A stretch of DNA of 64,000 bases from contig NZ_SJKB01000002.1 of assembly GCF_004331465.1 (NCBI RefSeq), positions 186,001-250,000 of the forward strand. The letters are read 5' to 3'. Below the pieces are notes generated by a model, which had not been told where the DNA came from, ran no database searches, and was given only the letters and a program-made list of their open reading frames with translations. The translations under genes were made by a program, and so were the position numbers. How positions within the stretch are numbered: the stretch's first letter is position 1; every line of letters begins with the position of its first letter. Source of the stretch: Kribbella pittospori. Lineage in GTDB: Bacteria > Actinomycetota > Actinomycetes > Propionibacteriales > Kribbellaceae. Below are positions 1 through 64,000 of this stretch, piece by piece.

Positions 1-166
1 GGACCGCGAGGGCAAGCCCGGCACACTGACGGCCGAGGCGTACCGGCCGGCGCTGTTCACGATGGTCGGAGTGCTGGCCGTCGGGTTCGTCGCCAACCTG
101 CTGATCCGGTCGGTCGCCGACAAGTTCCACGAAAGCTCCGAGACGACCGTGGAGGCATCCCGATGA
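1..166 (+). CDS. MFS transporter, OFA (oxalate/formate antiporter)-like, C-terminal end
   Basis: Only the last 54 codons are in the window; the gene begins upstream of base 1. The readable frame starts at base 2 and ends at TGA 164-166. It shows a final hydrophobic segment (about LFTMVGVLAVGFVANLLI) followed by a charged cytoplasmic tail, which is how 12-TM MFS carriers end. The OFA assignment rests mainly on the next gene, a 35-residue single-helix protein that overlaps it by an ATGA junction. Such tiny ORFs commonly follow OFA-type MFS genes in actinobacteria. The substrate cannot be told from this fragment. Confidence 0.6.
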   Translation, partial: DREGKPGTLTAEAYRPALFTMVGVLAVGFVANLLIRSVADKFHESSETTVEASR

Positions 167-270
167 ACCAGACCCCACGCCTGGTGGTCTCCTGGCTGCT
201 GGTCGCCGTGCTGCTCGGGTACGGCGTGATCGAGACCCTGATCACCGCAGTCAAGATCTTCACCAGCTGA
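163..270 (+). CDS. MFS transporter small subunit-like protein (35 aa, single TM)
   Basis: This very short gene starts inside the stop of the preceding MFS gene (ATGA, bases 163-166), so the two are probably translationally coupled. The product has a short polar N-terminus (MNQTPR), one hydrophobic helix containing W-L-L-V and a G-Y-G turn, and ends in K-I-F-T-S. This matches the pattern I know from short proteins annotated as MFS transporter small subunits next to OFA-family carriers. It probably sits in the membrane beside the carrier. Its molecular role is not established. The coding call rests on the coupling and the family-like pattern. Confidence 0.65.
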   Translation: MNQTPRLVVSWLLVAVLLGYGVIETLITAVKIFTS

Positions 271-322
271 AACAGCGAAAACGATCAAGTACTCCGACCT
301 GGGCGGCGGCACGATAGGTGGC

Positions 323-1234
323 ATGACCACCGACGTGTTCGCCGCCTTCGTCGATGTACTGGCCGAAGCGCTGGACGAGCCTGAGGCGAAGGCCTCCGAC
401 CTGGCTGCCCGGGTGCGGCTGTCGCGGTCGCACCTTGACCGGGTCGTGGCGACCGCCGCGGGCGAGCGGCCGGGGGCGTTCCGGCGCCGGATCCTGCTGG
501 AGCGGGCGGCGTACCGGCTGCTGACCGGGCCGGGGCACATCCTCGACGTCGCGGTCGAGGCCGGGTACGGATCCCACGAGGCGTTCACGCGTGCCTTCAG
601 CCGGGCGTACGGCGTCCCGCCGGCGGCGTGGCGTGGCCGCCCGGACCGGATCCGGATCGACGCGCCGAGTGGCATCCATTTCCATCCACCGAACGGCCTG
701 CGCGTGCCGGCCAGGGACAAGGTGAGCTCCATGGATCTTCTCCGTACGATCGTCGACCACCACGTCTGGCTCCTGGGCAGGATGCTCGACGAGACCGCGA
801 CGCTGACCGACGAGCAACTGGACACCAGGATCGAGATCTCGGTCGAGGGCATCGACGACGAGCCGACCCTCCGCTCCCTGCTCTCCCGGCTGATCGGTCA
901 GCTGGGCATGTGGCACGCGGCGCTGGCCGGTCAGGAGTACGACTTCTCCGTCGAGCAGGGAGAAAGCGTGCAGAGCATGCGCCGCCGCCTCGACGAGGTC
1001 GGGCCGGCGTTCGCGGCCGAGATCGGCGAACTCTGCGCGCAGGACCGCCTGGACGAACTGATCGTCTGCCCCGGCGAGAACGTCGAGGTCTACACGGCCG
1101 GCGCGATGATCGCCCACGTCATCACGTTCGCGTCGTACCGCCGTACTCTCGTCGCCGGTGCCCTGCACGACGCCGGCCGCGACGACTTCGACGGCGGCGA
1201 CCCCATCCGCTGGATCACCACCCAGTCACGCTGA
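323..1234 (+). CDS. AraC-type HTH regulator fused to a DinB-like four-helix domain
   Basis: The 303-residue protein has two parts. Residues about 5-110 form an AraC/XylS DNA-binding domain with two helix-turn-helix units; the second carries the typical AVEAGYGSHEAFTRAFSRAYG segment. Residues about 135-295 look like a DinB/DUF664-type helical bundle, with spaced histidines near D-H-H-V-W, G-M-W-H and A-H-V-I-T-F that could bind metal. The DNA-binding domain is N-terminal, opposite to classical AraC proteins. It starts 52 bp after the MFS small-subunit gene and its stop overlaps the start of the MOSC gene (ATGA at 1231-1236), so those two are likely co-expressed. The ligand or target is unknown. 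Confidence 0.8.
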   Translation: MTTDVFAAFVDVLAEALDEPEAKASDLAARVRLSRSHLDRVVATAAGERPGAFRRRILLERAAYRLLTGPGHILDVAVEAGYGSHEAFTRAFSRAYGVPPAAWRGRPDRIRIDAPSGIHFHPPNGLRVPARDKVSSMDLLRTIVDHHVWLLGRMLDETATLTDEQLDTRIEISVEGIDDEPTLRSLLSRLIGQLGMWHAALAGQEYDFSVEQGESVQSMRRRLDEVGPAFAAEIGELCAQDRLDELIVCPGENVEVYTAGAMIAHVITFASYRRTLVAGALHDAGRDDFDGGDPIRWITTQSR

Positions 1235-1779
1235 TGTCCGCGCGGCTCCTGGCGGTCAACGTCGTCCACGAACTCATCCGCGGTCCGACCCGCTGGACGG
1301 CGATCGACAAGCGCCCGGCCAGCGGTCCGGTCGCAGTCACCGAACTCGGGCTGGCCGGGGACGAGCAGTGCGACCGCCGGTACCACGGCGGCCCGGACAA
1401 GGCCCTCTACGCGTACGCCGAGGAGGACGCCGACTGGTGGTCGGCCGAGCTCGACCGCGAGATCCCACCAGGCCTGTTCGGCGAGAACCTCACTACCCAC
1501 GGCCTCGACATCACCGGCGCCCTGATCGGCGAACGCTGGCGCATCGGCGGCCCGAAGACCGGCATCCTCGTCGAGGTCAGGTCACCCCGCGACCCCTGCG
1601 GCAACCTGTCCGCCCGGATGGGTATCCCGAAGTTCCACCGCCGATTCGTGGCCACCGGCCGCGTCGGCGCCTACCTCAAGGTCCTGTCCACCGGCACTGT
1701 CCGAGCCGGCAACCAGATCGTCGTCATCCACCGCCCGAGCAGTGGCCGAACGATCGGCGAGCTCTCAACCCGCGCGTAG
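1234..1779 (+). CDS. MOSC domain-containing protein (YiiM-like)
   Basis: This 181-residue protein has the MOSC fold signature: the early G-L-A-G-D-E-Q-C-D-R-R-Y-H-G-G-P-D-K-A-L-Y block (residues about 40-60), then G-L-F-G-E-N-L and a cysteine in S-P-R-D-P-C-G-N-L. In related proteins such a cysteine helps handle molybdenum cofactor or transfer sulfur. YiiM-type members reduce N-hydroxylated compounds with Moco; whether this one does is inference. The ATG overlaps the TGA of the AraC-DinB gene, indicating translational coupling. Its 3' end overlaps the convergent birA gene by 15 bp. Confidence 0.85.
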   Translation: MSARLLAVNVVHELIRGPTRWTAIDKRPASGPVAVTELGLAGDEQCDRRYHGGPDKALYAYAEEDADWWSAELDREIPPGLFGENLTTHGLDITGALIGERWRIGGPKTGILVEVRSPRDPCGNLSARMGIPKFHRRFVATGRVGAYLKVLSTGTVRAGNQIVVIHRPSSGRTIGELSTRA

Positions 1780-2571
1780 GTGGGTGACGTCGCCGGCGGC
1801 CAGGGGGCGGGGGCCGTCTGCTGTGTCGACGATGAGGCGGCCGTCGTCGGCAAGGTCGCGAGCGGTGCCTTCGAGGTAGGTGCCGTCGGGGAGTTCGACG
1901 CGGACGGACCGGCCCAGGGTGGCGGAGAGCTCGTGGTACTCCGGCAGGATCGTGTCCGGGTCTCCGTCCGCCGCGACCCAGGCTTGGTAGCGCGTGGACA
2001 GCTCGCGCAGTACGGCGGCCAGGACGGTGGCGCGATCGGTGGTCGCGGCGCCTTCCAGGGCGAGGGATGTCGCGGCCGGATGCGGCTTCTCGGCCTCGCG
2101 CAGCGTCACGTTGAGACCGATGCCAACCACAGCGGCCGGGCCCTCGATCCGCTCGAGCAGGATGCCCGCAAGCTTCCGGTCCTCAACCAGTACGTCGTTC
2201 GGCCACTTGACCAAAGCGGGGATCTCGCCAACCCGCCGTACGGCGGCTGCCACGGCCAACGGCACCAGGAGACCCAGCCAAGGCCAGTGTGCCGGGCTCA
2301 CACCCGTCGGGCGCAGCAGAGCCGACATGAGCACCGCAGACCGAGCCGGAGTGGTCCACGTGCGCCCCAACCGCCCACGACCGGACGACTGGTGTTCAGC
2401 AGCAACCACGAGCCCTTCCGGAGCCCCAGCACTCGCAGCCGCCGCGACAACCGCGTTCGTCGACTCCGTCTCGGCCAGTACGTCGATCTGCGTCCAGAAC
2501 GAGCCGGGTCGTACCAGCCGCCCACTCAGAAAGCGTGCATCGAGGGGCGGCCGCTCCAGATCGCTGAACAT
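1765..2571 (-). CDS. birA: Biotin-[acetyl-CoA-carboxylase] ligase, monofunctional
   Basis: This 268-residue enzyme activates biotin as biotinyl-AMP and transfers it to the acceptor lysine of biotin carboxyl carrier domains. The likely substrate here is the carboxylase subunit at 47.4-49.2 kb. Visible motifs are S-G-R-G-R-L-G-R (residues 63-70, biotinyl-AMP loop), K-W-P-N-D-V (122-127) and R-K-L-A-G-I-L. A small C-terminal beta domain follows. There is no N-terminal helix-turn-helix, so it is a class I enzyme that does not repress transcription. The ATG at 2571 shares one base with the ppc stop (TGATG), which fixes the start and implies coupling to ppc. The open frame continues upstream, but only inside ppc. 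Confidence 0.93.
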   Translation of the reverse strand: MFSDLERPPLDARFLSGRLVRPGSFWTQIDVLAETESTNAVVAAAASAGAPEGLVVAAEHQSSGRGRLGRTWTTPARSAVLMSALLRPTGVSPAHWPWLGLLVPLAVAAAVRRVGEIPALVKWPNDVLVEDRKLAGILLERIEGPAAVVGIGLNVTLREAEKPHPAATSLALEGAATTDRATVLAAVLRELSTRYQAWVAADGDPDTILPEYHELSATLGRSVRVELPDGTYLEGTARDLADDGRLIVDTADGPRPLAAGDVTHLRAG

Positions 2572-5210
2572 CAGCCGGTGTTCTGCAGGCCGGCGGCGAC
2601 ACCCGAGACGGTCAGCAACAGCAGGCGCCTGGTGCGGACGATCTGGTCCTCGTCGAGCGAGTCGTCGGTCCGCAGCGTCCGGAGCGCCCGCAACTGCAGG
2701 TAGCTGAGGGCGTCGACGTACGGGTTCCGCAGCTCGACCGCACGGCCGAGGACGCGACGCCCGGCCAGCAGACGGTCCTGGTCGAGCACTCGCAGCACCC
2801 ACTCCGTGGTGAGCTCGTGCTCGTCCAGCATCAGCTGGGTCAGGTCGGGCCGGTCACCCAGCTCCAGGTAGCGGCCGAGGATGCGCCGGTCGGTCTTCGC
2901 CAGCGACATCTCCGCGTTCTCCAGCATCACCTGGAACAGCGGCCAGTTCTGGTTCGCATCCCGCAGTACGGCGACGTCCCCGACGGCCGACAGCGCGGAC
3001 CCGAGGCCGTACCAGCCTGGTGCGTTCACGCGCGCCTGCGACCAGGCGAACACCCACGGGATCGCCCGCAGGTCCTCCAGCGACGACACCGCCACGCCGC
3101 GACGGGCCGGACGCGAGCCGAGGGGCAGCTGCCCGAGCTCCTCCAGCGGAGTCACCCGGCCGAACCAGTCCGCGAAGCCATCCGCCTTCACCAGCCGGTG
3201 GTACGCCGTACGCGCCGCCTCGTCGAGCGTCTTCTCCATCACGGCGAACCGGTCCGCCGCCACAGCCGCTCGCTCCTCGACAGCGGGCGTGGACGCCAGC
3301 AGCGTCGCCGCAGTCACCTGCTCGATGTGCCGCTGCGCGATCGGAGCGTTGCCGTAGCGAGCCGGGATCGCCTCACCCTGCTCGGTGAGCTTGAACCGGC
3401 CGGCCACGGATCCAGGAGCCTGCGCCAGTACGGCGCGGTTCGCCGGACCACCGCCACGGCCGAGTGCACCACCACGACCGTGGAACAGCGTCAGCCGGAT
3501 CGCATTGCGCTGTGCCCATGCGGTGATCCGCGCCTGCGCGTCGTACAGGGCCAGCGTCGCCGACACCGGTCCGACGTCCTTGGCGGAGTCGGAGTACCCG
3601 AGCATGACCTCGAAGCGCCGGTCGTTGGCGGTGAGCCGGTGCCGGACCCGGGTGAGCTGGATCGCGTTGTCCAGCACCTCCACCGAGTTCTGCAGGTCCT
3701 CCCCGGTCTCGAACAGCGGTACGACGTCCAGCTCGATCGGGCGGCCGTCCATCGCGGCGTCCGCGAGCTCGTAGACCGCTGCGAGGTCGCCGGCGTTCCG
3801 GGTGAACGAAACGACATACCGGCGGCAGGCCTCGGGGCCGAAGCGCTGCTGGATCTGACCGATCACCCGCAGCGTCGCCAGCACCTCCTCGGTTTGGTCG
3901 GACAGCTCGCCACCACCAAGCACCTCTTCCAGCGCCTTGGCGTGGACCGACGAGTGCTGACGGACCTCCAGCTCGGCCAGGTGGAAGCCGAACGACGTCA
4001 CCTGCCAGATCAGCTGCTGCAGGTCGCCGTACGCCTGACGTGGTGCGCCTGCGGTGACCAGCGAGTCCTGCAGCACCTTGAGCTCGTGCTGGAAGTCGGA
4101 CGCCCGTGGGTAGCCGAAGTCCGCGTCCCGAGCCCGGGTCGCGGCCAGTCGGCGCGCGGCGAGAAGCAAGAGCTGCCGGTGAGGCTCGGCAGGCGAGCGC
4201 GTCTCGATGTCCGCGATCAGATCGGGGTTGACGGCCCGTGCGTCCTCCAGGATGCGGCGAACCGGGGCGGACGGCGGCGTGGTCGCGGCGTCCAGCGTCA
4301 GGGCCCGGCCTAGCTCGTCCGTGGCCTGCTCGAGCGCCCGCAGGACATGGTCGGCCTGGATCTGCATCGCCTCGCGGGTGATCGCCGCGGTGACGTTCGG
4401 GTTGCCATCCCGGTCGCCACCGATCCACGAGCCGAGCCGGACAAACGGGGCCACCACCGGCGGCCTGGTCCCGGCCGAGTCACCGGCCAGCGCGTCGTCG
4501 AGGCGGCGGTAGACGTTGCCCACCACATCGAACAGCGTCTCCTCGAACACGGCCATCGCGGACCGCACCTCGTCCAGCGGCGACGGCCGGCTGGTGCGCA
4601 GTTGCGACGTACGCCAGAGGATGTCGACCTGCTCGATCAGACGGCGCCGGTTCTCGGCCAGCTCGCTGTCGCCCGCGCGAGGATCGCTCCGCTCCTCCAG
4701 CAACGACGAGATGCGCCGGATCGTCGCGAGTACGGCGCGGCGGCGGGCCTCGGTCGGGTGCGCGGTCAGCACCGGGCGGAACTCCAGCCCGTTGAGCAAT
4801 GCGCGGGCCTGCTGCTCACCGCTGTCCCGCGAGATCTGCTCGACCGCCTGGGCCAGCTCTGACACCGCGGGCCTGTCACTCGCGCGGTCGCGCTCGCGCA
4901 GGACGCGAGCCCGGTGCAGCTCCTCGCTCAGGTTGGTGAGGTGGAAGTAGCAGGTGAAGGCCCGGGCCACGTCCTCGGCCCGCTCGCGCGGCCAGGAGGC
5001 CACCAGCTGCTCTGCCGCCGCGCCGTCACCGGCGATGGTGAGTTCGCGCAGCTTCTCCACGTCGTCGAGCAGCGGCTGTCCGGCGTACTCGACGAGAACA
5101 CGTCCGAGCAGTTCGCCGAGCAGCCGTACGTCGGCACGCAGCTCCTCGGGGACTTCGAAACGTGCGCGGGTACGGGTGCGCGCGGTTGCCTGACTACCGG
5201 TCTCGGTCAC
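2571..5210 (-). CDS. ppc: Phosphoenolpyruvate carboxylase
   Basis: The enzyme carboxylates PEP with bicarbonate to oxaloacetate, an anaplerotic step in the cytoplasm. From the GTG at 5210 it is 879 residues, in the normal family range. Diagnostic motifs are T-A-H-P-T-E-A-R-R-R (catalytic His about residue 151), G-S-W-I-G-G-D-R-D-G-N-P, and F-H-G-R-G-G-A-L-G-R-G-G-G-P. The protein ends in the classical Q-N-T-G C-terminus. A longer GTG start at 5237 is possible. I prefer 5210 because a TAGGGT -10-like hexamer lies a few bases upstream, compatible with a leaderless or near-leaderless message. birA follows with a one-base overlap; both serve carboxylation. Confidence 0.95.
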   Translation of the reverse strand: MTETGSQATARTRTRARFEVPEELRADVRLLGELLGRVLVEYAGQPLLDDVEKLRELTIAGDGAAAEQLVASWPRERAEDVARAFTCYFHLTNLSEELHRARVLRERDRASDRPAVSELAQAVEQISRDSGEQQARALLNGLEFRPVLTAHPTEARRRAVLATIRRISSLLEERSDPRAGDSELAENRRRLIEQVDILWRTSQLRTSRPSPLDEVRSAMAVFEETLFDVVGNVYRRLDDALAGDSAGTRPPVVAPFVRLGSWIGGDRDGNPNVTAAITREAMQIQADHVLRALEQATDELGRALTLDAATTPPSAPVRRILEDARAVNPDLIADIETRSPAEPHRQLLLLAARRLAATRARDADFGYPRASDFQHELKVLQDSLVTAGAPRQAYGDLQQLIWQVTSFGFHLAELEVRQHSSVHAKALEEVLGGGELSDQTEEVLATLRVIGQIQQRFGPEACRRYVVSFTRNAGDLAAVYELADAAMDGRPIELDVVPLFETGEDLQNSVEVLDNAIQLTRVRHRLTANDRRFEVMLGYSDSAKDVGPVSATLALYDAQARITAWAQRNAIRLTLFHGRGGALGRGGGPANRAVLAQAPGSVAGRFKLTEQGEAIPARYGNAPIAQRHIEQVTAATLLASTPAVEERAAVAADRFAVMEKTLDEAARTAYHRLVKADGFADWFGRVTPLEELGQLPLGSRPARRGVAVSSLEDLRAIPWVFAWSQARVNAPGWYGLGSALSAVGDVAVLRDANQNWPLFQVMLENAEMSLAKTDRRILGRYLELGDRPDLTQLMLDEHELTTEWVLRVLDQDRLLAGRRVLGRAVELRNPYVDALSYLQLRALRTLRTDDSLDEDQIVRTRRLLLLTVSGVAAGLQNTG

Positions 5211-5308
5211 GTTCGCCCACCCTATCGGCGGGCGCACGTCGGCGCCGCTCAGTCCAACAGCTGGAAGCCGATCGTGACCGACTGCTCAGCTACTTCCCAG
5301 TAAGGCGA

Positions 5309-5947
5309 TCAGACGTTACCGAAGCCGCCGCCGACGACCTGGGAGACGACCTTGGCCAGCTCGGGCGGGGTCCGGTCGGTGCCGTCGACCACGAGCATCC
5401 GGGCGCAGGACTCGGTCATCGAGGCGAGCAGCTCGGCCAGGACCGGCAGGTTCGCATCCGGGTCGGTGACGCCTGGCAACGACTTCAGCAGGGTCAGCCG
5501 CAGGCCTTCGACCAGGAACGCCCGGGCGGCCCGGACTCGCTCAGACACTGCCGGGGCGGCGCCGTACTGGGCTCCGAAGACGATCCGCCAGGACTGCGGG
5601 TTCTTCGAGGCGGTGGTAAGGAATGCGGTCAAACCGTCGAGCACCTGCTCCTCGGGAGTGCCGACGCTCGGATCGGCCGGGAGCGCGGAGACGATCGAGA
5701 CGACGAGGTGCTGCTCCTCGCGGGCGAGCAGGGCCAGCAGCAGTTCGTCGCGGTTGGCGAAGCAGTCGTAGACGACCGGCTTGGTCACGCCCGCGGCGTC
5801 CGCAACCGACTGCATCGTCGTCCCGGCGTAGCCGTTCGCGGAGAACACCTCGAGAGCCGCGTCCAGGAGCATCGGGCGTCGCTTCTCCGGACCCAGATGG
5901 GCCGCCCGCCGGCGTTTTTCCGTATCCCCTGATGTGTCCCCAACCAC
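5309..5947 (-). CDS. TetR/AcrR family transcriptional regulator
   Basis: This 212-residue regulator has an N-terminal TetR helix-turn-helix at about residues 24-70 (L-D-A-A-L-E-V-F..GYAGTTMQSVADAAGVTK..V-Y-D-C-F). A helical ligand-binding C-terminal half follows. The start is GTG at 5947, with no good Shine-Dalgarno sequence upstream. The gene faces an SCP2-domain gene at 6036, and the shared gap holds two tandem CCTAC-N6-GTAGG palindromes. It therefore probably represses itself and the SCP2 gene. SCP2 domains bind lipids or acyl-CoA, so a lipid-type inducer is plausible but unproven. Confidence 0.88.
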   Translation of the reverse strand: MVGDTSGDTEKRRRAAHLGPEKRRPMLLDAALEVFSANGYAGTTMQSVADAAGVTKPVVYDCFANRDELLLALLAREEQHLVVSIVSALPADPSVGTPEEQVLDGLTAFLTTASKNPQSWRIVFGAQYGAAPAVSERVRAARAFLVEGLRLTLLKSLPGVTDPDANLPVLAELLASMTESCARMLVVDGTDRTPPELAKVVSQVVGGGFGNV

Positions 5948-5994
5948 TTGACAAACCTACAGCATCGTAGGAAATTCCTACAGTCTGGTAGGAA
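5948..5994. promoter_or_regulatory. Tandem TetR operators and promoter between the 5309 and 6036 genes
   Basis: Two copies of the inverted repeat CCTAC-N6-GTAGG lie at 5956-5971 and 5977-5992. The second is extended to TTCCTA..TAGGAA (5975-5994). Their centres are 21 bp apart, about two helical turns, so two dimers could bind the same DNA face. A perfect TTGACA -35 hexamer sits at 5948-5953 for rightward transcription and the operators cover the likely -10. The site abuts the TetR start codon. It is most simply read as the operator of the adjacent TetR protein. Confidence 0.75.
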
Positions 5995-6035
5995 CTACCG
6001 GACAGGTCTGGCGAGAACTGCCGCGGGGGTGGTCG

Positions 6036-6518
6036 ATGGCCGAGCGAGGCAGTGCCGGCTGGCTCGAGTCCGAGGGCCTCACCGCCCTGGACGCGAGTGA
6101 GCTGGCCCGGCTGGTCGACCGGACCTCGGAGCGGGAGCTTCGGCATCGGCTCATCGGGGGTGTGCGAGAGATCGCGTTGCGCGAGATCTTTCGCCGGATG
6201 CCGGAGTATCTCCGCCCCGCCCGGGCCGCCGGGTTCGATGCGATCGTCGCCTGGCAGATCACGGGGGCCGGCGGGGACGGTCGTCCCGACGGCGTGGACG
6301 AGTACTGGATCCGGGTCAGCGACGGCCGCTGCCGGCTGCTGTCCGAGCCGCCCGAGGCCGCCGACATCTCGATCCGGACCGACCCGGCCACCCTGCTGCG
6401 GGTTGTCACCGGCAACGAAGACCCCGTCCTGGCCGTGCTCAAGCAACGCCTCTCGGTCCGCGGCGACCTGGCGCTGGCGGCCCGGCTGACCAAGATCTTC
6501 GCCGTCGGCCCGGCCTGA
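6036..6518 (+). CDS. SCP2 sterol-binding domain protein
   Basis: This 160-residue soluble protein has a short helical N-terminus followed by an SCP2-like domain (residues about 50-155). It contains G-F-D-A-I-V-A-W-Q-I-T, the strand Y-W-I-R-V-S-D-G-R-C, and the closing segment L-S-V-R-G-D-L-A-L-A-A-R-L-T-K-I-F. SCP2 domains bind lipids or fatty acyl chains. Transcription probably runs from the operator-bearing promoter shared with the divergent TetR gene. It sits 75 bp before the acyl-CoA carboxylase gene pccB, which suggests a lipid-metabolism setting. No signal peptide is seen. Confidence 0.8.
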   Translation: MAERGSAGWLESEGLTALDASELARLVDRTSERELRHRLIGGVREIALREIFRRMPEYLRPARAAGFDAIVAWQITGAGGDGRPDGVDEYWIRVSDGRCRLLSEPPEAADISIRTDPATLLRVVTGNEDPVLAVLKQRLSVRGDLALAARLTKIFAVGPA

Positions 6519-6593
6519 GGACGGCGTACCCCTGGCCGCGTTGCGGCCGACGTCACAACACGTCACGGCGCGCTGCCATTAGGCTGCCCGATT

Positions 6594-8171
6594 ATGGGAG
6601 AGACCGTGAACATCCACACCACCGCCGGGAAGCTCGCGGACCTCGAGCACCGGCTCGACGAGGCGGTGCACGCCGGGTCGGAGCGCGCGGTGGAGAAGCA
6701 GCACGCCCGCGGCAAGAAGACTGCCCGCGAGCGGATCGCGTTGCTGCTGGACGAGGGCTCCTTCTCCGAGCTGGACGAGTTCGCCCGGCACCGCTCGACG
6801 TCGTTCGGCCTGGACGGCAACCGCCCGTACGGCGACGGCGTGGTGACCGGGTTCGGCACCATCGACGGCCGGCAGGTGTGCGTGTTCGCGCAGGACTTCA
6901 CCGTCTTCGGCGGCAGCCTCGGCGAGGTCTTCGGCGAGAAGATCGTCAAGGTGATGGACCTGGCGATGAAGATCGGCTGCCCGCTGATCGGCATCAACGA
7001 CTCCGGCGGCGCGCGGATCCAGGAGGGCGTGGTCAGCCTCGGTCTGTACGGCGAGATCTTCCGCCGCAACGTCCGTGCCTCCGGTGTGATCCCGCAGATC
7101 TCGCTGATCATGGGCCCGTGTGCCGGTGGTGCGGTCTACTCCCCCGCGGTCACCGACTTCACCGTGATGGTGGACGAGTCGTCGTACATGTTCATCACCG
7201 GGCCGGACGTGATCAAGACCGTCACCGGTGAGGACGTCAGCCAGGAGGAGCTAGGCGGCGCCCGGACCCACAACACCAAGTCTGGCAACGCGCACTACCT
7301 CGGCAGCGACGAGGAGGACGCGATCGAGTGGGTCAAGGCACTCGTCGGCCACCTGCCGCAGAACAATCTCGAGGACCCGCCGGTGTACGACGCCCCGGCC
7401 GACCTCGAGGTGACCGAGACCGACCTCGCGCTGGACACGCTGATCCCGGACTCGCCGAACCAGCCGTACGACATGCACACCGCGATCGAGGCGGTGGTCG
7501 ACGACGGCGACTTCCTCGAGGTGCAGACGCTGTTCGCGCCGAACATGATCGTCGGATTCGGCCGGGTCGAGGGCCGCCCGGTCGGCGTGGTCGCGAACCA
7601 GCCGATGCAGTTCGCCGGCACCCTCGACATCGACGCCTCCGAGAAGGCGGCCCGCTTCGTCCGCACCTGCGACGCGTTCAACCTGCCGATCCTGACCTTC
7701 GTCGACGTCCCCGGCTTCCTGCCCGGCACCGACCAGGAGTGGAACGGCATCATCCGCCGCGGCGCGAAGCTGATCTACGCGTACGCCGAGGCGACCGTGC
7801 CGATGATCACCGTGATCACCCGCAAGGCCTACGGCGGCGCGTACGACGTGATGGGCTCGAAGCACCTGGGCGCGGACATGAACATCGCCTGGCCGACCGC
7901 CCAGATCGCGGTGATGGGTGCGCAGGGTGCGGTCAACATCCTGTACCGACGCGAACTGGCCGGCTCCGACGACGCCGAGTCCCGCCGCCAGCAGCTGATC
8001 ACGGAGTACGAGGACCACCTGGCGAACCCGTACATCGCGGCCGAGCGCGGCTACATCGACGCGGTCATCAAGCCGAGCGAGACCCGCGCCGAGATCATCC
8101 GCGCCCTGCGCCTGCTGCGCACGAAGCGCGACACCCTGCCACCCAAGAAGCATGGGAACATCCCACTGTGA
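6594..8171 (+). CDS. pccB: Acyl-CoA (propionyl-CoA type) carboxylase beta subunit, carboxyltransferase
   Basis: The 525-residue protein is the carboxyltransferase of a biotin-dependent acyl-CoA carboxylase, moving CO2 from carboxybiotin to acetyl- or propionyl-CoA. Both crotonase-like halves are intact. The N-half has [12 protein letters not shown] (about residue 180). The C-half has [12 protein letters not shown] (about 415) and the segment G-A-Q-G-A-V-N-I. It ends in K-K-H-G-N-I-P-L, as actinobacterial AccD5/PccB proteins do. An epsilon subunit follows with GTGA overlap. The alternative GTG start at 6606 has a purine-rich GGGAGAGACC before it; ATG 6594 could be leaderless (TAGGCT at 6580). 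The matching biotin subunit is probably the gene at 47364. Confidence 0.95.
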
Positions 8172-8368
8172 GTGGCTTGGAGGTAGTCAAAGGCAATCCG
8201 ACGCCGGAGGAGCTCGCCGCTCTGGTGGCCGTGATCGCGGCGCGCTCCGCGGCGGCCGCCGTACCGGCTGAACCGGATCGCGCGTCGGACTGGGCGACGT
8301 ACTGGCGGCACGCCCGCCGTCCGCTCCACCCCGGCCCGGGTCGTTGGCGCGCGTCCGCTCATCCGTGA
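8168..8368 (+). CDS. accE: Acyl-CoA carboxylase epsilon subunit
   Basis: This 66-residue protein begins [20 protein letters not shown], the standard opening of actinobacterial carboxylase epsilon subunits. After a variable alanine- and proline-rich stretch it ends with the [16 protein letters not shown] pattern. Epsilon subunits stabilise and stimulate the alpha-beta carboxylase complex. The GTG start overlaps the pccB stop (GTGA, 8168-8171), so the two are coupled. Small size and composition fit the family well. Confidence 0.9.
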
Positions 8369-8378
8369 CACTGAGGGC

Positions 8379-8738
8379 ATGGCCAGATACGAGGTCAACC
8401 CGGAAGCCGTCGAGTACGCGCGGAAGCTGATCGACGGACGGCAGTACGTGCTGGACAGCGACTGGGGCGAGGTCCAGCCCCGGGCGGACGACCAGAACGC
8501 CTTCCTCGACAAGCACAACTGGGCGGAGTACGGCGCCTGGCACCTCGGACTGACCGACGGTGCCGGCGACGAGACCAAGGCGCGGTACGCCTTCGTCATG
8601 GGCGACTTCCGCCGCATCCATCGGACCGGTCTGATCGCCTGCGTCTACCGCGCCTCCGAATGGCGCCACAAGGCAGTCGAACTCGCCGCCCACGACCTCC
8701 TCCAGGAGTTGGACGCGAAGGCCGGCCTGAAGGCTTAG
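8379..8738 (+). CDS. Conserved hypothetical protein (119 aa)
   Basis: A small soluble protein, 10 bp downstream of accE and so probably in the same operon. It is rich in charged residues, with conserved-looking segments Q-N-A-F-L-D-K-H-N-W, Y-G-A-W-H-L-G-L-T, and M-G-D-F-R-R-I-H-R-T-G-L-I-A-C. I recognise this as a widespread uncharacterised protein type but know no function for it. There are no membrane segments, signal peptide or metal motif. Its stop overlaps the convergent Maf-methyltransferase gene by 4 bp. Confidence 0.8.
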   Translation: MARYEVNPEAVEYARKLIDGRQYVLDSDWGEVQPRADDQNAFLDKHNWAEYGAWHLGLTDGAGDETKARYAFVMGDFRRIHRTGLIACVYRASEWRHKAVELAAHDLLQELDAKAGLKA

Positions 8739-9940
8739 GTACGCCGGAAGCGGACCAGGGGGTAGATCGGGGTCTGATCGGTGTTGCGGGGTGGGCCGGG
8801 GAAGGTGGTCGCGCCGTCGAGGGTGAGGCCGTGGTGGGCTGCTCGAGCGACGAGGTGGGTGATGGCGTCTTGCGCGCGGGTGTCGTTCAGACCTCGGCCG
8901 TCGGCGTAGCGGCCCGCGTCGGACTTGTCGGTGGTGGTGACGAAGACACCGTCGGGGCGCAGGACTCGCGCGACCTCGGCCAGAGCGGCGTCGATGTCCT
9001 CCAAGAGATGCAAGAACCAAACCGCGACCACCGCATCACACCGTCGGTCGGCGATCGGAAGCTTGGCGGCGTCGGCAGCGGCAACATGCCCAGGCAACCG
9101 AACCCGCGCCCGCCGAAGCATCGCCGACGACAGGTCGACCCCGTGTACTAAGTGGCCGAGGGCAACAAGCTCTGCCCCGACGATCCCGGTCCCCACCGCC
9201 AGTTCCAGTACTCTCCCACCTTTCGGCAGGAGTGAGTCGACCGCGAATGCTGCGGCCTGCGCGCGTTCCACGCCGCCTCGGGTGTCGTCGTAGCGGGCTG
9301 CTTCGGGTTCGTCGTAGGCGAAGGGCGTGGTGGATCGCCAGAGCGCCGGCCACGAGATGCCTACCTCGGCAAGCATGCGGCGGAGCAACGGCAGGGAGAC
9401 ACCGACGACGTTGTGGTAGTCGCCGTTGATGCCGGTGACGAACGGGCCGCCGAGACCGTCAACGGTGAATGACCCCGCAACGACCAGCGGTTCACCGGTG
9501 GCGACGTACGCGTCGATCTCCTCGTCGGTCAGGTCGGCGAAGAACACCTCGGTCGACTCCAGCTCCCGCAGTTCCTGCTTGGAGTTCGTGTCGATCAGGC
9601 AGTGTCCGGTGTGCAGTACGCCGCTCCGCCCGCGCATCGACCGCAGTCGTTCGCGCGCGACTTCCGGCGTACCGGGCTTGCCGTACGGCTCACCGTCGAG
9701 CTCGAGCACCGAGTCGCACCCGAGCACGGTCGCGTGCTCAGTCAGGCTCGCCACGACCGCTCGTGCCTTCAGCGTCGCCAGCAGCCGGGCCAGCTCGCCC
9801 GGGCTCTCCGCGGTGATGTGGTCCTCGTCGACACCGGAGACGATCACCTCCGGCTCGACTCCCGCACCACGCAACGTCTTCAGCCGCGCCGGCGACGCGG
9901 ACGCCAGCACAAACCGCACAGGCACGGCCGCGTCGCTCAC
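8735..9940 (-). CDS. Maf nucleotide pyrophosphatase fused to a class I SAM methyltransferase
   Basis: One uninterrupted frame of 401 codons encodes two enzymes. Residues 1-200 are a Maf protein: S-A-S-P-A-R (14-19), G-C-D-S-V (74-78) and G-K-P (88-90), ending in the typical G-I-S-W-P-A-L-W. Maf proteins hydrolyse non-canonical nucleoside triphosphates. From about residue 203 a Rossmann methyltransferase follows, with motif I V-L-E-L-A-V-G-T-G (244-252), acidic D269 and a D-A-V-V-A-V-W-F-L-H strand. No stop separates them, and I see no convincing internal start. The GTG at 9940 overlaps the stop of the DUF885 gene (GTGA). The methyltransferase substrate is unknown. Confidence 0.85.
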   Translation of the reverse strand: MSDAAVPVRFVLASASPARLKTLRGAGVEPEVIVSGVDEDHITAESPGELARLLATLKARAVVASLTEHATVLGCDSVLELDGEPYGKPGTPEVARERLRSMRGRSGVLHTGHCLIDTNSKQELRELESTEVFFADLTDEEIDAYVATGEPLVVAGSFTVDGLGGPFVTGINGDYHNVVGVSLPLLRRMLAEVGISWPALWRSTTPFAYDEPEAARYDDTRGGVERAQAAAFAVDSLLPKGGRVLELAVGTGIVGAELVALGHLVHGVDLSSAMLRRARVRLPGHVAAADAAKLPIADRRCDAVVAVWFLHLLEDIDAALAEVARVLRPDGVFVTTTDKSDAGRYADGRGLNDTRAQDAITHLVARAAHHGLTLDGATTFPGPPRNTDQTPIYPLVRFRRT

Positions 9941-11628
9941 AGCTTGGCGAGGGCCCGGCGCAGCGGGTCCAGTCCGATCGAGCCCAGATTCAGCGCGTCG
10001 GAGTGGAACGACCGCAGGTCGAACGCGGCACCCTTGCGCTGCTTGGCCTCCTCCCGCGCCTGCAGCCAGATCCGCTCGCCCACCTTGTACGACGGCGCCT
10101 GCCCCGGCCAACCGAGGTAACGGTTCAGCTCGGCCCGCAGGAACTCGCTCTCCATCCGGCAGTGCGCCCGCAGGAACTCGAACCCGAGCTCGGCGTTCCA
10201 GCGCTCGCCCGGCCGCCAGCCGAACGGGTTGTCGCGCGGGATCTCCAGCTCCAGGTGCATGCCGATGTCGATGATCACCCGGGCCGCGCGGAAGCCCTGC
10301 GCATCCAGCATGCCGAAGCGGGCACCCGGGTCCTCGAGGTAACCCAGCTCCTCCATCAGGCGTTCGGCGTACAGGGCCCAGCCCTCGCCGTGACCGGAGA
10401 CCCAGCAGTCGAGCCGCTGCCACCGGTTCAGCAGGTCGGTGCGCAGCATGGTCTGCGCGCACTGGAGGTGATGCCCGGGCACGCCCTCGTGGTAGACCGT
10501 GGTGACCTCGCGCCAGGTGGCGAAGTCCTCGATGCCGCTCGGCACCGCCCACCACATCCGGCCCGGCCGGGTGGTCAGGTCCTCGCTCGGCTGGGTGTAG
10601 TAGATCGAGCCGTCCGAGGTCGGCGCGATCATGCACTCGAGCGTGCGGATCTCGTCCGGGATGTCGAAGTGAGTCGCGCCCAGCTCGGCCACGGCCGCGT
10701 TGGACATCTCCTGCATCCAGTCGCGGAACGCCTCCTTGCCGTGGATCTTGCGGCCCGGGTCGTTGTCGAGCACGGCCGCGGCGGCCTCGATGCTGCGGTC
10801 GCCGCCGTTCAGGCCGGCCGCGATCGCCTGCATGTCCGCCTCGATCCGGGCCAGTTCCTCCCAGCCCCAGGCGTACGTCTCCTCGAAGTCGATCGCGGCA
10901 CCGAGGAAGCTGCGCGAGGCCAGCTCGTACACCTCCCGGCCGCACGCGTCCCGCTGCGGCGCACGCGGTGCGATCTCCGCAGTCAGCCAGGCGCCGAACT
11001 GCTCGTACGCCTTCCGCGCCGAGGCGGACGCGGCCTCGACCTCCGACTTGACCGCGCCATCGGGTGCCTGCGCGGCCAGGCCGGCGAAGAAGTCGTCGCC
11101 CTCGGCACCGGTCCAGCTGGCGATCCGGGCGGCCAGGTCGTTCACCTGACGCAGCGCCGACACACGTCCGAGCCCGGCCTGCTCCAGCAACGTCTCGCGG
11201 TACCCGTCGAGCGCCGTACCGACCTGGTTGAGCCGGATCGCGACGGTCTCCCAGTCCTGCTCGGTCGCGGTCGGCATCAGGTCGAACACCGAGCGGATCT
11301 CGGACGGGACCGAGGCGATCGCGTTCAGCTGGTGCTGCGGGACACCGGCCTGGTATCGCTCCAGCTCCAGTCCGAGCCGCTCCAGGAACGCATCCTTGGC
11401 GACCTCCTCGCGCGGGCTGCTCGTCGCAGTGGCCTGGGCCTCGGCGACGGTCCGCTGCGTCAGTTCGGTCAGCGCCTCGAAACCGGACGGCGTGTAGTCC
11501 GGCAACTCGTGGTCGTGGCCGGTGATGCCCAGATAGGTCGCGGAGATCGGCTGCAGGACGACGTACTGCTCCAGATACTGCTCGGAGAGCTGGTCGATCG
11601 GGCTGTCCGGTGTGGTGGCTTCGCTCAC
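9937..11628 (-). CDS. DUF885 family protein (HExxH-like metallopeptidase-related)
   Basis: The 563-residue protein begins at GTG 11628 (V-S-E-A-T-T-P-D-S) and belongs to the DUF885 family. A likely zinc site is V-Y-H-E-G-V-P-G-H-H-L-Q, with a downstream G-H-G-E-G-W-A-L-Y-A-E-R-L glutamate helix, as in gluzincin-type peptidases. No signal peptide is visible, so it appears cytoplasmic. The open frame continues 396 codons upstream, but that part is only the shadow of the zinc metallopeptidase gene on the other strand. It is coupled to the Maf-methyltransferase gene. Substrate unknown; peptidase activity is a family-level inference. Confidence 0.88.
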   Translation of the reverse strand: MSEATTPDSPIDQLSEQYLEQYVVLQPISATYLGITGHDHELPDYTPSGFEALTELTQRTVAEAQATATSSPREEVAKDAFLERLGLELERYQAGVPQHQLNAIASVPSEIRSVFDLMPTATEQDWETVAIRLNQVGTALDGYRETLLEQAGLGRVSALRQVNDLAARIASWTGAEGDDFFAGLAAQAPDGAVKSEVEAASASARKAYEQFGAWLTAEIAPRAPQRDACGREVYELASRSFLGAAIDFEETYAWGWEELARIEADMQAIAAGLNGGDRSIEAAAAVLDNDPGRKIHGKEAFRDWMQEMSNAAVAELGATHFDIPDEIRTLECMIAPTSDGSIYYTQPSEDLTTRPGRMWWAVPSGIEDFATWREVTTVYHEGVPGHHLQCAQTMLRTDLLNRWQRLDCWVSGHGEGWALYAERLMEELGYLEDPGARFGMLDAQGFRAARVIIDIGMHLELEIPRDNPFGWRPGERWNAELGFEFLRAHCRMESEFLRAELNRYLGWPGQAPSYKVGERIWLQAREEAKQRKGAAFDLRSFHSDALNLGSIGLDPLRRALAKL

Positions 11629-11724
11629 CTGGCCGACCCTACCCGCAGCTGAGCTCGGAGCTGACCTGATATTCCCGGTACTGTGGCGACCGCTATCCAT
11701 GGCTCTCCAGCGAAAGGAACAGGG

Positions 11725-12918
11725 TTGAGCCAGACACCGTACGGCGGGCCACCTGGCCAGAATCCGCCGTACCAGCAGCAGCCCGGCCCACCGCCGCAGC
11801 CAGGTCCTTACGGACCGCCACCCGGCCAGTACGGCGGGCAGCCGCAGTACGGTCCGCCACCTGGCCAATACCCCGGGCAGTCGCAGTACGGGCAGCTCTA
11901 CCCACCGGTGTATGTGGCACCGCAGCAGGGATTCGGTTGGGGACCCAACGCTGGACCGCCGCCGCGGAAGAAGTCCAAGGGCCCGGCGTTCCTGGTCCTC
12001 AGCCTGGTGGTGCTGGCCGTCGCCGGCGCGTGGATCTTCGGCATCGTCAAGAAGAATGCCGACAGCAACTACACGCCACCGGTGAGCTCCGGCCGCCACA
12101 CGCCCTCGCCGACCGGGCCGACGTCCGAGCCGACCGAGCAGCCCACCGAGGAACCGACGTCGAGTACGACGACACAGCCGAACGGACCGTCCGACGCGAC
12201 GATCGTTGCCAAGAACAAGCTGTACACGGTCGGCCAGATGGCGCCGGTGAACTGCAAGGAGCCGAGCGTCCGGCCGAACACGGCCCGCAACGCGGCGGCG
12301 TACTGGGCCGCGATCAAGCCGTGCCTGGACAAGTCCTGGGCGCCGATGGTGGCCAAGGCGGGCTACACGTTCAAGGCGCCGCAGATGGTCTACTGGTCCG
12401 GCACGAGCGTGTCGAACCCATGCTCCGGTGGCGCGGTCAACGTGCCGTTCTACTGCTCGGCGAACCACATGATGTACATGAAGGTCGACGTCTTCGTGAA
12501 GGCCTACAACGAGTACTCCGATCCGGAGGCGAAGGCCTACGCGCGGATGTGGTACACCCGGTCGATCGCGCACGAGTACGGCCACAGCGTGCAGAACGAG
12601 ACCGGGATCCTGCAGGCCTCCAGCCGGATGCGGTACGACGCTCCGGACGATGCGAGCCAGATGCGGATGACGCGCCGGATGGAGCTGCAGGCGAACTGTT
12701 TCGCCGGCGTCTTCCTGGCCGTGAACAAGCGCAGCTACCCGATCAACGGCCTGATGCTCAGCGTCTGGAACAAGTACGTCGTCACCGCCGGCGACCCGCC
12801 GGAGCAGGGCGACCACGGCAGCAAGGCCAGCCAGGCGCGCTTCATGGGCAGGTCGTTCAAGACCGGCAACCCGGCCACCTGCAACACCTTCTCGGCCTCG
12901 GCGGCCAACGTCAGCTGA
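11725..12918 (+). CDS. Membrane-anchored neutral zinc metallopeptidase
   Basis: The likely start is TTG 11725 (L-S-Q-T-P-Y-G-G), with AAAGGAAC about 8 bases before it, giving 397 residues. The layout is a proline/glutamine/glycine/tyrosine-rich cytoplasmic tail (about 1-85), one transmembrane helix (about 95-117), a threonine/proline/serine-rich linker with T-E-Q-P-T-E-E-P-T repeats, and an extracellular catalytic domain. The zinc site is S-I-A-H-E-Y-G-H-S-V-Q, followed by E-L-Q-A-N-C-F-A-G-V, the usual pair for YpfJ-type neutral metallopeptidases. Cysteines in the outer domain may form disulfides. Its 3' end overlaps the convergent YjbR gene by 8 bp. Substrate unknown. Confidence 0.87.
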   Translation: MSQTPYGGPPGQNPPYQQQPGPPPQPGPYGPPPGQYGGQPQYGPPPGQYPGQSQYGQLYPPVYVAPQQGFGWGPNAGPPPRKKSKGPAFLVLSLVVLAVAGAWIFGIVKKNADSNYTPPVSSGRHTPSPTGPTSEPTEQPTEEPTSSTTTQPNGPSDATIVAKNKLYTVGQMAPVNCKEPSVRPNTARNAAAYWAAIKPCLDKSWAPMVAKAGYTFKAPQMVYWSGTSVSNPCSGGAVNVPFYCSANHMMYMKVDVFVKAYNEYSDPEAKAYARMWYTRSIAHEYGHSVQNETGILQASSRMRYDAPDDASQMRMTRRMELQANCFAGVFLAVNKRSYPINGLMLSVWNKYVVTAGDPPEQGDHGSKASQARFMGRSFKTGNPATCNTFSASAANVS

Positions 12919-13240
12919 CGGTCAGCCCGGGCGGCGCGACCTGCCGCCAGGAGTCGACCAGGATGTCGTGCAGTTCGCCGGCGTCCTCGAGCGCGGCGAG
13001 GCGGGCCCGAACCCAGTTCGAACCCGCCTCGTGCGGCGGAACCCAGAACTTCCCGGGTTCCGCCGCGATCAGCTCTTCCCGCTCCAGCCGGGGACACCGG
13101 ACCGCGAACGAGGTCTGGTCGTCCGGCACCGTCACGAACATCCGCCCCGCGACGTCGAACGTCGGGTGTCCCCACCGCTGCTTCTCCACCGTCTGGGGGA
13201 AGGACAGCGCGATCCGTCGTACGTCGTCAGCGTCCAGCAC
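12911..13240 (-). CDS. MmcQ/YjbR family protein
   Basis: The 109-residue protein matches the small MmcQ/YjbR fold throughout: I-A-L-S-F-P-Q-T-V-E-K, W-G-H-P-T-F-D-V-A-G-R-M-F-V-T, F-A-V-R-C-P, and a closing W-V-R-A-R-L helix. Members are often called DNA-binding from structure, but their biological role is not settled. It lies 9 bp downstream of the DHA2 exporter gene on the same strand, so it is probably co-transcribed with it. It overlaps the 3' end of the metallopeptidase gene by 8 bp. Confidence 0.85.
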   Translation of the reverse strand: MLDADDVRRIALSFPQTVEKQRWGHPTFDVAGRMFVTVPDDQTSFAVRCPRLEREELIAAEPGKFWVPPHEAGSNWVRARLAALEDAGELHDILVDSWRQVAPPGLTVS

Positions 13241-13249
13241 GCAGACACA

Positions 13250-14674
13250 TTAACGCGGCTTGCGGCCCGGCAGCAGGAGCGCGACGACCGCGCCGACGGC
13301 GACGATCGCGGCACCCGTCCACACTGCGGGGACCAGGCCATCGGCGTACCGGGCCGGCGACTCGTAGGAGCCCGCCGAGGCGAACACGGAGGCCAGCACG
13401 GCCACGCCCATCGCGACACCGACCTCACGGATGGTGTTGTTCGTCCCCGAAGCCACACCGCGGTCGGCATCGGACGCGCTGGCCATGACGACGCTCGCGG
13501 CCGGTGCGAACGTCAGACCCATCCCGACACCGGCCAGGATGAACGGCAGCACCATCTCGCTGTACTGCGTCGACGCGGTGGTGATCAGAGCGAGCCAGCC
13601 GAGCGCCACTGCCAGGAAGACCTGCCCGGACGTGATCAACGTGCGCGCCCCGACCCGGTCCACGATCAGACCGGCGATCGGCGCGACCACCATCGGCGCC
13701 ATCGTCCACGGCATGGTTCGGATGCCGGACTCCAGCGGGCTGTAGCCCTGCACGACCTGGAAGAACTGCGCCAGCAGGAACACCGACCCGAAGACGCCGA
13801 CCGAGAACGTGAACGAGGTGATGTTGATGACGCTGAACGCCCGTACCGAGAACAACCGCAGCGGCAGCATCGGCGACGCGGTCCGCCGCTCCCACCCGAC
13901 GAACGCGGCCAGCAACGCCACACCGGCGACCAGCGAGCCCAGCACACTCGTAGAGGTCCAGCCGTCGTCCGCACCGTGCACAACGCCCCAGACGATGGCC
14001 AGTACGCCGGCCGCGGCCAGGACGAGTCCGAGCAGGTCGAGCTTCTTCGCCGTACCCCTGGACTCGGTCAGGACGCGTGCGGCCAGTACCACTGCGACCA
14101 CACCGACCGGCACGTTCAGCCAGAAGATCCACTGCCAGTTCAGACCGTCGACGACAGCTCCGCCGACGACCGGACCGACTGCGACACCCAGTCCGGAGAT
14201 GCCACCCCAGATGCCGATCGCGGCACTCCGCAACCGCTCCGGTACGGCGCCTGCCAGCAGCGTCAGCGACAACGGCATCACCGCGGCCGCGCCGACGCCC
14301 TGAATCGCCCGGGCACCGATCAGCATCCACGGCTCGGTGGCCAGCGCACAGGCGGCCGAGGCGAGTGTGAAGAGGGCGATCCCGGCGAGGAAGATCCGCC
14401 TGCGCCCGAGGCGGTCGCCGATCGCGGCCGCGGTCAGCAGCAGCGCGGCGAAGGACAGCGTGTAGGCGTTCACGAACCACTGCAGGTCGGACAGGGACGC
14501 GCCGAGCTCCGACTTGATCACGGGCAGCGCGTTCGTCACGACCAGGTTGTCCAGCGTGACCATGAAGGTCGGGATCCCCACCGCGGCGAGTACGGCGCCC
14601 AGCCCGGCGCGACGGGCCCGCTGCGCGGGTGGTTCCAGCGTGGGTCCCAGCTCATCGAGAGCGGTCGACGTCAT
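13250..14674 (-). CDS. MFS drug:H+ antiporter, DHA2 (EmrB/QacA) type
   Basis: The 474-residue protein has about 14 hydrophobic segments, as DHA2 drug exporters do. The motif-A loop appears as G-D-R-L-G-R-R-R (loop 2-3). Motif C is represented by G-P-V-V-G-G-A-V-V-D, and the motif in TM1 by T-F-M-V-T-L-D-N-L-V-V. It probably exports a hydrophobic compound out of the cell using the proton gradient. It is divergent from a TetR gene; the gap carries repeated CACTGATAACA elements, so induction through that regulator is likely. Substrate unknown. Confidence 0.9.
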   Translation of the reverse strand: MTSTALDELGPTLEPPAQRARRAGLGAVLAAVGIPTFMVTLDNLVVTNALPVIKSELGASLSDLQWFVNAYTLSFAALLLTAAAIGDRLGRRRIFLAGIALFTLASAACALATEPWMLIGARAIQGVGAAAVMPLSLTLLAGAVPERLRSAAIGIWGGISGLGVAVGPVVGGAVVDGLNWQWIFWLNVPVGVVAVVLAARVLTESRGTAKKLDLLGLVLAAAGVLAIVWGVVHGADDGWTSTSVLGSLVAGVALLAAFVGWERRTASPMLPLRLFSVRAFSVINITSFTFSVGVFGSVFLLAQFFQVVQGYSPLESGIRTMPWTMAPMVVAPIAGLIVDRVGARTLITSGQVFLAVALGWLALITTASTQYSEMVLPFILAGVGMGLTFAPAASVVMASASDADRGVASGTNNTIREVGVAMGVAVLASVFASAGSYESPARYADGLVPAVWTGAAIVAVGAVVALLLPGRKPR

Positions 14675-14687
14675 CTCGGTCTCCTAG

Positions 14688-14745
14688 TTGTAATTCACTG
14701 ATAACAAGTTCGTGAGACCAAAGTATGCATCCACTGATAACATGT
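14688..14745. promoter_or_regulatory. Repeat operators between DHA2 exporter and TetR gene
   Basis: An AT-rich island in otherwise GC-rich DNA carries two direct copies of CACTGATAACA(A/T)GT at 14696-14709 and 14732-14745, 36 bp apart. The first copy lies in an imperfect inverted repeat TTGTnAT-N6-ATnACAA at 14688-14707. The first is 14-33 bp upstream of the exporter start and the second 45 bp upstream of the TetR start. These are the expected positions for TetR binding that controls both genes. Confidence 0.6.
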
Positions 14746-14789
14746 CAAGGGACAGTGGGTGAGGGCGTCGACCACCCGAGAGGAGAACG

Positions 14790-15338
14790 ATGGGCACCAA
14801 GATGCGATTGACCGCGGCTGAGCGTGGTGCGGAGGTGCTGGAAGCGGCTGTGCAGGCGTTCGGCGCTTCCGGGTACGAAGGCACCAAGACGGACGAGATC
14901 GCGCGGCTGGCCGGCGTCTCACAGCCGTACGTGATCCGCCTGTTCGGCACCAAGCAGCAGCTGTTCCTGGCCGCCGTACAGTCCGTCTGCGACCGGATCG
15001 AGCAGATCTTCCGCGAGGCCGCCGAGGAATCACCCGAGCTGCGCACCCTCGGGCACAACTACGAGCGGCTCCTGGCCGAGCCGGAGCTGCTCCTCGTCCT
15101 GCTGCACGGCTTCTCGGCCAGCCGCGACCCGGCCATCGGCGACGCGGTCCGCGAGCGCTTCGGCCGCATCTACAGCCTCGTCCGCGAGCTGACCGGCGCG
15201 TCACCGACCGAGACCCGCGAGTTCCTCGCCACCGGCATGCTGCTGACGGTCATGTCCGCCATGCAGGTGATCGGTCCCGACGCGGCCAGCATGCCGTGGG
15301 CCGAGGAGCTCACGTCGACCTTTGGCGACGCGAAGTAG
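14790..15338 (+). CDS. TetR family transcriptional regulator (exporter repressor)
   Basis: The 182-residue protein has an N-terminal TetR helix-turn-helix at about residues 12-58, including G-A-S-G-Y-E-G-T-K-T-D-E-I-A-R-L-A-G and P-Y-V-I-R-L-F-G-T-K. A helical ligand domain follows. It has a good Shine-Dalgarno sequence (GAGAGGAGAACG) before ATG 14790. It is divergent from the DHA2 exporter with shared operator-like repeats between them, the standard arrangement for a local drug-efflux repressor. Its stop lies directly against the stop of the convergent membrane-protein gene. Confidence 0.88.
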   Translation: MGTKMRLTAAERGAEVLEAAVQAFGASGYEGTKTDEIARLAGVSQPYVIRLFGTKQQLFLAAVQSVCDRIEQIFREAAEESPELRTLGHNYERLLAEPELLLVLLHGFSASRDPAIGDAVRERFGRIYSLVRELTGASPTETREFLATGMLLTVMSAMQVIGPDAASMPWAEELTSTFGDAK

Positions 15339-15887
15339 TCAGTCCCTGCCGAGCTTCTGCCCGGAGGCGAACCAGATCGCCACCGTCGACAGCACCAGCG
15401 CACTCACGGTCACCAGCAACGAGCCCCGCACGTCCGCTCCGCGCACGACCGCGACCGCCACCGCAACCACCGGCCCGATCAGCACAGCGATTGCCCCAGG
15501 CAACAACCAGCGCCGGAGCGAGTCCCGGTGCACCCGCGCGTACGACGGGATCTGCGCGGTGAACGCGGCGGCCAGATGCACCACCAGCAAGGCGATCCCG
15601 GTCACGACCACGCTCCAGTCCACCTCGCTCGGCGCCCGGAAGACCCAGCCGAGCGCGACCACGATGATGAAGACCAGCCCGGCCGGCGAGTCCGGCAGGA
15701 TGACGGTTGCCACCAGCATCGGAATCGCGATCAGCGGGATCAGGTCCAGCTGATCCCACGGCTGCAGCCACGAGATCAGCAGCGCGACGCCGCCCGCGAC
15801 AGCGATTACCAACCGGGCGAGGAATGCCGCCTCGCCGGCGGCCCGCAGCTGCACCAGCCACAGGGTGATCCTCTCGGCGGCGGTCAT
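15339..15887 (-). CDS. Hypothetical membrane protein of the MoxR/DUF58 cluster
   Basis: The 182-residue protein has about five hydrophobic helices, for example L-I-P-L-I-A-I-P-M-L-V-A-T-V-I and A-G-L-V-F-I-I-V-V-A-L-G-W-V. It starts at ATG 15887, overlapping the DUF58 stop (ATGA). A longer frame exists, but only inside DUF58. It is the last of five coupled genes (DUF4129, membrane protein, MoxR, DUF58, this). I do not recognise a named family. Its place suggests a membrane partner of the DUF58/MoxR system. Confidence 0.8.
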   Translation of the reverse strand: MTAAERITLWLVQLRAAGEAAFLARLVIAVAGGVALLISWLQPWDQLDLIPLIAIPMLVATVILPDSPAGLVFIIVVALGWVFRAPSEVDWSVVVTGIALLVVHLAAAFTAQIPSYARVHRDSLRRWLLPGAIAVLIGPVVAVAVAVVRGADVRGSLLVTVSALVLSTVAIWFASGQKLGRD

Positions 15888-17185
15888 GAGCGCATCCTCG
15901 GCGCCGCCGCGAGTCGCGAGGCGTCCCGCAGTACTTCGTCCAGCGTGCCGGCTCCATGCCACGGCACAGTCGGTACGCCGAGGTCGCCGAGCCGGTCGAG
16001 CTCGCGACGACGCTCCAGCAGTCGCAGTCGCCAGGCCAGCGGCCACGTCCGCGCGTCGTGCTCTTCGAGGTCGATCACCGAGGTGACGTCCGGTGGCAGC
16101 GTGTCCACGGCGATCACAGTGCATCCCGAGTGCACCAGCGTCACGACGTACCCGAGCACTGTCTGCCGGAGCAGCGGGCTGAGCACCAGCACGAGGCTGT
16201 CGGACCTGATCCGGTGCCGCCGAGCCAACTGCTGCTCGTCCTGCTGGCGGCCCTGGCGGTCGGCGTGGGTGAGCGCGTCCAGGATCCGGCGGAGGTGACC
16301 GCGACCACTGCCGGACCGGACGCCGCGGACCGTGTTCCCGGTGTCGATCAGCCGGACGCGGTCGCCGTGCCGCAGGTAGTGCTCCGCGATCGAAGCCGCG
16401 GCCCGGACCCCGGTGTCGAGGCTGCTCGACTGCCCGTCGATCCCTTCACTGATGCCGATCTCGCCGCCGGTGTCGAGCAGGATCACCACTTCGGTGTCGC
16501 GATCGGACCAGGTCGACGTCACGTGCAGCTCGCGGGTCCGCGCCGAGACCGACCAGTTGATCCGGCGGAGCCGGTCACCGGTGCGGAACGGACGGACTCC
16601 GGCCAACTCGGTCCCTTCGCCCGGCCGCCGCGACCGGTGCAGCCCGACCAGGCCAGCCGGGCGGGGCATGGCGTCGACCGCTTCGAAGCCCTCGCGCAAC
16701 GGCAGCGTGGTCACGGACATCGCGCGGGCGGACACCACCGGAACCCGGTACGCACCCAGCGTCGACGTCGCGATGACCGTCGGCCGCTCGAGCGCGCGGA
16801 TCCCCCAGCGCTTGGACCGCAGGCCGACCTCGAGGGTCACGGCGCCTTGGGACACCGGCTCAGCGATCGCGGCCTGCGCCGGGTCGTACTGGAACCACTG
16901 CGACCGCGGCAGCGCCGCCACGATCAGGTCGATGTCCGGATCGATCGTCCCGGAGACCTCCAGCCGGTACGTCGTCGCCTGGCCCTCGAACAACACGTCC
17001 GTGTCCAGCTCGGTGTGCACCTCGGGACGCTCCCGCGGCCGGAAGTACCGGCTCCAGACCGCGACGAACGCCAGCGGCAAACCCAGCACGGCCGCATCCG
17101 GCCGTCGCGCCAGCACTGCGAGCACCAGCAACACCGCAGCCACGCTGACCGCGCGGATCTGGGCGTGCGTGGGCTTCCATCTCAT
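15884..17185 (-). CDS. DUF58 domain-containing protein
   Basis: From ATG 17185 (M-R-W-K-P-T-H-A) the protein has 433 residues. Two transmembrane helices lie near the N-terminus (about 10-50), followed by a beta-rich region and the DUF58 core. The core contains F-R-T-G-D-R-L-R-R-I-N-W-S-V-S-A-R, the family signature, and a von Willebrand A-like D-T-E-V-V-I-L-L-D-T segment. DUF58 proteins are nearly always encoded beside MoxR ATPases, as here (13 bp downstream), and are thought to work with them in envelope protein assembly or stress. GGAG in the short gap supports the start at 17185 over the upstream in-frame codons. Confidence 0.9.
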   Translation of the reverse strand: MRWKPTHAQIRAVSVAAVLLVLAVLARRPDAAVLGLPLAFVAVWSRYFRPRERPEVHTELDTDVLFEGQATTYRLEVSGTIDPDIDLIVAALPRSQWFQYDPAQAAIAEPVSQGAVTLEVGLRSKRWGIRALERPTVIATSTLGAYRVPVVSARAMSVTTLPLREGFEAVDAMPRPAGLVGLHRSRRPGEGTELAGVRPFRTGDRLRRINWSVSARTRELHVTSTWSDRDTEVVILLDTGGEIGISEGIDGQSSSLDTGVRAAASIAEHYLRHGDRVRLIDTGNTVRGVRSGSGRGHLRRILDALTHADRQGRQQDEQQLARRHRIRSDSLVLVLSPLLRQTVLGYVVTLVHSGCTVIAVDTLPPDVTSVIDLEEHDARTWPLAWRLRLLERRRELDRLGDLGVPTVPWHGAGTLDEVLRDASRLAAAPRMRS

Positions 17186-17198
17186 CGGAGCGCTCCGC

Positions 17199-18203
17199 TC
17201 ACTGCGACATGTCCTGGACCGCACCCTGGGACGCGCCGACCACGGTGGGAGGCGTCGCCACCGAGCCCAGCACAGTGCGGACCACCGTCGCGCCAGTCAC
17301 CTCATGCAGCCACAGCTCCGGACGAACCGTGATCCGGTGCGCAAGCGCCGGCACCGCGACCGCCTTCACATCCTCCGGTACGACGTAGTCCCGGCCCTGG
17401 ATCACGGCGTACGACCGAGCCGTCAGCAGCAGCGCCAGCGATCCACGCGGCGAAGCACCGACGAGCACCTGGGAGTCGCGCCGGGTGGCAGCGGCCAGGT
17501 CGACGCAGTACTGCCCGACGGTGTCGTCAACAGTGACAGTCTCGATCGCACGCTGCGCAGCGTGCAGTCCGGCCGCGTCCGTGACCGCCTCAACGGTCTG
17601 GTCCTCAGTACGGCGGCTCATCCGGCGCCGCAGTACCTCCCACTCCTCCGCGGCACTGGGATAGCCGAAGCCGATCCGCAGCATGAAGCGGTCGAGCTGC
17701 GCCTCGGGCAGCGGGTAGGTGCCTTCGTACTCGACCGGGTTCGCTGTCGCGAGCACGTGGAACGGGGTGGGCAGCGGGAAGGTCTGACCCTCGACGGTGA
17801 CCTGGTGTTCCTGCATCGATTCCAGCAGTGCAGCCTGCGTCTTCGGTGGGGTCCGGTTGATCTCGTCGGCCAGCAGCAACCCGGTGAAGATCGGGCCGGG
17901 CCGGAAGACGAACTCGGACTGCTTCTGGTCGTACACGAACGCGCCGGTGACGTCCGACGGCAGCAGGTCCGGAGTGAACTGCACCCGCCGGAACTCCAGC
18001 CCGAGCGCCTGCGCGAACGACCGCGCGGCCAGCGTCTTGGCGAGCCCCGGGTAGTCCTCCAGCAGCACGTGACCACCGGCCAGGATGCCAGCAAGCACGA
18101 GCTCGAGCGCCTCGGCCTTGCCGACCACTGCCTGGCTCACCCGGTCCAGCACCTGGCGGCTCAGGTCGGACACCTCACCGAGCTTCAGCTCGCGATCAGT
18201 CAC
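17199..18203 (-). CDS. MoxR family AAA+ ATPase
   Basis: The 334-residue ATPase has a Walker A of the MoxR form, L-E-D-Y-P-G-L-A-K-T (about residues 48-57). Walker B is L-L-L-A-D-E-I-N-R. Sensor 1 is A-T-A-N-P, followed by the MoxR segment E-G-T-Y-P-L-P-E-A-Q-L-D-R-F, an arginine finger region and the A-S-P-R-G-S sensor 2. It is cytoplasmic and likely remodels membrane or secreted partner proteins encoded next to it. The start is GTG 18203 after TGAGGAACT. It lies between the DUF4129-side genes and DUF58 on the same strand. Confidence 0.92.
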   Translation of the reverse strand: MTDRELKLGEVSDLSRQVLDRVSQAVVGKAEALELVLAGILAGGHVLLEDYPGLAKTLAARSFAQALGLEFRRVQFTPDLLPSDVTGAFVYDQKQSEFVFRPGPIFTGLLLADEINRTPPKTQAALLESMQEHQVTVEGQTFPLPTPFHVLATANPVEYEGTYPLPEAQLDRFMLRIGFGYPSAAEEWEVLRRRMSRRTEDQTVEAVTDAAGLHAAQRAIETVTVDDTVGQYCVDLAAATRRDSQVLVGASPRGSLALLLTARSYAVIQGRDYVVPEDVKAVAVPALAHRITVRPELWLHEVTGATVVRTVLGSVATPPTVVGASQGAVQDMSQ

Positions 18204-18209
18204 AGTTCC

Positions 18210-18815
18210 TCACAGGTTCTCGATGGTCTGGATCGCGTCCTCGATCTCGTCGAGGGACGCGGTGCGCTTGTCGTCTGCCATGACCAGGGCCCACAGCCGT
18301 TCGCCGGTGATCGCGCGGGCGCGGTCCGGCTCCAGCGCGGGGTCGACGCCGTGGCGGTGCACCAGCCGGTCGGTGGTCAGCTCGAGCAGCAGCGGCCGGA
18401 TCCGGCGGGCGAACGTCTGCGATCCCTCACCGGCCCGGCGCTCGCGGCTCGACTCCTGCAGCCAGGTCGCGACGAACTGGGTCCGGTTGTCGGTGCTGCG
18501 GGTCCGCAGCGCGGCCAGCTTCTCGTCCTGCCGCGCCGGCCAGTTGGTCTCCAGCACCTGCGGGACGATCAGCCGCAGCGCCAGCGATCCGAATCCGATG
18601 GCCAGCGCCATCGCCACGAACCACAGCGGCCGCGGCGCCATCCCGGCCGCACCGAACGCACCGATCAGCAGCAGACTCGCCAGCGCGGTGAACCCGACGT
18701 GCTGCACCAGCGCCTTGTCCAGCCGCATCGACCGAAGACGCCGTTTCTGCCCGCCACCTTGGTCACTGTTCCGTGGCGCGCTCTCGTCCAACGGAGTCCA
18801 GCGGTACGACGTCAT
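18210..18815 (-). CDS. Hypothetical membrane protein of the MoxR/DUF58 cluster
   Basis: The 201-residue protein has a basic N-terminus, then two or three hydrophobic helices between about residues 35 and 85 (A-L-A-S-L-L-L-I-G-A-F-G and L-W-F-V-A-M-A-L-A-I-G-F). A soluble, arginine-rich helical C-terminal domain follows. Its ATG (18815) overlaps the stop of the DUF4129 gene by ATGA, and MoxR starts 6 bp after its stop. I recognise the neighbourhood, not the family. It is probably a structural partner in the cluster. Confidence 0.8.
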   Translation of the reverse strand: MTSYRWTPLDESAPRNSDQGGGQKRRLRSMRLDKALVQHVGFTALASLLLIGAFGAAGMAPRPLWFVAMALAIGFGSLALRLIVPQVLETNWPARQDEKLAALRTRSTDNRTQFVATWLQESSRERRAGEGSQTFARRIRPLLLELTTDRLVHRHGVDPALEPDRARAITGERLWALVMADDKRTASLDEIEDAIQTIENL

Positions 18816-19555
18816 CCGGGCACCACCTCGTCCGCCTGCTTCGCGGCCCGCGCGGATCGAACGGCGGCCAGTTCGTCACGCAGGCGCATCAACGCAGCCC
18901 GCGCCTCGGCCCTGGCCTGTTCGGTCGACCCGTGCGTCGAGTAGCGGGCCTCGCGGTACAGCTCGCCGAGCCGGTTCAGCTGCGGCTCGGAGATGCCGCC
19001 GACGCCGAGGACCCGGACCGTGAACTCGGCAGGTGTCTCCGACGGCTCCCGGGCCAGTCCCGCGGACGCGGCCGCTTCCTCCAGTGCGACCCAGCAGGCG
19101 ATCACCGCGTCGGTCGCCGTACCGGAGTCGATGCGCGCGAGGCCGGTGTCGACCGCCTCGGCCAGCCGGTCCGCCTTCATCCGCTCCCAGTCCGCGTCCG
19201 CGGTCTCGGCCTGGGGCAGCTCGACCTTGCGGAGGATCCGGTAGAGCAACCGGCCGAGGAGGAGCACGATGGCCGCGATCACCAGGTAGATCAGCGCCTG
19301 CCACAAGGCCTTCAGCCAGTCGGGCATCGGCCGGCTGCCCTCGTCCTTCTTCTCCGGCGGGAAGAACGGCGTGGGCGGCTGAGCCCGGTCCGTCGGAGTC
19401 AGTGTCGGCAATGGCCGGGGCGACGACTTGAGCGTGCTCTCGCTGATCGGCCGCACCGAACCACCGGCCGAGGCGAGCACCACGAATCCGGCCGCGGTGA
19501 CCCCCAGGATCAGCACGACAGCCAGCGTCCACGCGCCCCGACGGTGGGTGTGCAT
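18812..19555 (-). CDS. DUF4129 domain-containing membrane protein
   Basis: The 247-residue protein has an N-terminal transmembrane helix (about 8-30), an extracellular proline-rich loop, a second helix (about 86-108) and a cytoplasmic DUF4129 domain. That domain shows A-C-W-V-A-L-E-E-A-A, S-E-T-P-A-E-F-T-V-R-V-L, and L-Y-R-E-A-R-Y-S-T-H. DUF4129 domains commonly occur with DUF58 and MoxR genes, as here, where it opens a five-gene overlapping cluster. No promoter motif is obvious in the 17 bp between this gene and the acetyltransferase gene upstream. Confidence 0.85.
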   Translation of the reverse strand: MHTHRRGAWTLAVVLILGVTAAGFVVLASAGGSVRPISESTLKSSPRPLPTLTPTDRAQPPTPFFPPEKKDEGSRPMPDWLKALWQALIYLVIAAIVLLLGRLLYRILRKVELPQAETADADWERMKADRLAEAVDTGLARIDSGTATDAVIACWVALEEAAASAGLAREPSETPAEFTVRVLGVGGISEPQLNRLGELYREARYSTHGSTEQARAEARAALMRLRDELAAVRSARAAKQADEVVPG

Positions 19556-19572
19556 CCAGGAAGGCTAACCGA

Positions 19573-20784
19573 TCAGAAGCCCGTATCGAGCCACGGAAGC
19601 CGGCTCGTGGAAAACGCTTGCGCCGCGGCCCCGAGCGCCCCGGCCGTGTGCTCCTGCGCCAGCCCGGCCGCACCGAGCCGGACGAACGACGGCTTGCCGA
19701 GGTAGACCGAGGCCAGATCGCGCACGTCGACGGTGAGATCGGCCGGCCGGGTGGTCGACTCGCAGGTCGCCCCGGCCGGACCGCCGGCGAGGTGCCACTT
19801 GCCCGCGTTCCAGGGCAGGAATCCGTCGGTCACCTCGAGGACGACATCGATGTCGCGGGCGTATGTCCGGGCCGCAAGCGCCGGGGCCAGGTCGACGAAC
19901 CGCAGCCAGAGACCGTCGCGGGTGATCGGCGACGGCGCCCGCTGGTCGACCAGCAGGTCCAGCAGCGGGTCGTCCGACGGCAGCGCCTCGTACCGCGTCT
20001 CGCTCAGCAGGTCCGGCTCCAGCAGGTAGCGCCAGAGCGCGGCATGCGAGGCCAGGTCGACAGCATGCACGCGCCGTACCTCGACGAACCCCTTGTCGGC
20101 GCGCTTCGTCCGGTAGTGCGCGAACCCGGTCAGCTCGCCGTCCCGCTCGGCCAGCACGCAGCGCAGCGCGGAGGCGTTGGACGGGTCGACCATCACGTTG
20201 TCGCTGACAACCAGCTCCTGCCACCGGTCGTTGTGCTCGAACATGCCGACCCGCTCGGTCGCCAGCTTGTTGCGCAGCGCCGCGGTCTCGGCCAGCGTCT
20301 CGCGCACCCCGACGTACCTGATCCGTACGTCGTCGATGCCGGCGACCGGCCGCAGTTCGCGAGCGGGCTTCGGTACGACGATCTCCTGGTGGTCGCTGGC
20401 GAGGCCGTACCCGAACCTGCCGTAGATCACCGCCTCGCTCGCGGTCAGTCCGGCGAGCGGCTCGGTCCCGGCCTCGTGGATCTCGTTCAGCTGAGCCCGC
20501 ATCAGGTCGCGCAGGATGCCGCGCCGGCGATGCGTCGCACGGACCCCGACCATGGTCACCCCGGCCATCGGCACCTGTGCGCCCGGCACAGTCATCAGGT
20601 GCGAGAACGCCGCTGTGTGGCCGACCAGTTGCTTCTCGTCGATCGCGACGATGCTCCGGTCCGGCTCCCAGACCTTCCGCTCCGCCTCCAGCTGCGCATC
20701 ACTCCACGGCGCCGAGAACGCCACGTCGATGAGCTCCAGGAGCTCGCCCCACTCACCCTCGAACCGCCCGATCTCGATCGCCAT
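19573..20784 (-). CDS. GNAT family N-acetyltransferase, Eis-like
   Basis: The 403-residue protein has the Eis layout: an N-terminal GNAT domain, a second GNAT-like domain, and a C-terminal SCP2-like region. The acetyl-CoA loop reads V-R-A-T-H-R-R-R-G-I-L-R-D-L-M (about 82-96), and A-V-I-Y-G-R-F-G-Y-G-L-A follows. The protein ends in ...D-T-G-F; in Mycobacterium Eis the C-terminal phenylalanine carboxylate acts in catalysis, so the terminal Phe is meaningful. Eis-type enzymes acetylate amines, including aminoglycosides, at several positions. A GTG start 3 codons upstream (20793) is possible. Substrate here is unknown. Confidence 0.88.
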   Translation of the reverse strand: MAIEIGRFEGEWGELLELIDVAFSAPWSDAQLEAERKVWEPDRSIVAIDEKQLVGHTAAFSHLMTVPGAQVPMAGVTMVGVRATHRRRGILRDLMRAQLNEIHEAGTEPLAGLTASEAVIYGRFGYGLASDHQEIVVPKPARELRPVAGIDDVRIRYVGVRETLAETAALRNKLATERVGMFEHNDRWQELVVSDNVMVDPSNASALRCVLAERDGELTGFAHYRTKRADKGFVEVRRVHAVDLASHAALWRYLLEPDLLSETRYEALPSDDPLLDLLVDQRAPSPITRDGLWLRFVDLAPALAARTYARDIDVVLEVTDGFLPWNAGKWHLAGGPAGATCESTTRPADLTVDVRDLASVYLGKPSFVRLGAAGLAQEHTAGALGAAAQAFSTSRLPWLDTGF

Positions 20785-20894
20785 GCCCAACACCTACCAG
20801 ACCCCAAGAACCACCGCGCCACGATTTGCCCTGCGAAAACTCGGCAGGGCCGGGAATTTCCCGTGCTGACAGGAAAGTCGGGCGACTCCCGGTC

Positions 20895-20923
20895 TGGACT
20901 GATGAAAATCGTTTTCATATACT
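20895..20923 (+). promoter_or_regulatory. Zur box inside the promoter of the CobW-like gene
   Basis: TGGACT (20895-20900) and TATACT (20918-20923) are separated by exactly 17 bp and form a good sigma-70-type promoter. The spacer is occupied by ATGAAAATCGTTTTCAT (20902-20918), with seven-base arms ATGAAAA/TTTTCAT around a TCG centre. This closely resembles the actinobacterial Zur operator consensus (TGAAAATnATTTTCA). Zur with zinc would block RNA polymerase directly here. The -10 ends 6 bp before the ATG at 20930, so the transcript is probably leaderless. Confidence 0.85.
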
Positions 20924-20929
20924 TGAGGG

Positions 20930-22003
20930 ATGACCGCCCACTCGAAGACGCCGTTGTCCCTGCTGGTCGGGCTTTCCACGACACTGCGGGAACCTGTGCT
21001 GGACGCGATGCTCGACACCACCAGCGTGGTCGTGGTGGTCGACCAGGACGAGTTGCGCGAGCGGGGTGTGCTGTCCTGGCGTGTGCTGGACGCGTCCGGG
21101 CGGATCGACGCCGGCGAGTTCACCGTCGGGGACGACTGTGGGGCGTGTCAGCTGATCGAGTCGCTGCTGCCGTTGCTCGAGGCCCTGGTCGCACGGCAGC
21201 GCTGGGATCACGTCGTACTGGCGGCTCCGCCGGCGATGGAGGCACGACCGCTCGTAGGCTCACTGGTCGCGGGGTTGCCGGAGATCGCCGTCGACACGAT
21301 CACCTGTGTGGTCGACGCCGTACTGCTGGTCGAGCAACTGTCCGGTGACGAGCTCCTCGACGAGCGCGGTCTCGCACTCGGGCTGCCGGACCGCCGCAAC
21401 GTCGCCGAGCTCACCGCGCGGCAGATCGAGTACGCCGACGTGTGCGTGCTCGCCAACCTGCACCGCAACGCAGCGCCGGATCGACTGCACAACCTGCTGC
21501 TGCACCTGAACCCGCGGACAACCGTCGTCGTGGCGGACCGAGTCGGCGTACCGGACGGGCCGGTGGCGCGGACCGGGCTGTTCGACTTCGACGCGGCCGA
21601 GGCGTGGGCCGGCGAGCTGGCGTCTTCGGATCGGGTCCAACCGAGTGGTGACGGCGTGACGACCGTGCTCTGGCGGTCCACGCGGCCGATGCATCCGTCG
21701 CGGTTGAACGACGCGCTCGAGGACATCGTGAACGGCGTCGTCCGCAGCCGTGGCGTGGTCTGGCTGGCGAACCGGCCGACGCAGCGCGTGCGGTGGGAGT
21801 CCGCCGGGTACAGCGCGTCGCTCGGCATGCTCGGCGAGTGGTCGGACAGCGAGCACCTGGCCGAGTGCACGGTGGTTGCGACCGGCATGGGTCTGGATCC
21901 GGCCCGGCTGCAGTCGATCCTCGACGCGTGCCTGCTGACCGAGTCCGAGCTCGCCTGCCTGGACTGGCACGACCTTGACGACCCGTTCGCGGGTCTGCTG
22001 TAA
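20930..22003 (+). CDS. CobW/G3E-like protein lacking the GTPase motifs, Zur-regulated
   Basis: The 357-residue protein follows the CobW plan: an N-terminal Rossmann-like half and a C-terminal CobW domain (about 225-345, with R-S-R-G-V-V-W-L-A-N-R and G-E-W). The nucleotide motifs are gone. The P-loop position reads V-G-L-S-T-T-L-R-E (13-21), without GxGKT. The family zinc motif CxCC is C-G-A-C (70-73). The switch region reads L-A-A-P-P-A-M-E, and the NKxD position reads L-A-N-L-H-R. Regulation by a Zur box points to zinc starvation. G3E proteins at such boxes are thought to deliver or spare zinc. If GTPase activity is absent, it could be a scaffold or chaperone. The assignment is from pattern, not search. 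Confidence 0.8.
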   Translation: MTAHSKTPLSLLVGLSTTLREPVLDAMLDTTSVVVVVDQDELRERGVLSWRVLDASGRIDAGEFTVGDDCGACQLIESLLPLLEALVARQRWDHVVLAAPPAMEARPLVGSLVAGLPEIAVDTITCVVDAVLLVEQLSGDELLDERGLALGLPDRRNVAELTARQIEYADVCVLANLHRNAAPDRLHNLLLHLNPRTTVVVADRVGVPDGPVARTGLFDFDAAEAWAGELASSDRVQPSGDGVTTVLWRSTRPMHPSRLNDALEDIVNGVVRSRGVVWLANRPTQRVRWESAGYSASLGMLGEWSDSEHLAECTVVATGMGLDPARLQSILDACLLTESELACLDWHDLDDPFAGLL

Positions 22004-22708
22004 CTAACCCAGCAGCGGCAGGCGGTCCGCATGTGGACCGAGCATGTCCAGATCATCCTCGTCCAGCGGCACCCGGCCCGTCGCCTTCAGGATGTACGTC
22101 GTCGTGTCCCAGCCGATCAGGTCCCACGCCTCCGGGCCGAACAGCCCGTCCAGCGTCCGCGCGGTGACCTGCAGCGCCTCCGGATCTGGCTCGGGCGCAT
22201 CCGGCAGACCAACGGTCAGGTCGAGATGGTGGACCGTTGCCTCCAGCACCAACGTGGCCACGAAGTCCGTCGCCCGCAGTACGTGACCCTGCGTCTCGAT
22301 CCGCCGCCCCTTGTCCGCCAGCCCGGCCGCAGCCGCGCGTACGGCGGCCTCGGACACCTCGCGCCAATGCTGCACGAGCATCCCCGGCCGCCGGTACGAC
22401 GAGGCTACGCCGCGGACGAAGCTCGTATCCGGATTGTCGCCGTCCATCCCCGCCGGGAAGTCCTGCCAGTACGTGACGAAATCCCGGTCCGGCCCGACCA
22501 CGGCCGGGCTCGCGAAGGCGATCAGCGCGCGCTCGGCGTCGTACAGCAGATGGACCAGCAGCGGCCCGACCGGCATCCCCGGGCATCTGGTCGCGAGCCC
22601 GAAGTCGGCGTCGCTCAGCCCCTGGACGACCTCCGTCAACCGCCCGTACTCCCGGCCCAGCGTCGCCGCCAGCCCCAGCGGCAACGCCCCTCGCTCGGGT
22701 GCTTTCAT
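22004..22708 (-). CDS. Maleylpyruvate isomerase family (MDMPI/DinB-like) mycothiol-dependent enzyme
   Basis: The 234-residue protein is a helical MDMPI/DinB-type protein: an N-terminal bundle with T-R-C-P-G-M-P-V-G-P-L-L-V-H-L-L (about 39-54), a histidine in A-T-V-H-H-L-D-L-T-V (near 165), and a small C-terminal domain. The three-histidine DinB metal site is plausible from these. Such proteins bind a divalent metal and often use mycothiol, which fits an actinobacterium. The stops of this gene and the convergent CobW-like gene abut (22003/22004). Reaction unknown. Confidence 0.85.
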   Translation of the reverse strand: MKAPERGALPLGLAATLGREYGRLTEVVQGLSDADFGLATRCPGMPVGPLLVHLLYDAERALIAFASPAVVGPDRDFVTYWQDFPAGMDGDNPDTSFVRGVASSYRRPGMLVQHWREVSEAAVRAAAAGLADKGRRIETQGHVLRATDFVATLVLEATVHHLDLTVGLPDAPEPDPEALQVTARTLDGLFGPEAWDLIGWDTTTYILKATGRVPLDEDDLDMLGPHADRLPLLG

Positions 22709-22769
22709 CCCCGGCCTCCTCGGTGTGCTCCCTTGAAGAAACCTAACCCGGGACTACGCCGCGATGTTC

Positions 22770-23546
22770 CTACGAACGTGCTGTGTCGAGGTGCGCGGCG
22801 GCGCTGGCCTCGAGGTGGCTGAGGTCCGACGCGACGGTCGCGAAGGTGTAGCCCTCGCTCAGCCGCCGCCGAGCGGACTGCCCGTCCTGGGTGTGGATGC
22901 CTGCCGCGACCCCCGCCTCCTGCGCGGTCCGCGCGATCAGTGCGACCGCCTCCTCGAACGGCCCCTCGACCTCGGGGTCACCGGGGAAGCGAGCCCCGAC
23001 CGACAGTCCGAGGTCCGACGGCCCGACGTAGATCCCGTCGAGCCCCGGCGTCGCGCAGATCTCGGCCACGTTCTTGAGCCCGAGTGGCGTCTCGATCATC
23101 GCCAGTACGACGGTCGCCGCGTCGGCGTCGGCCGGGACCGGCCCGATCCGCAGCGACGCCCGCATCGGCCCGAAGGACCGCACTCCGGTCGGCGGATACT
23201 TCGCCGCTTGCACGGCCCGCGTGACGTCCTCGGAGTTGTCCACGAGCGGCACGATCACCCCGGTCGCACCCGCATCCAGCGCCCGGCCGATCGGGGTCGG
23301 ATGGTTCGCCTCGACCCGCACGATCCCGACCGTTCCGCCGGCACCAAGAGCAGCACCCGCATCCACCGCCAGCAGCCCGTTCAACAGCCCCTGGTACCCC
23401 AGCAGACCGTGCTGCCCATCCAGTACGACGTAGTCGTACCCAAGCCTCGCGATCCGCTCGGTCGCCACCGGTGCATCCATCACCACCCAGTACCCGATCA
23501 ACCGCTCCCGGCCCCGAATCCTCTTGGCGAAATCGTTTGCGCTCAC
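22770..23546 (-). CDS. HpcH/HpaI aldolase family protein
   Basis: The 258-residue protein is a TIM-barrel aldolase of the HpaI type, cleaving or condensing 2-keto acids with a divalent metal. Visible motifs are Y-V-V-L-D-G-Q-H-G (the general-base histidine loop near residue 45), A-M-I-E-T-P-L-G-L-K-N (metal-binding Glu), and G-I-Y-V-G-P-S-D-L. The usual acidic residue before the loop histidine is Gln here. It stands alone between unrelated genes, so its pathway cannot be inferred. The ATG at 23546 has only a weak ribosome site. Confidence 0.87.
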   Translation of the reverse strand: MSANDFAKRIRGRERLIGYWVVMDAPVATERIARLGYDYVVLDGQHGLLGYQGLLNGLLAVDAGAALGAGGTVGIVRVEANHPTPIGRALDAGATGVIVPLVDNSEDVTRAVQAAKYPPTGVRSFGPMRASLRIGPVPADADAATVVLAMIETPLGLKNVAEICATPGLDGIYVGPSDLGLSVGARFPGDPEVEGPFEEAVALIARTAQEAGVAAGIHTQDGQSARRRLSEGYTFATVASDLSHLEASAAAHLDTARS

Positions 23547-23618
23547 ACCTGCACCCTATCGGTCCCCCACGCGCAAAATCGCTCGCCTGACCGATCTGTG
23601 GACGAGAGGATGGAGGGT

Positions 23619-24539
23619 ATGCCAGCCACCGAGCGCCTGCTCCACGACCTCGTCTCCGCGGCCGGTCTGGCTCAAGTGCGCTCGGTCGAGCCAATGCGCG
23701 GCCACGGGTTCGACCACGAGGTACTGCGCGCGACACTCGCCGATACCCGGCAGGTCGTCCTGCGGCACCGGCAGGAGTCCCGTCCACTTCCCTTGGGCCG
23801 AGCCCGCTTCCTGGCCGACCACGACGTACAGGCGCCGGTGCTGCTCGGCGGCAACGACTTCGCAACGCTGTACGACTACGTCCCCGGCGACATGCTGTCC
23901 ACGGTGATCGACAAGATGACAGACGCCAGGTGGAGGTCGGTCGGTACGGCGTTCCGTCGCGTCCACGCCGTCCGCTTCCCCAGCGGCCTGTCCGGCGACT
24001 TCGGACCCGACAGCTTGGTCCTCCGCCCGACCGATCCGGTCGAGGATCTCCACCGGCTCCTGGTCGACGCCGAGTCTCGCCTCGAACCCAACCTCTCGTT
24101 CGTACTCCCGCACCTCCCCCGCCTGCACGCGGTGATCGACGACCACGCGGAGCGGCTCCGGCAGGCTCCGACCGCCCTGCTGCACGGCGACGTCTTCCTC
24201 GCCAACATCATCGTCGGCACGTCACAGACCACCCTGATCGACTGGGACCAGGCCCGCGTCGCCGATCCCGGCCAGGAGATCGCCGCCCTCGACGAGCGCA
24301 TCCACCTGATCAACGGCGGCGAGCTCCCCGGCGCTTTCTTCGATACGTACGGCGCGCGGCCGGACACAGCGGCCCTCCATCGCGTCACGAACGCGATCGC
24401 CTGGTTCACCCACGGGCCGTTCGCCGGCTGGGAGATCGACCCCGACCTCGACGCCGACCGCACCCACCTGGTGACCGGCTGGCGCAACTCCCTGGTCGGC
24501 TACCTCACCGGTCTCGGCGAGCGGCTGAAGGAGTTCTAG
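23619..24539 (+). CDS. Aminoglycoside phosphotransferase (APH) family kinase
   Basis: From ATG 23619 the protein is 306 residues with the APH/choline-kinase fold. The catalytic loop L-L-H-G-D-V-F-L-A-N-I-I (HGDxxxxN) is followed by the metal-binding I-D-W-D-Q-A-R. The N-lobe shows V-L-R-H-R-Q-E-S. The substrate could be a small alcohol or antibiotic; the sequence does not say. ATG 23610 is an in-frame alternative; GGAGGG sits very close to 23619, so the start is not certain. The open frame extends far upstream only as antisense to the HpaI-like gene. It overlaps the convergent carboxyltransferase by 4 bp. Confidence 0.88.
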   Translation: MPATERLLHDLVSAAGLAQVRSVEPMRGHGFDHEVLRATLADTRQVVLRHRQESRPLPLGRARFLADHDVQAPVLLGGNDFATLYDYVPGDMLSTVIDKMTDARWRSVGTAFRRVHAVRFPSGLSGDFGPDSLVLRPTDPVEDLHRLLVDAESRLEPNLSFVLPHLPRLHAVIDDHAERLRQAPTALLHGDVFLANIIVGTSQTTLIDWDQARVADPGQEIAALDERIHLINGGELPGAFFDTYGARPDTAALHRVTNAIAWFTHGPFAGWEIDPDLDADRTHLVTGWRNSLVGYLTGLGERLKEF

Positions 24540-26065
24540 ACCGGCGGGACGCCGTGGCGGCGGGTGGAGAAGTGGCGGTCTTTGGTCTGGGCTGCGGCGA
24601 GGCGGGCGATCAGGTCGGTGCGGAGGTCTTCCGGTTCGACGATCGCGTCGATGACCAGGTCCGCGGCCAGGCGGAGGATGTCGATGTCGGTCTCGTACTC
24701 TTCCCGCAGCCGGGACACGTACTCGACCCGCTCGCCCTCGTCGGCGATCTCCTGGATCTTGTTGTAGTAGACGGCGTTGATCGCCGCCTCCGGACCCATC
24801 ACCGCGATCTTCGCGGTCGGCAACGCAACGCACGCATCCGGCGAGAAGCCGGGTCCACACATCGCGTAGAGACCGGCGCCGTACGCCTTGCGGACGATCA
24901 CCGACACCGTCGGCACGGTCGCCTCCGACACCGCGGTGATCATCTTCGCGCCGTGCCGGATGATCCCGGCCCGCTCGACCTCGCTGCCGATCATGAACCC
25001 CGGTACGTCGCACAGGTACACCAGCGGCACGTTGAACGCATCGCACAGCCAGATGAACCGCGCCGCCTTGTCCGCGGAGTCGACGAACAGCACGCCACCC
25101 TTGACGGCCGGCTGGTTCGCCACGATCCCGACCACCTGCCCTGCCAGCAGCCCGAACCCGGTGACAAGCTCCGGCGCGTACGCCGGCTTGACCTCGAAGA
25201 ACGTGTCCGCGTCGACCAGTGCGTCGATCACATCATGGATGTCGAACCCGACGCTCTCCTCGGCCGGCACCAGGTCCCGGGTGAAGTCCCGGGCCGGCGG
25301 CGCAGCGTCGTACGACGGCGGCCGCGACTGCCATGAACCGGGAAGGTAGGAGAAGTACGTGCGGGCGAGGTCGATCGCCTCAGTGTCGTCGGCGGCGAGC
25401 AGGTCGCCGCAGCCGGAGACGCTGGTGTGCATCCGCGCACCGCCCATCTCCTCCAGCGTCACCTTCTCGCCGACCACCATCTCGGCCATCCGCGGCGAAC
25501 CCAGGTACATCGAGGCGTTGCCGTCGACCATGATCACCAGGTCGCAGAACGCCGGGATGTAGGCGCCACCGGCCGCCGACGGCCCGAACAGACAGCAGAT
25601 CTGCGGCACCTTGCCGGACAGCGCGACCTGGTTGTGGAAGATCCGCCCGGCACCGCGACGGCCGGGGAACAGGTCCACCTGGTCGGTGATCCGCGCGCCG
25701 GCGGAGTCGATCAGCCAGAAGATCGGCAGCTCGTCGCGGAGTGCGACCTCGGTGATCCGGACGATCTTCTCCACCGTCCGCGCACCCCACGACCCCGCCT
25801 TCACGGTCGGGTCGTTCGCGACGATCAGCGCCGGCCGGCCGTCGACCAGCGCGCGGCCGGTGACCACGCCGTCGGCCGGCAGGCCGGCGTTGAGTGCGTT
25901 GGCCAACTGCGCGTCCTCGACGAAGCTGCCCTCGTCGACCAGCAGCGCGATCCGGTCGCGGACGTAGAGCTTGTTCTGACTCGCGAGCTTGGCCGCAGCC
26001 TTCTCCGGCGGCGCCAGGGTCGCCTCGCGAGCGACCTTGACCTCGGTCCAGTGATCGTGGGTCAT
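24536..26065 (-). CDS. Acyl-CoA carboxylase carboxyltransferase subunit (methylcrotonyl/propionyl type)
   Basis: The 509-residue protein has both crotonase-like halves of a biotin-dependent carboxyltransferase. The first has G-P-S-A-A-G-G-A-Y-I-P-A. The second has I-V-R-K-A-Y-G-A-G-L-Y-A-M-C-G and G-P-E-A-A-I-N-A-V-Y. It lies 7 bp after an acyl-CoA dehydrogenase gene, the same order as liuA-liuB in leucine degradation, and a LiuR-like MerR gene is divergent. No biotin carboxylase gene is adjacent, so it may use the alpha subunit at 47364. The exact acyl-CoA substrate is not proven. Confidence 0.9.
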   Translation of the reverse strand: MTHDHWTEVKVAREATLAPPEKAAAKLASQNKLYVRDRIALLVDEGSFVEDAQLANALNAGLPADGVVTGRALVDGRPALIVANDPTVKAGSWGARTVEKIVRITEVALRDELPIFWLIDSAGARITDQVDLFPGRRGAGRIFHNQVALSGKVPQICCLFGPSAAGGAYIPAFCDLVIMVDGNASMYLGSPRMAEMVVGEKVTLEEMGGARMHTSVSGCGDLLAADDTEAIDLARTYFSYLPGSWQSRPPSYDAAPPARDFTRDLVPAEESVGFDIHDVIDALVDADTFFEVKPAYAPELVTGFGLLAGQVVGIVANQPAVKGGVLFVDSADKAARFIWLCDAFNVPLVYLCDVPGFMIGSEVERAGIIRHGAKMITAVSEATVPTVSVIVRKAYGAGLYAMCGPGFSPDACVALPTAKIAVMGPEAAINAVYYNKIQEIADEGERVEYVSRLREEYETDIDILRLAADLVIDAIVEPEDLRTDLIARLAAAQTKDRHFSTRRHGVPPV

Positions 26066-26072
26066 GCAGACA

Positions 26073-27236
26073 TCATTCCACCGGGAGCCCGAGGCTCCGG
26101 GCGATCAGCATCCGCTGCACTTCCGACGTACCTTCGCCGATCTCGAGGATCTTCGCGTCCCGGTAGAACCGCGTCACCGGGTACTCCTCCATGAAGCCGT
26201 AGCCGCCGAACACCTGGGTGGCGATCCGGGTCGCGGTCACCGCGGACTCGGTCGCGTACAGCTTCGCCACCGACGCGGCCTGCTTGAAGTCCTGCACCGA
26301 CGCGCCGGCGTCCTTCAACGCGGCCGCGCGGTAGACGAGCAGCTCGGCGGCGTCCGCCATCACCTTGAGGTCCGCGATCTGGAACGCGACACCCTGCTTG
26401 CGCCCGATCGGCACCCCGAACGTCGTGCGCTCGCCGGCGTACTGGACCGACATCTCCAGGCAGGCCCGGATGCAGCCGAGCGCGACCGCGGCGATCGCCA
26501 CCCGCCCGTCGTCGAGCGTCGCGAGGAACTGCGCGAACCCCTTGCCGCGCTCGCCCAGCAGGTTCGCCTCGGGGACCCGGCAGCCACTGAGCGACAGCGG
26601 ATGCGTGTCCGAAGCGTGCCAACCCAGCTTGTCGTACGCCGCCTCGGCCGCGAAGCCCGGCGTACCACTCGGGACGATGATGGTGGAGATCTCGGGCTTG
26701 CCGTCCGCCTTCTCGCCGGTCCGCGCGGTCACGGTCACGCACGAGGTCATGGACGAGCCGGAGTTGGTGATGAACTGCTTCGAGCCGTCGATCACCCACT
26801 CGCCGTTCTCGAGCACCGCGCGGGTCCTGGTCGCGCCGGCGTCCGAGCCCGAGTCCGGCTCGGTCAGCCCGAACCCGGCCAGCTTCTGGCCCGCGACCAG
26901 GTCAGGCAGCCAGGTGGCCTTCTGCTCGTCGGTGCCGAAGGTGAGGATCGGGTTGATCCCGAGCCCGACCGCCGCCTCCAAGGTGATGCCCATCGACTGG
27001 TCGACGCGGGAGATCTCCTCGATCGCCACGCACAGACTGGTGAAGTCACCGGCCGAGCCGCCGTACTCCTCCGGGGCGGTCAGCCCGAACAGGCCGAGCC
27101 GGCCCATCTTCTGCACGACCTCCACCGGGAAGTAGTGCTTGCGGTCCCACTCGGCCGCGTGCGGGGCGATCTCCGCCTCGGCGAAGTCGCGCACGCTGCG
27201 GCGGAACTCGCGGTGCTCCTCGGACAGCTCGTACAT
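26073..27236 (-). CDS. Acyl-CoA dehydrogenase
   Basis: The 387-residue FAD enzyme oxidises an acyl-CoA to the 2-enoyl-CoA. It has the family core A-G-F-G-L-T-E-P-D-S-G-S-D-A (flavin/substrate loop) and the C-terminal F-G-G-Y-G..Y-P-V-T-R-F-Y-R-D. E-G-T-S-E-V-Q follows, with the catalytic Glu at about residue 368. Having Glu there differs from isovaleryl-CoA dehydrogenases, which have Ala at this position, so despite the liu-like context I call it generically. AGAGGAG precedes the ATG. The promoter region carries a palindromic MerR-type operator. Confidence 0.92.
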   Translation of the reverse strand: MYELSEEHREFRRSVRDFAEAEIAPHAAEWDRKHYFPVEVVQKMGRLGLFGLTAPEEYGGSAGDFTSLCVAIEEISRVDQSMGITLEAAVGLGINPILTFGTDEQKATWLPDLVAGQKLAGFGLTEPDSGSDAGATRTRAVLENGEWVIDGSKQFITNSGSSMTSCVTVTARTGEKADGKPEISTIIVPSGTPGFAAEAAYDKLGWHASDTHPLSLSGCRVPEANLLGERGKGFAQFLATLDDGRVAIAAVALGCIRACLEMSVQYAGERTTFGVPIGRKQGVAFQIADLKVMADAAELLVYRAAALKDAGASVQDFKQAASVAKLYATESAVTATRIATQVFGGYGFMEEYPVTRFYRDAKILEIGEGTSEVQRMLIARSLGLPVE

Positions 27237-27260
27237 GACGCACTCCTCTGTGCTTGACGC

Positions 27261-27274
27261 TTACGTAAACGTAA
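27261..27274. promoter_or_regulatory. MerR (LiuR-like) operator palindrome
   Basis: TTACGT-AA-ACGTAA is an inverted repeat with perfect 6-bp arms. It lies 25 bp upstream of the acyl-CoA dehydrogenase start and 31 bp upstream of the MerR start. A TTGACG hexamer (27254-27259) immediately precedes it for rightward transcription. The AT-rich, ACGT-centred pattern resembles operators described for LiuR in proteobacteria, as far as I recall. It is most likely the binding site of the adjacent MerR protein, serving both directions. Confidence 0.72.
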
Positions 27275-27304
27275 AGCACAGTGGGGTGCGTGCACAATAT
27301 CCGG

Positions 27305-27688
27305 GTGCCCGCTCAGACCTGGTCGATCGCCGAACTGGCGGCCGAGTACGACGTCACCCTGCGCACGATCCGGTTCTACGAGGACCGCGGCCTGCTCACG
27401 CCCGAGCGCCGCGGCACCGTCCGCGTGTACCACTCCCGCGACAAGGTCCGCCTCGGCCTGATCCTGCGCGGCAAACGCCTCGGCTTCTCCCTCGACGAGA
27501 TCGCCACCATCGTCGACATGTACGACGCCGAGCCGGGCGAGGAGGGCCAACTCGTCTACCTCCTCGACCAGATCACCCACCGCCGCGCCGACCTCGAACA
27601 ACGCCGCCGCGACATCGACGAAACCCTCCAGGAACTGGACGAGGTCGAGGCCCGCTGCCAGACCGACCTCAAATCACTCCGTGGCTAG
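27305..27688 (+). CDS. MerR family regulator, LiuR/GnyR-like
   Basis: From GTG 27305 (M-P-A-Q-T-W-S-I-A-E-L) the protein has 127 residues. It has the MerR winged helix with T-L-R-T-I-R-F-Y-E-D-R-G-L-L-T-P-E-R-R-G, then D-K-V-R-L-G-L-I-L-R-G-K-R-L-G-F-S-L and a long coiled-coil dimerisation helix. This sequence style is that of LiuR/GnyR, repressors of branched-chain amino acid and acyclic terpene catabolism. It lacks the C-terminal metal cysteines of CueR/ZntR types, so an acyl-CoA-type signal is more likely. It is divergent from the acyl-CoA dehydrogenase/carboxyltransferase operon. GTG codons at 27281 and 27290 are alternative starts. Confidence 0.87.
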   Translation: MPAQTWSIAELAAEYDVTLRTIRFYEDRGLLTPERRGTVRVYHSRDKVRLGLILRGKRLGFSLDEIATIVDMYDAEPGEEGQLVYLLDQITHRRADLEQRRRDIDETLQELDEVEARCQTDLKSLRG

Positions 27689-27746
27689 CGCCGCTGCGCA
27701 CGCTCGAGGGAGGCGACCTCGGCCGTCAGGCATCGTGGCCTCCGAA

Positions 27747-27977
27747 CTACGTGATCTTGCGCCGCCCGTACCTGAAGTAGGCAAGCGGTGCGATGCCGAT
27801 CGAGTTGACCAGCGTGATGACGAGCGCCCAGCGCACCTTGGAGCCGTTGACCTCCCCAGCAGGCCGACGCGCGAGATCAACCAGCGCGGCGATCTTCAAC
27901 ACCGCCTCGACAACCACACCAACGACGACAAGCCGCCGCTGCGCTGTGCTCAGGTCCTCCCACCTCGTCCTACCCAC
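27747..27977 (-). CDS. Small membrane protein, PLDc_N/DUF5652-like
   Basis: The 76-residue protein has two hydrophobic helices: R-R-L-V-V-V-G-V-V-V-E-A-V-L-K-I-A-A-L-V and W-A-L-V-I-T-L-V-N-S-I-G-I-A-P-L-A-Y-F, ending R-Y-G-R-R-K. This resembles the short PLDc_N-like two-helix proteins common in actinobacteria. The GTG start at 27977 follows a GGAGG. An ATG at 28043 would add 22 residues, mostly charged. The open frame runs further upstream only as antisense of the next gene. Function unknown. Confidence 0.68.
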   Translation of the reverse strand: MGRTRWEDLSTAQRRLVVVGVVVEAVLKIAALVDLARRPAGEVNGSKVRWALVITLVNSIGIAPLAYFRYGRRKIT

Positions 27978-28088
27978 GCCTCCACGATGCTCCCTGTCCA
28001 CCACCCACGCAAGCAGCTCTGGCTTGGTGTCGATTCGCCGCATCCGCGTTCGTGTAGAGGGTGAAAGGACCGACACGAGGAGGTCGTC

Positions 28089-28679
28089 ATGGGTGAGATC
28101 ACGGTGGTGTGCAACGTCAGCCTGGATGGTGTGATGCAGGCGCCGGGCCGGCCGGACGAGGACCCGCGCGACGGATTCCGGCACGGCGGCTGGGCGACGC
28201 CGTACAGCCAGGACGCGATGGGCCGCGTGCTCGGGCGGGGCCGCCGGTTCGGCGGGATGCTGCTCGGGCGCCGCACGTACGACGACTTCGCCGGCTTCTG
28301 GCCGAACCAGCCGGACAACCCGTACACCGAGGCCCTCAACAACCAGCAGAAGTACGTCGTCTCGTCGACCCTGACGAACCCCGCCTGGTCCAACTCCCAC
28401 GTCATCACCGTCGACGACATCCCGAAACTGAAGACCGAGCACGACCTGATCGTCCTGGGCAGCGGCCACCTGATCCGCTCCATCCCCGACCTGATCGACC
28501 GCTACATCCTCCTCATCCACCCACTGACCCTCGGCTCAGGTCAGCAACTGTTCGGCGACCTCCACCAGCCGCTCACCCTGGAAGACTCCGAAACCACCAC
28601 CACCGGAGTAGTCATCAACACCTACAGCCCTGGCGGCGTGAGCCAGCACCTGGACTTCGTCGTACCGGCGCAGGGCTAG
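28089..28679 (+). CDS. Dihydrofolate reductase family (RibD C-terminal-like) protein
   Basis: The 196-residue protein has the DHFR/RibD-C fold. It opens with I-T-V-V-C-N-V-S-L-D-G-V-M-Q-A-P-G, then M-L-L-G-R-R-T-Y-D-D-F-A-G-F-W-P, and closes with H-P-L-T-L-G-S-G-Q-Q-L-F. These are the typical marks of the stand-alone reductase family, thought to use NADPH. AGGAGG lies 6 bases before the ATG. The last 144 bp overlap the convergent chelatase gene on the opposite strand. It is not a true folA; substrate unknown. Confidence 0.88.
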   Translation: MGEITVVCNVSLDGVMQAPGRPDEDPRDGFRHGGWATPYSQDAMGRVLGRGRRFGGMLLGRRTYDDFAGFWPNQPDNPYTEALNNQQKYVVSSTLTNPAWSNSHVITVDDIPKLKTEHDLIVLGSGHLIRSIPDLIDRYILLIHPLTLGSGQQLFGDLHQPLTLEDSETTTTGVVINTYSPGGVSQHLDFVVPAQG

Positions 28680-29309
28680 TGCGGCGAGGCGGGGGTCTGC
28701 GCCTAGGGGCGGGCTGATGGGGTGGCCGGGGGCGCGGCGGTGGAGGAGGGTTTCGAAGAAGCCGGGGGCCAGGAGGTACGTCGCTACGGCTGTGCGGGCT
28801 GGGGTTTGGGAGAGGACTGTGGTGAGGGGGTTGGTGGTGCCGGAGATGTAGGCGACGTCTACTGGGCGGTCGATGCGAGTGGATAGGAACTCGGCTGTGG
28901 TTGAGCAGTCTTGGAGGGCTCGGGGGTCGGAGGAGCCGGCTGCAGCGAGGACTACGTGGTCGACTTGAGACAGGTCGCCTAGGCGGTCGGCGAGGATGTC
29001 GGCCAGGACCGGATCGGGGCCGAGGGCGGCGGCCGCGTGGACCCGGCCGGGGTAGCGGTCCACCTCGGCCGCCACGTCGACGTACACGTGATAGCCGGAG
29101 CTGAGCAGCAGCGGCACCACGACCGCCTGATTGCTGTCGGCAACAACCCGCCGCACCAACGACGGCAGCGCCGGTACGTCGACATCCACGAAACCCAGCG
29201 ATACCGGTACGCCGGGACGCTGCCGCGCCATCATCCGGACCAACTCGTGAACGACCTGGATACCGCGCGGATCGGCAGTCCCGTGCGCGACCGCGACCAG
29301 GTCGATCAC
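28536..29309 (-). CDS. Sirohydrochlorin chelatase (CbiX/SirB type)
   Basis: The 257-residue protein begins I-D-L-V-A-V-A-H-G-T-A-D-P-R, the opening of CbiX/SirB chelatases, whose N-terminal His helps insert Fe2+ or Co2+ into sirohydrochlorin. A second His lies in S-S-G-Y-H-V-Y-V-D. It is last in the nitrate/nitrite operon, so ferrochelation to siroheme for NirB is its likely job. GTG 29309 overlaps the hemD stop. The normal ending L-A-A-L-A-L-R-R-Y-D-E is followed by about 40 extra residues that exist only because the frame runs on antisense through the DHFR-family gene, so the tail may be of recent origin. Confidence 0.85.
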   Translation of the reverse strand: MIDLVAVAHGTADPRGIQVVHELVRMMARQRPGVPVSLGFVDVDVPALPSLVRRVVADSNQAVVVPLLLSSGYHVYVDVAAEVDRYPGRVHAAAALGPDPVLADILADRLGDLSQVDHVVLAAAGSSDPRALQDCSTTAEFLSTRIDRPVDVAYISGTTNPLTTVLSQTPARTAVATYLLAPGFFETLLHRRAPGHPISPPLGADPRLAALALRRYDEVQVLAHAARAVGVDDYSGGGGFGVFQGERLVEVAEQLLT

Positions 29310-30436
29310 GAAGGGACCCCGGCCGCCTCGACCGCCAGCCGGTACCCGCGCCGGACCACCGTCCGCACCAGTTCCGGTTTCCCGATCGCCGTCCGGAGTC
29401 TGTTCACCGTGACCTCCACCGCATGCACGTCCTCAGCACCAGGGAGCACCGCGAGCAACGCCGGCCGCGACACCACATCACCTCCGGCCGCCACCAAAGC
29501 GGCCAACACAGCACGCGGACCGGGACCGAGCGGCAGTACGACGCCGTCCAGCACCGCGGCCCCGCCACGGATCACCAACTGCCCGTGCTCGGTCTCGATC
29601 GACCGCGCATTGTCGTCGGTGAGCCGATCCGTCACGATCCGGATCAACGCACCCAGCCGGAAGCGGTCCGGCACCAACGGCTCCAGACCCAGATTCACGA
29701 ACGGCCCCGCGGTTACCGGACCCACACAGGCGTTCAGCACCCGGCCGGACTTCAGCGCCGCGATCAGAGCGTCGTACTGTCCGGTGAGAGCCGCCGAATC
29801 GAGCATGGCCTGCGCACCGGGCGCGGACGTGTGGACCACCGCGTCCACCGCACCCGTGCCGATCTGACCGATCATCCGCTCCACCAGAACGGGATCGGGC
29901 GCCGGACCCCAGCGATACACCTCCAGCCCACGCACCGATGCTCCAGCCGTGCGCAGCGAGTCCTGCAGCGCCGGATCAGACAACCCATGCAGCTGTACGA
30001 CGATCTTCCGGCCGCTGACACCCTGGTCGCGCAGCCAGTCCACCACTTCGGCCGTCGTCTCGGACCGCGCGGACCAGTGCTCGACCAGTCCGGCGGCCCG
30101 GATCGCGCCACGCGCTTTCGGCCCACGCGCCAGGATCCGTGATTGCTCGAGCGTCCCGAGCAGGTCCGCGGCCAGACCGGCGCTGTCCGCGGCCTCGATC
30201 CAGCCGCGGAACCCGACCGCAGTGGTGACGACAACGTCGTCCGGCGGGTTCGCGATCACCCGCCGGGTCGCCTCGAGCAGCGCGTGGTCGTCGGCGACCG
30301 GCACGATCTGCAGCGTCGGCGCGTGCAGGATCTTCGCGCCGCGCCGCTCGAACGCCGCGATCAGGTCCTCCGCGCGCCGGTGCGCGGTGACCGCGATCGT
30401 GCAGCCGCTCAGCGGCCCTGGCCTAGCCGTGCTCAC
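29306..30436 (-). CDS. hemD: Uroporphyrinogen-III synthase fused to a C-terminal winged helix
   Basis: From GTG 30436 the protein has 376 residues. Residues about 1-270 form the two-lobed HemD fold (L-S-G-C-T-I-A-V-T-A-H-R-R start, V-V-T-T-A-V-G-F-R-G-W, V-V-H-T-S-A-P-G-A). It closes hydroxymethylbilane to uroporphyrinogen III, the precursor of siroheme. Residues about 285-370 are an OmpR-type winged helix with V-S-R-P-A-L-L-A-V-L-P and V-R-T-V-V-R-R-G-Y-R-L. This HemD-HTH architecture is known in actinobacteria beside nir genes. It overlaps nirD by 14 bp. Whether the HTH binds DNA is not shown by the sequence. Confidence 0.88.
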   Translation of the reverse strand: MSTARPGPLSGCTIAVTAHRRAEDLIAAFERRGAKILHAPTLQIVPVADDHALLEATRRVIANPPDDVVVTTAVGFRGWIEAADSAGLAADLLGTLEQSRILARGPKARGAIRAAGLVEHWSARSETTAEVVDWLRDQGVSGRKIVVQLHGLSDPALQDSLRTAGASVRGLEVYRWGPAPDPVLVERMIGQIGTGAVDAVVHTSAPGAQAMLDSAALTGQYDALIAALKSGRVLNACVGPVTAGPFVNLGLEPLVPDRFRLGALIRIVTDRLTDDNARSIETEHGQLVIRGGAAVLDGVVLPLGPGPRAVLAALVAAGGDVVSRPALLAVLPGAEDVHAVEVTVNRLRTAIGKPELVRTVVRRGYRLAVEAAGVPS

Positions 30437-30797
30437 TGGTCTCAAGGCCTTCCCCGCCCCACCACCCCGGTCGCTTCACCATCACCCGTCCGTCGACGAT
30501 CTCGACCTCGTACACGGGCAGCGACACCGACGGATCGTCCAGGCACTCGCCGGTGCGCAGGTCGAAGACCTGCTTGAACATCGGCGACGCCACCGTCGGC
30601 ACCTCGCCTCTGCTCCCCACGATGCCACGCGACATCACATTCGCCCCACTGAACGGATCCTGGTTGCCCAGAGCAAACACCTCGCCGGCGTGGGTCCGGA
30701 AGATCGCGAGCTGCAGCTCACCGGCCAACGCGGCGACCCCACGCTCGGGCAGCAGCACGTCGTACTCACACACCACAAAGGCGGTCACGACGCTCAT
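30423..30797 (-). CDS. nirD: Nitrite reductase (NADH) small subunit
   Basis: The 124-residue protein has the NirD Rieske-like fold: L-A-I-F-R-T-H-A-G-E-V-F-A-L-G-N-Q-D-P-F, then S-P-M-F-K-Q-V-F-D-L-R-T-G-E-C. It lacks the Cys/His cluster ligands of true Rieske proteins, as assimilatory NirD does, so it is structural rather than electron-carrying. It partners NirB in reducing nitrite to ammonium. It is separated from nirB by a 76-bp structured spacer and is followed directly by hemD. Confidence 0.92.
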   Translation of the reverse strand: MSVVTAFVVCEYDVLLPERGVAALAGELQLAIFRTHAGEVFALGNQDPFSGANVMSRGIVGSRGEVPTVASPMFKQVFDLRTGECLDDPSVSLPVYEVEIVDGRVMVKRPGWWGGEGLETSEHG

Positions 30798-30872
30798 CCA
30801 CGTCCTCGCTTCGCTCCGGGCGCGGATGAGGCACGAAGAGCACTGTGCTCGATTGTGAACTCGCTTCGCTCC
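30793..30872 (-). promoter_or_regulatory. Structured nirB-nirD spacer with duplicated GGAGCGAAGCGAG
   Basis: The gap between nirB stop and nirD start carries two copies of GGAGCGAAGCGAG on the minus strand (forward coordinates 30860-30872 and 30805-30817). A 13-bp palindrome GAGCACTGTGCTC (30838-30850) sits between them. A 7-bp inverted repeat CTCATCC/GGATGAG (30793-30799 and 30824-30830) includes the nirD start codon. Folding of the message here could tune nirD translation or mRNA stability. The role is inferred from shape only. Confidence 0.45.
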
Positions 30873-30873
30873 T

Positions 30874-33456
30874 TCACGGGCGTACCTCCAATCGGGGGCC
30901 GGCGAGCAGCACCGGCTCCAGCTGTCCGCGTTCGGCCTGGGTGGCGGGCCGCGGCTGGTTGCGCTCGACCACGTACCGCAGGTCGGCGTCCGGCTGGTCC
31001 GGCGCGTTCACGAACGAGACGAACCGGGCCAGCTTGTCGGGGTCGTTGAGGGTGGCCCGCCACTCGTCGACATACGAGTCGACATGCGCGGCCATCGCGG
31101 CGTCCAGGTCGGCGGCGATGCCGAGGCTGTCGTTCAGTACGACGTCCCGGACGTGATCCAGACCGCCCTCGATGTCGTTGATCCACACCGCGGTCCGCTG
31201 CAGCCGGTCGCCGGTGCGGATGTAGTACATGAGGAACCGGTCGATCGCCTGGAACAGCTCCTCGTCGGTCAGGTCGGTCGCGAGCAGTTCGGCGTGCCGT
31301 GGCGTCATACCGCCGTTGCCACCGACGTACAGGTTCCAGCCCTTCTCGGTCGCGATCACGCCGACGTCCTTGCCGCGCGCCTCGGCACACTCCCGCGCGC
31401 ACCCGGACACCCCGAGCTTGAGCTTGTGCGGCGACCGCAGCCCGCGGTACCGCAGCTCCAGCGCGATCGCCATCCCGACGGAGTCCTGTACGCCGTACCT
31501 GCACCAGGTGGAGCCGACACACGACTTCACGGTGCGCAGCGCCTTGCCGTACGCGTGCCCGGACTCGAAGCCGGCGTCGACCAGCCGCTTCCAGATCGCG
31601 GGCAGTTGCTCGATCCGCGCGCCGAACAGGTCGACCCGCTGGCCGCCGGTGATCTTCGTGTAGAGGCCGAAGTCGCGGGCCACTTCGCCGATTGTGATCA
31701 GACCCTCGGGGGTGATCTCACCGCCCGGGATCCGTGGAACGACGGAGTACGTCCCGTCCTTCTGCAGGTTCGCCATCACGTGGTCGTTGGTGTCCTGCAG
31801 CGTCGCCCGCTCACCGTCGAGGACGTGACCGGCCGGGTCCAGGCTGGCCAGGATCGACGCGACCACCGGCTTGCAGATGTCGCAGCCGCGTCCGCTGCCA
31901 TGCCGCTCGACGATCTCGCTGAACGTCCGCAGCCCGGTCACCCGGACGACGTCGAACAGCTCGGCGCGGGACAACGCGAAGTGCTCGCACAGTGCCTTGC
32001 TGACCTCGACACCGGCCTTGGTGAGCTCGGAGTTCAGCAGGTTCTTCACGATCGGCAGGCAGGAGCCACAACTGGTCCCGGCCTTGGTCTTGCCGCACAC
32101 GGACTTGATGTCGGTGCAGCCGTCGTCACGGACCGAACACCGGATCGCGCCGGCCGAGACGTTGTTGCACGAGCACACCGGCGCGTCGTCCGGGAGCTCG
32201 AGCTTGACCGGCCCCGCTCCCTCGGGCAGCAGGAACGCCGCCGGGTCCGCCCCGAGCTCACGGCCGACCATCGGGCGGAGTCCGGAGTACGCCGAGGCGT
32301 CGCCGACCAGAATGCCGCCGAGCAACGTCCGGGCATCGTCGGACAGCACGAGCTTCTTGTAGACGCCGGCGACCGGGTCGGCGTACACGATGTCCAGTGC
32401 GCCCTGGGTCGCGCCGAACGCGTCGCCGAAGCTGGCAACGTCGACACCGAGCAGCTTCAGCTTGGTCGAGGTGTCCGCACCCGGGAACGTCGCCGCACCG
32501 CCGAGCAGCCGGTCGGCGACGATCTCGGCCATCGTGTAGCCGGGGGCAACCAATCCCCAGACCCGGCCCTCGATGCAGGCGACCTCGCCGATCGCCCAGA
32601 CGCCCGGCACGGACGTACGGCAGCCCTCGTCCACCACGACGCCACCGCGTTCGCCGATCTCCAGACCGGCCGCCCGGCCGAGCTCGTCCCGCGGCCGTAC
32701 GCCGGTCGCGAACACGACCACGTCCGCGGGCAGATCAGGGCCGTCGGCAACGGCCATCGCGTGGGCCGCACCTTGGGACGTCAGCTTCACCCGGTTGCAC
32801 TGCGTCGACACCAGCACCTCGACGTCCAGTCCTTCGATCAGCCGGGCGAGAGCAGCGCCACCGCCCTCGTCGACCTGCAGGGGCATCAGCCGCGGCGCGA
32901 ACTCGACCACCTTCGTCGCAGCTCCCAACGCCCGCAGCGCGCCGGCCGCCTCCAGCCCCAGCAGGCCACCGCCGACGACCACACCACTGACCTGCCGGCC
33001 CTCGGACTTCAGCCGCTCCACGTAGACCCGGAGCGCGGCGACGTCGTCGATGGTCCGATAGACGAAGCAGCCCTGCGCGTCGTTGTTCTTCACGGGTGGG
33101 ACGAACGCCGACGAGCCGGTCGCCAGCACGAGCTCGTCGTACCCGATCTGCTCGCCGCGCGCGGTCGTGACGGTCTTGCCGGTGGAATCGAGCGACGTGA
33201 CCTGCACACCCTTCCGCAGCGTCACCGCTGGGTCGTCCCAGAGCTCGGGCTCGCCGAGCGAGAGGTCGTGCGGGTCGCGGCCGGAGAAGTAGCTGGTCAG
33301 CGCGACCCGGTCGTACGGCAGCCGTGGTTCCTCGGCCAGCACAGTGATCCGCCACTGGATCTCGGTGTCGCGGGATCGCAGTGCCTCTACCAGCCGGTGC
33401 GCGACCATGCCACCGCCCACCACAACCACGTGCCGGGCCTTCTTCAGCTCTGTCAT
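30874..33456 (-). CDS. nirB: Nitrite reductase (NADH) large subunit from internal start
   Basis: NirB reduces nitrite to ammonium with NADH, using FAD, [2Fe-2S], [4Fe-4S] and siroheme. From ATG 33456 it is 860 residues, the usual NirB length. AGGAGG lies 6 bases upstream. Domain order: FAD/NAD domains (V-V-V-V-G-G-G-M-V-A-H start), BFD-like cysteines (C-S-C-N-N and C-G-S-C), and a second small C-D-I-C site. The siroheme/[4Fe-4S] half follows, with C-V-G-S-T-W-C and C-A-R-E-C. All cluster cysteines look intact. The same frame continues upstream, so a longer fused form is also possible. Confidence 0.85.
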   Translation of the reverse strand: MTELKKARHVVVVGGGMVAHRLVEALRSRDTEIQWRITVLAEEPRLPYDRVALTSYFSGRDPHDLSLGEPELWDDPAVTLRKGVQVTSLDSTGKTVTTARGEQIGYDELVLATGSSAFVPPVKNNDAQGCFVYRTIDDVAALRVYVERLKSEGRQVSGVVVGGGLLGLEAAGALRALGAATKVVEFAPRLMPLQVDEGGGAALARLIEGLDVEVLVSTQCNRVKLTSQGAAHAMAVADGPDLPADVVVFATGVRPRDELGRAAGLEIGERGGVVVDEGCRTSVPGVWAIGEVACIEGRVWGLVAPGYTMAEIVADRLLGGAATFPGADTSTKLKLLGVDVASFGDAFGATQGALDIVYADPVAGVYKKLVLSDDARTLLGGILVGDASAYSGLRPMVGRELGADPAAFLLPEGAGPVKLELPDDAPVCSCNNVSAGAIRCSVRDDGCTDIKSVCGKTKAGTSCGSCLPIVKNLLNSELTKAGVEVSKALCEHFALSRAELFDVVRVTGLRTFSEIVERHGSGRGCDICKPVVASILASLDPAGHVLDGERATLQDTNDHVMANLQKDGTYSVVPRIPGGEITPEGLITIGEVARDFGLYTKITGGQRVDLFGARIEQLPAIWKRLVDAGFESGHAYGKALRTVKSCVGSTWCRYGVQDSVGMAIALELRYRGLRSPHKLKLGVSGCARECAEARGKDVGVIATEKGWNLYVGGNGGMTPRHAELLATDLTDEELFQAIDRFLMYYIRTGDRLQRTAVWINDIEGGLDHVRDVVLNDSLGIAADLDAAMAAHVDSYVDEWRATLNDPDKLARFVSFVNAPDQPDADLRYVVERNQPRPATQAERGQLEPVLLAGPRLEVRP

Positions 33457-34761
33457 CGTCGCCCTCCTGCTCGGGACTGGTTCGGTCTCGCCGCGCCGGA
33501 AGCGGTCGAGCAGTGCGCCGACGGCGCCGGCGCAACTGCCGCACCCGGTCGTCGCCCGCGTCGTGGCGGCGATGCCGGCGACACTGTCGGCACCTCCACG
33601 CCAGGCCGCCTCGATCGCGGCCCTGGTGACCCCGTTGCAACGGCAGACGGTGGTCACCTTCTTCTTCGGTACGACGGGATCCGCCAGCAACCCGTCCGCC
33701 GCGACCGGCGTCCCCCGGTCCGCCAACAGCACCAGTTCCGCGGCCACCTCGGGCGCCCCGATCGCGACCGCGGACCGGACCACACCATCCCGCAGTACGG
33801 CTCGCACATACCGCTCACCGTCCTCGAGCCGCACCACCTCCCCATCCTCGTCCTTGTTGCCCAAGGCAAGTACGTCGAGCCCGCCGGCAGTCAGCCGCAG
33901 CACGTCGTACTCCGGGACACCTGCCGGCTCACCGTTCAGCTGCCGCGCCAGCGCCTCGGCCTGACCCCACGCGGACGCGACCGTCCCGCTGACCCAGCCG
34001 TCAACCTCGGCACAATCCCCGATCGCATGCACCCGCGGATCGTCCGGACTCGTCAACGTGTGGTCGACAACGATGCCGTCCCGCACCGTCAGCCCAGCCG
34101 CCAGCTCGGTCCGCGCGCGCACCCCACAAGCCACCACCAGCAAGTCCCCGAACACCTGCCGCCCGCCACGCAGGTTCAACGCCCGGAACTGCCCATCCCG
34201 CGACGCAACCTGTTCAACCGTCGCGTTGAGCAAAACCTCCACACCCAACTCGCGAACCGCCCGCGTAACCCGCCGCCCCGCCGGTCCTCGAACCGCCTTG
34301 TTCAGCAGCGTTTCGCCGTCATGCACCAGCGTGACCGGCACGCCGCGCCCGCGCAGAGCACAGGCAGTCTCCACACCAAGCACACCGCCACCAAGCACAA
34401 CCACCCGCCGTACCCGAGCAGCCGCGTCAACGAGAGCCCGGGCGTCATCCACGGAACGCAGGGTGTGAGCTGCAATGACCTCGGTAGGCACCGCACCAGT
34501 CGCAAACACCAGCCGGTCGTAGGACCACTCGTGTCCGGTGGAATCCCTTACCACGCGGCGGTCGCGGTCCACAGCGACCGCGGTCGTGACGGGCTCATCG
34601 CCGACGGTCGGCTCGGGCGTGCGGCCGGCGACGTACTCGGTGAGGCGGCTGCGGTTGTACGACGGCTCGTCGCCCAGCACCGTCACGTCGTACGACGGCA
34701 ACAGCCCGGCCAACCGCCGACCGGCCATCCCGCCGCCGATGATCACCACGCGCGAGCTCAT
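30874..34761 (-). CDS. FAD/BFD electron-transfer oxidoreductase in frame with nitrite reductase NirB (1295-codon ORF)
   Basis: One frame without a stop covers two proteins. Residues 1-435 are an FAD/NAD(P) oxidoreductase (R-V-V-I-I-G-G-G-M-A-G; A-I-G-D-C-A-E) ending in a BFD-like [2Fe-2S] domain with V-C-R-C-N-G-V and G-C-G-S-C-A-G. Such a protein feeds electrons to the assimilatory nitrate reductase. From residue 436 NirB follows. The junction codes V-P-S-R-R-A-T-M, and the DNA there still holds AGGAGG and an ATG, so a stop seems to have been lost. Either a fusion is made, or both fusion and free NirB are made. The ATG at 34761 overlaps the nasA stop. Confidence 0.72.
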   Translation of the reverse strand: MSSRVVIIGGGMAGRRLAGLLPSYDVTVLGDEPSYNRSRLTEYVAGRTPEPTVGDEPVTTAVAVDRDRRVVRDSTGHEWSYDRLVFATGAVPTEVIAAHTLRSVDDARALVDAAARVRRVVVLGGGVLGVETACALRGRGVPVTLVHDGETLLNKAVRGPAGRRVTRAVRELGVEVLLNATVEQVASRDGQFRALNLRGGRQVFGDLLVVACGVRARTELAAGLTVRDGIVVDHTLTSPDDPRVHAIGDCAEVDGWVSGTVASAWGQAEALARQLNGEPAGVPEYDVLRLTAGGLDVLALGNKDEDGEVVRLEDGERYVRAVLRDGVVRSAVAIGAPEVAAELVLLADRGTPVAADGLLADPVVPKKKVTTVCRCNGVTRAAIEAAWRGGADSVAGIAATTRATTGCGSCAGAVGALLDRFRRGETEPVPSRRATMTELKKARHVVVVGGGMVAHRLVEALRSRDTEIQWRITVLAEEPRLPYDRVALTSYFSGRDPHDLSLGEPELWDDPAVTLRKGVQVTSLDSTGKTVTTARGEQIGYDELVLATGSSAFVPPVKNNDAQGCFVYRTIDDVAALRVYVERLKSEGRQVSGVVVGGGLLGLEAAGALRALGAATKVVEFAPRLMPLQVDEGGGAALARLIEGLDVEVLVSTQCNRVKLTSQGAAHAMAVADGPDLPADVVVFATGVRPRDELGRAAGLEIGERGGVVVDEGCRTSVPGVWAIGEVACIEGRVWGLVAPGYTMAEIVADRLLGGAATFPGADTSTKLKLLGVDVASFGDAFGATQGALDIVYADPVAGVYKKLVLSDDARTLLGGILVGDASAYSGLRPMVGRELGADPAAFLLPEGAGPVKLELPDDAPVCSCNNVSAGAIRCSVRDDGCTDIKSVCGKTKAGTSCGSCLPIVKNLLNSELTKAGVEVSKALCEHFALSRAELFDVVRVTGLRTFSEIVERHGSGRGCDICKPVVASILASLDPAGHVLDGERATLQDTNDHVMANLQKDGTYSVVPRIPGGEITPEGLITIGEVARDFGLYTKITGGQRVDLFGARIEQLPAIWKRLVDAGFESGHAYGKALRTVKSCVGSTWCRYGVQDSVGMAIALELRYRGLRSPHKLKLGVSGCARECAEARGKDVGVIATEKGWNLYVGGNGGMTPRHAELLATDLTDEELFQAIDRFLMYYIRTGDRLQRTAVWINDIEGGLDHVRDVVLNDSLGIAADLDAAMAAHVDSYVDEWRATLNDPDKLARFVSFVNAPDQPDADLRYVVERNQPRPATQAERGQLEPVLLAGPRLEVRP

Positions 34762-36893
34762 GCGGACACTCCAGTCGCCGGCAGACTCGCGGCGCTCACC
34801 TCGACGGCACACGCCTTGAACTCAGGCATCCGCGACACAGGATCGAGCGCATCGTTGGTCAGCTCATTGACCGCCTCCGCACCACCGAAGTGGAACGGCA
34901 CGAACACCGTGTCCGGACGTACATCCGCCGTCACCCGCGCCGCCAGCACCATCGACCCACGAGCGGTCCGCAACCGCATCGGCCGCCCGTCCGCGATCCC
35001 CAACTGCGCCGCCACCCGCGGATGGATCTCCGCGAACACCTCCGGCTCGGCAGCCGCCAACTCCGGCACCCGCCGCGTCTGCGCCCCACTCTGATAGTGC
35101 TGCAACAGCCGCCCGGTCACCAGATACATCGGCGCCGCGGCGTGAAGATCGTCCGCAACCGGCCGATGGTCCACCGCCACCACTTGCGCCCGCCCATCCG
35201 GCGTACTGAATCCGTCCGCGAACAACCGCGGCGTCCCCGGATGCCCTGGAGAAGGAACAGGCCAGAACAACGCCTCCCCCGCGTCGATCCGCTCCCAGGT
35301 GATCCCCGAGTAGTCAGCCTTCCCACCGGCGCTCGCCAACCGCAGCTCCTCGAACGCCTCAGCCGGGTCAGTCGAAAACGCCGCCCCACACCCCAGCCGA
35401 GAGGCCAACCCAGCAAAGACCGCCAGATCGCTCCGCACCTCACCAGGCGGTGCGACAGCAGCCTGACGCCGCAGTACCCGGCCCTCGAGCGACGTCATGG
35501 TGCCCTCTTCCTCGGCCCACTGCGTCACCGGAAAGACGACATCCGCCAGCAGTGCGGTCTCGGACGGTACGACGTCTGCGACGACCAGCAAGTCCAATGC
35601 AGCAAGGCGTTCCCGCACCGATGCGAGCCGCGGCGCCGACACCATGAGATTGCTCCCGTGCACGAGCAGCGCCCGCGGACCACCCGTCGTACCCAACGCG
35701 TTGATCAACTCGACCGCGCTCTTGCCCGGACCAGGCAGTTCGTCGGGATCCACACCCCACACCCGGGCAACGTGAGCCCGCGCGGCCGGGTCAGCGATGC
35801 TGCGGTACCCAGGCAACTGGTCAGCCTTCTGACCATGCTCCCGACCGCCCTGACCGTTTCCCTGTCCGGTGATGCAGCCGTACCCACTCCCGAGCCGCCC
35901 CGGCAGACCAAGCGCCAGCGCCAGATTGATGCACCCAGTCACCGTGTCCGTGCCTTTGCTGTGCTGCTCAGCACCACGCCCGGTCAGGATGAACACACCA
36001 GCACCACCATGCACCGGCGCAGCAGCCGCAAGCACCCGCGCCGCCCGACGGATCGTCGAGGCCGGCACACCAGTCACCCGCTCGGCCCGCTCAGGCCACC
36101 ACGCCGCGGTCGAGCGGATCAACCCCTCCGGGTCGTCCGTCCGCTCACTCAGGTACGCCGTGTCCGCAAGCCCTTCCTGCAGTACGACGTGCGTCAGCGC
36201 GAGCACCAACGCCAGATCAGTCCCCGGAGTCGCCTGCAGGTGGATGCCCGCGTCGTCCGCGGTCAGGCCGGCAGTCGCCGTACGACGCGGATCGACGACC
36301 AGCAGCCCACCAGCGTCCCGCGCGCCCTGCAGATGCGCGACCGCCGGCGGCATCGTCTCGGCGATGTTGCTGCCGACCAGCAGCACCGCATCCGCACCAC
36401 CGAGGTCTGCCAGCGGGAACGGCAGCCCGCGATCGATGCCGAAGGCACGGTTCGTCGCGGCCGCCGCGGACGACATACAGAACCGTCCGTTGTAGTCGAC
36501 GTTCGCAGTCTTCAGCGCGACCCGGGCGAACTTGCCCAATGCATAAGCCTTCTCGTTGGTCAGCCCACCACCACCGAAGACCGCCACGCTGTCGGGGCCG
36601 TACGACGTTTGGAGCGACCGGATGCGATCCGCGACGAAGTCCAGCGCCTCGTCCCAGCTCGCCGCCACCAACTCACCCGCGGCGTTCCGCATCAGCGGCG
36701 TCGTGAGCCGGTCCGGCACCGTGAGGACCTCCGGCGCCGTCCAGCCCTTCCGGCACAGCCCGCCGCGATTGGTCGGGCCACCCTCAAATGCTTGAATGGC
36801 ACGCGGCTGCACCGACACAACGCTTTGCCGGTCAACCAGGGTCGTCGCGCACTGCAGGGCGCAGTACGGGCAGTGAGTGGGGACAGCCGTCAC
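34758..36893 (-). CDS. nasA: Assimilatory nitrate reductase catalytic subunit (molybdopterin, [4Fe-4S])
   Basis: From GTG 36893 the protein has 711 residues. An N-terminal [4Fe-4S] binding site C-P-Y-C-A-L-Q-C is followed by G-G-L-C-R-K-G. The molybdopterin domains contain F-G-G-G-G-L-T-N-E-K-A-Y, G-R-F-C-M-S-S-A-A (with the Mo-proximal Cys region), and a C-terminal dinucleotide-binding domain with T-G-R-L-L-Q-H-Y-Q-S-G. It reduces nitrate to nitrite in the cytoplasm. There is no C-terminal BFD domain, so electrons likely come from the downstream FAD/BFD protein. Its start overlaps narK by GTGA and its stop overlaps the next gene by ATGA. Confidence 0.92.
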   Translation of the reverse strand: MTAVPTHCPYCALQCATTLVDRQSVVSVQPRAIQAFEGGPTNRGGLCRKGWTAPEVLTVPDRLTTPLMRNAAGELVAASWDEALDFVADRIRSLQTSYGPDSVAVFGGGGLTNEKAYALGKFARVALKTANVDYNGRFCMSSAAAATNRAFGIDRGLPFPLADLGGADAVLLVGSNIAETMPPAVAHLQGARDAGGLLVVDPRRTATAGLTADDAGIHLQATPGTDLALVLALTHVVLQEGLADTAYLSERTDDPEGLIRSTAAWWPERAERVTGVPASTIRRAARVLAAAAPVHGGAGVFILTGRGAEQHSKGTDTVTGCINLALALGLPGRLGSGYGCITGQGNGQGGREHGQKADQLPGYRSIADPAARAHVARVWGVDPDELPGPGKSAVELINALGTTGGPRALLVHGSNLMVSAPRLASVRERLAALDLLVVADVVPSETALLADVVFPVTQWAEEEGTMTSLEGRVLRRQAAVAPPGEVRSDLAVFAGLASRLGCGAAFSTDPAEAFEELRLASAGGKADYSGITWERIDAGEALFWPVPSPGHPGTPRLFADGFSTPDGRAQVVAVDHRPVADDLHAAAPMYLVTGRLLQHYQSGAQTRRVPELAAAEPEVFAEIHPRVAAQLGIADGRPMRLRTARGSMVLAARVTADVRPDTVFVPFHFGGAEAVNELTNDALDPVSRMPEFKACAVEVSAASLPATGVSA

Positions 36894-38257
36894 ACGCGCT
36901 CCCCACTCAGCGGGCCACCCTTGCGGAGGTAGCAGAAGTACGTCACGGCCAGGCAGATCACATAGAAGCCGCAGAAGACGTACAGCGCCGGGATCAACGA
37001 GCCGAAGTGGCTCGTCGACATCGCGAAGCCGCGCGGGACCAGGAAGCCGCCGTACGCGCCGACCGCGGAGGCGATGCCGATGCAGGCCGCCGCCTCGCGC
37101 CGCGCCCGGCCGGGGTCGCCAGGCGTGGTCAGCCGGAACACCGCCGGGATCATCCGGTACGTCGATCCGTTCGCGGCACCACTGGCGACGAACAGGAACA
37201 GGAAGCTGATCAGGAACCCGGCGAAGCTGCCCGCGTTCAGCGAGACGATCGCGGCCAGGATGCCCAGGCCCATCACCACGAACGAGCAGACCGTCACCCG
37301 GGCGCCGCCGACCAGGTCGGCGAGCTTGCCGCCGAACGGCCGAGCGACCGAGCCGACCAGCGCGCCGAGGAAGGCGATGTTGGCCCCGGTGACGTCCGGG
37401 AACGTGGTCTTGATCAGTAGCGGGAACGCGGCCGAGAAGCCGATGAACGACCCGAAGGTGCCGATGTAGAGGAACGAGATGATCCAGGTGTGCGGCCGCT
37501 TCGCCGCCGTCACCGAGGTCCGGAACGACGAGGTCGCGACGGACAGGTTCGCCATCACCTTCCAGGCCAGGACGGCGGCCAGCACGATCAGCGGGATCCA
37601 CAGCAGCCCGGCCCGGTTCAGCGAGAGCCCGGCTCCGGCCGCGATCACGATCGGCACCACCAGTTGGACCACGGCGACACCGAGGTTCCCGCCGGCCGCG
37701 TTGATGCCGAGTGCGAAGCCCTTCTCCTTCTCCGGGAAGAAGAACGAGATGTTCGTCATACTGCTCGCGAAGTTGCCGCCGCCGACGCCTGCGGTGGCCG
37801 CGACCAGCGCCATCAGCCAGAACGGCGTGTCCGGCTGGGTCAGGAAGTAGGAAAGTCCGGCCGTCGGGATCAGGAGGAGCAGCGCGGAGACGATGGTCCA
37901 GTTCCGTCCGCCGAACCGCGGCACCGCGAACGTGTACGGCAGCCGCAGCGTCGCGCCGACCAGGCTGGGCAGCGCGACCAGCCAGAACAGTTGATCGGTG
38001 CTGTAGGTGAAGCCCGCCTTGGGCATCGACACCACGACGATGCTCCACAGCTGCCAGACGGAGAAGCCGAGGAACTCCGCAAAGATCGACGGCCACAGGT
38101 TGCGGCGCGCCACCCGGCGACCGGTTCGCGCCCAGAAGGTGGCGTCCTCGGGGTCCCATACGTCGATCCAGCGGCCGCGGCGCGGCGCCTCGACCGTGCC
38201 GACCGTCCCGGTCCGGTCGCGGTGAGTGACGACCTCCGGTCGTGCCTCGAGCGTCAT
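36890..38257 (-). CDS. narK: Nitrate/nitrite transporter, NNP-family MFS
   Basis: From ATG 38257 (after CGGAGACGCACG) the protein has 455 residues with about 12 transmembrane helices. Nitrate-transporter signatures are clear: G-V-G-G-G-N-F-A-S-S-M-T-N-I-S-F-F-F-P and A-A-G-G-N-L-G-V-A in TM5, with G-A-A-N-G-S-T-Y-R-M-I-P in TM11. It brings nitrate in for the downstream nasA-nirBD enzymes. It is the first gene of the operon, preceded by a GlnR-type box, so it should be induced under nitrogen limitation. Confidence 0.92.
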   Translation of the reverse strand: MTLEARPEVVTHRDRTGTVGTVEAPRRGRWIDVWDPEDATFWARTGRRVARRNLWPSIFAEFLGFSVWQLWSIVVVSMPKAGFTYSTDQLFWLVALPSLVGATLRLPYTFAVPRFGGRNWTIVSALLLLIPTAGLSYFLTQPDTPFWLMALVAATAGVGGGNFASSMTNISFFFPEKEKGFALGINAAGGNLGVAVVQLVVPIVIAAGAGLSLNRAGLLWIPLIVLAAVLAWKVMANLSVATSSFRTSVTAAKRPHTWIISFLYIGTFGSFIGFSAAFPLLIKTTFPDVTGANIAFLGALVGSVARPFGGKLADLVGGARVTVCSFVVMGLGILAAIVSLNAGSFAGFLISFLFLFVASGAANGSTYRMIPAVFRLTTPGDPGRARREAAACIGIASAVGAYGGFLVPRGFAMSTSHFGSLIPALYVFCGFYVICLAVTYFCYLRKGGPLSGERV

Positions 38258-38313
38258 CGTGCGTCTCCGATCATCCGGCCTCACTTAGTAGGCCAGGACG
38301 CTATGACCGGGGT

Positions 38314-38351
38314 GTTTCCGAGTGGTCATCTCGTTGTTACGCCGCAGAAAC
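38314..38351. promoter_or_regulatory. GlnR-type nitrogen-control boxes upstream of narK
   Basis: GTTAC-N6-GAAAC (38336-38351) matches the actinobacterial GlnR half-site pair gTnAC-N6-GaAAC exactly. On the other strand ATGAC-N6-GAAAC occupies 38329-38314, with one mismatch in the first box, 22 bp away or two helical turns. The site lies 57-94 bp upstream of the narK start, in the divergent gap to the MMPL gene. It fits GlnR activation of nitrate assimilation. Confidence 0.78.
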
Positions 38352-38448
38352 GGCTCCCGCACACCCGCCGGTGGGTGGTGAGAGAAGACGTGGCCGGGCC
38401 TGGGTACTGTGCCTACTCGTGGGCCGCACCGACGGCGAGGGGACAGCG

Positions 38449-40620
38449 GTGGAACAAGACGAGCAGCAGAGCCCTGACAGCGGCAGCCGGCGTGGCAAGA
38501 GCCGGAGCCGCTGGGCGTGGCGGGCGGCGATCGCGGCGGTGCTGATCGGGTGGCTGGTGCTGGGGTCACTCGGCGGTCCGACGGTCGGCAAGCTGAGCGA
38601 GGTCCAGGAGAACGACAACGCGAACTTCCTTCCGAAACAGGCCGAGTCGACCCTGGTCGCGAACGAGTCGGCCAAGTTCGTCGACTCCAAAGCTCTGCCG
38701 TACTTCGTCCTGATCGTGCGCGACTCCGGCATCACGCCGACGGATCTGGCCAACGCTCAACGTTTCCTGGCCTCCGTCCCGGCGATGGACCTCGGCGACG
38801 GCAAGACGATCGGCGACTATCTGGCCGCACCGGCCACGACGATCGTCCCGTCCGAGGACAAGAAGGCGCTGCTGCTCACGGTCGAGATCGACGGCGACCG
38901 GGCCGACGAAGTGGTCAAGGACGGCGAGACCGTGCTGTTCGCGGTCGCCGACACCATGCGCACCGAGATCAAGCAGACCCTGACTCCGACCGGTCTCGAC
39001 GTCTACGTCACCGGCCCCGGTGGTGTGTTCGCGGACTTCGTCGTGGCGTTCAGCGGCATCGACGGGATCCTGCTCGGCGTCGCACTCGCGGTCGTCTTCG
39101 TCATCCTGCTCATCGTCTACCGCAGTCCGGTCCTGCCGATCGCCGTTCTGCTCACCGCCGTCTTCGGCCTCGCCCTCGCCGCGCTGGTGGTGTATCCGCT
39201 GGCCAAGAGCGACGTACTCGAACTGAACGGGCAGAGTCAGGGCATCCTGTTCATCCTCGTCGTTGGAGCCGCGACCGACTACTCGCTGTTGCTGGTGTCG
39301 CGGTACAAGGAAGAGCTGCACGACTACGCCAGCAAGTACCAGGCGATGCGGATCGCGTGGCGGGCCGCGGTCGAGCCGATCGCGGCCAGCGCGGCGACCG
39401 TCATCCTCGGTCTGCTCTGCCTGCTGCTCTCCCAGCTCGGCAGTACGAAGGGTCTCGGCCCGGTCGGCGCGATCGGTATCGCCGGCGCCTTCATCTCCGC
39501 GATGACGTTCCTGCCCGCGATCCTGCTCGCCTTCGGGCGGCGGATCTTCTGGCCGTCGATCCCGCGGCTCGACCACGTACACGCCCGCGACCAGGTCGGC
39601 GGCCGCAAGCTCTGGGGCCGCGTCTCCGGACTCGTCGGCCGCCGTCCGCGCCGGGTCTGGGTGATCACCGTGCTGGCACTGCTCGCCTGTGCCGCGTTCC
39701 TGCCGACGTTCAAGGCGAGCGGTACGTCGCAGGAGGACCTGTTCCTGAACGAGGTCGAGTCCGTCACCGGCCAGGAGGTGCTCGGCCAGCACTTCGACGC
39801 CGGCGCCGGTACGCCGGTCCAGATCCTCACACCGTCCAACCAGGCTGACCAAGTGGTCCAGGTCGCGTCCAAGGTCGACGGCGTTGCTACGGCGTCCGCG
39901 TCGGTGGCTCCCGGCGCACCGCCTAAGGTTGTCGACGGGAAGGTGCTGGTCCAGGCCACGCTGAAGGTCCCGGCCGACTCACCGGAGGCAACCAAGGTCG
40001 TCGAGCATCTGCGCACCGAGCTGGACACGGTCAGTCCGGACGTCCTGGTCGGCGGCAGTACGGCGATCAACCTCGACGTACTCGACGCCAGCAAACGGGA
40101 TCTGCGCGTGATCATCCCGACCATCCTGGCGGTGATCTTCGTCGTCCTGATGCTGTTGCTGCGCTCGATCGTCGCGGCCGTGCTGCTGGTGGTCGCGAAC
40201 GTGCTCTCGTTCGGCGCGACCGTCGGGGTGAGCGCGATCGCGTTCAACCACATCTTCGACTTCCCCGGCGCGGACCCGAGTATCCCGCTCTACGCGTTCG
40301 TCTTCCTCGTTGCCCTCGGCATCGACTATTCGATCTTCCTGATGACCCGAGTGCGGGAGGAATCGCGAGAACAAGGGACAAGACCGGGAATCCTGGTCGG
40401 CCTGGCGGTCACCGGCGGTGTGATCACGTCGGCCGGGGTGGTGCTCGCGGCGACCTTCTCGGCGCTCGCGGTGCTGCCGATCCTGTTCCTGGTCCAGATC
40501 GCGTTCATGGTCGCGTTCGGCGTACTGCTGGACACGACCGTGGTCCGCTCGCTGCTGGTGCCGTCGCTGGCGTACGACATCGGCAAGCGGGTCTGGTGGC
40601 CGAGCAAACTCTCGTCCTAG
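38449..40620 (+). CDS. MMPL (RND superfamily) transporter
   Basis: From GTG 38449 (V-E-Q-D-E-Q-Q), with GAGGGG about six bases before it, the protein has 723 residues. The plan is RND/MMPL: TM1, a large external loop, a five-helix bundle with I-L-F-I-L-V-V-G-A-A-T-D-Y-S-L-L, then a second loop and second bundle with V-F-L-V-A-L-G-I-D-Y-S-I-F. Both D-Y-S proton-relay motifs in the TM4/TM10 equivalents are present. MMPL proteins export lipids or other hydrophobic compounds. Substrate unknown. The open frame upstream of this GTG is non-coding gap and antisense narK. Confidence 0.9.
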   Translation: MEQDEQQSPDSGSRRGKSRSRWAWRAAIAAVLIGWLVLGSLGGPTVGKLSEVQENDNANFLPKQAESTLVANESAKFVDSKALPYFVLIVRDSGITPTDLANAQRFLASVPAMDLGDGKTIGDYLAAPATTIVPSEDKKALLLTVEIDGDRADEVVKDGETVLFAVADTMRTEIKQTLTPTGLDVYVTGPGGVFADFVVAFSGIDGILLGVALAVVFVILLIVYRSPVLPIAVLLTAVFGLALAALVVYPLAKSDVLELNGQSQGILFILVVGAATDYSLLLVSRYKEELHDYASKYQAMRIAWRAAVEPIAASAATVILGLLCLLLSQLGSTKGLGPVGAIGIAGAFISAMTFLPAILLAFGRRIFWPSIPRLDHVHARDQVGGRKLWGRVSGLVGRRPRRVWVITVLALLACAAFLPTFKASGTSQEDLFLNEVESVTGQEVLGQHFDAGAGTPVQILTPSNQADQVVQVASKVDGVATASASVAPGAPPKVVDGKVLVQATLKVPADSPEATKVVEHLRTELDTVSPDVLVGGSTAINLDVLDASKRDLRVIIPTILAVIFVVLMLLLRSIVAAVLLVVANVLSFGATVGVSAIAFNHIFDFPGADPSIPLYAFVFLVALGIDYSIFLMTRVREESREQGTRPGILVGLAVTGGVITSAGVVLAATFSALAVLPILFLVQIAFMVAFGVLLDTTVVRSLLVPSLAYDIGKRVWWPSKLSS

Positions 40621-40630
40621 GGTGCGTCAC

Positions 40631-41071
40631 ATGGAGACGTTCGAGGGCACGATCGTGGTGAACGACGGGGGCGGCGCCTGGGTGGAGGTGCCGGGCGAGG
40701 TGATCGCCGGGCTCGGTGGCGGCGGGCGGATCCCGGTGCAGGCGACGTTCGACGGCATCGCGTACCGCGGCTCGATCGCGTCGATGGGCGGCTGCATGGC
40801 GCTCGGCATCCTGAAGAGCATCCGCACCGAGCTGGGCAAAGGCGCCGGCGATCCGGTCACCGTCACGCTGACGCGGGACGCGGCCGAGCGGACCGTCGAG
40901 GTTCCGGCTGATCTCGCCGCGGCGCTCGAGGACGCCGGTCTGCGGAAGGCCTTCGATGCGCTGAGCTACAGCCACCGCCGCGAGCACGTGAGCGCGATCA
41001 ACGACGCGAAGAAGCCAGAAACGCGCAACCGTCGAATCACCAAGGTGCTGGAAATGCTCAAGTCCTCTTGA
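40631..41071 (+). CDS. DUF1905/YdeI (OmdA)-type protein
   Basis: The 146-residue protein has a DUF1905-like beta-barrel half (residues about 3-85: F-E-G-T-I-V-V-N-D-G-G-G-A-W-V-E-V-P, I-P-V-Q-A-T-F-D-G-I, Y-R-G-S-I-A-S-M-G-G). A YdeI/OmdA helix pair follows, with F-D-A-L-S-Y-S-H-R-R-E-H-V and R-N-R-R-I-T-K-V-L-E. The family is widespread in actinobacteria without a settled role. It starts 11 bp after the MMPL stop and may be co-transcribed; GTG 40622 is an alternative start. Confidence 0.85.
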   Translation: METFEGTIVVNDGGGAWVEVPGEVIAGLGGGGRIPVQATFDGIAYRGSIASMGGCMALGILKSIRTELGKGAGDPVTVTLTRDAAERTVEVPADLAAALEDAGLRKAFDALSYSHRREHVSAINDAKKPETRNRRITKVLEMLKSS

Positions 41072-41148
41072 GTCGTGGCTGTGTCGGGTCGCCTGTACCC
41101 GTCGACTTCGTTAACCTCCAAAAAGGGGGTCGAGGAAGTGAGGAGCCT

Positions 41149-42588
41149 ATGGCTGACACGAGATCGACTGACCACGGCAGATTCGCACTGCCCACCAAGA
41201 ACCTGCCCGCGCCGCAGGTGCGTGACCTACCCGAACCACCCAGCCAGACCTGGAAGATCGTCGGCCCCGGCATGGTCGGTGCCGGTGTCGGTCTGGCGTC
41301 CGGTGAGTTCATCCTCTGGCCGTACATCTCCAGTCAGGTCGGCCTGGTGTTCCTCTGGGGCGCCGTCGTCGGCGTGATCGTCCAGTGGTTCCTGAACATG
41401 GAGATCGAGCGGTACACGCTGGCCACTGGTGAGACAGCGTTGACCGGCTTCAACCGGTTCGGCAAGCACTGGGGCCTGTTCTTCGCGATCATGACGTACT
41501 TCGCGAACATGTGGCCCGGCTGGGCGACCAGCTCGGCCTCGATGCTGACGTACCTGTTCGGCGCCGGCGATCCGCGCTGGATCGCGATCGGCATCCTGGT
41601 CGTCATCGGCGTGATCCTGACCCTGGCGCCGGTGGTCTACGTGATGCTGGAGCGGCTGATCCTGGTCAAGATCCTCGCCGTCGCCCTGCTGGTGATCCTG
41701 GCGCTGATCTTCGCGATCCGGGCGAAGACCTACCACGCGCTCGGCGACGCGGTCACCCACCCGGAGTTCCCGGCCGACCAGCTCGGTTTCGCCCTGATCA
41801 TGGGTGCGATCGCGTACGCCGGTGCCGGCGGCGGCCAGAACCTGGTGCAGAGCAACTGGATCCGGGACAAGGGATTCGGCATGGGTGTGCATGTGCCGCG
41901 GCTGACCTCGCCGATCACCGGCGAGACCGAGGCCGACCCGTCCGCGAACGGCTACGTGTTCGAACCGGACGAGGCGAACATGGCCCGGTGGAGGCGTTGG
42001 TGGAAGTTCGCCAACATCGAGCAGCTCGCGACATTCGTGGCGATCACAGTGCTCACGATCGTGTTCACCTCGATGCTGGCGCACGCGACCCTGTTCGGCG
42101 ACGAGACCGTCAAGAACAGCATCAGCTTCCTGAAGATCGAGGGCACCACGCTGCAGTCCCTGGTCGGCGACTGGTTCGGCTACCTGTTCTGGGCGATCGG
42201 TGCGTTCGCACTGTTCGCGGCCGCGGCCGGCATCGTCGACTACACCTCGCGGCTGGCCTCGGACATGATCAAGGCCCGCTATCTGCGCGACTCGGCGGTC
42301 AGCGAATCCAAGCTGTACTTCTGGCTGGTCTGGGGACTGGTTGCCTTCGGCATCATCGTGCTGCTGGCCGGCCTGACCCAGCCGCTGGTGTTGCTGGTGA
42401 TCTCCGCCTGTACCGCGGGCACGATGATGTTCGTGTACTCCGGTCTGCTCTGGTACATGAACTCCCGCGCCCTGCCGCAGGCCATCCGGATCAACCTGGT
42501 CCGCACGCTGGTGATGGCGTTCGCGTTCCTGGCGTTCGGGTTCCTCGCCGTGTTCACCGTCATCGACCAGATCAAGAACAACTTCTGA
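41149..42588 (+). CDS. Nramp-related membrane transporter lacking canonical metal-site motifs
   Basis: From ATG 41149 (AGGAG five bases upstream) the protein has 479 residues and about 11-12 transmembrane helices in an Nramp/APC-like layout. It opens at I-V-G-P-G-M-V-G-A-G-V-G. In Nramp metal transporters TM1 carries D-P-G-N and TM6 carries M-P-H. Here the equivalents read L-A-S-G-E-F-I-L-W-P and A-G-A-G-G-G-Q-N-L-V-Q-S-N-W. Asp and His are therefore replaced by Glu/Ser and Gln/Asn. It may carry something other than Mn2+ or Fe2+. A perfect hairpin terminator follows. Confidence 0.82.
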   Translation: MADTRSTDHGRFALPTKNLPAPQVRDLPEPPSQTWKIVGPGMVGAGVGLASGEFILWPYISSQVGLVFLWGAVVGVIVQWFLNMEIERYTLATGETALTGFNRFGKHWGLFFAIMTYFANMWPGWATSSASMLTYLFGAGDPRWIAIGILVVIGVILTLAPVVYVMLERLILVKILAVALLVILALIFAIRAKTYHALGDAVTHPEFPADQLGFALIMGAIAYAGAGGGQNLVQSNWIRDKGFGMGVHVPRLTSPITGETEADPSANGYVFEPDEANMARWRRWWKFANIEQLATFVAITVLTIVFTSMLAHATLFGDETVKNSISFLKIEGTTLQSLVGDWFGYLFWAIGAFALFAAAAGIVDYTSRLASDMIKARYLRDSAVSESKLYFWLVWGLVAFGIIVLLAGLTQPLVLLVISACTAGTMMFVYSGLLWYMNSRALPQAIRINLVRTLVMAFAFLAFGFLAVFTVIDQIKNNF

Positions 42589-42594
42589 CCCTGG

Positions 42595-42623
42595 GACCCC
42601 GGGGTACGCCGTACCCCGGGGTC
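42595..42623. terminator. Perfect hairpin between convergent genes
   Basis: GACCCCGGGGTAC (42595-42607) and GTACCCCGGGGTC (42611-42623) are exact inverted repeats of 13 bp around a GCC loop. It begins 6 bp after the Nramp-like stop and touches the end of the convergent nucleotidyltransferase frame. There is no long T-run, so termination may rely on the stem alone, as often in actinobacteria. It can work in both directions. Confidence 0.72.
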
Positions 42624-43415
42624 ACTTGAAGTCGGTCAGGAACTCGGCCACAACCCGCTCGGCCTCGGTACGGCGTTCGACCGCGACGCCACTGCTGTCC
42701 CGGACCTTGCGATACAGCTCCACCGCCGCCTTCAAGGCCCGCAGGCAGTCGTCGCGGTCCGCCGTCGCCACGGTCTGGCGCAACTCCGGCACAAGCTCCG
42801 GGGCCAACGTCTCCAACCGCCGTACACCGGACGGTTTCGGCGTACGACCGTGGACAGCGAGCGGCGCGATCGCGGCCGAACGCAGCGCGCCCAGGCCTCG
42901 ATCGCCTCGAACAACTCGCCCCGCGCGATCTTCACGCCGATGTAATGGGTCCACCCCCAGAACCGGTCCTCGATCCACTGCGGATCGGGCTGCGGCCACT
43001 GCGCCGCCCCGCCGGGAGTCGTGTCGACGGTGTCGTCGCGCCGCCAGAGCACCAGGCCGTCCTCGACCCGGCGACGCAGATCGTCGGGCGTGACGAACTT
43101 CAGGTCGACATGCAGCAGTGGCGGTCCGTAGAGCGCGATCAGCAGCCGCGGCTCGCCGACGTGTTCGCCGGTGAAGCTCGTCAGCAGCGTCCCCAACCGC
43201 CCGGCGAAGGTCTTTGCCTCGGCCAGGCAGGCTGCCTGCCCCTCCGGAGTGCAGACCAGCACCAGATCGAGATCGGAGTACTCGTCACTCGTCCCGGTCG
43301 CGATCGATCCGCCGGCCACGACGGCCAGCATCCGCTCGTCGGCCGCGGCCTCGGCGACAACGGCCTGCGCGATCTCCCGAAGGTGCGCGGGAACCTGGTC
43401 GATCGGTGTGGTCAC
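42622..43415 (-). pseudogene. Nucleotidyltransferase-domain protein, frameshifted
   Basis: The N-terminal part (43415 down to about 42898) encodes a nucleotidyltransferase core with A-G-G-S-I-A-T-G-T-S-D-E-Y-S-D-L-D-L-V-L (GS-x9-DxD). It continues to R-G-E-L-F-E-A-I-E-A. There the frame goes wrong. The sensible continuation, L-G-A-L-R-S-A..G-V-R-R-L-E-T-L, ending at 42622, is in the next frame. One extra C near 42893-42898 (GGCC on the + strand) would restore a single 264-residue protein. This is a recent loss or a sequencing error. It resembles small adenylyltransferase-like enzymes of unknown substrate. Confidence 0.78.
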
Positions 43416-43437
43416 AACTCCTCCTCGGGGTGCGTGG

Positions 43438-43806
43438 TCAGTGTGTGAGCATCAGGATCAGCCGGACGACGAAGGACAGCGCCAGGACCGCGACACAGGC
43501 GATCCGCCACGGCGTCGTACTCGGTCGCAGCGGCAGGAACACGCCCAGCAGCAACGGAATCGATGCGATCGTCATCCAGGTGTACGAGTCGTCCATCACG
43601 TCGAGCGTGCGGTGACTGCACTCCAGGTACTCCGTGACGTCCGTCGGGCAACTGGCGTCCGCTCCGGCGTAGTGGACGATCTCGACCACAGCAAGCACGA
43701 GATTCGCGATCACGACCAGGAAGGCCGTTGCCCGCCACACCTGATCCTTCGTCCGTACGTCGTCCTGAACCCACACCGCAGTCACGCTACTGGTTGTCCG
43801 GCGCAT
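43438..43806 (-). CDS. Hypothetical four-helix membrane protein
   Basis: From ATG 43806 the protein has 122 residues with three or four hydrophobic helices: A-T-A-F-L-V-V-I-A-N-L-V-L-A-V-V-E-I-V-H, M-T-I-A-S-I-P-L-L-L-G-V-F-L and A-C-V-A-V-L-A-L-S-F-V-V-R-L-I. Two cysteines lie in the loop after helix 1 (A-S-C-P-T-D and L-E-C-S-H) and could pair outside the cell. GTG 43785 is an alternative start. I recognise no family. Confidence 0.7.
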   Translation of the reverse strand: MRRTTSSVTAVWVQDDVRTKDQVWRATAFLVVIANLVLAVVEIVHYAGADASCPTDVTEYLECSHRTLDVMDDSYTWMTIASIPLLLGVFLPLRPSTTPWRIACVAVLALSFVVRLILMLTH

Positions 43807-43817
43807 TCTCCTGGCAA

Positions 43818-44780
43818 TTACCGGACGACGAGACCGCCCCAGCGTGGCGCGTACGACGGCACGACCGACTGGCAGTCGACGATCTGCGGAGCGTCCGCGG
43901 CGAAGCCCCAGATCCACCCCAGGCGGTCGATCCGGCCGTCCTTCAGCGAGAACGAGACCGGTTTGCCGACCTTCGCCGGGTCGTTCGACGCGGTCACCAC
44001 GCCGGTCGCGACCGCCACCGGGCCGCCGGCGACCAGGCAGCCGATCCGGCCCTCGACGTCCACCCCGGAGCCGCGCCGATCCGCGAAGTGGAAGTTCCCT
44101 TGAACTTCCGTCGGGTTGCCGCCGGCCGGAACCCGAGCCGCCATCCGGAACCGCAGCTTGGAATCACCTAGCAGCGCGGCGACCGTAGTCCCGCCGTCGG
44201 CCGCCTGCACCGCAACTGCCGGGTGAGCCCCCGGCGCCTGCCGCACGCCGTGTACCTGGAAGCCGCCTTCGGTCAGCGGGAACGTCGGCGCGGTGCCCTG
44301 CAACAGGCTCACCGGGGCGCCGAAGAAGCCCCAGATCCAGCTGATCCGGTCCTGCCGGCCGCCGTCGTACACGGTCAGCGAGATGTTCTTCCCGACCATC
44401 TCCAGCGGCAGACCCGGGTTGTCGGCCGTGTCGATCACCCCGGTGACCACCGCCACCTCGTCGACCGCCTTCAGGCTGGTGATCGGGCCACTGAACTCCG
44501 CGAGCAACTTGCCGTCGGGCTTGCGGTGCACGACATGGAACGTGCCGGACGGATGCAGCGGGTCGGTGGCCCGCCCGTCGATCTCGAACCTGACCGGATC
44601 CCCGGCGAAGTCGCGCCATTCCGGTCCGAGCGTGCCACCGCCCGCCCCGACCACCCGCATGACGCCCGTCGTACCCCCATGGTTGTTGCCAGCAGCAACC
44701 GCTGGCGGCACGGCACCGGCCGTCACCATCAACACCAGTGCTCCGACGACCAACCGCCGTACGAATCTCCGGCTTCTCAC
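43818..44780 (-). CDS. Secreted protein with a duplicated beta-domain
   Basis: From GTG 44780, with GAGGAGGGG five bases before it, the protein has 320 residues. The signal peptide is strongly basic (V-R-S-R-R-F-V-R-R-L, Tat-like) with a likely cut at A-V-A-A-G. Two homologous segments follow. Both contain V-A-V-(V/A)-T-G-V, then G-K-x-(I/V)-S-(L/F), then D-G..D-R-(I/L)-(S/G)-W-I-W-G-F, ending near residues 145 and 285. A proline/alanine hinge lies between them. So one domain of about 90 residues has been duplicated. I do not recognise the family. No catalytic motif is seen; it may bind a ligand outside the cell. Confidence 0.82.
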   Translation of the reverse strand: MRSRRFVRRLVVGALVLMVTAGAVPPAVAAGNNHGGTTGVMRVVGAGGGTLGPEWRDFAGDPVRFEIDGRATDPLHPSGTFHVVHRKPDGKLLAEFSGPITSLKAVDEVAVVTGVIDTADNPGLPLEMVGKNISLTVYDGGRQDRISWIWGFFGAPVSLLQGTAPTFPLTEGGFQVHGVRQAPGAHPAVAVQAADGGTTVAALLGDSKLRFRMAARVPAGGNPTEVQGNFHFADRRGSGVDVEGRIGCLVAGGPVAVATGVVTASNDPAKVGKPVSFSLKDGRIDRLGWIWGFAADAPQIVDCQSVVPSYAPRWGGLVVR

Positions 44781-44894
44781 GCGAACCCCTCCTCGGCCGG
44801 CCCGCCGTGTGCGGGCCACCGAGAAGACGTTTCCATTCAGCCAGCGGCCAGGGATCCATCCGGAGAACCAACCGTCTCCCTCCGCCGAGGGAGA

Positions 44895-45815
44895 TCAGCG
44901 CTGGTACGGCTGCGGTGCTCCGTTGACGGTGGTGAAGACCGAGTAGACCGAGGTCGTGGCGGTCATGAAGAGGCGGTTGCGCTTCGCGCCGCCGAAGGTC
45001 AGGTTGGACACGGTCTCGGGCACGAGCAGCTTGCCGAGCAGCGTGCCGTCCGGGTGGTAGACGTGCACACCGTCCGCCGCCGAGGCCCAGATGCGGCCCT
45101 CGGTGTCGAGGCGGATGCCGTCGAAGATCCCGTTGCCGCACTCGGCGAACAGGTCTCCGCCGGACAACTTGTCGCCCTCGACGGTGAAGACGCGGATCGT
45201 CCCCTCCTCCGAATCGGTGATGTAGAGCAACGATTCGTCCAGCGAGAAGACCAGCCCGTTCGGCCGGTTGAAGTCGTCGGCGACCCGGGTCAGCACACCG
45301 TCGGTCGAGACCCGGTAGACGTGACAGCCGCCGGTCTCGATCTGGCCCTTGTAGCCCTCGTAGTCGCTGTCGATCCCGTACGCCGGGTCGGTGAACCAGA
45401 CCGAGCCGTCCCGCTTCACGACCACGTCGTTCGGGCTGTTCAGCCGCTTCCCGTCGTACTCCGAGGCCAGCACCGTGATTGCGCCGTGGTGCGCGGTCCG
45501 GGTGACCCGGCGGTTCCCGTGCTCGCAGCTGACGAGGCGGCCCTCGGTGTCGAGCGTGTGCCCGTTGGTGTTCCCGGCCGGCTGCCGGAACACCGACACC
45601 TGGTACGACGTCTCGTCCCAGCGCAGGATGCGGTCGTTCGGGATGTCGCTCCAGAGCAGGTAGCGGCCGGCCGGCGAGTACACCGGCCCCTCCACCCACC
45701 GGCCACCGGTCCACAACCGCTCGAGCAACTTGTCCCCACGGATGCCGGCGAACCGGTCGTCCAGCGATTCCCAGACGGCCGGCGCGGTTCCGGCCAACGG
45801 CTCGAGGATGGTCAT
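44895..45815 (-). CDS. SMP-30/gluconolactonase family protein, copy 1
   Basis: The 306-residue protein is a six-bladed propeller of the SMP-30/gluconolactonase/LRE family, usually hydrolysing sugar or other lactones with one divalent metal. Motifs: W-V-E-G-P-V-Y (metal Glu), L-W-S-D-I-P-N-D, L-N-S-P-N-D-V-V-V (metal Asn), N-R-P-N-G-L-V-F-S-L-D-E, and F-D-G-I-R-L-D (metal Asp). It follows 41 bp after a closely related copy on the same strand. GGGAG precedes the ATG. Confidence 0.9.
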   Translation of the reverse strand: MTILEPLAGTAPAVWESLDDRFAGIRGDKLLERLWTGGRWVEGPVYSPAGRYLLWSDIPNDRILRWDETSYQVSVFRQPAGNTNGHTLDTEGRLVSCEHGNRRVTRTAHHGAITVLASEYDGKRLNSPNDVVVKRDGSVWFTDPAYGIDSDYEGYKGQIETGGCHVYRVSTDGVLTRVADDFNRPNGLVFSLDESLLYITDSEEGTIRVFTVEGDKLSGGDLFAECGNGIFDGIRLDTEGRIWASAADGVHVYHPDGTLLGKLLVPETVSNLTFGGAKRNRLFMTATTSVYSVFTTVNGAPQPYQR

Positions 45816-45856
45816 CAGCACTCTCCCAGGGCTCGACTGTGCGTCAGCCGGAAAGC

Positions 45857-46789
45857 CTATTCCCTCGGAGCCGCCCATGGCTGCGGTGCGCCGGATGCGG
45901 TCAACAGCCAAGACCAGACCGCGTTCGTCGCGGTGATGAACAGCCGGTTGCCCTTGGGTCCGCCGAAGGTCAGGTTGGAGACGACGTCGGGCAGCAGGAG
46001 CTTGCCGATCAGCGTGCCGTCGGGATCGAAGCAGTGCACGCCCTCATGCGTCGCGGCCCAGACCCGGCCCGCGTCGTCCAGCCTGATGCCGTCGAACATG
46101 CCGGCCTCGCACGGCGCGAACACCTCGCCGCCGATCAGCTTGTCGCCGTCCACGTCGAAGCGGCGGATGTGCTTGCCCGGGGTGTCCACGACGTACAACT
46201 GGGACTCGTCGAGCGAGAACGCCAGCCCGTTCGGACGGATGAAGTCGTCCGCGACCACGGTCAGCGCCCCGGCGGGGTCGATCCGGTAGACGTGGCAGCC
46301 GTCGATCTCCTGCCCGGCCTTGTGTCCCTCGTAGTTCGAGGTGATCCCGTACGGCGGGTCGGTGAACCAGATCGAGCCGTCCCGCCGTACAACCACGTCA
46401 TTCGGGCTGTTCAGCCGCTTCCCGTCCAGGTGGGACGCCACCACCGTCCGCGTCCCGTCGTACTCGGTCCGGACGACCTGGCGCTCGCCCTGGGAGCAGC
46501 TGACCAGGCGGCCCTCGCGGTCGATCGTGTTGCCGTTGACATACCCCGACGGCTGGCGGAAGAGGCTCACCTCGCCGGAGACCTCGTCCCAGCGCAGCAG
46601 CCGGTCGTTGGGGATGTCGCTGAAGATCAGGCAGCGCCAGGCCGGTGAGTACGCCGGGCCCTCCAGCCAGCGGCCGCCGTCGTACAGGCACTCGACGTAC
46701 TCGTCCCCCGCGATCTTGCGGAACCGCTCGTCGAGCACCTCGAGCTCGGCCCGGATCCGCGGGAGAGTGTCGGTGAGAGTGATCGTCAT
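45857..46789 (-). CDS. SMP-30/gluconolactonase family protein, copy 2
   Basis: The 310-residue protein is a paralogue of the next gene downstream, with the same metal-site motifs: W-L-E-G-P-A-Y, F-S-D-I-P-N-D, L-N-S-P-N-D-V-V-V and F-D-G-I-R-L-D. Both end with an A-P-Q-P (W/Y)-like tail. The pair looks like a tandem duplication, with differences clustered at the ends and loops. It is divergent from an Lrp/AsnC regulator with a 60-bp palindrome-rich gap, suggesting that regulator controls the pair. Substrates unknown. Confidence 0.9.
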   Translation of the reverse strand: MTITLTDTLPRIRAELEVLDERFRKIAGDEYVECLYDGGRWLEGPAYSPAWRCLIFSDIPNDRLLRWDEVSGEVSLFRQPSGYVNGNTIDREGRLVSCSQGERQVVRTEYDGTRTVVASHLDGKRLNSPNDVVVRRDGSIWFTDPPYGITSNYEGHKAGQEIDGCHVYRIDPAGALTVVADDFIRPNGLAFSLDESQLYVVDTPGKHIRRFDVDGDKLIGGEVFAPCEAGMFDGIRLDDAGRVWAATHEGVHCFDPDGTLIGKLLLPDVVSNLTFGGPKGNRLFITATNAVWSWLLTASGAPQPWAAPRE

Positions 46790-46796
46790 ATCCGAA

Positions 46797-46837
46797 CCAT
46801 ATCCTGCTATCATCCATTCTGACAGAATGAGATATGG
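46797..46837. promoter_or_regulatory. Palindromes in the SMP-30/Lrp divergent gap
   Basis: CATTCTG-A-CAGAATG is a perfect 15-bp palindrome at 46815-46829. It is flanked by an exact inverted pair CCATATC (46797-46803) and GATATGG (46831-46837). The gap is AT-rich against its surroundings. It sits between the lactonase pair (start 46789) and the Lrp gene (start 46850), the place for an Lrp/AsnC operator controlling both. Confidence 0.72.
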
Positions 46838-46849
46838 AATTGGGTATTG

Positions 46850-47299
46850 ATGACCATAGATGATGTGGATCGCAAGCTTCTGGCGGCTCTCCAGGAGGAT
46901 GCCGGGCAGTCCTACGCCGCACTCGGGGAGATCGCCGGGTTGTCGGCCGGATCGGCCCACGAGCGGGTGCGGAAGCTGAAGGCGGCCGGCGTGATCCGCC
47001 GCACGACGGTCGACATCGACCCGGCCTCGCTCGGCGCCGGCGTGCTCGCGTTCGTCCTGCTCGAGGCGAACGCCTGGATGGGCGACGAGCCGACTCAGCA
47101 GGCGTTGCGCGACATCCCGGCGGTCGAGGAGGCGCACATCATCGCGGGTCCCGCGTCCGTGCTGGTGAAGGTACGGACGACCACCACAGAGGACCTGCAG
47201 GCGACGCTGCGGGCGCTGCACGAGGTGGACGGCGTGACCAGTACGCAGACTGTCGTCGTGCTGGAGTCGTTCTTCGAGCGGCAACCCGCCGTCGTGTGA
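46850..47299 (+). CDS. Lrp/AsnC family transcriptional regulator
   Basis: The 149-residue protein has an N-terminal helix-turn-helix (D-V-D-R-K-L-L-A-A-L-Q-E-D-A-G, G-L-S-A-G-S-A-H-E-R-V-R-K-L) and a C-terminal RAM ligand domain with I-I-A-G-P-A-S-V-L-V-K-V-R. This is the standard Lrp plan and length. It is divergent from the two lactonase genes and probably regulates them in response to a small metabolite. The start is ATG 46850; no Shine-Dalgarno sequence is seen, so it may be leaderless or near-leaderless. Confidence 0.9.
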   Translation: MTIDDVDRKLLAALQEDAGQSYAALGEIAGLSAGSAHERVRKLKAAGVIRRTTVDIDPASLGAGVLAFVLLEANAWMGDEPTQQALRDIPAVEEAHIIAGPASVLVKVRTTTTEDLQATLRALHEVDGVTSTQTVVVLESFFERQPAVV

Positions 47300-47363
47300 G
47301 CAACGCCGTACTCCCAGCAGGCCCGGTTCACCCTAGACTCAGGCTGGCCGAAGGGAGTCAGCT

Positions 47364-49151
47364 GTGTCCGACAGCAAGAAGATCACCAAGGTGCTGATCG
47401 CCAACCGTGGCGAGATCGCCGTCCGGGTCGTCCGGGCCGCCGCCGACGCGGGGCTCGGGAGCGTTGCCCTGTACGCCGACCAGGATCGTGACGCCCTGTT
47501 CGTCCGGCTCGCCGACGAGGCGTACGCGCTGGACGGGTCGACACCGGCCGACTCCTACCTGAACATCGCCAAGATCCTCGACGTCGCGGCCCGCTCCGGT
47601 GCGGACGCCGTCCACCCCGGCTACGGCTTCCTGGCCGAGAACGCCGACTTCGCCCAGGCCGTTCTGGATGCCGGACTGATCTGGATCGGTCCGCCGCCGT
47701 CCGCGATCGACTCCCTCGGCGACAAGGTCAAGGCCCGGCACATCGCCGAGAAGGTCGGCGCGCCACAGGTCCCGGGTACGCCGGACCCGGTCGCGGATGC
47801 GTCCGAGGTGCTGGCGTTCGCGGAGGAGTACGGGCTGCCGATCGCGATCAAGGCGGCGTACGGCGGTGGCGGCCGCGGGATGAAGGTCGCCCGCAATCTG
47901 GAGGAAGTGCCGGAGCTGTTCGAGTCCGCCGTACGTGAGGCGACGAGTGCCTTCGGCCGCGGCGAGTGCTTCGTCGAGCGGTACCTGGACAAGCCGCGGC
48001 ACGTCGAGACCCAGTGCCTGGCCGATGCCCACGGCAACGTTGTGGTCGTCTCCACCCGGGACTGCTCGCTGCAGCGCCGGTACCAGAAGCTGGTCGAGGA
48101 GGCGCCCGCGCCGTTCCTCACCGCCGAGCAACTGGAGACGTTGTACAAGTCCTCCAAGGCGATCCTGCGCGAGGCCGGGTACGTCGGCGCCGGCACCTGT
48201 GAGTTCCTGGTCGGTCAGGACGGGCTGATCTCGTTCCTCGAGGTGAACACGCGGCTGCAGGTCGAGCACCCGGTCAGCGAGGAGGTCACCGGCCTCGACC
48301 TGGTCCGGGAGATGTTCCGGATCGCCGACGGCGAGGAACTCGGGTACGACGATCCCGTCGTGTCGGGGCACTCGATCGAGTTCCGGATCAACGCGGAGGA
48401 CGGCGGGCGTGGGTTCCTGCCCGCGCCGGGGACGCTGACTCGCTGGCACGCTCCGTCCGGCCCGGGCATCCGGCTCGACGGCGGCTACGACCAGGGCGAG
48501 ACCGTGCCGGGTGCGTTCGACTCGCTGGTCGCCAAGCTGATCGTCACCGGCCGGGATCGCACCCAGGCGCTCGAGCGGTCGCGGCGCGCGCTGCGCGAGT
48601 TCGTCGTCGAGGGAATGCCGACGGTCATCCCGTTCCACTCCGCGGTTGTGTCCGACCCGGCCTTCGTCGGCGACGACGGCTTCAAGGTCCACACCCGCTG
48701 GATCGAGACCGAGTACGACAACCAACTCACGCCGTACGAGGGACCCACGGCCGAGATCCCGGAACCCGCCGAACGCGAGAAAGTCACGGTGGAGGTCGGC
48801 GGCAAGCGCCTCGAGGTCGTTCTGCCGGCCGGCCTGGGCGCCGGCGCGGTCGGTGGGGGTGCGGCGGCCGGCGCTGGCACAAAGAAGAAGCCCGCCCGTC
48901 GGGCCGGCGGCTCCGGCAAGACCTCAGCCGCGTCCGGCGACTCCCTGACCTCCCCGATGCAAGGCACCATCGTCAAGATCGCCGTAGAGGAAGGCGCAAC
49001 GGTAGCCGAAGGCGACCTCATCGTCGTCCTCGAGGCCATGAAGATGGAACAACCCCTCAACGCCCACAAATCCGGCACCATCACCGGCCTGTCCGCCGAA
49101 GTAGGCGCCACCGTCACCGCCGGCGCAGTCCTCTGCGAGATCAACGACTGA
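47364..49151 (+). CDS. accA3: Acyl-CoA carboxylase alpha subunit (biotin carboxylase + BCCP)
   Basis: The 595-residue protein joins a biotin carboxylase to a biotin carrier domain. The ATP-grasp part has the glycine loop [11 protein letters not shown] and [10 protein letters not shown]. The C-terminal 70 residues form the carrier with V-L-E-A-M-K-M-E, biotin on about Lys560. A flexible Gly/Ala/Lys-rich linker joins them. It makes carboxybiotin for acyl-CoA carboxyltransferases; the only two in this window are pccB and the gene at 24536. BirA at 1765 should biotinylate it. The GTG start follows GAAGGGAG. Confidence 0.94.
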
Positions 49152-49192
49152 TCAACCCCACCTCGAACCCATCGAGGATCAAAATCAAAGGT

Positions 49193-49226
49193 GCGGCCGG
49201 TCCGGCGAGGTAGCTGCCGGCCGCAG
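49193..49226 (+). terminator. Candidate hairpin after accA3
   Basis: TGCGGCCGG (49193-49201) and CCGGCCGCA (49218-49226) are exact 9-bp inverted repeats with a 16-base loop. It is 41 bp past the accA3 stop. There is no T-run, so this is a weak terminator candidate. Confidence 0.42.
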
Positions 49227-49562
49227 CGGCCGTGTCTGGAAAGCAACCCCGCGCCGCCGTACGCCAGTCTTCGGCAGCTCGACCTCGCCCGGGTCCCATC
49301 CCCTGGCCGAGCGCACGCGTGTCGCCCTCCGAGCCCTTCACTGTCTGGTGCGATCTGCTCCCCCACCAGCGTCCGTCGGCATGCACTCACTCCAGCCGGC
49401 CTTGTGCAGGACCCTACCGACCGCAGTTGTTGCACTAGGCAACATCCACAGCCCTGAGCAGCTGTGGACGGGACGTACCTGATCCTGTGGATAACGAAAT
49501 AGCTTGAAAACAAGGGTTTCTGGGGCTCAGAAACTGTCGGAGGCGTTGTCTAGGTTGGCGGT
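49227..49562. other. Gap between accA3 and the DUF222 gene, with TGTGGA elements
   Basis: No convincing gene lies in this stretch. Towards its right end are an inverted repeat TCCACAGC/GCTGTGGA (49445-49452 and 49461-49468) and a TGTGGATAA (49486-49494), which is the DnaA-box consensus in reverse. An AT-rich segment (about 49495-49530) follows, probably the promoter region for the DUF222 gene. A single DnaA-box match is not enough to suggest an origin. Confidence 0.5.
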
Positions 49563-50550
49563 ATGGAACTTCTGGGCGAGCGACCGGTGTGGTCGATGAG
49601 TGGCGCGGAGAGACTCGCCACCCTCGACGCCCTGGAGGCCGAGCTCGCCCGCCTGCAGACGGCTCGTCTCCAGACGATCGCCGGCCTGGAAGAAGTCGGA
49701 TACGCACAGGAGATCGGCGCCCATGACACCGTCCAGCTGCTGGCCTTCCGGTACCGAATCGATCGCCCCGAGGCCCGCCGCGACGTACGCCTAGCCCTAG
49801 CCCTGTCCAAGTACGCCGAAGTAGAGGCCGCCCTCCCCGCAACCGACCGCCCCGTCGATGCCGGCCGGCCCGGTGATCCCGACCACCCCGTCGACGCAGA
49901 CCAGCTCGACGATCCAACTCGGCCGGACGCCCCAACTCAGGCAGACGAGCCGGGCCTGCACGACGATGAGACTGGCGACCGGGACAGGGCGACTGATGTG
50001 TACCTGCGTCCTGCCCAGGCCGAGGCAATCGTGTCCGCACTCGAGCGAGTCCCGAGCACTGTCCCTGCCGACGACATCGCCGTCGCCGAGCAGCAGCTGG
50101 TCAACCTCGCCCGCCACCTGTCTCCCGGCGAACTCCGCAAAGCCGGCCAGCGGATCCGCGACATACTCGACACCGACGGCCCCGAGCCGGACGAACGAAA
50201 GGCCTACGACCGCGAGAGCCTGATTCTGTTCACCGCCCCCAACGGAGTCAAGTTCCGCGGCTACCTGGCCAACGAGAACGCCGAGCTCCTCAGATCCCTC
50301 ATCCACGCCGGCGCCCGCCCCCACCGCACCGTCGACGGCCAACTGGACCCCCGACCCCGCGACAAACGCCAAGCCGACGCCCTAACCACCACCCTCACCA
50401 TCGCAGCCACCGCCTACGACGCCACGCCAACCCACACTCCCGCAAGCCCCCACCCCCACCGCCGGCCCCCAAACCGCCCACACACCAGCCACCAAGGGCA
50501 GCTCACGCACCCACACAACAACAGCTGGCGAATACACAATCGGCGCAGCA

Positions 50551-50880
50551 GGCTCTGAAAGCAACCCACGCAACGGCGCGGCGAGTGCAGACGGCACCCC
50601 GGGCGATCGGGCGGCAGGTGCTGACGGCGACCCAGGCGATCGGGCGGCCGGCACCGACCGCAACCCAGCCGACAGCGCAGCAGGCGCTGACGGCAACCCA
50701 CGCAACGGCGCGGCAAGTGCTGACGGCACCCCGGGCGATCGGGCGGCAGGCGCTGACGGCAACCCACGCGACGACGCGGCAGGCACCGACCGCAACCCAG
50801 CCGACAGCGCAGCAGGATCCGACGGCAACCCAGGCGACGGCGCAGCATGTGCTGACGGCAACTCGGGTGATCGGGCGGCG
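50551..50880 (+). repeat. Ten tandem 33-bp coding repeats (11-residue units) with a 132-bp superstructure
   Basis: Exactly ten units of 33 bp fill 50551-50880 in the HNH frame. The unit consensus is (G/S)-x-D-G-N-P-x-(D/N)-x-A-A, for example G-A-D-G-N-P-R-N-G-A-A. Units 2 and 6 encode the same peptide, as do 4 and 8, and units 1 and 5 differ only near their starts. This shows an earlier duplication of a four-unit, 132-bp block. The peptide is acidic and glycine/alanine rich and would be a flexible linker between DUF222 and HNH. Length change here by slippage is likely. Confidence 0.85.
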
Positions 50881-51399
50881 GGTGCTGTTCCTGGGTTTGG
50901 GGCGAAGGCGACGATTACGGTCACGATCGACCTGCAGGATCTGACATCGGCTGCCGCGGATGCGACCGGGGATCTGGTCTACGGCGACGGTCTGTCCGCC
51001 GCGGCGATCCGGCGACTCGCCTGCGACGCGAAGATCATCCCGCTCGTACTAGGTTCCAAGTCCGAACCGCTCGACGTCGGCCGCGCCGAACGCCTCGTCA
51101 ACCGCGCGATGCGTCGCGCCCTGAACGCCCGCGACAAAGGCTGCGTCGTCTGCAGCGCCCCACCGATCCAATGCGACGCCCACCACGTCCGTTCCTGGAT
51201 TGACGGCGGCCCGACCGCAGTCTCGAACCTGGTCCTCCTCTGCCGCCGCCACCACATCGACCTCCACGCAGGTGACTGGGCCATCACGATCACCAACGGC
51301 GTAGTCCACGTCTCCCGCCCCACCTGGGCCGACCCACCACCACGCCGCACAACCAGACCACCCCTCCAACCCACCGCGCACACCACACCGCGCTCGCAT

Positions 51400-51470
51400 G
51401 CCCGCACCCCGCTTGTTCCACCCGCCCATGGCACACCGCTTGTTGCACCCGCCCATGGCACACCGGGCTC
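51400..51470 (+). repeat. Short tandem duplication in the 3' tail of the HNH gene
   Basis: A segment of about 30 bp containing CACCCGCCCATGGCACACCG occurs twice in a row, coding P-A-H-G-T-P-L-V twice. It lies in the proline-rich tail after the HNH domain. It is another sign that this gene expands and contracts by slippage. Confidence 0.6.
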
Positions 51471-52031
51471 GCCCGCAGACACCGAACCGGTCCCATCCGG
51501 CTCGCGACCCGAGCCGGCCGGTCCATCCCGCACGCCTCAACCATCCTCCGCGAGCGGCCCGCTTCAACTCTGGCCCGAGCCTCCAACTCCACCGGCCTTT
51601 CGCGGAGCTCCAAGCAGTCGACTCGAGCCCAGGACTCCACCCTCACCGACCGCGGTGAGCACCACGAGCGTCCGCAGATCCGCAGGTCACATGGCCCCCG
51701 GAATCGGACTCCTCCATCGACTGCTCCGCACCGAGAGTGAGAACGACGGCGGTACGACGCTGTCATCGCTCCGAGAGGCCGCAAGCCTCGCCATCTGGGG
51801 CGAACCCTCCCCGCCCGATCAGCCCGCCACCCCAGCCAAACTCTCCCCCGACGATCAACCATTCGCTCTCCAGGAGGACCACCCCTTCGACCCGTGGCAC
51901 CAGACCACCCTCACCTCCGAACACGCGCCGTAGCCACCACCCCGGACAACCACCGACCACGGATTCACGTCCGTCTGTGCACCGTTCCGCGGACCCTGAG
52001 TGGTGATGTGTGGTTGACAACCGGCAGCGGA

Positions 52032-52133
52032 TGGCGCGAGTTCAGGTGGGCGACACCTGCGGCAGGCCCGGACCGCCGCGGGTGGCACGGGTTCAGGGCC
52101 GCGGCACCCTCGGCCGGGCCGCACCGGAACGGG
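52032..52133. repeat. Diverged 51-bp tandem duplication in the 51.9-52.5 kb gap
   Basis: Two abutting 51-bp segments (52032-52082 and 52083-52133) share TGGC-x-CG-x-GTTCAGG, GCGxCACC and CGG blocks at the same offsets. No convincing gene covers them in either direction. This gap (51934-52500) has no other gene I can support. The repeat could be a remnant of a decayed repeat-bearing coding tail. Confidence 0.6.
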
Positions 52134-52325
52134 CCGCACCGGAAGCTGTGACGGTGCCGGTGATCTGTCACCGATGTACTCCGGCTGTGCATGCAGCAGC
52201 CTCAGGAAGCGGTTCCCTTGGCCTAGCCGGATGTCGGAGCTGGAATGCTGCGCCCTAGCCGACCTTCTGGAGGCGAGCTTGATGCCGCGGACGATGTCCG
52301 GCAGCGAGAGCCGACGGCACCCGCG

Positions 52326-52490
52326 CCACCACCTGACTGCTTCGACAGCCGCCGCCGGCCGCCCGCTCACCCGCCCACCGGCTGACCGCTTCGACAGCCG
52401 AACGACTGTTCAGCCCCCACCACCTGACCGCTCGACAGCCGAACGCCTGTTCACCCGCCCCACCACCTGACCGTTTCGACAGCCGGGTCT
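52326..52490. repeat. Four imperfect 42-49-bp tandem repeats 3' of the NUDIX gene
   Basis: The core CCACCACCTGACCGCTTCGA-like segment followed by CAGCCG recurs at 52326, 52375, 52417 and 52460, at 49-, 42- and 43-bp steps. Copies 2 and 3 also share GAACGxCTGTTCA after the core. The array lies just beyond the NUDIX stop (52501) in non-coding DNA. It is irregular and has no spacers of fixed unique sequence, so it is not a CRISPR array. Confidence 0.7.
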
Positions 52491-52500
52491 ATCTGCCACT

Positions 52501-52977
52501 TCAGCCAAGCGCACTGATGTTGATAGGTGTTGCGGGGAAGCCGTTGTGCAGAAGGGATGCCAGGTGCATGCCCAGGTCGGGCGGGAAGACGGGATCGGTC
52601 GTCGCGGCAAGATCCTCGGCCCTCCACCAGCGGGAGCCGGTGACATAGGTCTGCTCCTCGGCGGTCAGGGCGTACGGCGTCGGGGTGAAGTGCTGGGTCC
52701 GTGCGACGAACCACCGCTCATCCGTGTCGGTCTGTTTTCCTCGCCACGAATACAGATGCCGTCGATGCCACACCTCCGGCCCGATCACCACCTCGCGCCG
52801 GCCAGTCTCCTCCAGGATCTCCCGACGCCCCGCGGCAACAGCATCCTCACCGTCCTCGATCCCCCCGCCCACCGGGTACCAGATCGCTTCACATCCAGCC
52901 GATTCACGCCCCCGCAGCAGGAGCAACCGGTCCTCCTCATCAAGCAGCAGAACCTTCACCGTCCGCCGGACCGACAC
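52501..52977 (-). CDS. NUDIX hydrolase
   Basis: From GTG 52977 (S-V-R-R-T-V-K-V-L-L-L), with GGGAGG about seven bases upstream, the protein has 158 residues. The Nudix box is G-G-G-I-E-D-G-E-D, then A-A-G-R-R-E-I-L-E-E-T-G (consensus GxG..REUXEEXGU). It cleaves nucleoside diphosphate-linked compounds; the substrate is unknown. The longer open frame upstream is low-complexity proline-rich and lies in the divergent promoter gap, so I reject it. It is divergent from the cyclophilin gene. Confidence 0.87.
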   Translation of the reverse strand: MSVRRTVKVLLLDEEDRLLLLRGRESAGCEAIWYPVGGGIEDGEDAVAAGRREILEETGRREVVIGPEVWHRRHLYSWRGKQTDTDERWFVARTQHFTPTPYALTAEEQTYVTGSRWWRAEDLAATTDPVFPPDLGMHLASLLHNGFPATPINISALG

Positions 52978-53165
52978 AAGCAGCCTCCCTGACTCGAGCA
53001 CTGTTCGCGCGCCATCTTGCCCCCACCCACCGACACCAGGTGGGGGTCTTGGGTGGGTGGGTGCTGGGAGGGTTGTACCGTCGGCGGGTGGTTCGGGGGT
53101 TGACAGACAGTTCTCAGGTTGACGCTGTAGGTTCCCTGCAGACATCTCGGTGAGGAGGGTTCTGC

Positions 53166-54044
53166 ATGTCCAAGAAGACTCATCAGCAGCAGCTTGCGGC
53201 GCGGAAGGCGAAGCGGCAGGCCGAACGGGCGGCTGAGCACGCACGGCAGCGACGGAATCTGGCGATCACGATCACGGCGATCGTGGCGGTCGTCGTGGTC
53301 GTGGTCGGGGTCTTCGTGGTGATCGGGACCGGGAACGACGGGGACACGCCGACGGCCGGGGCGTCGACGGCGCCGACCGAGTTGCCGGCGTCGGCGGGGC
53401 CGGACAACAAGCCGAAGAGCATTCCGACCGCACCAGCGGCGGCGCCGAAGCGGGCGACTCCGCTGCCGGCGGAGGTCAGCTGCACGTACAAGAAGAGCCC
53501 GGAGCCGGCCAGCAAGAAGGTGGACCCGCCGGCCGACGGGAAGGTCAAGGCGTCGGGTACGTCGAAGGTCAGCCTGAACACGTCCATTGGCGACCTGCAG
53601 TTGAAGCTGGACAGCTCGCTCGCGCCGTGCGCGGTGAAGAGCTTCGTCAGTCTGGTCGGGCAGAAGTACTTCGACGGGACGAAGTGTCACCGGCTCACGG
53701 TGGGTGAAGGGCTGCAGGTCCTGCAGTGCGGCGACCCGTCGGGGACCGGGAGCGGCGGGCCGGGGTACAGCTTCGCGGATGAGGTGTTCCCGACGCTGAA
53801 GTACGGTCGCGGCGTGCTGGCGATGGCGAACTCGGGGCCGAACACGAACGGGAGCCAGTTCTTCATCGTGTACGGCGACGCGTCCGGGCTGGGGCCGCAG
53901 TACACAGCCTTCGGGACCATCGACGAGCCGAGCCTGAAGCTGATCGACAAGGTCGCGCAGGCGGGGGTCGCTCCCCAGCAGAGCCCGACCGACGGGACCC
54001 CCATCACCCCAGTAGAAATCAAGACCGCTACGTCGGCTGCCTGA
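53166..54044 (+). CDS. Membrane-anchored cyclophilin-type peptidyl-prolyl isomerase
   Basis: The 292-residue protein has a charged coiled N-terminus (K-K-T-H-Q-Q-Q-L-A-A-R-K) and one transmembrane helix (about 31-54, V-A-V-V-V-V-V-V-G-V-F-V-V). A proline/alanine linker follows, then a cyclophilin domain (about 130-288) outside the membrane. The domain shows F-D-G-T-K-C-H-R-L, G-P-G-Y-S-F-A-D-E and L-A-M-A-N-S-G-P-N-T-N-G-S-Q-F-F-I. Cysteines near C-T-Y-K-K, C-H-R and Q-C-G could form disulfides. It likely helps extracytoplasmic protein folding. GAGGAGGG precedes the ATG. A strong bidirectional hairpin follows. Confidence 0.92.
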   Translation: MSKKTHQQQLAARKAKRQAERAAEHARQRRNLAITITAIVAVVVVVVGVFVVIGTGNDGDTPTAGASTAPTELPASAGPDNKPKSIPTAPAAAPKRATPLPAEVSCTYKKSPEPASKKVDPPADGKVKASGTSKVSLNTSIGDLQLKLDSSLAPCAVKSFVSLVGQKYFDGTKCHRLTVGEGLQVLQCGDPSGTGSGGPGYSFADEVFPTLKYGRGVLAMANSGPNTNGSQFFIVYGDASGLGPQYTAFGTIDEPSLKLIDKVAQAGVAPQQSPTDGTPITPVEIKTATSAA

Positions 54045-54055
54045 TCAAGAGTCCG

Positions 54056-54081
54056 CCCCTCCTGAGAGTCTTCAGGAGGGG
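54056..54081. terminator. Bidirectional terminator hairpin
   Basis: CCCCTCCTGA (54056-54065) and TCAGGAGGGG (54072-54081) form a perfect 10-bp stem with a six-base loop. It lies 11 bp after the cyclophilin stop and 17 bp before the end of the convergent GH76 gene. It can serve both. Confidence 0.8.
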
Positions 54082-54098
54082 CCGACTGCTGTCCGGAC

Positions 54099-55253
54099 TC
54101 AGGCGAGGAGGTCGTACTTGGAGCGGGGCCAGGAGAGTAGGGCTTGGATTTGGGTTATGCCGGCTTGTTCCAGCAACTGCACGGGGCCTTCGGCGAAGTG
54201 GTACAGGTTGGTGGCGGGGTCCCGGGCTTCGGTCCAGGCGCGGTCGGCGTACGCCTGCATGGTCTTCTTGTAGCGGGGGTCGGGGGCGACCGAGTCGAGG
54301 ATCAGCAGGTTCTTGAAGTAGATCGAGTTGAAGCGCGTCGGCTGCTTCCACAGCCGATCCTCGGCGCCGTAGAAGGCAAGTGAGGCGTTCGCGACCGACT
54401 TCGCGTCGCGGAGGTACTGCCCGTCACCCGTTGCCTTGAACAACAACACGCCGGCACCGAGCATCACGCCCTGGTTGTAGCTCCACTGGGTCTTCTCGAC
54501 GTTACCGGCCAGGTCGATGTGGTCCCAGTACAGGCCGTTCGGCGCCAGCATGCAGGTCTGCGCCCACTCGTACATCCGCTTCGCCCAGGTCAGGTACGAC
54601 TTGTCCCGGGTGAGCAGGTACAGATGCGCACCGAGCTCAGCGCCCGGCCCGTTCGACACCGTGTTGCGATCCTGGCTCCACGGCGCCTGGGTCCAGTACA
54701 CCCCGCCGGCACACGGATGCGACGGATCGGTGTCCCAGCCGTGGACGACGAGCGCGAAGATTTCCTTGGCGCGCGCCAGCGCCGCGCGGTCCCCGGTCCG
54801 CTTGTAGTGCTGGACCAGGTTCAGGCCGATCCACTCGTTGTCGTCGTAGAACTTGTCACCACCCTGACCGAGCGGCGGCCGCACGTACGAGTCGTACCCC
54901 GTCGGCGTCGTCCCGGCGTTCCAGTACGGCTCGTACGCCGCGATCCGCCGATCCGCCTCCTCGGACGCCTCCCGGCCCGCGCCCGGCACCCCGGCGAGGT
55001 TCTCGGCCGCGATCGCCGCCTGCGAGTACGGCCAGACGTAGGAGTACGGGTTGGTCTGCGTGTTCGGGTACTCCTCCAGCAGGAGCCCTTGCTGCCCCGC
55101 GTCGAAGTACTTGTTCAGTGCCTCGTACGACGCCTTGGCGCGGGAGGCCGGTCCGGTCACGGCGTCAGCCGCCGTGAGGTGAAGTGATCCGAGGACAGCG
55201 ACCGCGAGCACACCCGCCGCGATCCGACTTGATATACCAAATTTTCTGAGCAT
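54099..55253 (-). CDS. Secreted glycoside hydrolase family 76 protein (endo-alpha-1,6-mannanase type)
   Basis: The 384-residue protein has a signal peptide (about 1-31, cut near A-D-A-V) and an (alpha/alpha)6 barrel of GH76 type. The paired catalytic aspartates are in F-Y-D-D-N-E-W-I (137-138). Further motifs are W-P-Y-S-Q-A, G-G-V-Y-W-T, T-V-S-N-G and T-Q-W-S-Y-N-Q-G. GH76 enzymes cut alpha-1,6-mannan. It has AGGAGGAG before the ATG. A perfect palindrome upstream suggests control by a sugar-sensing repressor. Confidence 0.9.
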   Translation of the reverse strand: MLRKFGISSRIAAGVLAVAVLGSLHLTAADAVTGPASRAKASYEALNKYFDAGQQGLLLEEYPNTQTNPYSYVWPYSQAAIAAENLAGVPGAGREASEEADRRIAAYEPYWNAGTTPTGYDSYVRPPLGQGGDKFYDDNEWIGLNLVQHYKRTGDRAALARAKEIFALVVHGWDTDPSHPCAGGVYWTQAPWSQDRNTVSNGPGAELGAHLYLLTRDKSYLTWAKRMYEWAQTCMLAPNGLYWDHIDLAGNVEKTQWSYNQGVMLGAGVLLFKATGDGQYLRDAKSVANASLAFYGAEDRLWKQPTRFNSIYFKNLLILDSVAPDPRYKKTMQAYADRAWTEARDPATNLYHFAEGPVQLLEQAGITQIQALLSWPRSKYDLLA

Positions 55254-55372
55254 CGACCTGCTCCTCCTGGGCGGTGGCGGTTGACATCGATGTCACGTTC
55301 TAACCGGCGGACCAACACCCCGTCAATGCCTCAGCGATCCAGCGTCTTGGACGGATCGGTTGGTATATCAAG
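55228..55372. repeat. 13-bp inverted repeat flanking the GH76-SpoIID gap
   Basis: CTTGATATACCAA (55228-55240, inside the GH76 signal-peptide codons) and TTGGTATATCAAG (55360-55372, inside the last codons of the SpoIID gene) are exact reverse complements, 119 bp apart. Each copy is itself nearly palindromic (TTGrTATAyCAA). Both are AT-rich in very GC-rich surroundings, so they are not explained by codon use. They look like two operator copies for a GntR/LacI-like factor around the GH76 promoter. Confidence 0.6.
55282..55295 (-). promoter_or_regulatory. Perfect palindromic operator (LacI-like) upstream of GH76
   Basis: TGACATCGATGTCA is a perfect 14-bp palindrome with a central CG, the form recognised by LacI-family repressors. 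It lies 29-42 bp before the GH76 start codon, where a bound protein would block transcription. The preceding T also makes TTGACA on the plus strand (55281-55286), but no gene starts to its right within range. Confidence 0.7.
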
Positions 55373-56551
55373 AGGATCCACCGGGAACGCGATCCAGCCG
55401 GACCGCAGATGCAGCCGGATCCGGAACTGGTCAGCGGTCAGCGCCCGCTTCCCCTTCGACCCGACGGCCTCCACGGTGACCGCCCGCCCACCGGACGGCC
55501 CGACCCCGGTCCGCTTCACCACCCGCAGGCTCTGGATCGTCCCGACAGCGAAGGCCGCCTCGATCTCCGCCGCCGTCCGCGTCACCGTCCAGGTCACGTT
55601 CGGATTCCCGTTGCCCGGGTACGCGTCCCAGCCGTCCGCCTTCATCACCTGGTAGGGAATCGGCCCGGCCGGCGTCGCCCCGCCGTTCGACGACGAGAAC
55701 TCCGCGATGATCGGCTTCCCCTTGTACAACCGCACCTGCCCGACCGTCGCAGCGATCGCGGTGTTCGTCGAGCCCTTCTCCGAGTCATACCCGCCGTACA
55801 CCTGGCAGGCCGTCGTGTCACACAGGTCGTACGCCTTCCGCGTTGCCCGGCTCCGATGGAAGACCGAATAGGTGCGCGCGGCAACCGCCTGCGCCTGCAG
55901 GGCCGCCGGCTTCCAGCTGGACACGGCCTCCCGCGGCACGACGCCACGCAGGTAGTACTCGAGGGACACGACGTTCACCGTGTCCAGATGCATCCCGGAC
56001 ACGTCGACCGCCCGCAGCGCACCGCGATAGCGCCGTACGGCGCCACTCGGCAGGATCAGCCCGATCACCGGCGCACCCTCGAACTGGGTGATGCCCGTGA
56101 ACGTCTTCCACAGCGTCCATTTGCGCGTCTTGGTGTTGAACGAGCTCACCTTGGTGCCGTGGTCGCCGTACGGATCGATCGACCACTGGTTCCGGGTCGA
56201 GGCCCTGGGCAACTCGTAGACCTTGCGGGTGACCAGATCGCGGACCTTCAGGTGGTTGACCACACCGACCCGGATGCCGTCGGTGGTGTCCGCGGTGACC
56301 CGGACCCGGATGCTGCCGGTCGCCTTGCCTGTCGTCGTTCCCGGGTAGTAGAAGTCGAGGATCTGCTTGACCGACTTCCCCGCGATCGCCGCGCCCTGGG
56401 CGCCGTACTGCGACATCCCCCGGCCGTGGCCGAAGCCGCGACCGCTGATGGTGGTGTCCGCGGCGGCGGCCGGGTCGATCTCCCTCGCCTGTGCGGTCGC
56501 GCTGATCAATGTGGAGGACAAGACGATCACGGCAACTGCGCGCTTGTTCAT
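55331..56551 (-). CDS. SpoIID/LytB domain protein, secreted
   Basis: The 406-residue protein has a signal peptide (about 1-22, cut near A-Q-A-R) and a SpoIID/LytB domain. The family core is visible: I-S-G-R-G-F-G-H-G-R-G-M-S-Q-Y-G-A-Q-G, Y-L-R-G-V-V-P-R-E-A-V-S-S-W, A-L-Q-A-Q-A-V-A-A-R-T-Y and S-S-S-N-G-G-A. SpoIID-type enzymes are lytic transglycosylases on peptidoglycan stripped of stem peptides. That fits the amidase gene directly upstream, with which it overlaps (ATGA). AGGAG lies before the ATG inside that gene. Confidence 0.9.
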   Translation of the reverse strand: MNKRAVAVIVLSSTLISATAQAREIDPAAAADTTISGRGFGHGRGMSQYGAQGAAIAGKSVKQILDFYYPGTTTGKATGSIRVRVTADTTDGIRVGVVNHLKVRDLVTRKVYELPRASTRNQWSIDPYGDHGTKVSSFNTKTRKWTLWKTFTGITQFEGAPVIGLILPSGAVRRYRGALRAVDVSGMHLDTVNVVSLEYYLRGVVPREAVSSWKPAALQAQAVAARTYSVFHRSRATRKAYDLCDTTACQVYGGYDSEKGSTNTAIAATVGQVRLYKGKPIIAEFSSSNGGATPAGPIPYQVMKADGWDAYPGNGNPNVTWTVTRTAAEIEAAFAVGTIQSLRVVKRTGVGPSGGRAVTVEAVGSKGKRALTADQFRIRLHLRSGWIAFPVDPLDIPTDPSKTLDR

Positions 56552-57930
56552 GTTGCACTCCTGTACTGGACGGTGATCGTGCGCCGGCTCTGGTTGTAGT
56601 TGAGCCAGCCGTGCTGGTACCGCTGCCGAGAGCCACCCGTCATCTTGTAGACCTCGGTCGTCGGCAGCCCCAGCCGCGACCGCTCAGCGCCGAGACTGCG
56701 GTACCGCGAGCGGAACATGCCGACCGTCGAATGGGGGCCGGTAGCAACGGAGTAGAAGATGTCGCGGTTCGCGAAGTACGTCGCCCAGCCCGTCCGGGTC
56801 CGGTGTTCACCCCAGAACGGCGGACCGACCGCACGTAGGCCGAGCTTCAGCGCGAACCGGTAGATCGGCGTCGCGACACCGCCGCCCATCAGCACGTCGA
56901 CCCGATGTCTCAGCCACGGCAACTGCTTGTACAGCTGGGCACCCGGGCACGCCGTCGCCTTCGTGTCGCGGTGCCCGGAGATGCTGAGCAGCGTGGTGCC
57001 GGCGAGCACCACCGTCGACTTCGGCGACCGGTAGTAGGCGTCGAACTTCCACGCGATCACCCGTGCCGTCTTCTCCAGCATCGCCTGCGTCGGCGCGGCC
57101 TTCTCGAAGTTGCCGATCAGCGCGATGCCGAACGAGTTCGTGTTGAACGAGCCGGTGTGCGCACCGAGGACGGGCAGTTGCGCACCGCCGTACCGGCCCT
57201 CGAAGACGCGGCCGAAGCGGTCCACCAGGAAGTTGTAGCCGAGGTCGCACCAGCCGCGGCTCTTCACGTGGTACGCGTACATCCCGCGCACCATCGCGGC
57301 CACCTGCGTGCGCGTGTAGTCGTTGCGATCCGCGGTGTGGTGGACGAACGCGGCCATCACGGTCGTCGTGTACTTCGGCCGCGCGCAGGCCGCCCCGTTG
57401 TGACTGCGCAGCCGCTCGTCCGCACCCCACTGCTTCCGGCTCGCCATCGCCGGCATCGGGTACGGCGTACCACTCGCAGACGCCTGCATATCGGACGGTT
57501 CAAAAGAATCACCAGCCAATACACCCGGCTGAATCAGCACCACTTTTGCATCGGCAACCGATGTACCGCCAGATTCAGCACGCGCCTGCACGCCGGTCGC
57601 ATTACCGACCCACAACGGTTCGGTACCGGATCGTTCAATTCCTTCAGGAACCAATGGATCCGGGCTGTGTTCATCCTCGACGGTCAGCGACTCCCAGTCA
57701 CTCCACTGGCCGTTCTGCTGAACGCGGACCCTCGCCTGCACCGTCTGCGCACTCACGGGCCACGTGATGCCGACCATCGCAAAAGGCTTCGTCTCAACGG
57801 CTACAGAACGTCCGTCGAGCGAGAGTTCCTGGTACGACGGCTCGACCTCGTCGCCCGGCTGCGGCAGGGTGGGTAGGACCAGTGAGACAACGGTGACAGC
57901 GAGCGGGAGCAGTCGGGAGAACGTGCTCAT
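56548..57930 (-). CDS. Secreted N-acetylmuramoyl-L-alanine amidase (PGRP) with LGFP-like repeats
   Basis: The 460-residue protein has a short signal peptide and a beta-rich N-terminal region (about 30-145). A PGRP/amidase-2 domain follows (about 165-340) with M-A-A-F-V-H-H-T-A (H197/H198) and S-I-S-G-H-R-D-T-K-A-T-A-C-P-G (H320, C328), the zinc ligands. The C-terminal part (about 345-450) carries LGFP-like repeats for wall binding (G-W-A-T-Y-F-A, R-S-R-L-G-L-P-T-T-E). It would remove stem peptides from glycan strands, producing the substrate of the coupled SpoIID enzyme. No promoter motif is clear upstream. Confidence 0.9.
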   Translation of the reverse strand: MSTFSRLLPLAVTVVSLVLPTLPQPGDEVEPSYQELSLDGRSVAVETKPFAMVGITWPVSAQTVQARVRVQQNGQWSDWESLTVEDEHSPDPLVPEGIERSGTEPLWVGNATGVQARAESGGTSVADAKVVLIQPGVLAGDSFEPSDMQASASGTPYPMPAMASRKQWGADERLRSHNGAACARPKYTTTVMAAFVHHTADRNDYTRTQVAAMVRGMYAYHVKSRGWCDLGYNFLVDRFGRVFEGRYGGAQLPVLGAHTGSFNTNSFGIALIGNFEKAAPTQAMLEKTARVIAWKFDAYYRSPKSTVVLAGTTLLSISGHRDTKATACPGAQLYKQLPWLRHRVDVLMGGGVATPIYRFALKLGLRAVGPPFWGEHRTRTGWATYFANRDIFYSVATGPHSTVGMFRSRYRSLGAERSRLGLPTTEVYKMTGGSRQRYQHGWLNYNQSRRTITVQYRSAT

Positions 57931-58106
57931 GGGCCAGCCTTCCGGCGGAGGTACGACGGTCGCTGGGCGGCGCTCATCGATTATGCGCGCTGGGTGACCG
58001 CTTTACCGGTATTGCGTGACCCTGCGTGGCGGCACGGTTTTGACGGATTGGATAGGCTCGGCGTAAAGCCGTCGAGGCTTGATCCCTACGTTTGAAGAGG
58101 CCCGGC

Positions 58107-58946
58107 ATGGAACTCATCCTGATCATCGCGGTTGTGGTGATCGCGGTGCTCGCATATCGCTCGTACCGTCGGACCCAGCTGCAGAACAAGCAGCAGCACC
58201 AGATCACCGCCGCCGAACTGGAATCGGTGAAGCGGACCGCCGACGAGGACATCACCCGGTTCGGCGAGGAGCTGCAGGACCTCGACCTGGACATGGTGGG
58301 CAAGGACCTCGGCGACGGGGCCCGGCAGGATTACCAGCGCGCGCTGGACTCCTACGAGTCGGCCAAGGAGGCGGTCGGCCAGGTCACCGAGGCCGATCAG
58401 ATCAAGCACGTGATCGAGATCCTCGAGGACGGCCGGTACGCGGCTGCCTGTGTGCGCGCTCGCGTGAACGGCGAGCCGCTGCCGCAGCGCCGCCCGTCCT
58501 GCTTCTTCAACCCGCAGCACGGTCCGTCCGTGGTGGACGTGACCTGGGCGCCGCCGGGCGGTGCGCCGCGTGAGGTGCCGGCCTGTGCGGCCGACGCCGA
58601 GCGGGTCCGCGCCGGCGCCGAGCCGGACGTCCGCAAGGTGATGGTCGGCCCGCAGCGGGTGCCGTACTGGGAGGCCGGCCCGGCCTACTCGCCGTACGCG
58701 CAGGGCATGTTCGGCGCGCTGGGCGGTGTGATGACCGGCATGTTCCTCGGCACGATGCTCGGCGGCATGTTCGCCGGTGGCGGCTACGGGGACTACGCGG
58801 CCGGGTACGACGCCGGCATGGCCGACGGTGGCGGTGACGGCGGCGGCGATGGTGGCGGTGACGGTGGCGACTTCAACATGGGCGACGGCGGCGGCGACTC
58901 CGGCGGCTGGGACTTCGGCGGCGGAGACTTCGGCGGCGACTTCTGA
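58107..58946 (+). CDS. Membrane-anchored protein with Gly/Asp-rich C-terminus
   Basis: From ATG 58107 (AGAGG seven bases upstream) the protein has 279 residues. One N-terminal transmembrane helix (about 2-20) leads to a helical coiled region (about 22-130: L-E-S-V-K-R-T-A-D-E-D-I) with conserved-looking C-V-R-A-R and P-S-C-F-F-N-P-Q-H-G. A hydrophobic G-M-F-G-A-L-G-G-V stretch comes next. The tail has repeated G-G-G-D blocks and ends G-G-G-D-F-G-G-D-F. I recognise this general type in actinobacteria but know no function. A strong terminator follows. Confidence 0.82.
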   Translation: MELILIIAVVVIAVLAYRSYRRTQLQNKQQHQITAAELESVKRTADEDITRFGEELQDLDLDMVGKDLGDGARQDYQRALDSYESAKEAVGQVTEADQIKHVIEILEDGRYAAACVRARVNGEPLPQRRPSCFFNPQHGPSVVDVTWAPPGGAPREVPACAADAERVRAGAEPDVRKVMVGPQRVPYWEAGPAYSPYAQGMFGALGGVMTGMFLGTMLGGMFAGGGYGDYAAGYDAGMADGGGDGGGDGGGDGGDFNMGDGGGDSGGWDFGGGDFGGDF

Positions 58947-58961
58947 CCGACCGCTCCACAG

Positions 58962-58999
58962 AACCACCCGCGGACACCTGTCCGCGGGTGGTTTTTGTT
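58962..58999 (+). terminator. Rho-independent terminator
   Basis: AACCACCCGCGGACA and TGTCCGCGGGTGGTT form a perfect 15-bp stem around a CC tip (58962-58993), followed by a TTTTTGTT run (58992-58999). This is the clearest factor-independent terminator in the window. It lies 15 bp after the Gly/Asp-rich gene's stop. Confidence 0.93.
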
Positions 59000-59120
59000 G
59001 CGGGGCACCAGCAGCAACTGGCAGACACACGACTTGGCGGGTACAGGCCAGCGGGGACGTCTTGCTCGCGCGTCCTGCCGGTGGTGAGGATCACGGCGGC
59101 GAACCATCTGGGGAGGATCC

Positions 59121-62100
59121 GTGAGGCGACACCTTCGGCGTACCGTGATCGGCGTACTGGCGGCGGGGCTGCTCGCCACGTCGGGGGTGAGTGCGCGAGC
59201 CGACGAACAACCCGGCAAGGTCGAGCGGGCCCTGGCTGCGCAGCTCGATGCGGGGCAGTCCGGCTTCTGGGTGCGTTTCGCGCGGCAGCCCGAGCTGAAG
59301 ACCGCGGCACGGATCACCGACTGGAAAGCGCGCGGTGAGGCCGTCGTCTCCGCCCTGCGCACCAAGGCGGACAGTGATCAATCGAAGGCGGTCCAAGTAC
59401 TGCGAGCCGCGAAGGCGGACTACGTCTCGCTCTACATCGACAACTCGATCTACGTCCGGAACGGCAGCCGTGAACTCGCGGCGAAGCTCGAGGCAGACCC
59501 GGACGTCGTGTCCCTGCAGGCTCCCAAGACGTACGCCTTGCCGAAGCTGTCGACCACACCGAAGGCCAACGCCACCGCAGGTCTCGAGTGGGGCGTCTCG
59601 GCCGTCCACGCCGACCAGGTCTGGAGCCGGTACGGCGCCACCGGTCAGGGCATCGTGGTCGGGAGCATCGACTCGGGAGCGCAGTACGACCACCCGGCGC
59701 TGGTGCAGCAGTATCGCGGCACCAACGCCGACGGGACGTTCAGCCACGACTACAACTGGTACGACCCGGGCCGGGTCTGTCCGACCGACGCGCCGTGCGA
59801 CAACGTCGGGCACGGCAGCCACACGATCGGCACGATGGTCGGCGACGATCACGCCGGCCACCAGATCGGTGTCGCCCCCGGTGCCCGCTGGATCTCCGCG
59901 AAGGGCTGCGAGACCCCTGACGGCTGCACGGATGTGTCGCTCGCGCTGAGCGCGCAGTGGATGCTGGCGCCGACCAAGCTGGACGGGTCCGACCCGGACC
60001 CGTCGAAGCGGCCGAACGTCATCAACAACTCGTGGTCCGGGTTGCCGAACGACCCGTGGTACCAGGACTGGGTCCGGCAGTGGGTTGCCGCCGGCATCTT
60101 CACGACCTTTGCCGCCGGCAACGACGGACCGGCCTGTGCGACCGTTGCCTCGCCGGGTGACTACGCCGAGTCGTACGCCGTCGGCGCGGTCGACGAGCAC
60201 GGCGCCGTGGCGAGCTTCTCCGCGCGCGGCAACCCGGCGTCCGGCACCATCAAGCCCGACATCGTCGCTCCGGGTCAGATGATCCTGTCCAGCGTTCCGG
60301 GCAACCGGTTCGGCTACTCGAGCGGTACGTCGATGGCCGCACCGCACCTCAGCGGCGCTGTCGCCCTGCTGCTGTCGGCGGCTCCGTCGCTGATCGGCGA
60401 CGTACAGGCCACTCGGGCGCTCCTGGACCGGTCCGCGCACGATCACGACGACACCAGTTGCGGCGGTACGCCGGCCGACAACAACGTCTACGGCGAAGGC
60501 ATGCTCGACGTCTACGAAGCCGTCAGCGACGCACCGCGCGCCAACGCGGGCCTGCTCACCGGCACCGTGACCGACGACACGGGCAAACCGCTGCCCGGCG
60601 CCAAACTCAGCGCCCCCGACAGCAACGTCGTGACGACTGGCACCGACGGGACGTACCGGCTGTACCTCGATGCGGGCGATCACGACGTGACCGTGCAGTC
60701 GTTCGGCTACGCCACGCAGACCTTCCACGTGCAGATCGGGGCCCAGACCACGACAACGAAGAACCTTGAGCTCAGTACGACGCCACGCTCGACGCTGAGC
60801 GGGCTCGTCCGGGACGGCTCGGGTCACGGCTGGCCGCTCTACGCCAAGCTGACGATCGACGGCGTACCCGGGCAGTGGTACACCGATCCGCGCACCGGCC
60901 GGTACACGATCGACATGCCGGTCGGCACCACCCACAAGCTGGTCGTCCAGCCCGTGTACGGCGGCTACACCACCACGAGCGTCGACGTACTGCTGACCGA
61001 TGACCTGGTCAAGGACGTCAGCATCGAGATCGACACCAAGACCTGCACGGCACCCGGGTACGACGCCGAATGCCAGAAGGTGCGCGGCGGACTGGTGCAG
61101 GGCGTCGTCAAGGACGCGAACACCAATCAGCCGGTCAACGGCGCGACCATCACCCGCGCCGGTCAGTCGGCGACGACGGTCACCACCCCGGACGACCCCG
61201 CGCTGTCGGACGGGTTCTACTGGTTGTTCGCACCGGCCGGCACCGAGAAGGCCGCCGTGGCGATGCACGGCTATCAACAGCAGAAGAAGGCCGTCACAGT
61301 CCAGACCGACTGGGTGCGGCCGTTGAACTTCGCACTGAAGGCCGGCCGGCTGACGGTGGCGGAGTCTGGCGTCGACGCCACGATCAGGCTCGGCAAGTCC
61401 ACGCAGAAGACGATCACCATCACCAACGACGGCACGGCGCCGGCGACGTACTCGATCGCGGACACGCAGCGCGGATTCGACCTGCAGCAGTCGCTCAAGG
61501 CTGCTGGAACCACTCCGGTACGGCGTACTCCGGCGCAGCCCCAGCCTGGGCGCATCACCAGTGGCGGCGCTCAACCGGCCGCGGCTCAACCTGCCGCCGA
61601 GTGGTGGGTGCCGGTGGCGAACTATCCGGTGCCGGTGAAGGACAACGCCGCAGCGGCGCATGACGGTCTGCTCTACTCGTTCGGTGGCGCGCTGGCCGAC
61701 GGCACTCCTACTCCGGTGTCGTTCGTCTACGACCCGGCGCAGCTGCAGTGGCGCCGGCTGACTGACATGCCGGAGGCGCGGCAGAAGCCCGCCGCCGGGT
61801 TCGTGGACGGCAAGTTCTACGTGGTGAGCGGATGGGGGCCGTCGGGCGCTCCGGCGCCGAAGACGCTGATCTACGACCCGGCCGCGAACCGCTGGAGCTC
61901 CGGCGCTGCGAACCCGAAGCCCTGGGGTGCGGCAGGTTCGGCGGTTGTCGACGGCAAGGTCTACTCGGTCGGCGGGTGCGTCGACGAGTGTCAGTCCGCC
62001 ACCACCGACGTGACGGCGTACGACGTGGCGCACAACCGGTTCGACACGGTGGCGCCGTACCCGGAGCCGATCTCGTGGGTGTCCTGCGGTGGGATCGAAG

Positions 62101-62957
62101 GCAAGCTGTACTGCTCAGGCGGTCTCGGGTCGGACGGTTCTCCGCGCCCGCAGAGCACCTCGCACAGCTACGTCTACGATCCGGCGACGAACAGCTGGGC
62201 ACGCGTCGCGGACATCCCGCTGGACCTGTGGGCGAGCAGCTACGCCGTTGCCAATGGGCAGCTGGCGGTCACCGGCGGCGCGGCGATGGACTCGACCGTG
62301 CTGACCAACGAGGGCTTCGTCTACGACCCGGGCACCGACCGGTGGACCGCCCTGCCGAACTCGGCCAACGGCATCTACCGGGGCGCGGCGGCCTGTGGCC
62401 TGTACCGCGTGGGCGGTCTGCAGGACGCCCGTGCCGTCCCGTACACCGAGCAGCTCCCCGCCTACGGCACCTGCGACGACGCAGGGACCGACGCACCCTG
62501 GCTGACCGAGTCCGTCACCACCGGCACGCTGGCCCAGAAGGCGAGTGTGACCGTCACGCTGACGATGGACTCCGGGGAGCTGTCCCAGCCGGGTGTCTAC
62601 CGATCCGCGGTGTCGGTCCGCGAGGACACGCCGTACGCCGCTCCCTCGGTCGACGTCATGCTGACCGCGCAGGCGCCAGCCAACTGGGCTCGGCTCTCGG
62701 GCACTGTGATCGGGCGGACCTGTGACGGCGACACGATTCCCCTGGCCGGTGCGACCGTCGCGATCGACCGCCGCGCCAACTCCTGGACGCTCGCCACCGC
62801 GAACGACGGCGGCTACGCCCTCTGGCTGCCCGGCGGCGGACCGAAGGCCCGCGTAGTGGTCGCCGCCCCCGACTACCGACCGGCCTCGGTCGACGTGGCC
62901 CTCCGCCAGGGTTCTGACACCCGTCTGCCCTTCACCCTGGAGCCGCTGTACTGCTGA
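59121..62957 (+). CDS. Secreted S8 (subtilisin-like) peptidase with carboxypeptidase-regulatory and Kelch domains
   Basis: The 1278-residue protein starts at GTG 59121 after GGAGGATCC. It has a signal peptide (about 1-27), a propeptide, and a subtilase domain with the full triad: S-I-D-S-G (D184), G-H-G-S-H (H231), G-T-S-M-A-A-P (S404), plus oxyanion N334 in A-A-G-N-D-G. Three carboxypeptidase-regulatory-like beta domains follow (L-T-G-T-V-T-D-D, L-S-G-L-V-R-D-G, V-Q-G-V-V-K-D-A). A six-bladed Kelch propeller (about 830-1120) and a last beta domain (L-S-G-T-V-I-G-R-T) complete it. It likely acts outside the cell and binds a partner or polymer by its C-terminal half. Substrate unknown. Confidence 0.92.
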   Translation: MRRHLRRTVIGVLAAGLLATSGVSARADEQPGKVERALAAQLDAGQSGFWVRFARQPELKTAARITDWKARGEAVVSALRTKADSDQSKAVQVLRAAKADYVSLYIDNSIYVRNGSRELAAKLEADPDVVSLQAPKTYALPKLSTTPKANATAGLEWGVSAVHADQVWSRYGATGQGIVVGSIDSGAQYDHPALVQQYRGTNADGTFSHDYNWYDPGRVCPTDAPCDNVGHGSHTIGTMVGDDHAGHQIGVAPGARWISAKGCETPDGCTDVSLALSAQWMLAPTKLDGSDPDPSKRPNVINNSWSGLPNDPWYQDWVRQWVAAGIFTTFAAGNDGPACATVASPGDYAESYAVGAVDEHGAVASFSARGNPASGTIKPDIVAPGQMILSSVPGNRFGYSSGTSMAAPHLSGAVALLLSAAPSLIGDVQATRALLDRSAHDHDDTSCGGTPADNNVYGEGMLDVYEAVSDAPRANAGLLTGTVTDDTGKPLPGAKLSAPDSNVVTTGTDGTYRLYLDAGDHDVTVQSFGYATQTFHVQIGAQTTTTKNLELSTTPRSTLSGLVRDGSGHGWPLYAKLTIDGVPGQWYTDPRTGRYTIDMPVGTTHKLVVQPVYGGYTTTSVDVLLTDDLVKDVSIEIDTKTCTAPGYDAECQKVRGGLVQGVVKDANTNQPVNGATITRAGQSATTVTTPDDPALSDGFYWLFAPAGTEKAAVAMHGYQQQKKAVTVQTDWVRPLNFALKAGRLTVAESGVDATIRLGKSTQKTITITNDGTAPATYSIADTQRGFDLQQSLKAAGTTPVRRTPAQPQPGRITSGGAQPAAAQPAAEWWVPVANYPVPVKDNAAAAHDGLLYSFGGALADGTPTPVSFVYDPAQLQWRRLTDMPEARQKPAAGFVDGKFYVVSGWGPSGAPAPKTLIYDPAANRWSSGAANPKPWGAAGSAVVDGKVYSVGGCVDECQSATTDVTAYDVAHNRFDTVAPYPEPISWVSCGGIEGKLYCSGGLGSDGSPRPQSTSHSYVYDPATNSWARVADIPLDLWASSYAVANGQLAVTGGAAMDSTVLTNEGFVYDPGTDRWTALPNSANGIYRGAAACGLYRVGGLQDARAVPYTEQLPAYGTCDDAGTDAPWLTESVTTGTLAQKASVTVTLTMDSGELSQPGVYRSAVSVREDTPYAAPSVDVMLTAQAPANWARLSGTVIGRTCDGDTIPLAGATVAIDRRANSWTLATANDGGYALWLPGGGPKARVVVAAPDYRPASVDVALRQGSDTRLPFTLEPLYC

Positions 62958-62961
62958 GCGG

Positions 62962-64000
62962 TCAGCTGCGGAGGTGGAGGCGCCGGGCTGCTTCAGCGAT
63001 GGATCCGGTGATGGAGGGGTAGACGGTGAAGGACTGGGCGACCTGATCGACTGTGAGGCGGGCGCCGACGGCCAGTGAGATCGGGTGGATGAGCTCACTG
63101 GCCCGTGGCGCGACGACGACGCCGCCGACCACGATGCCGGTGTTCGGCAGGCAGAACAGCTTCACGAAACCGTCCCGGACACCCTGCATCTTGGCCCGGG
63201 CGTTGTCGGCCAGCGGCACCTTCACGACCATCGCCGTACTGCCGCCGGCGTCGACGACCGCCTGGGTCAGGCCGACTGTGGCGATCTCGGGCGCGGTGAA
63301 GACGTTCGACGACACGGTCGACTGGTCCAGCGGGGAGACCGCGTCGCCGAGGGCGTGCGACATGGCGATCCGGCCCTGCATGGCCGCGACCGAGGCGAGC
63401 ATCAGTACGCCGGTGCAGTCGCCGGCCGCGTAGACGCCACGGGCCGTCGTCCGGGAGACCCGGTCGACCGTGACGAAGCCGCCGTCGCCGAGCGACACGC
63501 CCGACTCGACCAATCCCATGTCGTCGGTGTTCGGCAGCGATCCGACCGCGAGCAGCGCGTGCGAACCCTCCACCGTCCGGCCGTCGGTCAGCGTCACCAC
63601 GACCCCGTCGCCCTGCCGTTTGACCGACTCGGCCCGGGACTTGCCCAGCACGGTCAGCCCGCGCCGCTTGAACACGTCCTCCAGTACGGCGGCCGCATCG
63701 GCGTCCTCTCCGGGGAGCACCCGGTCCCGGGACGACACCAGGACGACGTCGCTGCCGAGGGCGTCGTACCCGCTGGCGAACTCCGCACCGGTGACACCGG
63801 AGCCGACCACGATCAGCCGCTCCGGCAGTTCCTCGAGCTCGTAGACCTGCTCCCAGGTCAGGATCCGCTCGCCGTCCGGCTCCGAGCCCTTGAGGATGCG
63901 CGGCCTTGCACCAGTGGCGATCAGGACGACATCCGCGTCCAGCCGTTCGTTGCCGACGACCACGGTCTCGGGGCCGTCCAGCCGGCCGCGACCCTTGATC
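62962..64000 (-). CDS. lpdA: NAD(P)H-quinone/disulfide-reductase-family flavoprotein (LpdA type), partial
   Basis: The frame runs off the right edge; the N-terminal FAD-binding part is outside the window. Visible are V-L-I-A-T-G-A-R-P-R (FAD-domain end), the NAD(P) dinucleotide site L-I-V-V-G-S-G-V-T-G-A-E-F-A-S-G-Y, the second FAD motif G-V-Y-A-A-G-D-C-T-G, and a dimerisation domain ending R-R-L-H-L-R-S. The interface lacks the H-x-x-H-P-T pair of classical lipoamide dehydrogenases, and reads Y-P-S-I-T-G-S-I-A-E-A. This matches the actinobacterial LpdA (quinone reductase) group. Its end is 4 bp from the S8 stop, facing it. Confidence 0.85.
   Translation of the reverse strand, partial: IKGRGRLDGPETVVVGNERLDADVVLIATGARPRILKGSEPDGERILTWEQVYELEELPERLIVVGSGVTGAEFASGYDALGSDVVLVSSRDRVLPGEDADAAAVLEDVFKRRGLTVLGKSRAESVKRQGDGVVVTLTDGRTVEGSHALLAVGSLPNTDDMGLVESGVSLGDGGFVTVDRVSRTTARGVYAAGDCTGVLMLASVAAMQGRIAMSHALGDAVSPLDQSTVSSNVFTAPEIATVGLTQAVVDAGGSTAMVVKVPLADNARAKMQGVRDGFVKLFCLPNTGIVVGGVVVAPRASELIHPISLAVGARLTVDQVAQSFTVYPSITGSIAEAARRLHLRS

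Follow-up and report, generated by a model that had tools for sequence, protein, structure and literature searches.

The window analysed here, a stretch of 64,000 nucleotides from Kribbella pittospori (contig NZ_SJKB01000002.1), raises the question of what a CobW-like protein might do in zinc starvation when its gene lies behind a Zur-type operator and the encoded protein has lost the motifs of a GTPase. The initial annotation proposed a new kind of protein, either a zinc metallochaperone or a regulator of active G3E proteins. These proposals were evaluated from the promoter, the predicted fold, the conservation of the gene and its place among actinobacterial CobW proteins.

Promoter and operator

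The initial annotation placed the feature at 20895-22003. The end of this interval was correct; position 20895 belongs to the -35 hexamer, and the open reading frame starts at 20930 (Table 1). The promoter hexamers, TGGACT (20895-20900) and TATACT (20918-20923), flank a 17-bp spacer. Shuffling the sequence of 20780-22120 yielded 0.0 ± 0.2 sigma-70-type matches, as compared to one in the real sequence. The operator, TGAAAATCGTTTTCA, occupies the final 15 bases of the spacer. Both of its half-sites are perfect, such that the palindrome is better than the near-perfect one first described. At a threshold of three or fewer mismatches it is the sole Zur-type box in the window (0.06 expected), and the exact box occurs once in the 9.49-Mb genome. 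A Zur box within the promoter is what would be expected of a Zur regulon member.

Table 1. Features of the window gene and its promoter
Feature	Position	Strand	Basis or comment
Promoter, TGGACT-17-TATACT	20895..20923	+	Sole sigma-70-type match in 20780-22120; kept in Kribbella loci
Zur-type operator, TGAAAATCGTTTTCA	20903..20917	+	Perfect palindrome inside the -35/-10 spacer
Gap between -10 and ATG, 6 bp	20924..20929	+	Varies in sequence; too short for a leader
P-loop-less CobW/COG0523-like protein, 357 aa	20930..22003	+	Pfam, alignment, YjiA-type predicted fold
Degenerate Walker A, residues 14-21, GLSTTLRE	20969..20992	+	Aligned to GFLGAGKT of P-loop homologues
CGAC, residues 70-73	21137..21148	+	Middle Cys of CxCC missing
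Degenerate NKxD, residues 175-178, ANLH	21452..21463	+	Alignment with P-loop homologues
CobW C-terminal domain, residues 244-335	21659..21934	+	Pfam PF07683

The leaderless layout noted initially was also borne out. The ATG lies 6 bp past the end of the -10 hexamer, and this gap was 6 bp in 44 reads of Kribbella-type loci and 7 bp in 6. Indeed, 50/50 locus reads had, in this order, the Zur-type box, a TATA[ACG]T hexamer, 6-7 bp that vary in sequence, and the ATG. These reads comprise 30 genomes and 20 named records, largely of the same strains, and thus represent approximately 30 distinct genomes. As judged from them, window-type loci lack a leader bearing a conserved ribosome site. Based on this arrangement, we infer that the window gene is repressed by Zur and that its translation is leaderless.

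Distribution and selection

The window gene was present in 37/38 Kribbella genomes at 80-94% identity, and no close homologue occurred elsewhere in the sampled genomes. A Kribbella-type gene was also found at 81% identity in 'Streptomyces sp. SID13031' (L208, NZ_JAAGLV010000022.1), which is probably a misnamed Kribbella. The motif layout of the protein was kept at all Kribbella loci read. The gene is solitary, with a GNAT/SCP2 protein on one side, an MDMPI_N protein on the other and no adjoining gene for a client enzyme. Genes for bL31, bL33 or bS18 were not found near window-type orthologues at any locus read.

For close pairs, dN/dS of the window gene was 0.08-0.20, which is similar to or lower than that of the second paralogue described below (0.15-0.24). 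At the orthologous loci, the hexamers were mostly TGGACT and TATACT, and the upstream flanks and the 6-bp gap varied. Because the promoter, the operator and the protein are kept while the flanks vary, and given the dN/dS values, all three are under selection.

Sequence motifs and predicted fold

The CobW layout and C-terminal CobW domain reported initially are supported by Pfam. Specifically, CobW_C (PF07683) scored 59.3 bits against a cut-off of 22, and the cobW domain scored 20.8 bits against a cut-off of 20.7. Alignment with P-loop homologues likewise upheld the loss of the P-loop, switch and NKxD motifs. The P-loop reads GLSTTLRE, the switch/Walker B stretch is 98-AAPPAME-104, in which E104 is retained, and NKxD reads ANLH. 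With respect to the features of COG0523/CobW G3E proteins, the window protein therefore has the CobW_C domain and, by prediction, the two-domain fold; it lacks the Walker A GxxxxGK[ST] and NKxD sequences. The GCxCC motif is DCGAC, in which the outer Cys residues (C70 and C73) are present and the middle one is lost, as had been noted. The only invariant columns over 103 aligned sequences were Cys70, Cys73, Asp154 and Arg156.

The AlphaFold2 model of the protein was confident (pLDDT 93.2, pTM 0.91). Its best PDB match over both domains was the E. coli protein YjiA (1nij, 4ixm; Foldseek 1e-17; Z 15.4). The rmsd of this match was high, approximately 9 Å, which suggests that the two domains are turned differently than in YjiA. 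YjiA differs from the window protein in being an active zinc-binding GTPase, and the two share 16-18% identity; a phmmer search of the PDB with the single window protein returned chance matches only. No intact Walker A was found elsewhere in the window protein, and the predicted first strand-loop-helix bears GLSTTLRE. Based on the match to YjiA and the degenerate motifs in the alignment, the fold has been kept and the nucleotide site has not.

Relationship to MRF and ZigA

The absence of a P-loop is not peculiar to this protein. Haas et al. (2009, PMC2770081) noted that in Rv0106 of Mycobacterium tuberculosis the middle Cys is missing along with both GTPase motifs. Its M. smegmatis counterpart, MSMEG_6069, is MRF (Mpy recruitment factor), a member of the Zur regulon (PMC7174638). 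According to a 2026 review, MRF recruits the hibernation protein Mpy to C- ribosomes, and zinc-bound MRF is turned over by Clp (PMC13418864). In a class-wide search, 16 proteins scored above the NCBIfam MRF cut-off (NF047431). All 16 have the outer Cys pair and none has a Walker A (L114-L129), so the NCBIfam label 'GTPase' for MRF appears to be wrong.

Alignment of actinobacterial CobW proteins revealed a P-loop-less group. In a tree of 108 sequences, one branch splits 93 without a P-loop from 15 with one, and this split holds at 100/100 once the trait columns are excluded. Genes for bL31B, bL33 or bS18 adjoin 66/84 P-loop-less loci, the window clade excluded, versus 2/15 P-loop loci (Fisher p 2e-6, a test that treats related genomes as if they were independent). 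CobW-like proteins with a link to Zur and no P-loop are a widespread and already known actinobacterial group that includes MRF (PMC2770081), which counts against the initial suggestion of a new kind of protein.

The window protein resembles MRF in being CobW-like and, putatively, Zur-controlled; both lack the GTPase motifs, including Walker A, have CxxC in place of CxCC and share a domain layout. However, the average identity is approximately 26%, and among the genomes sampled the window protein occurs in Kribbella only. It scored 128 bits on the MRF model, for which the cut-off is 375, and its gene is not located with those of C- ribosomal proteins; based on this score and setting, the protein cannot be filed as MRF. 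Nor did it reach the ZigA cut-off (NF038288; 141 bits versus 600). The ZigA/YciC-type COG0523 GTPases share its fold, its CobW_C domain and, in several species, regulation by zinc starvation, but in them the P-loop and CxCC are intact and NKxD is usually present, and none was found in this genome.

A second paralogue in Kribbella

The genome encodes two CobW_C proteins, both without a P-loop. The second (G000:C5:81916-83010) has GINEPFRA at the P-loop, CVSC for CxCC and a score of 166 bits on the MRF model. Its gene, which we refer to as MRF-like on account of its synteny, has an upstream Zur-type box with three mismatches and lies between a divergent bL33 gene and a downstream bL31B gene. The two paralogues thus share a genome, an upstream Zur-type box, the lack of a P-loop and a CxxC, at about 31-34% identity. 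Unlike the window copy, the second lies among the genes of C- ribosomal proteins and keeps an R/H/R signature at positions 50, 68 and 76. Residues W50, D68, I76 and S78 of the window protein correspond to R, H, R and D in most P-loop-less relatives. Because it falls below the MRF cut-off and has lost these four mostly conserved residues, the window protein may act differently.

No CobW_C protein with a P-loop was found in this genome, and 34 other Kribbella genomes are likewise without any CobW_C protein beyond the window and MRF-like types. A further CobW_C protein occurs in 3/38 Kribbella genomes (L083, L085 and G006:C21:84865). Two of these three proteins were read; in both the P-loop is intact and CxCC reads CICC, and their genes have no convincing Zur box.

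Alternative explanations

The phylogeny is best read as placing the window gene in the P-loop-less group, as a genus-wide second Kribbella paralogue that is solitary and has diverged fast. The tree pairs its clade, with weak support (78/63), with the MRF-like clade of Kribbella; the stem of the window clade is approximately 1.2 changes per site. The gene could instead descend from a ZigA-like zinc GTPase that lost its P-loop independently, the likeness to the MRF group then being convergence. Consistent with this, the protein scored higher on the ZigA model than on the MRF model, its best non-Kribbella match in the class search was a P-loop protein, and grouping the clade with P-loop proteins was not rejected (AU test, p 0.33). 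Nevertheless, the P-loop-less group is favoured both by the best tree and by the sites at which the two groups differ (22:6), and the Arg that replaces the Walker A Lys is common to the window protein and 45/84 P-loop-less relatives. We therefore find independent loss improbable. Decay of the gene would account for the missing catalytic motifs, but dN/dS of approximately 0.1, a full-length open reading frame, a promoter fixed in the genus and a confidently predicted fold reduce its probability to a negligible level. Indeed, purifying selection and conservation refute a pseudogene.

The proposed zinc metallochaperone would not hydrolyse GTP; it would pass zinc to a client enzyme by means of Cys70 and Cys73 and perhaps C126, C172, C313, C334, H94, H178, H192 and H309. 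The CxxC is retained across the aligned family, several of the other Cys and His residues show little or no variation among the Kribbella sequences, the gene is solitary with no ribosomal neighbours, and ZigA and other P-loop relatives carry the annotation of zinc metallochaperone. However, the mechanism of metal transfer by COG0523 proteins is GTP-dependent, and the residues for it are gone from the window protein. Moreover, there is no client enzyme gene beside the window gene, and the sole characterised P-loop-less relative found acts in ribosome hibernation (PMC13418864). The proposal retains some merit, but we consider it unlikely. As for regulation, the protein would partner active CobW GTPases or regulate them in a dominant-negative manner. 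Control of an active relative is a common role of pseudo-enzymes, and the P-loop was intact in both of the further Kribbella CobW_C proteins that were read. Further CobW_C proteins are confined to three genomes; because this genome has no P-loop CobW_C protein, the idea has no partner here. Regulation of CobW-type G3E proteins is accordingly a very remote prospect.

Proposed role

It is highly probable that the window gene encodes a Zur-repressed, nucleotide-independent CobW pseudo-GTPase. The best explanation overall, to which we assign a probability of roughly 0.55, is that it is a Kribbella paralogue of the MRF group whose product would be a Zur-switched, nucleotide-independent adaptor in zinc starvation, with the ribosome or its hibernation as the likeliest target. 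The MRF-like adaptor role itself, drawn by analogy, has about an even chance of applying to this protein. From sequence and conservation, Zn-Zur would occupy the promoter spacer and block transcription when zinc is present; when zinc is low, Zur would depart and a leaderless mRNA would be produced. As the residues for GTP binding and hydrolysis are missing from the YjiA-type predicted fold, the protein probably works without nucleotide turnover. By analogy with MRF, Cys70 and Cys73 may sense residual zinc, such that the zinc-bound protein would be idle or degraded and the zinc-free form stable and active. Homology would point to the ribosome in its zinc-free (C-) form, or to the hibernation factor acting on it, as that target. 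The genome encodes one S30AE/HPF hibernation factor, which is a possible client.

Because this genome already has an MRF-like gene at the canonical site among ribosomal-protein genes, a related but distinct task is probable for the window copy. A bolder and more doubtful extension is that the Kribbella zinc-starvation programme employs two nucleotide-free CobW pseudo-GTPases, with the window copy rebuilt around its CxxC, at residues 50, 68, 76 and 78, for something other than recruitment of the hibernation factor. It might, for example, act on the MRF-like protein, act on HPF, or carry zinc to a new client independently of GTP. What is new here is the second, genus-specific, rebuilt paralogue; the class itself is known. 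The locus connects what was an orphan 'CobW GTPase' annotation with the many actinobacterial pseudo-GTPases that, as a group, accompany zinc-free ribosomal proteins. Labels such as 'CobW' or 'GTPase' in Zur regulons need checking. With two such paralogues, Kribbella is a soil genus in which to ask what the CobW fold does without GTP.

Other Zur-type boxes

Five Zur-type sites with two or fewer mismatches occur in the genome, the window site included. One of the others precedes a gene for the zinc-free type of S18 (rpsR2), and one has no assigned gene. A one-mismatch box lies directly upstream of a gene for an extracellular solute-binding protein, SBP_bac_5 (L004:1501-3014; G000:C3:133777), which is a candidate for a zinc or metallophore uptake system. 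Another box lies between divergent genes for znuA and a YibE/F membrane protein (L005:1501-2849; G000:C11:278676), and a Fur-family gene is located approximately 3 kb away from it. The YibE/F protein has a His-rich N-terminus, HGHGHGHGHGDH, and, from the position of the box, its gene may be Zur-controlled. Finally, MRF-like genes of other actinobacterial families (L096, L107, L111, L154 and L167) have TGAGAAC-n-TTCTCA-like palindromes, possibly a variant Zur box.
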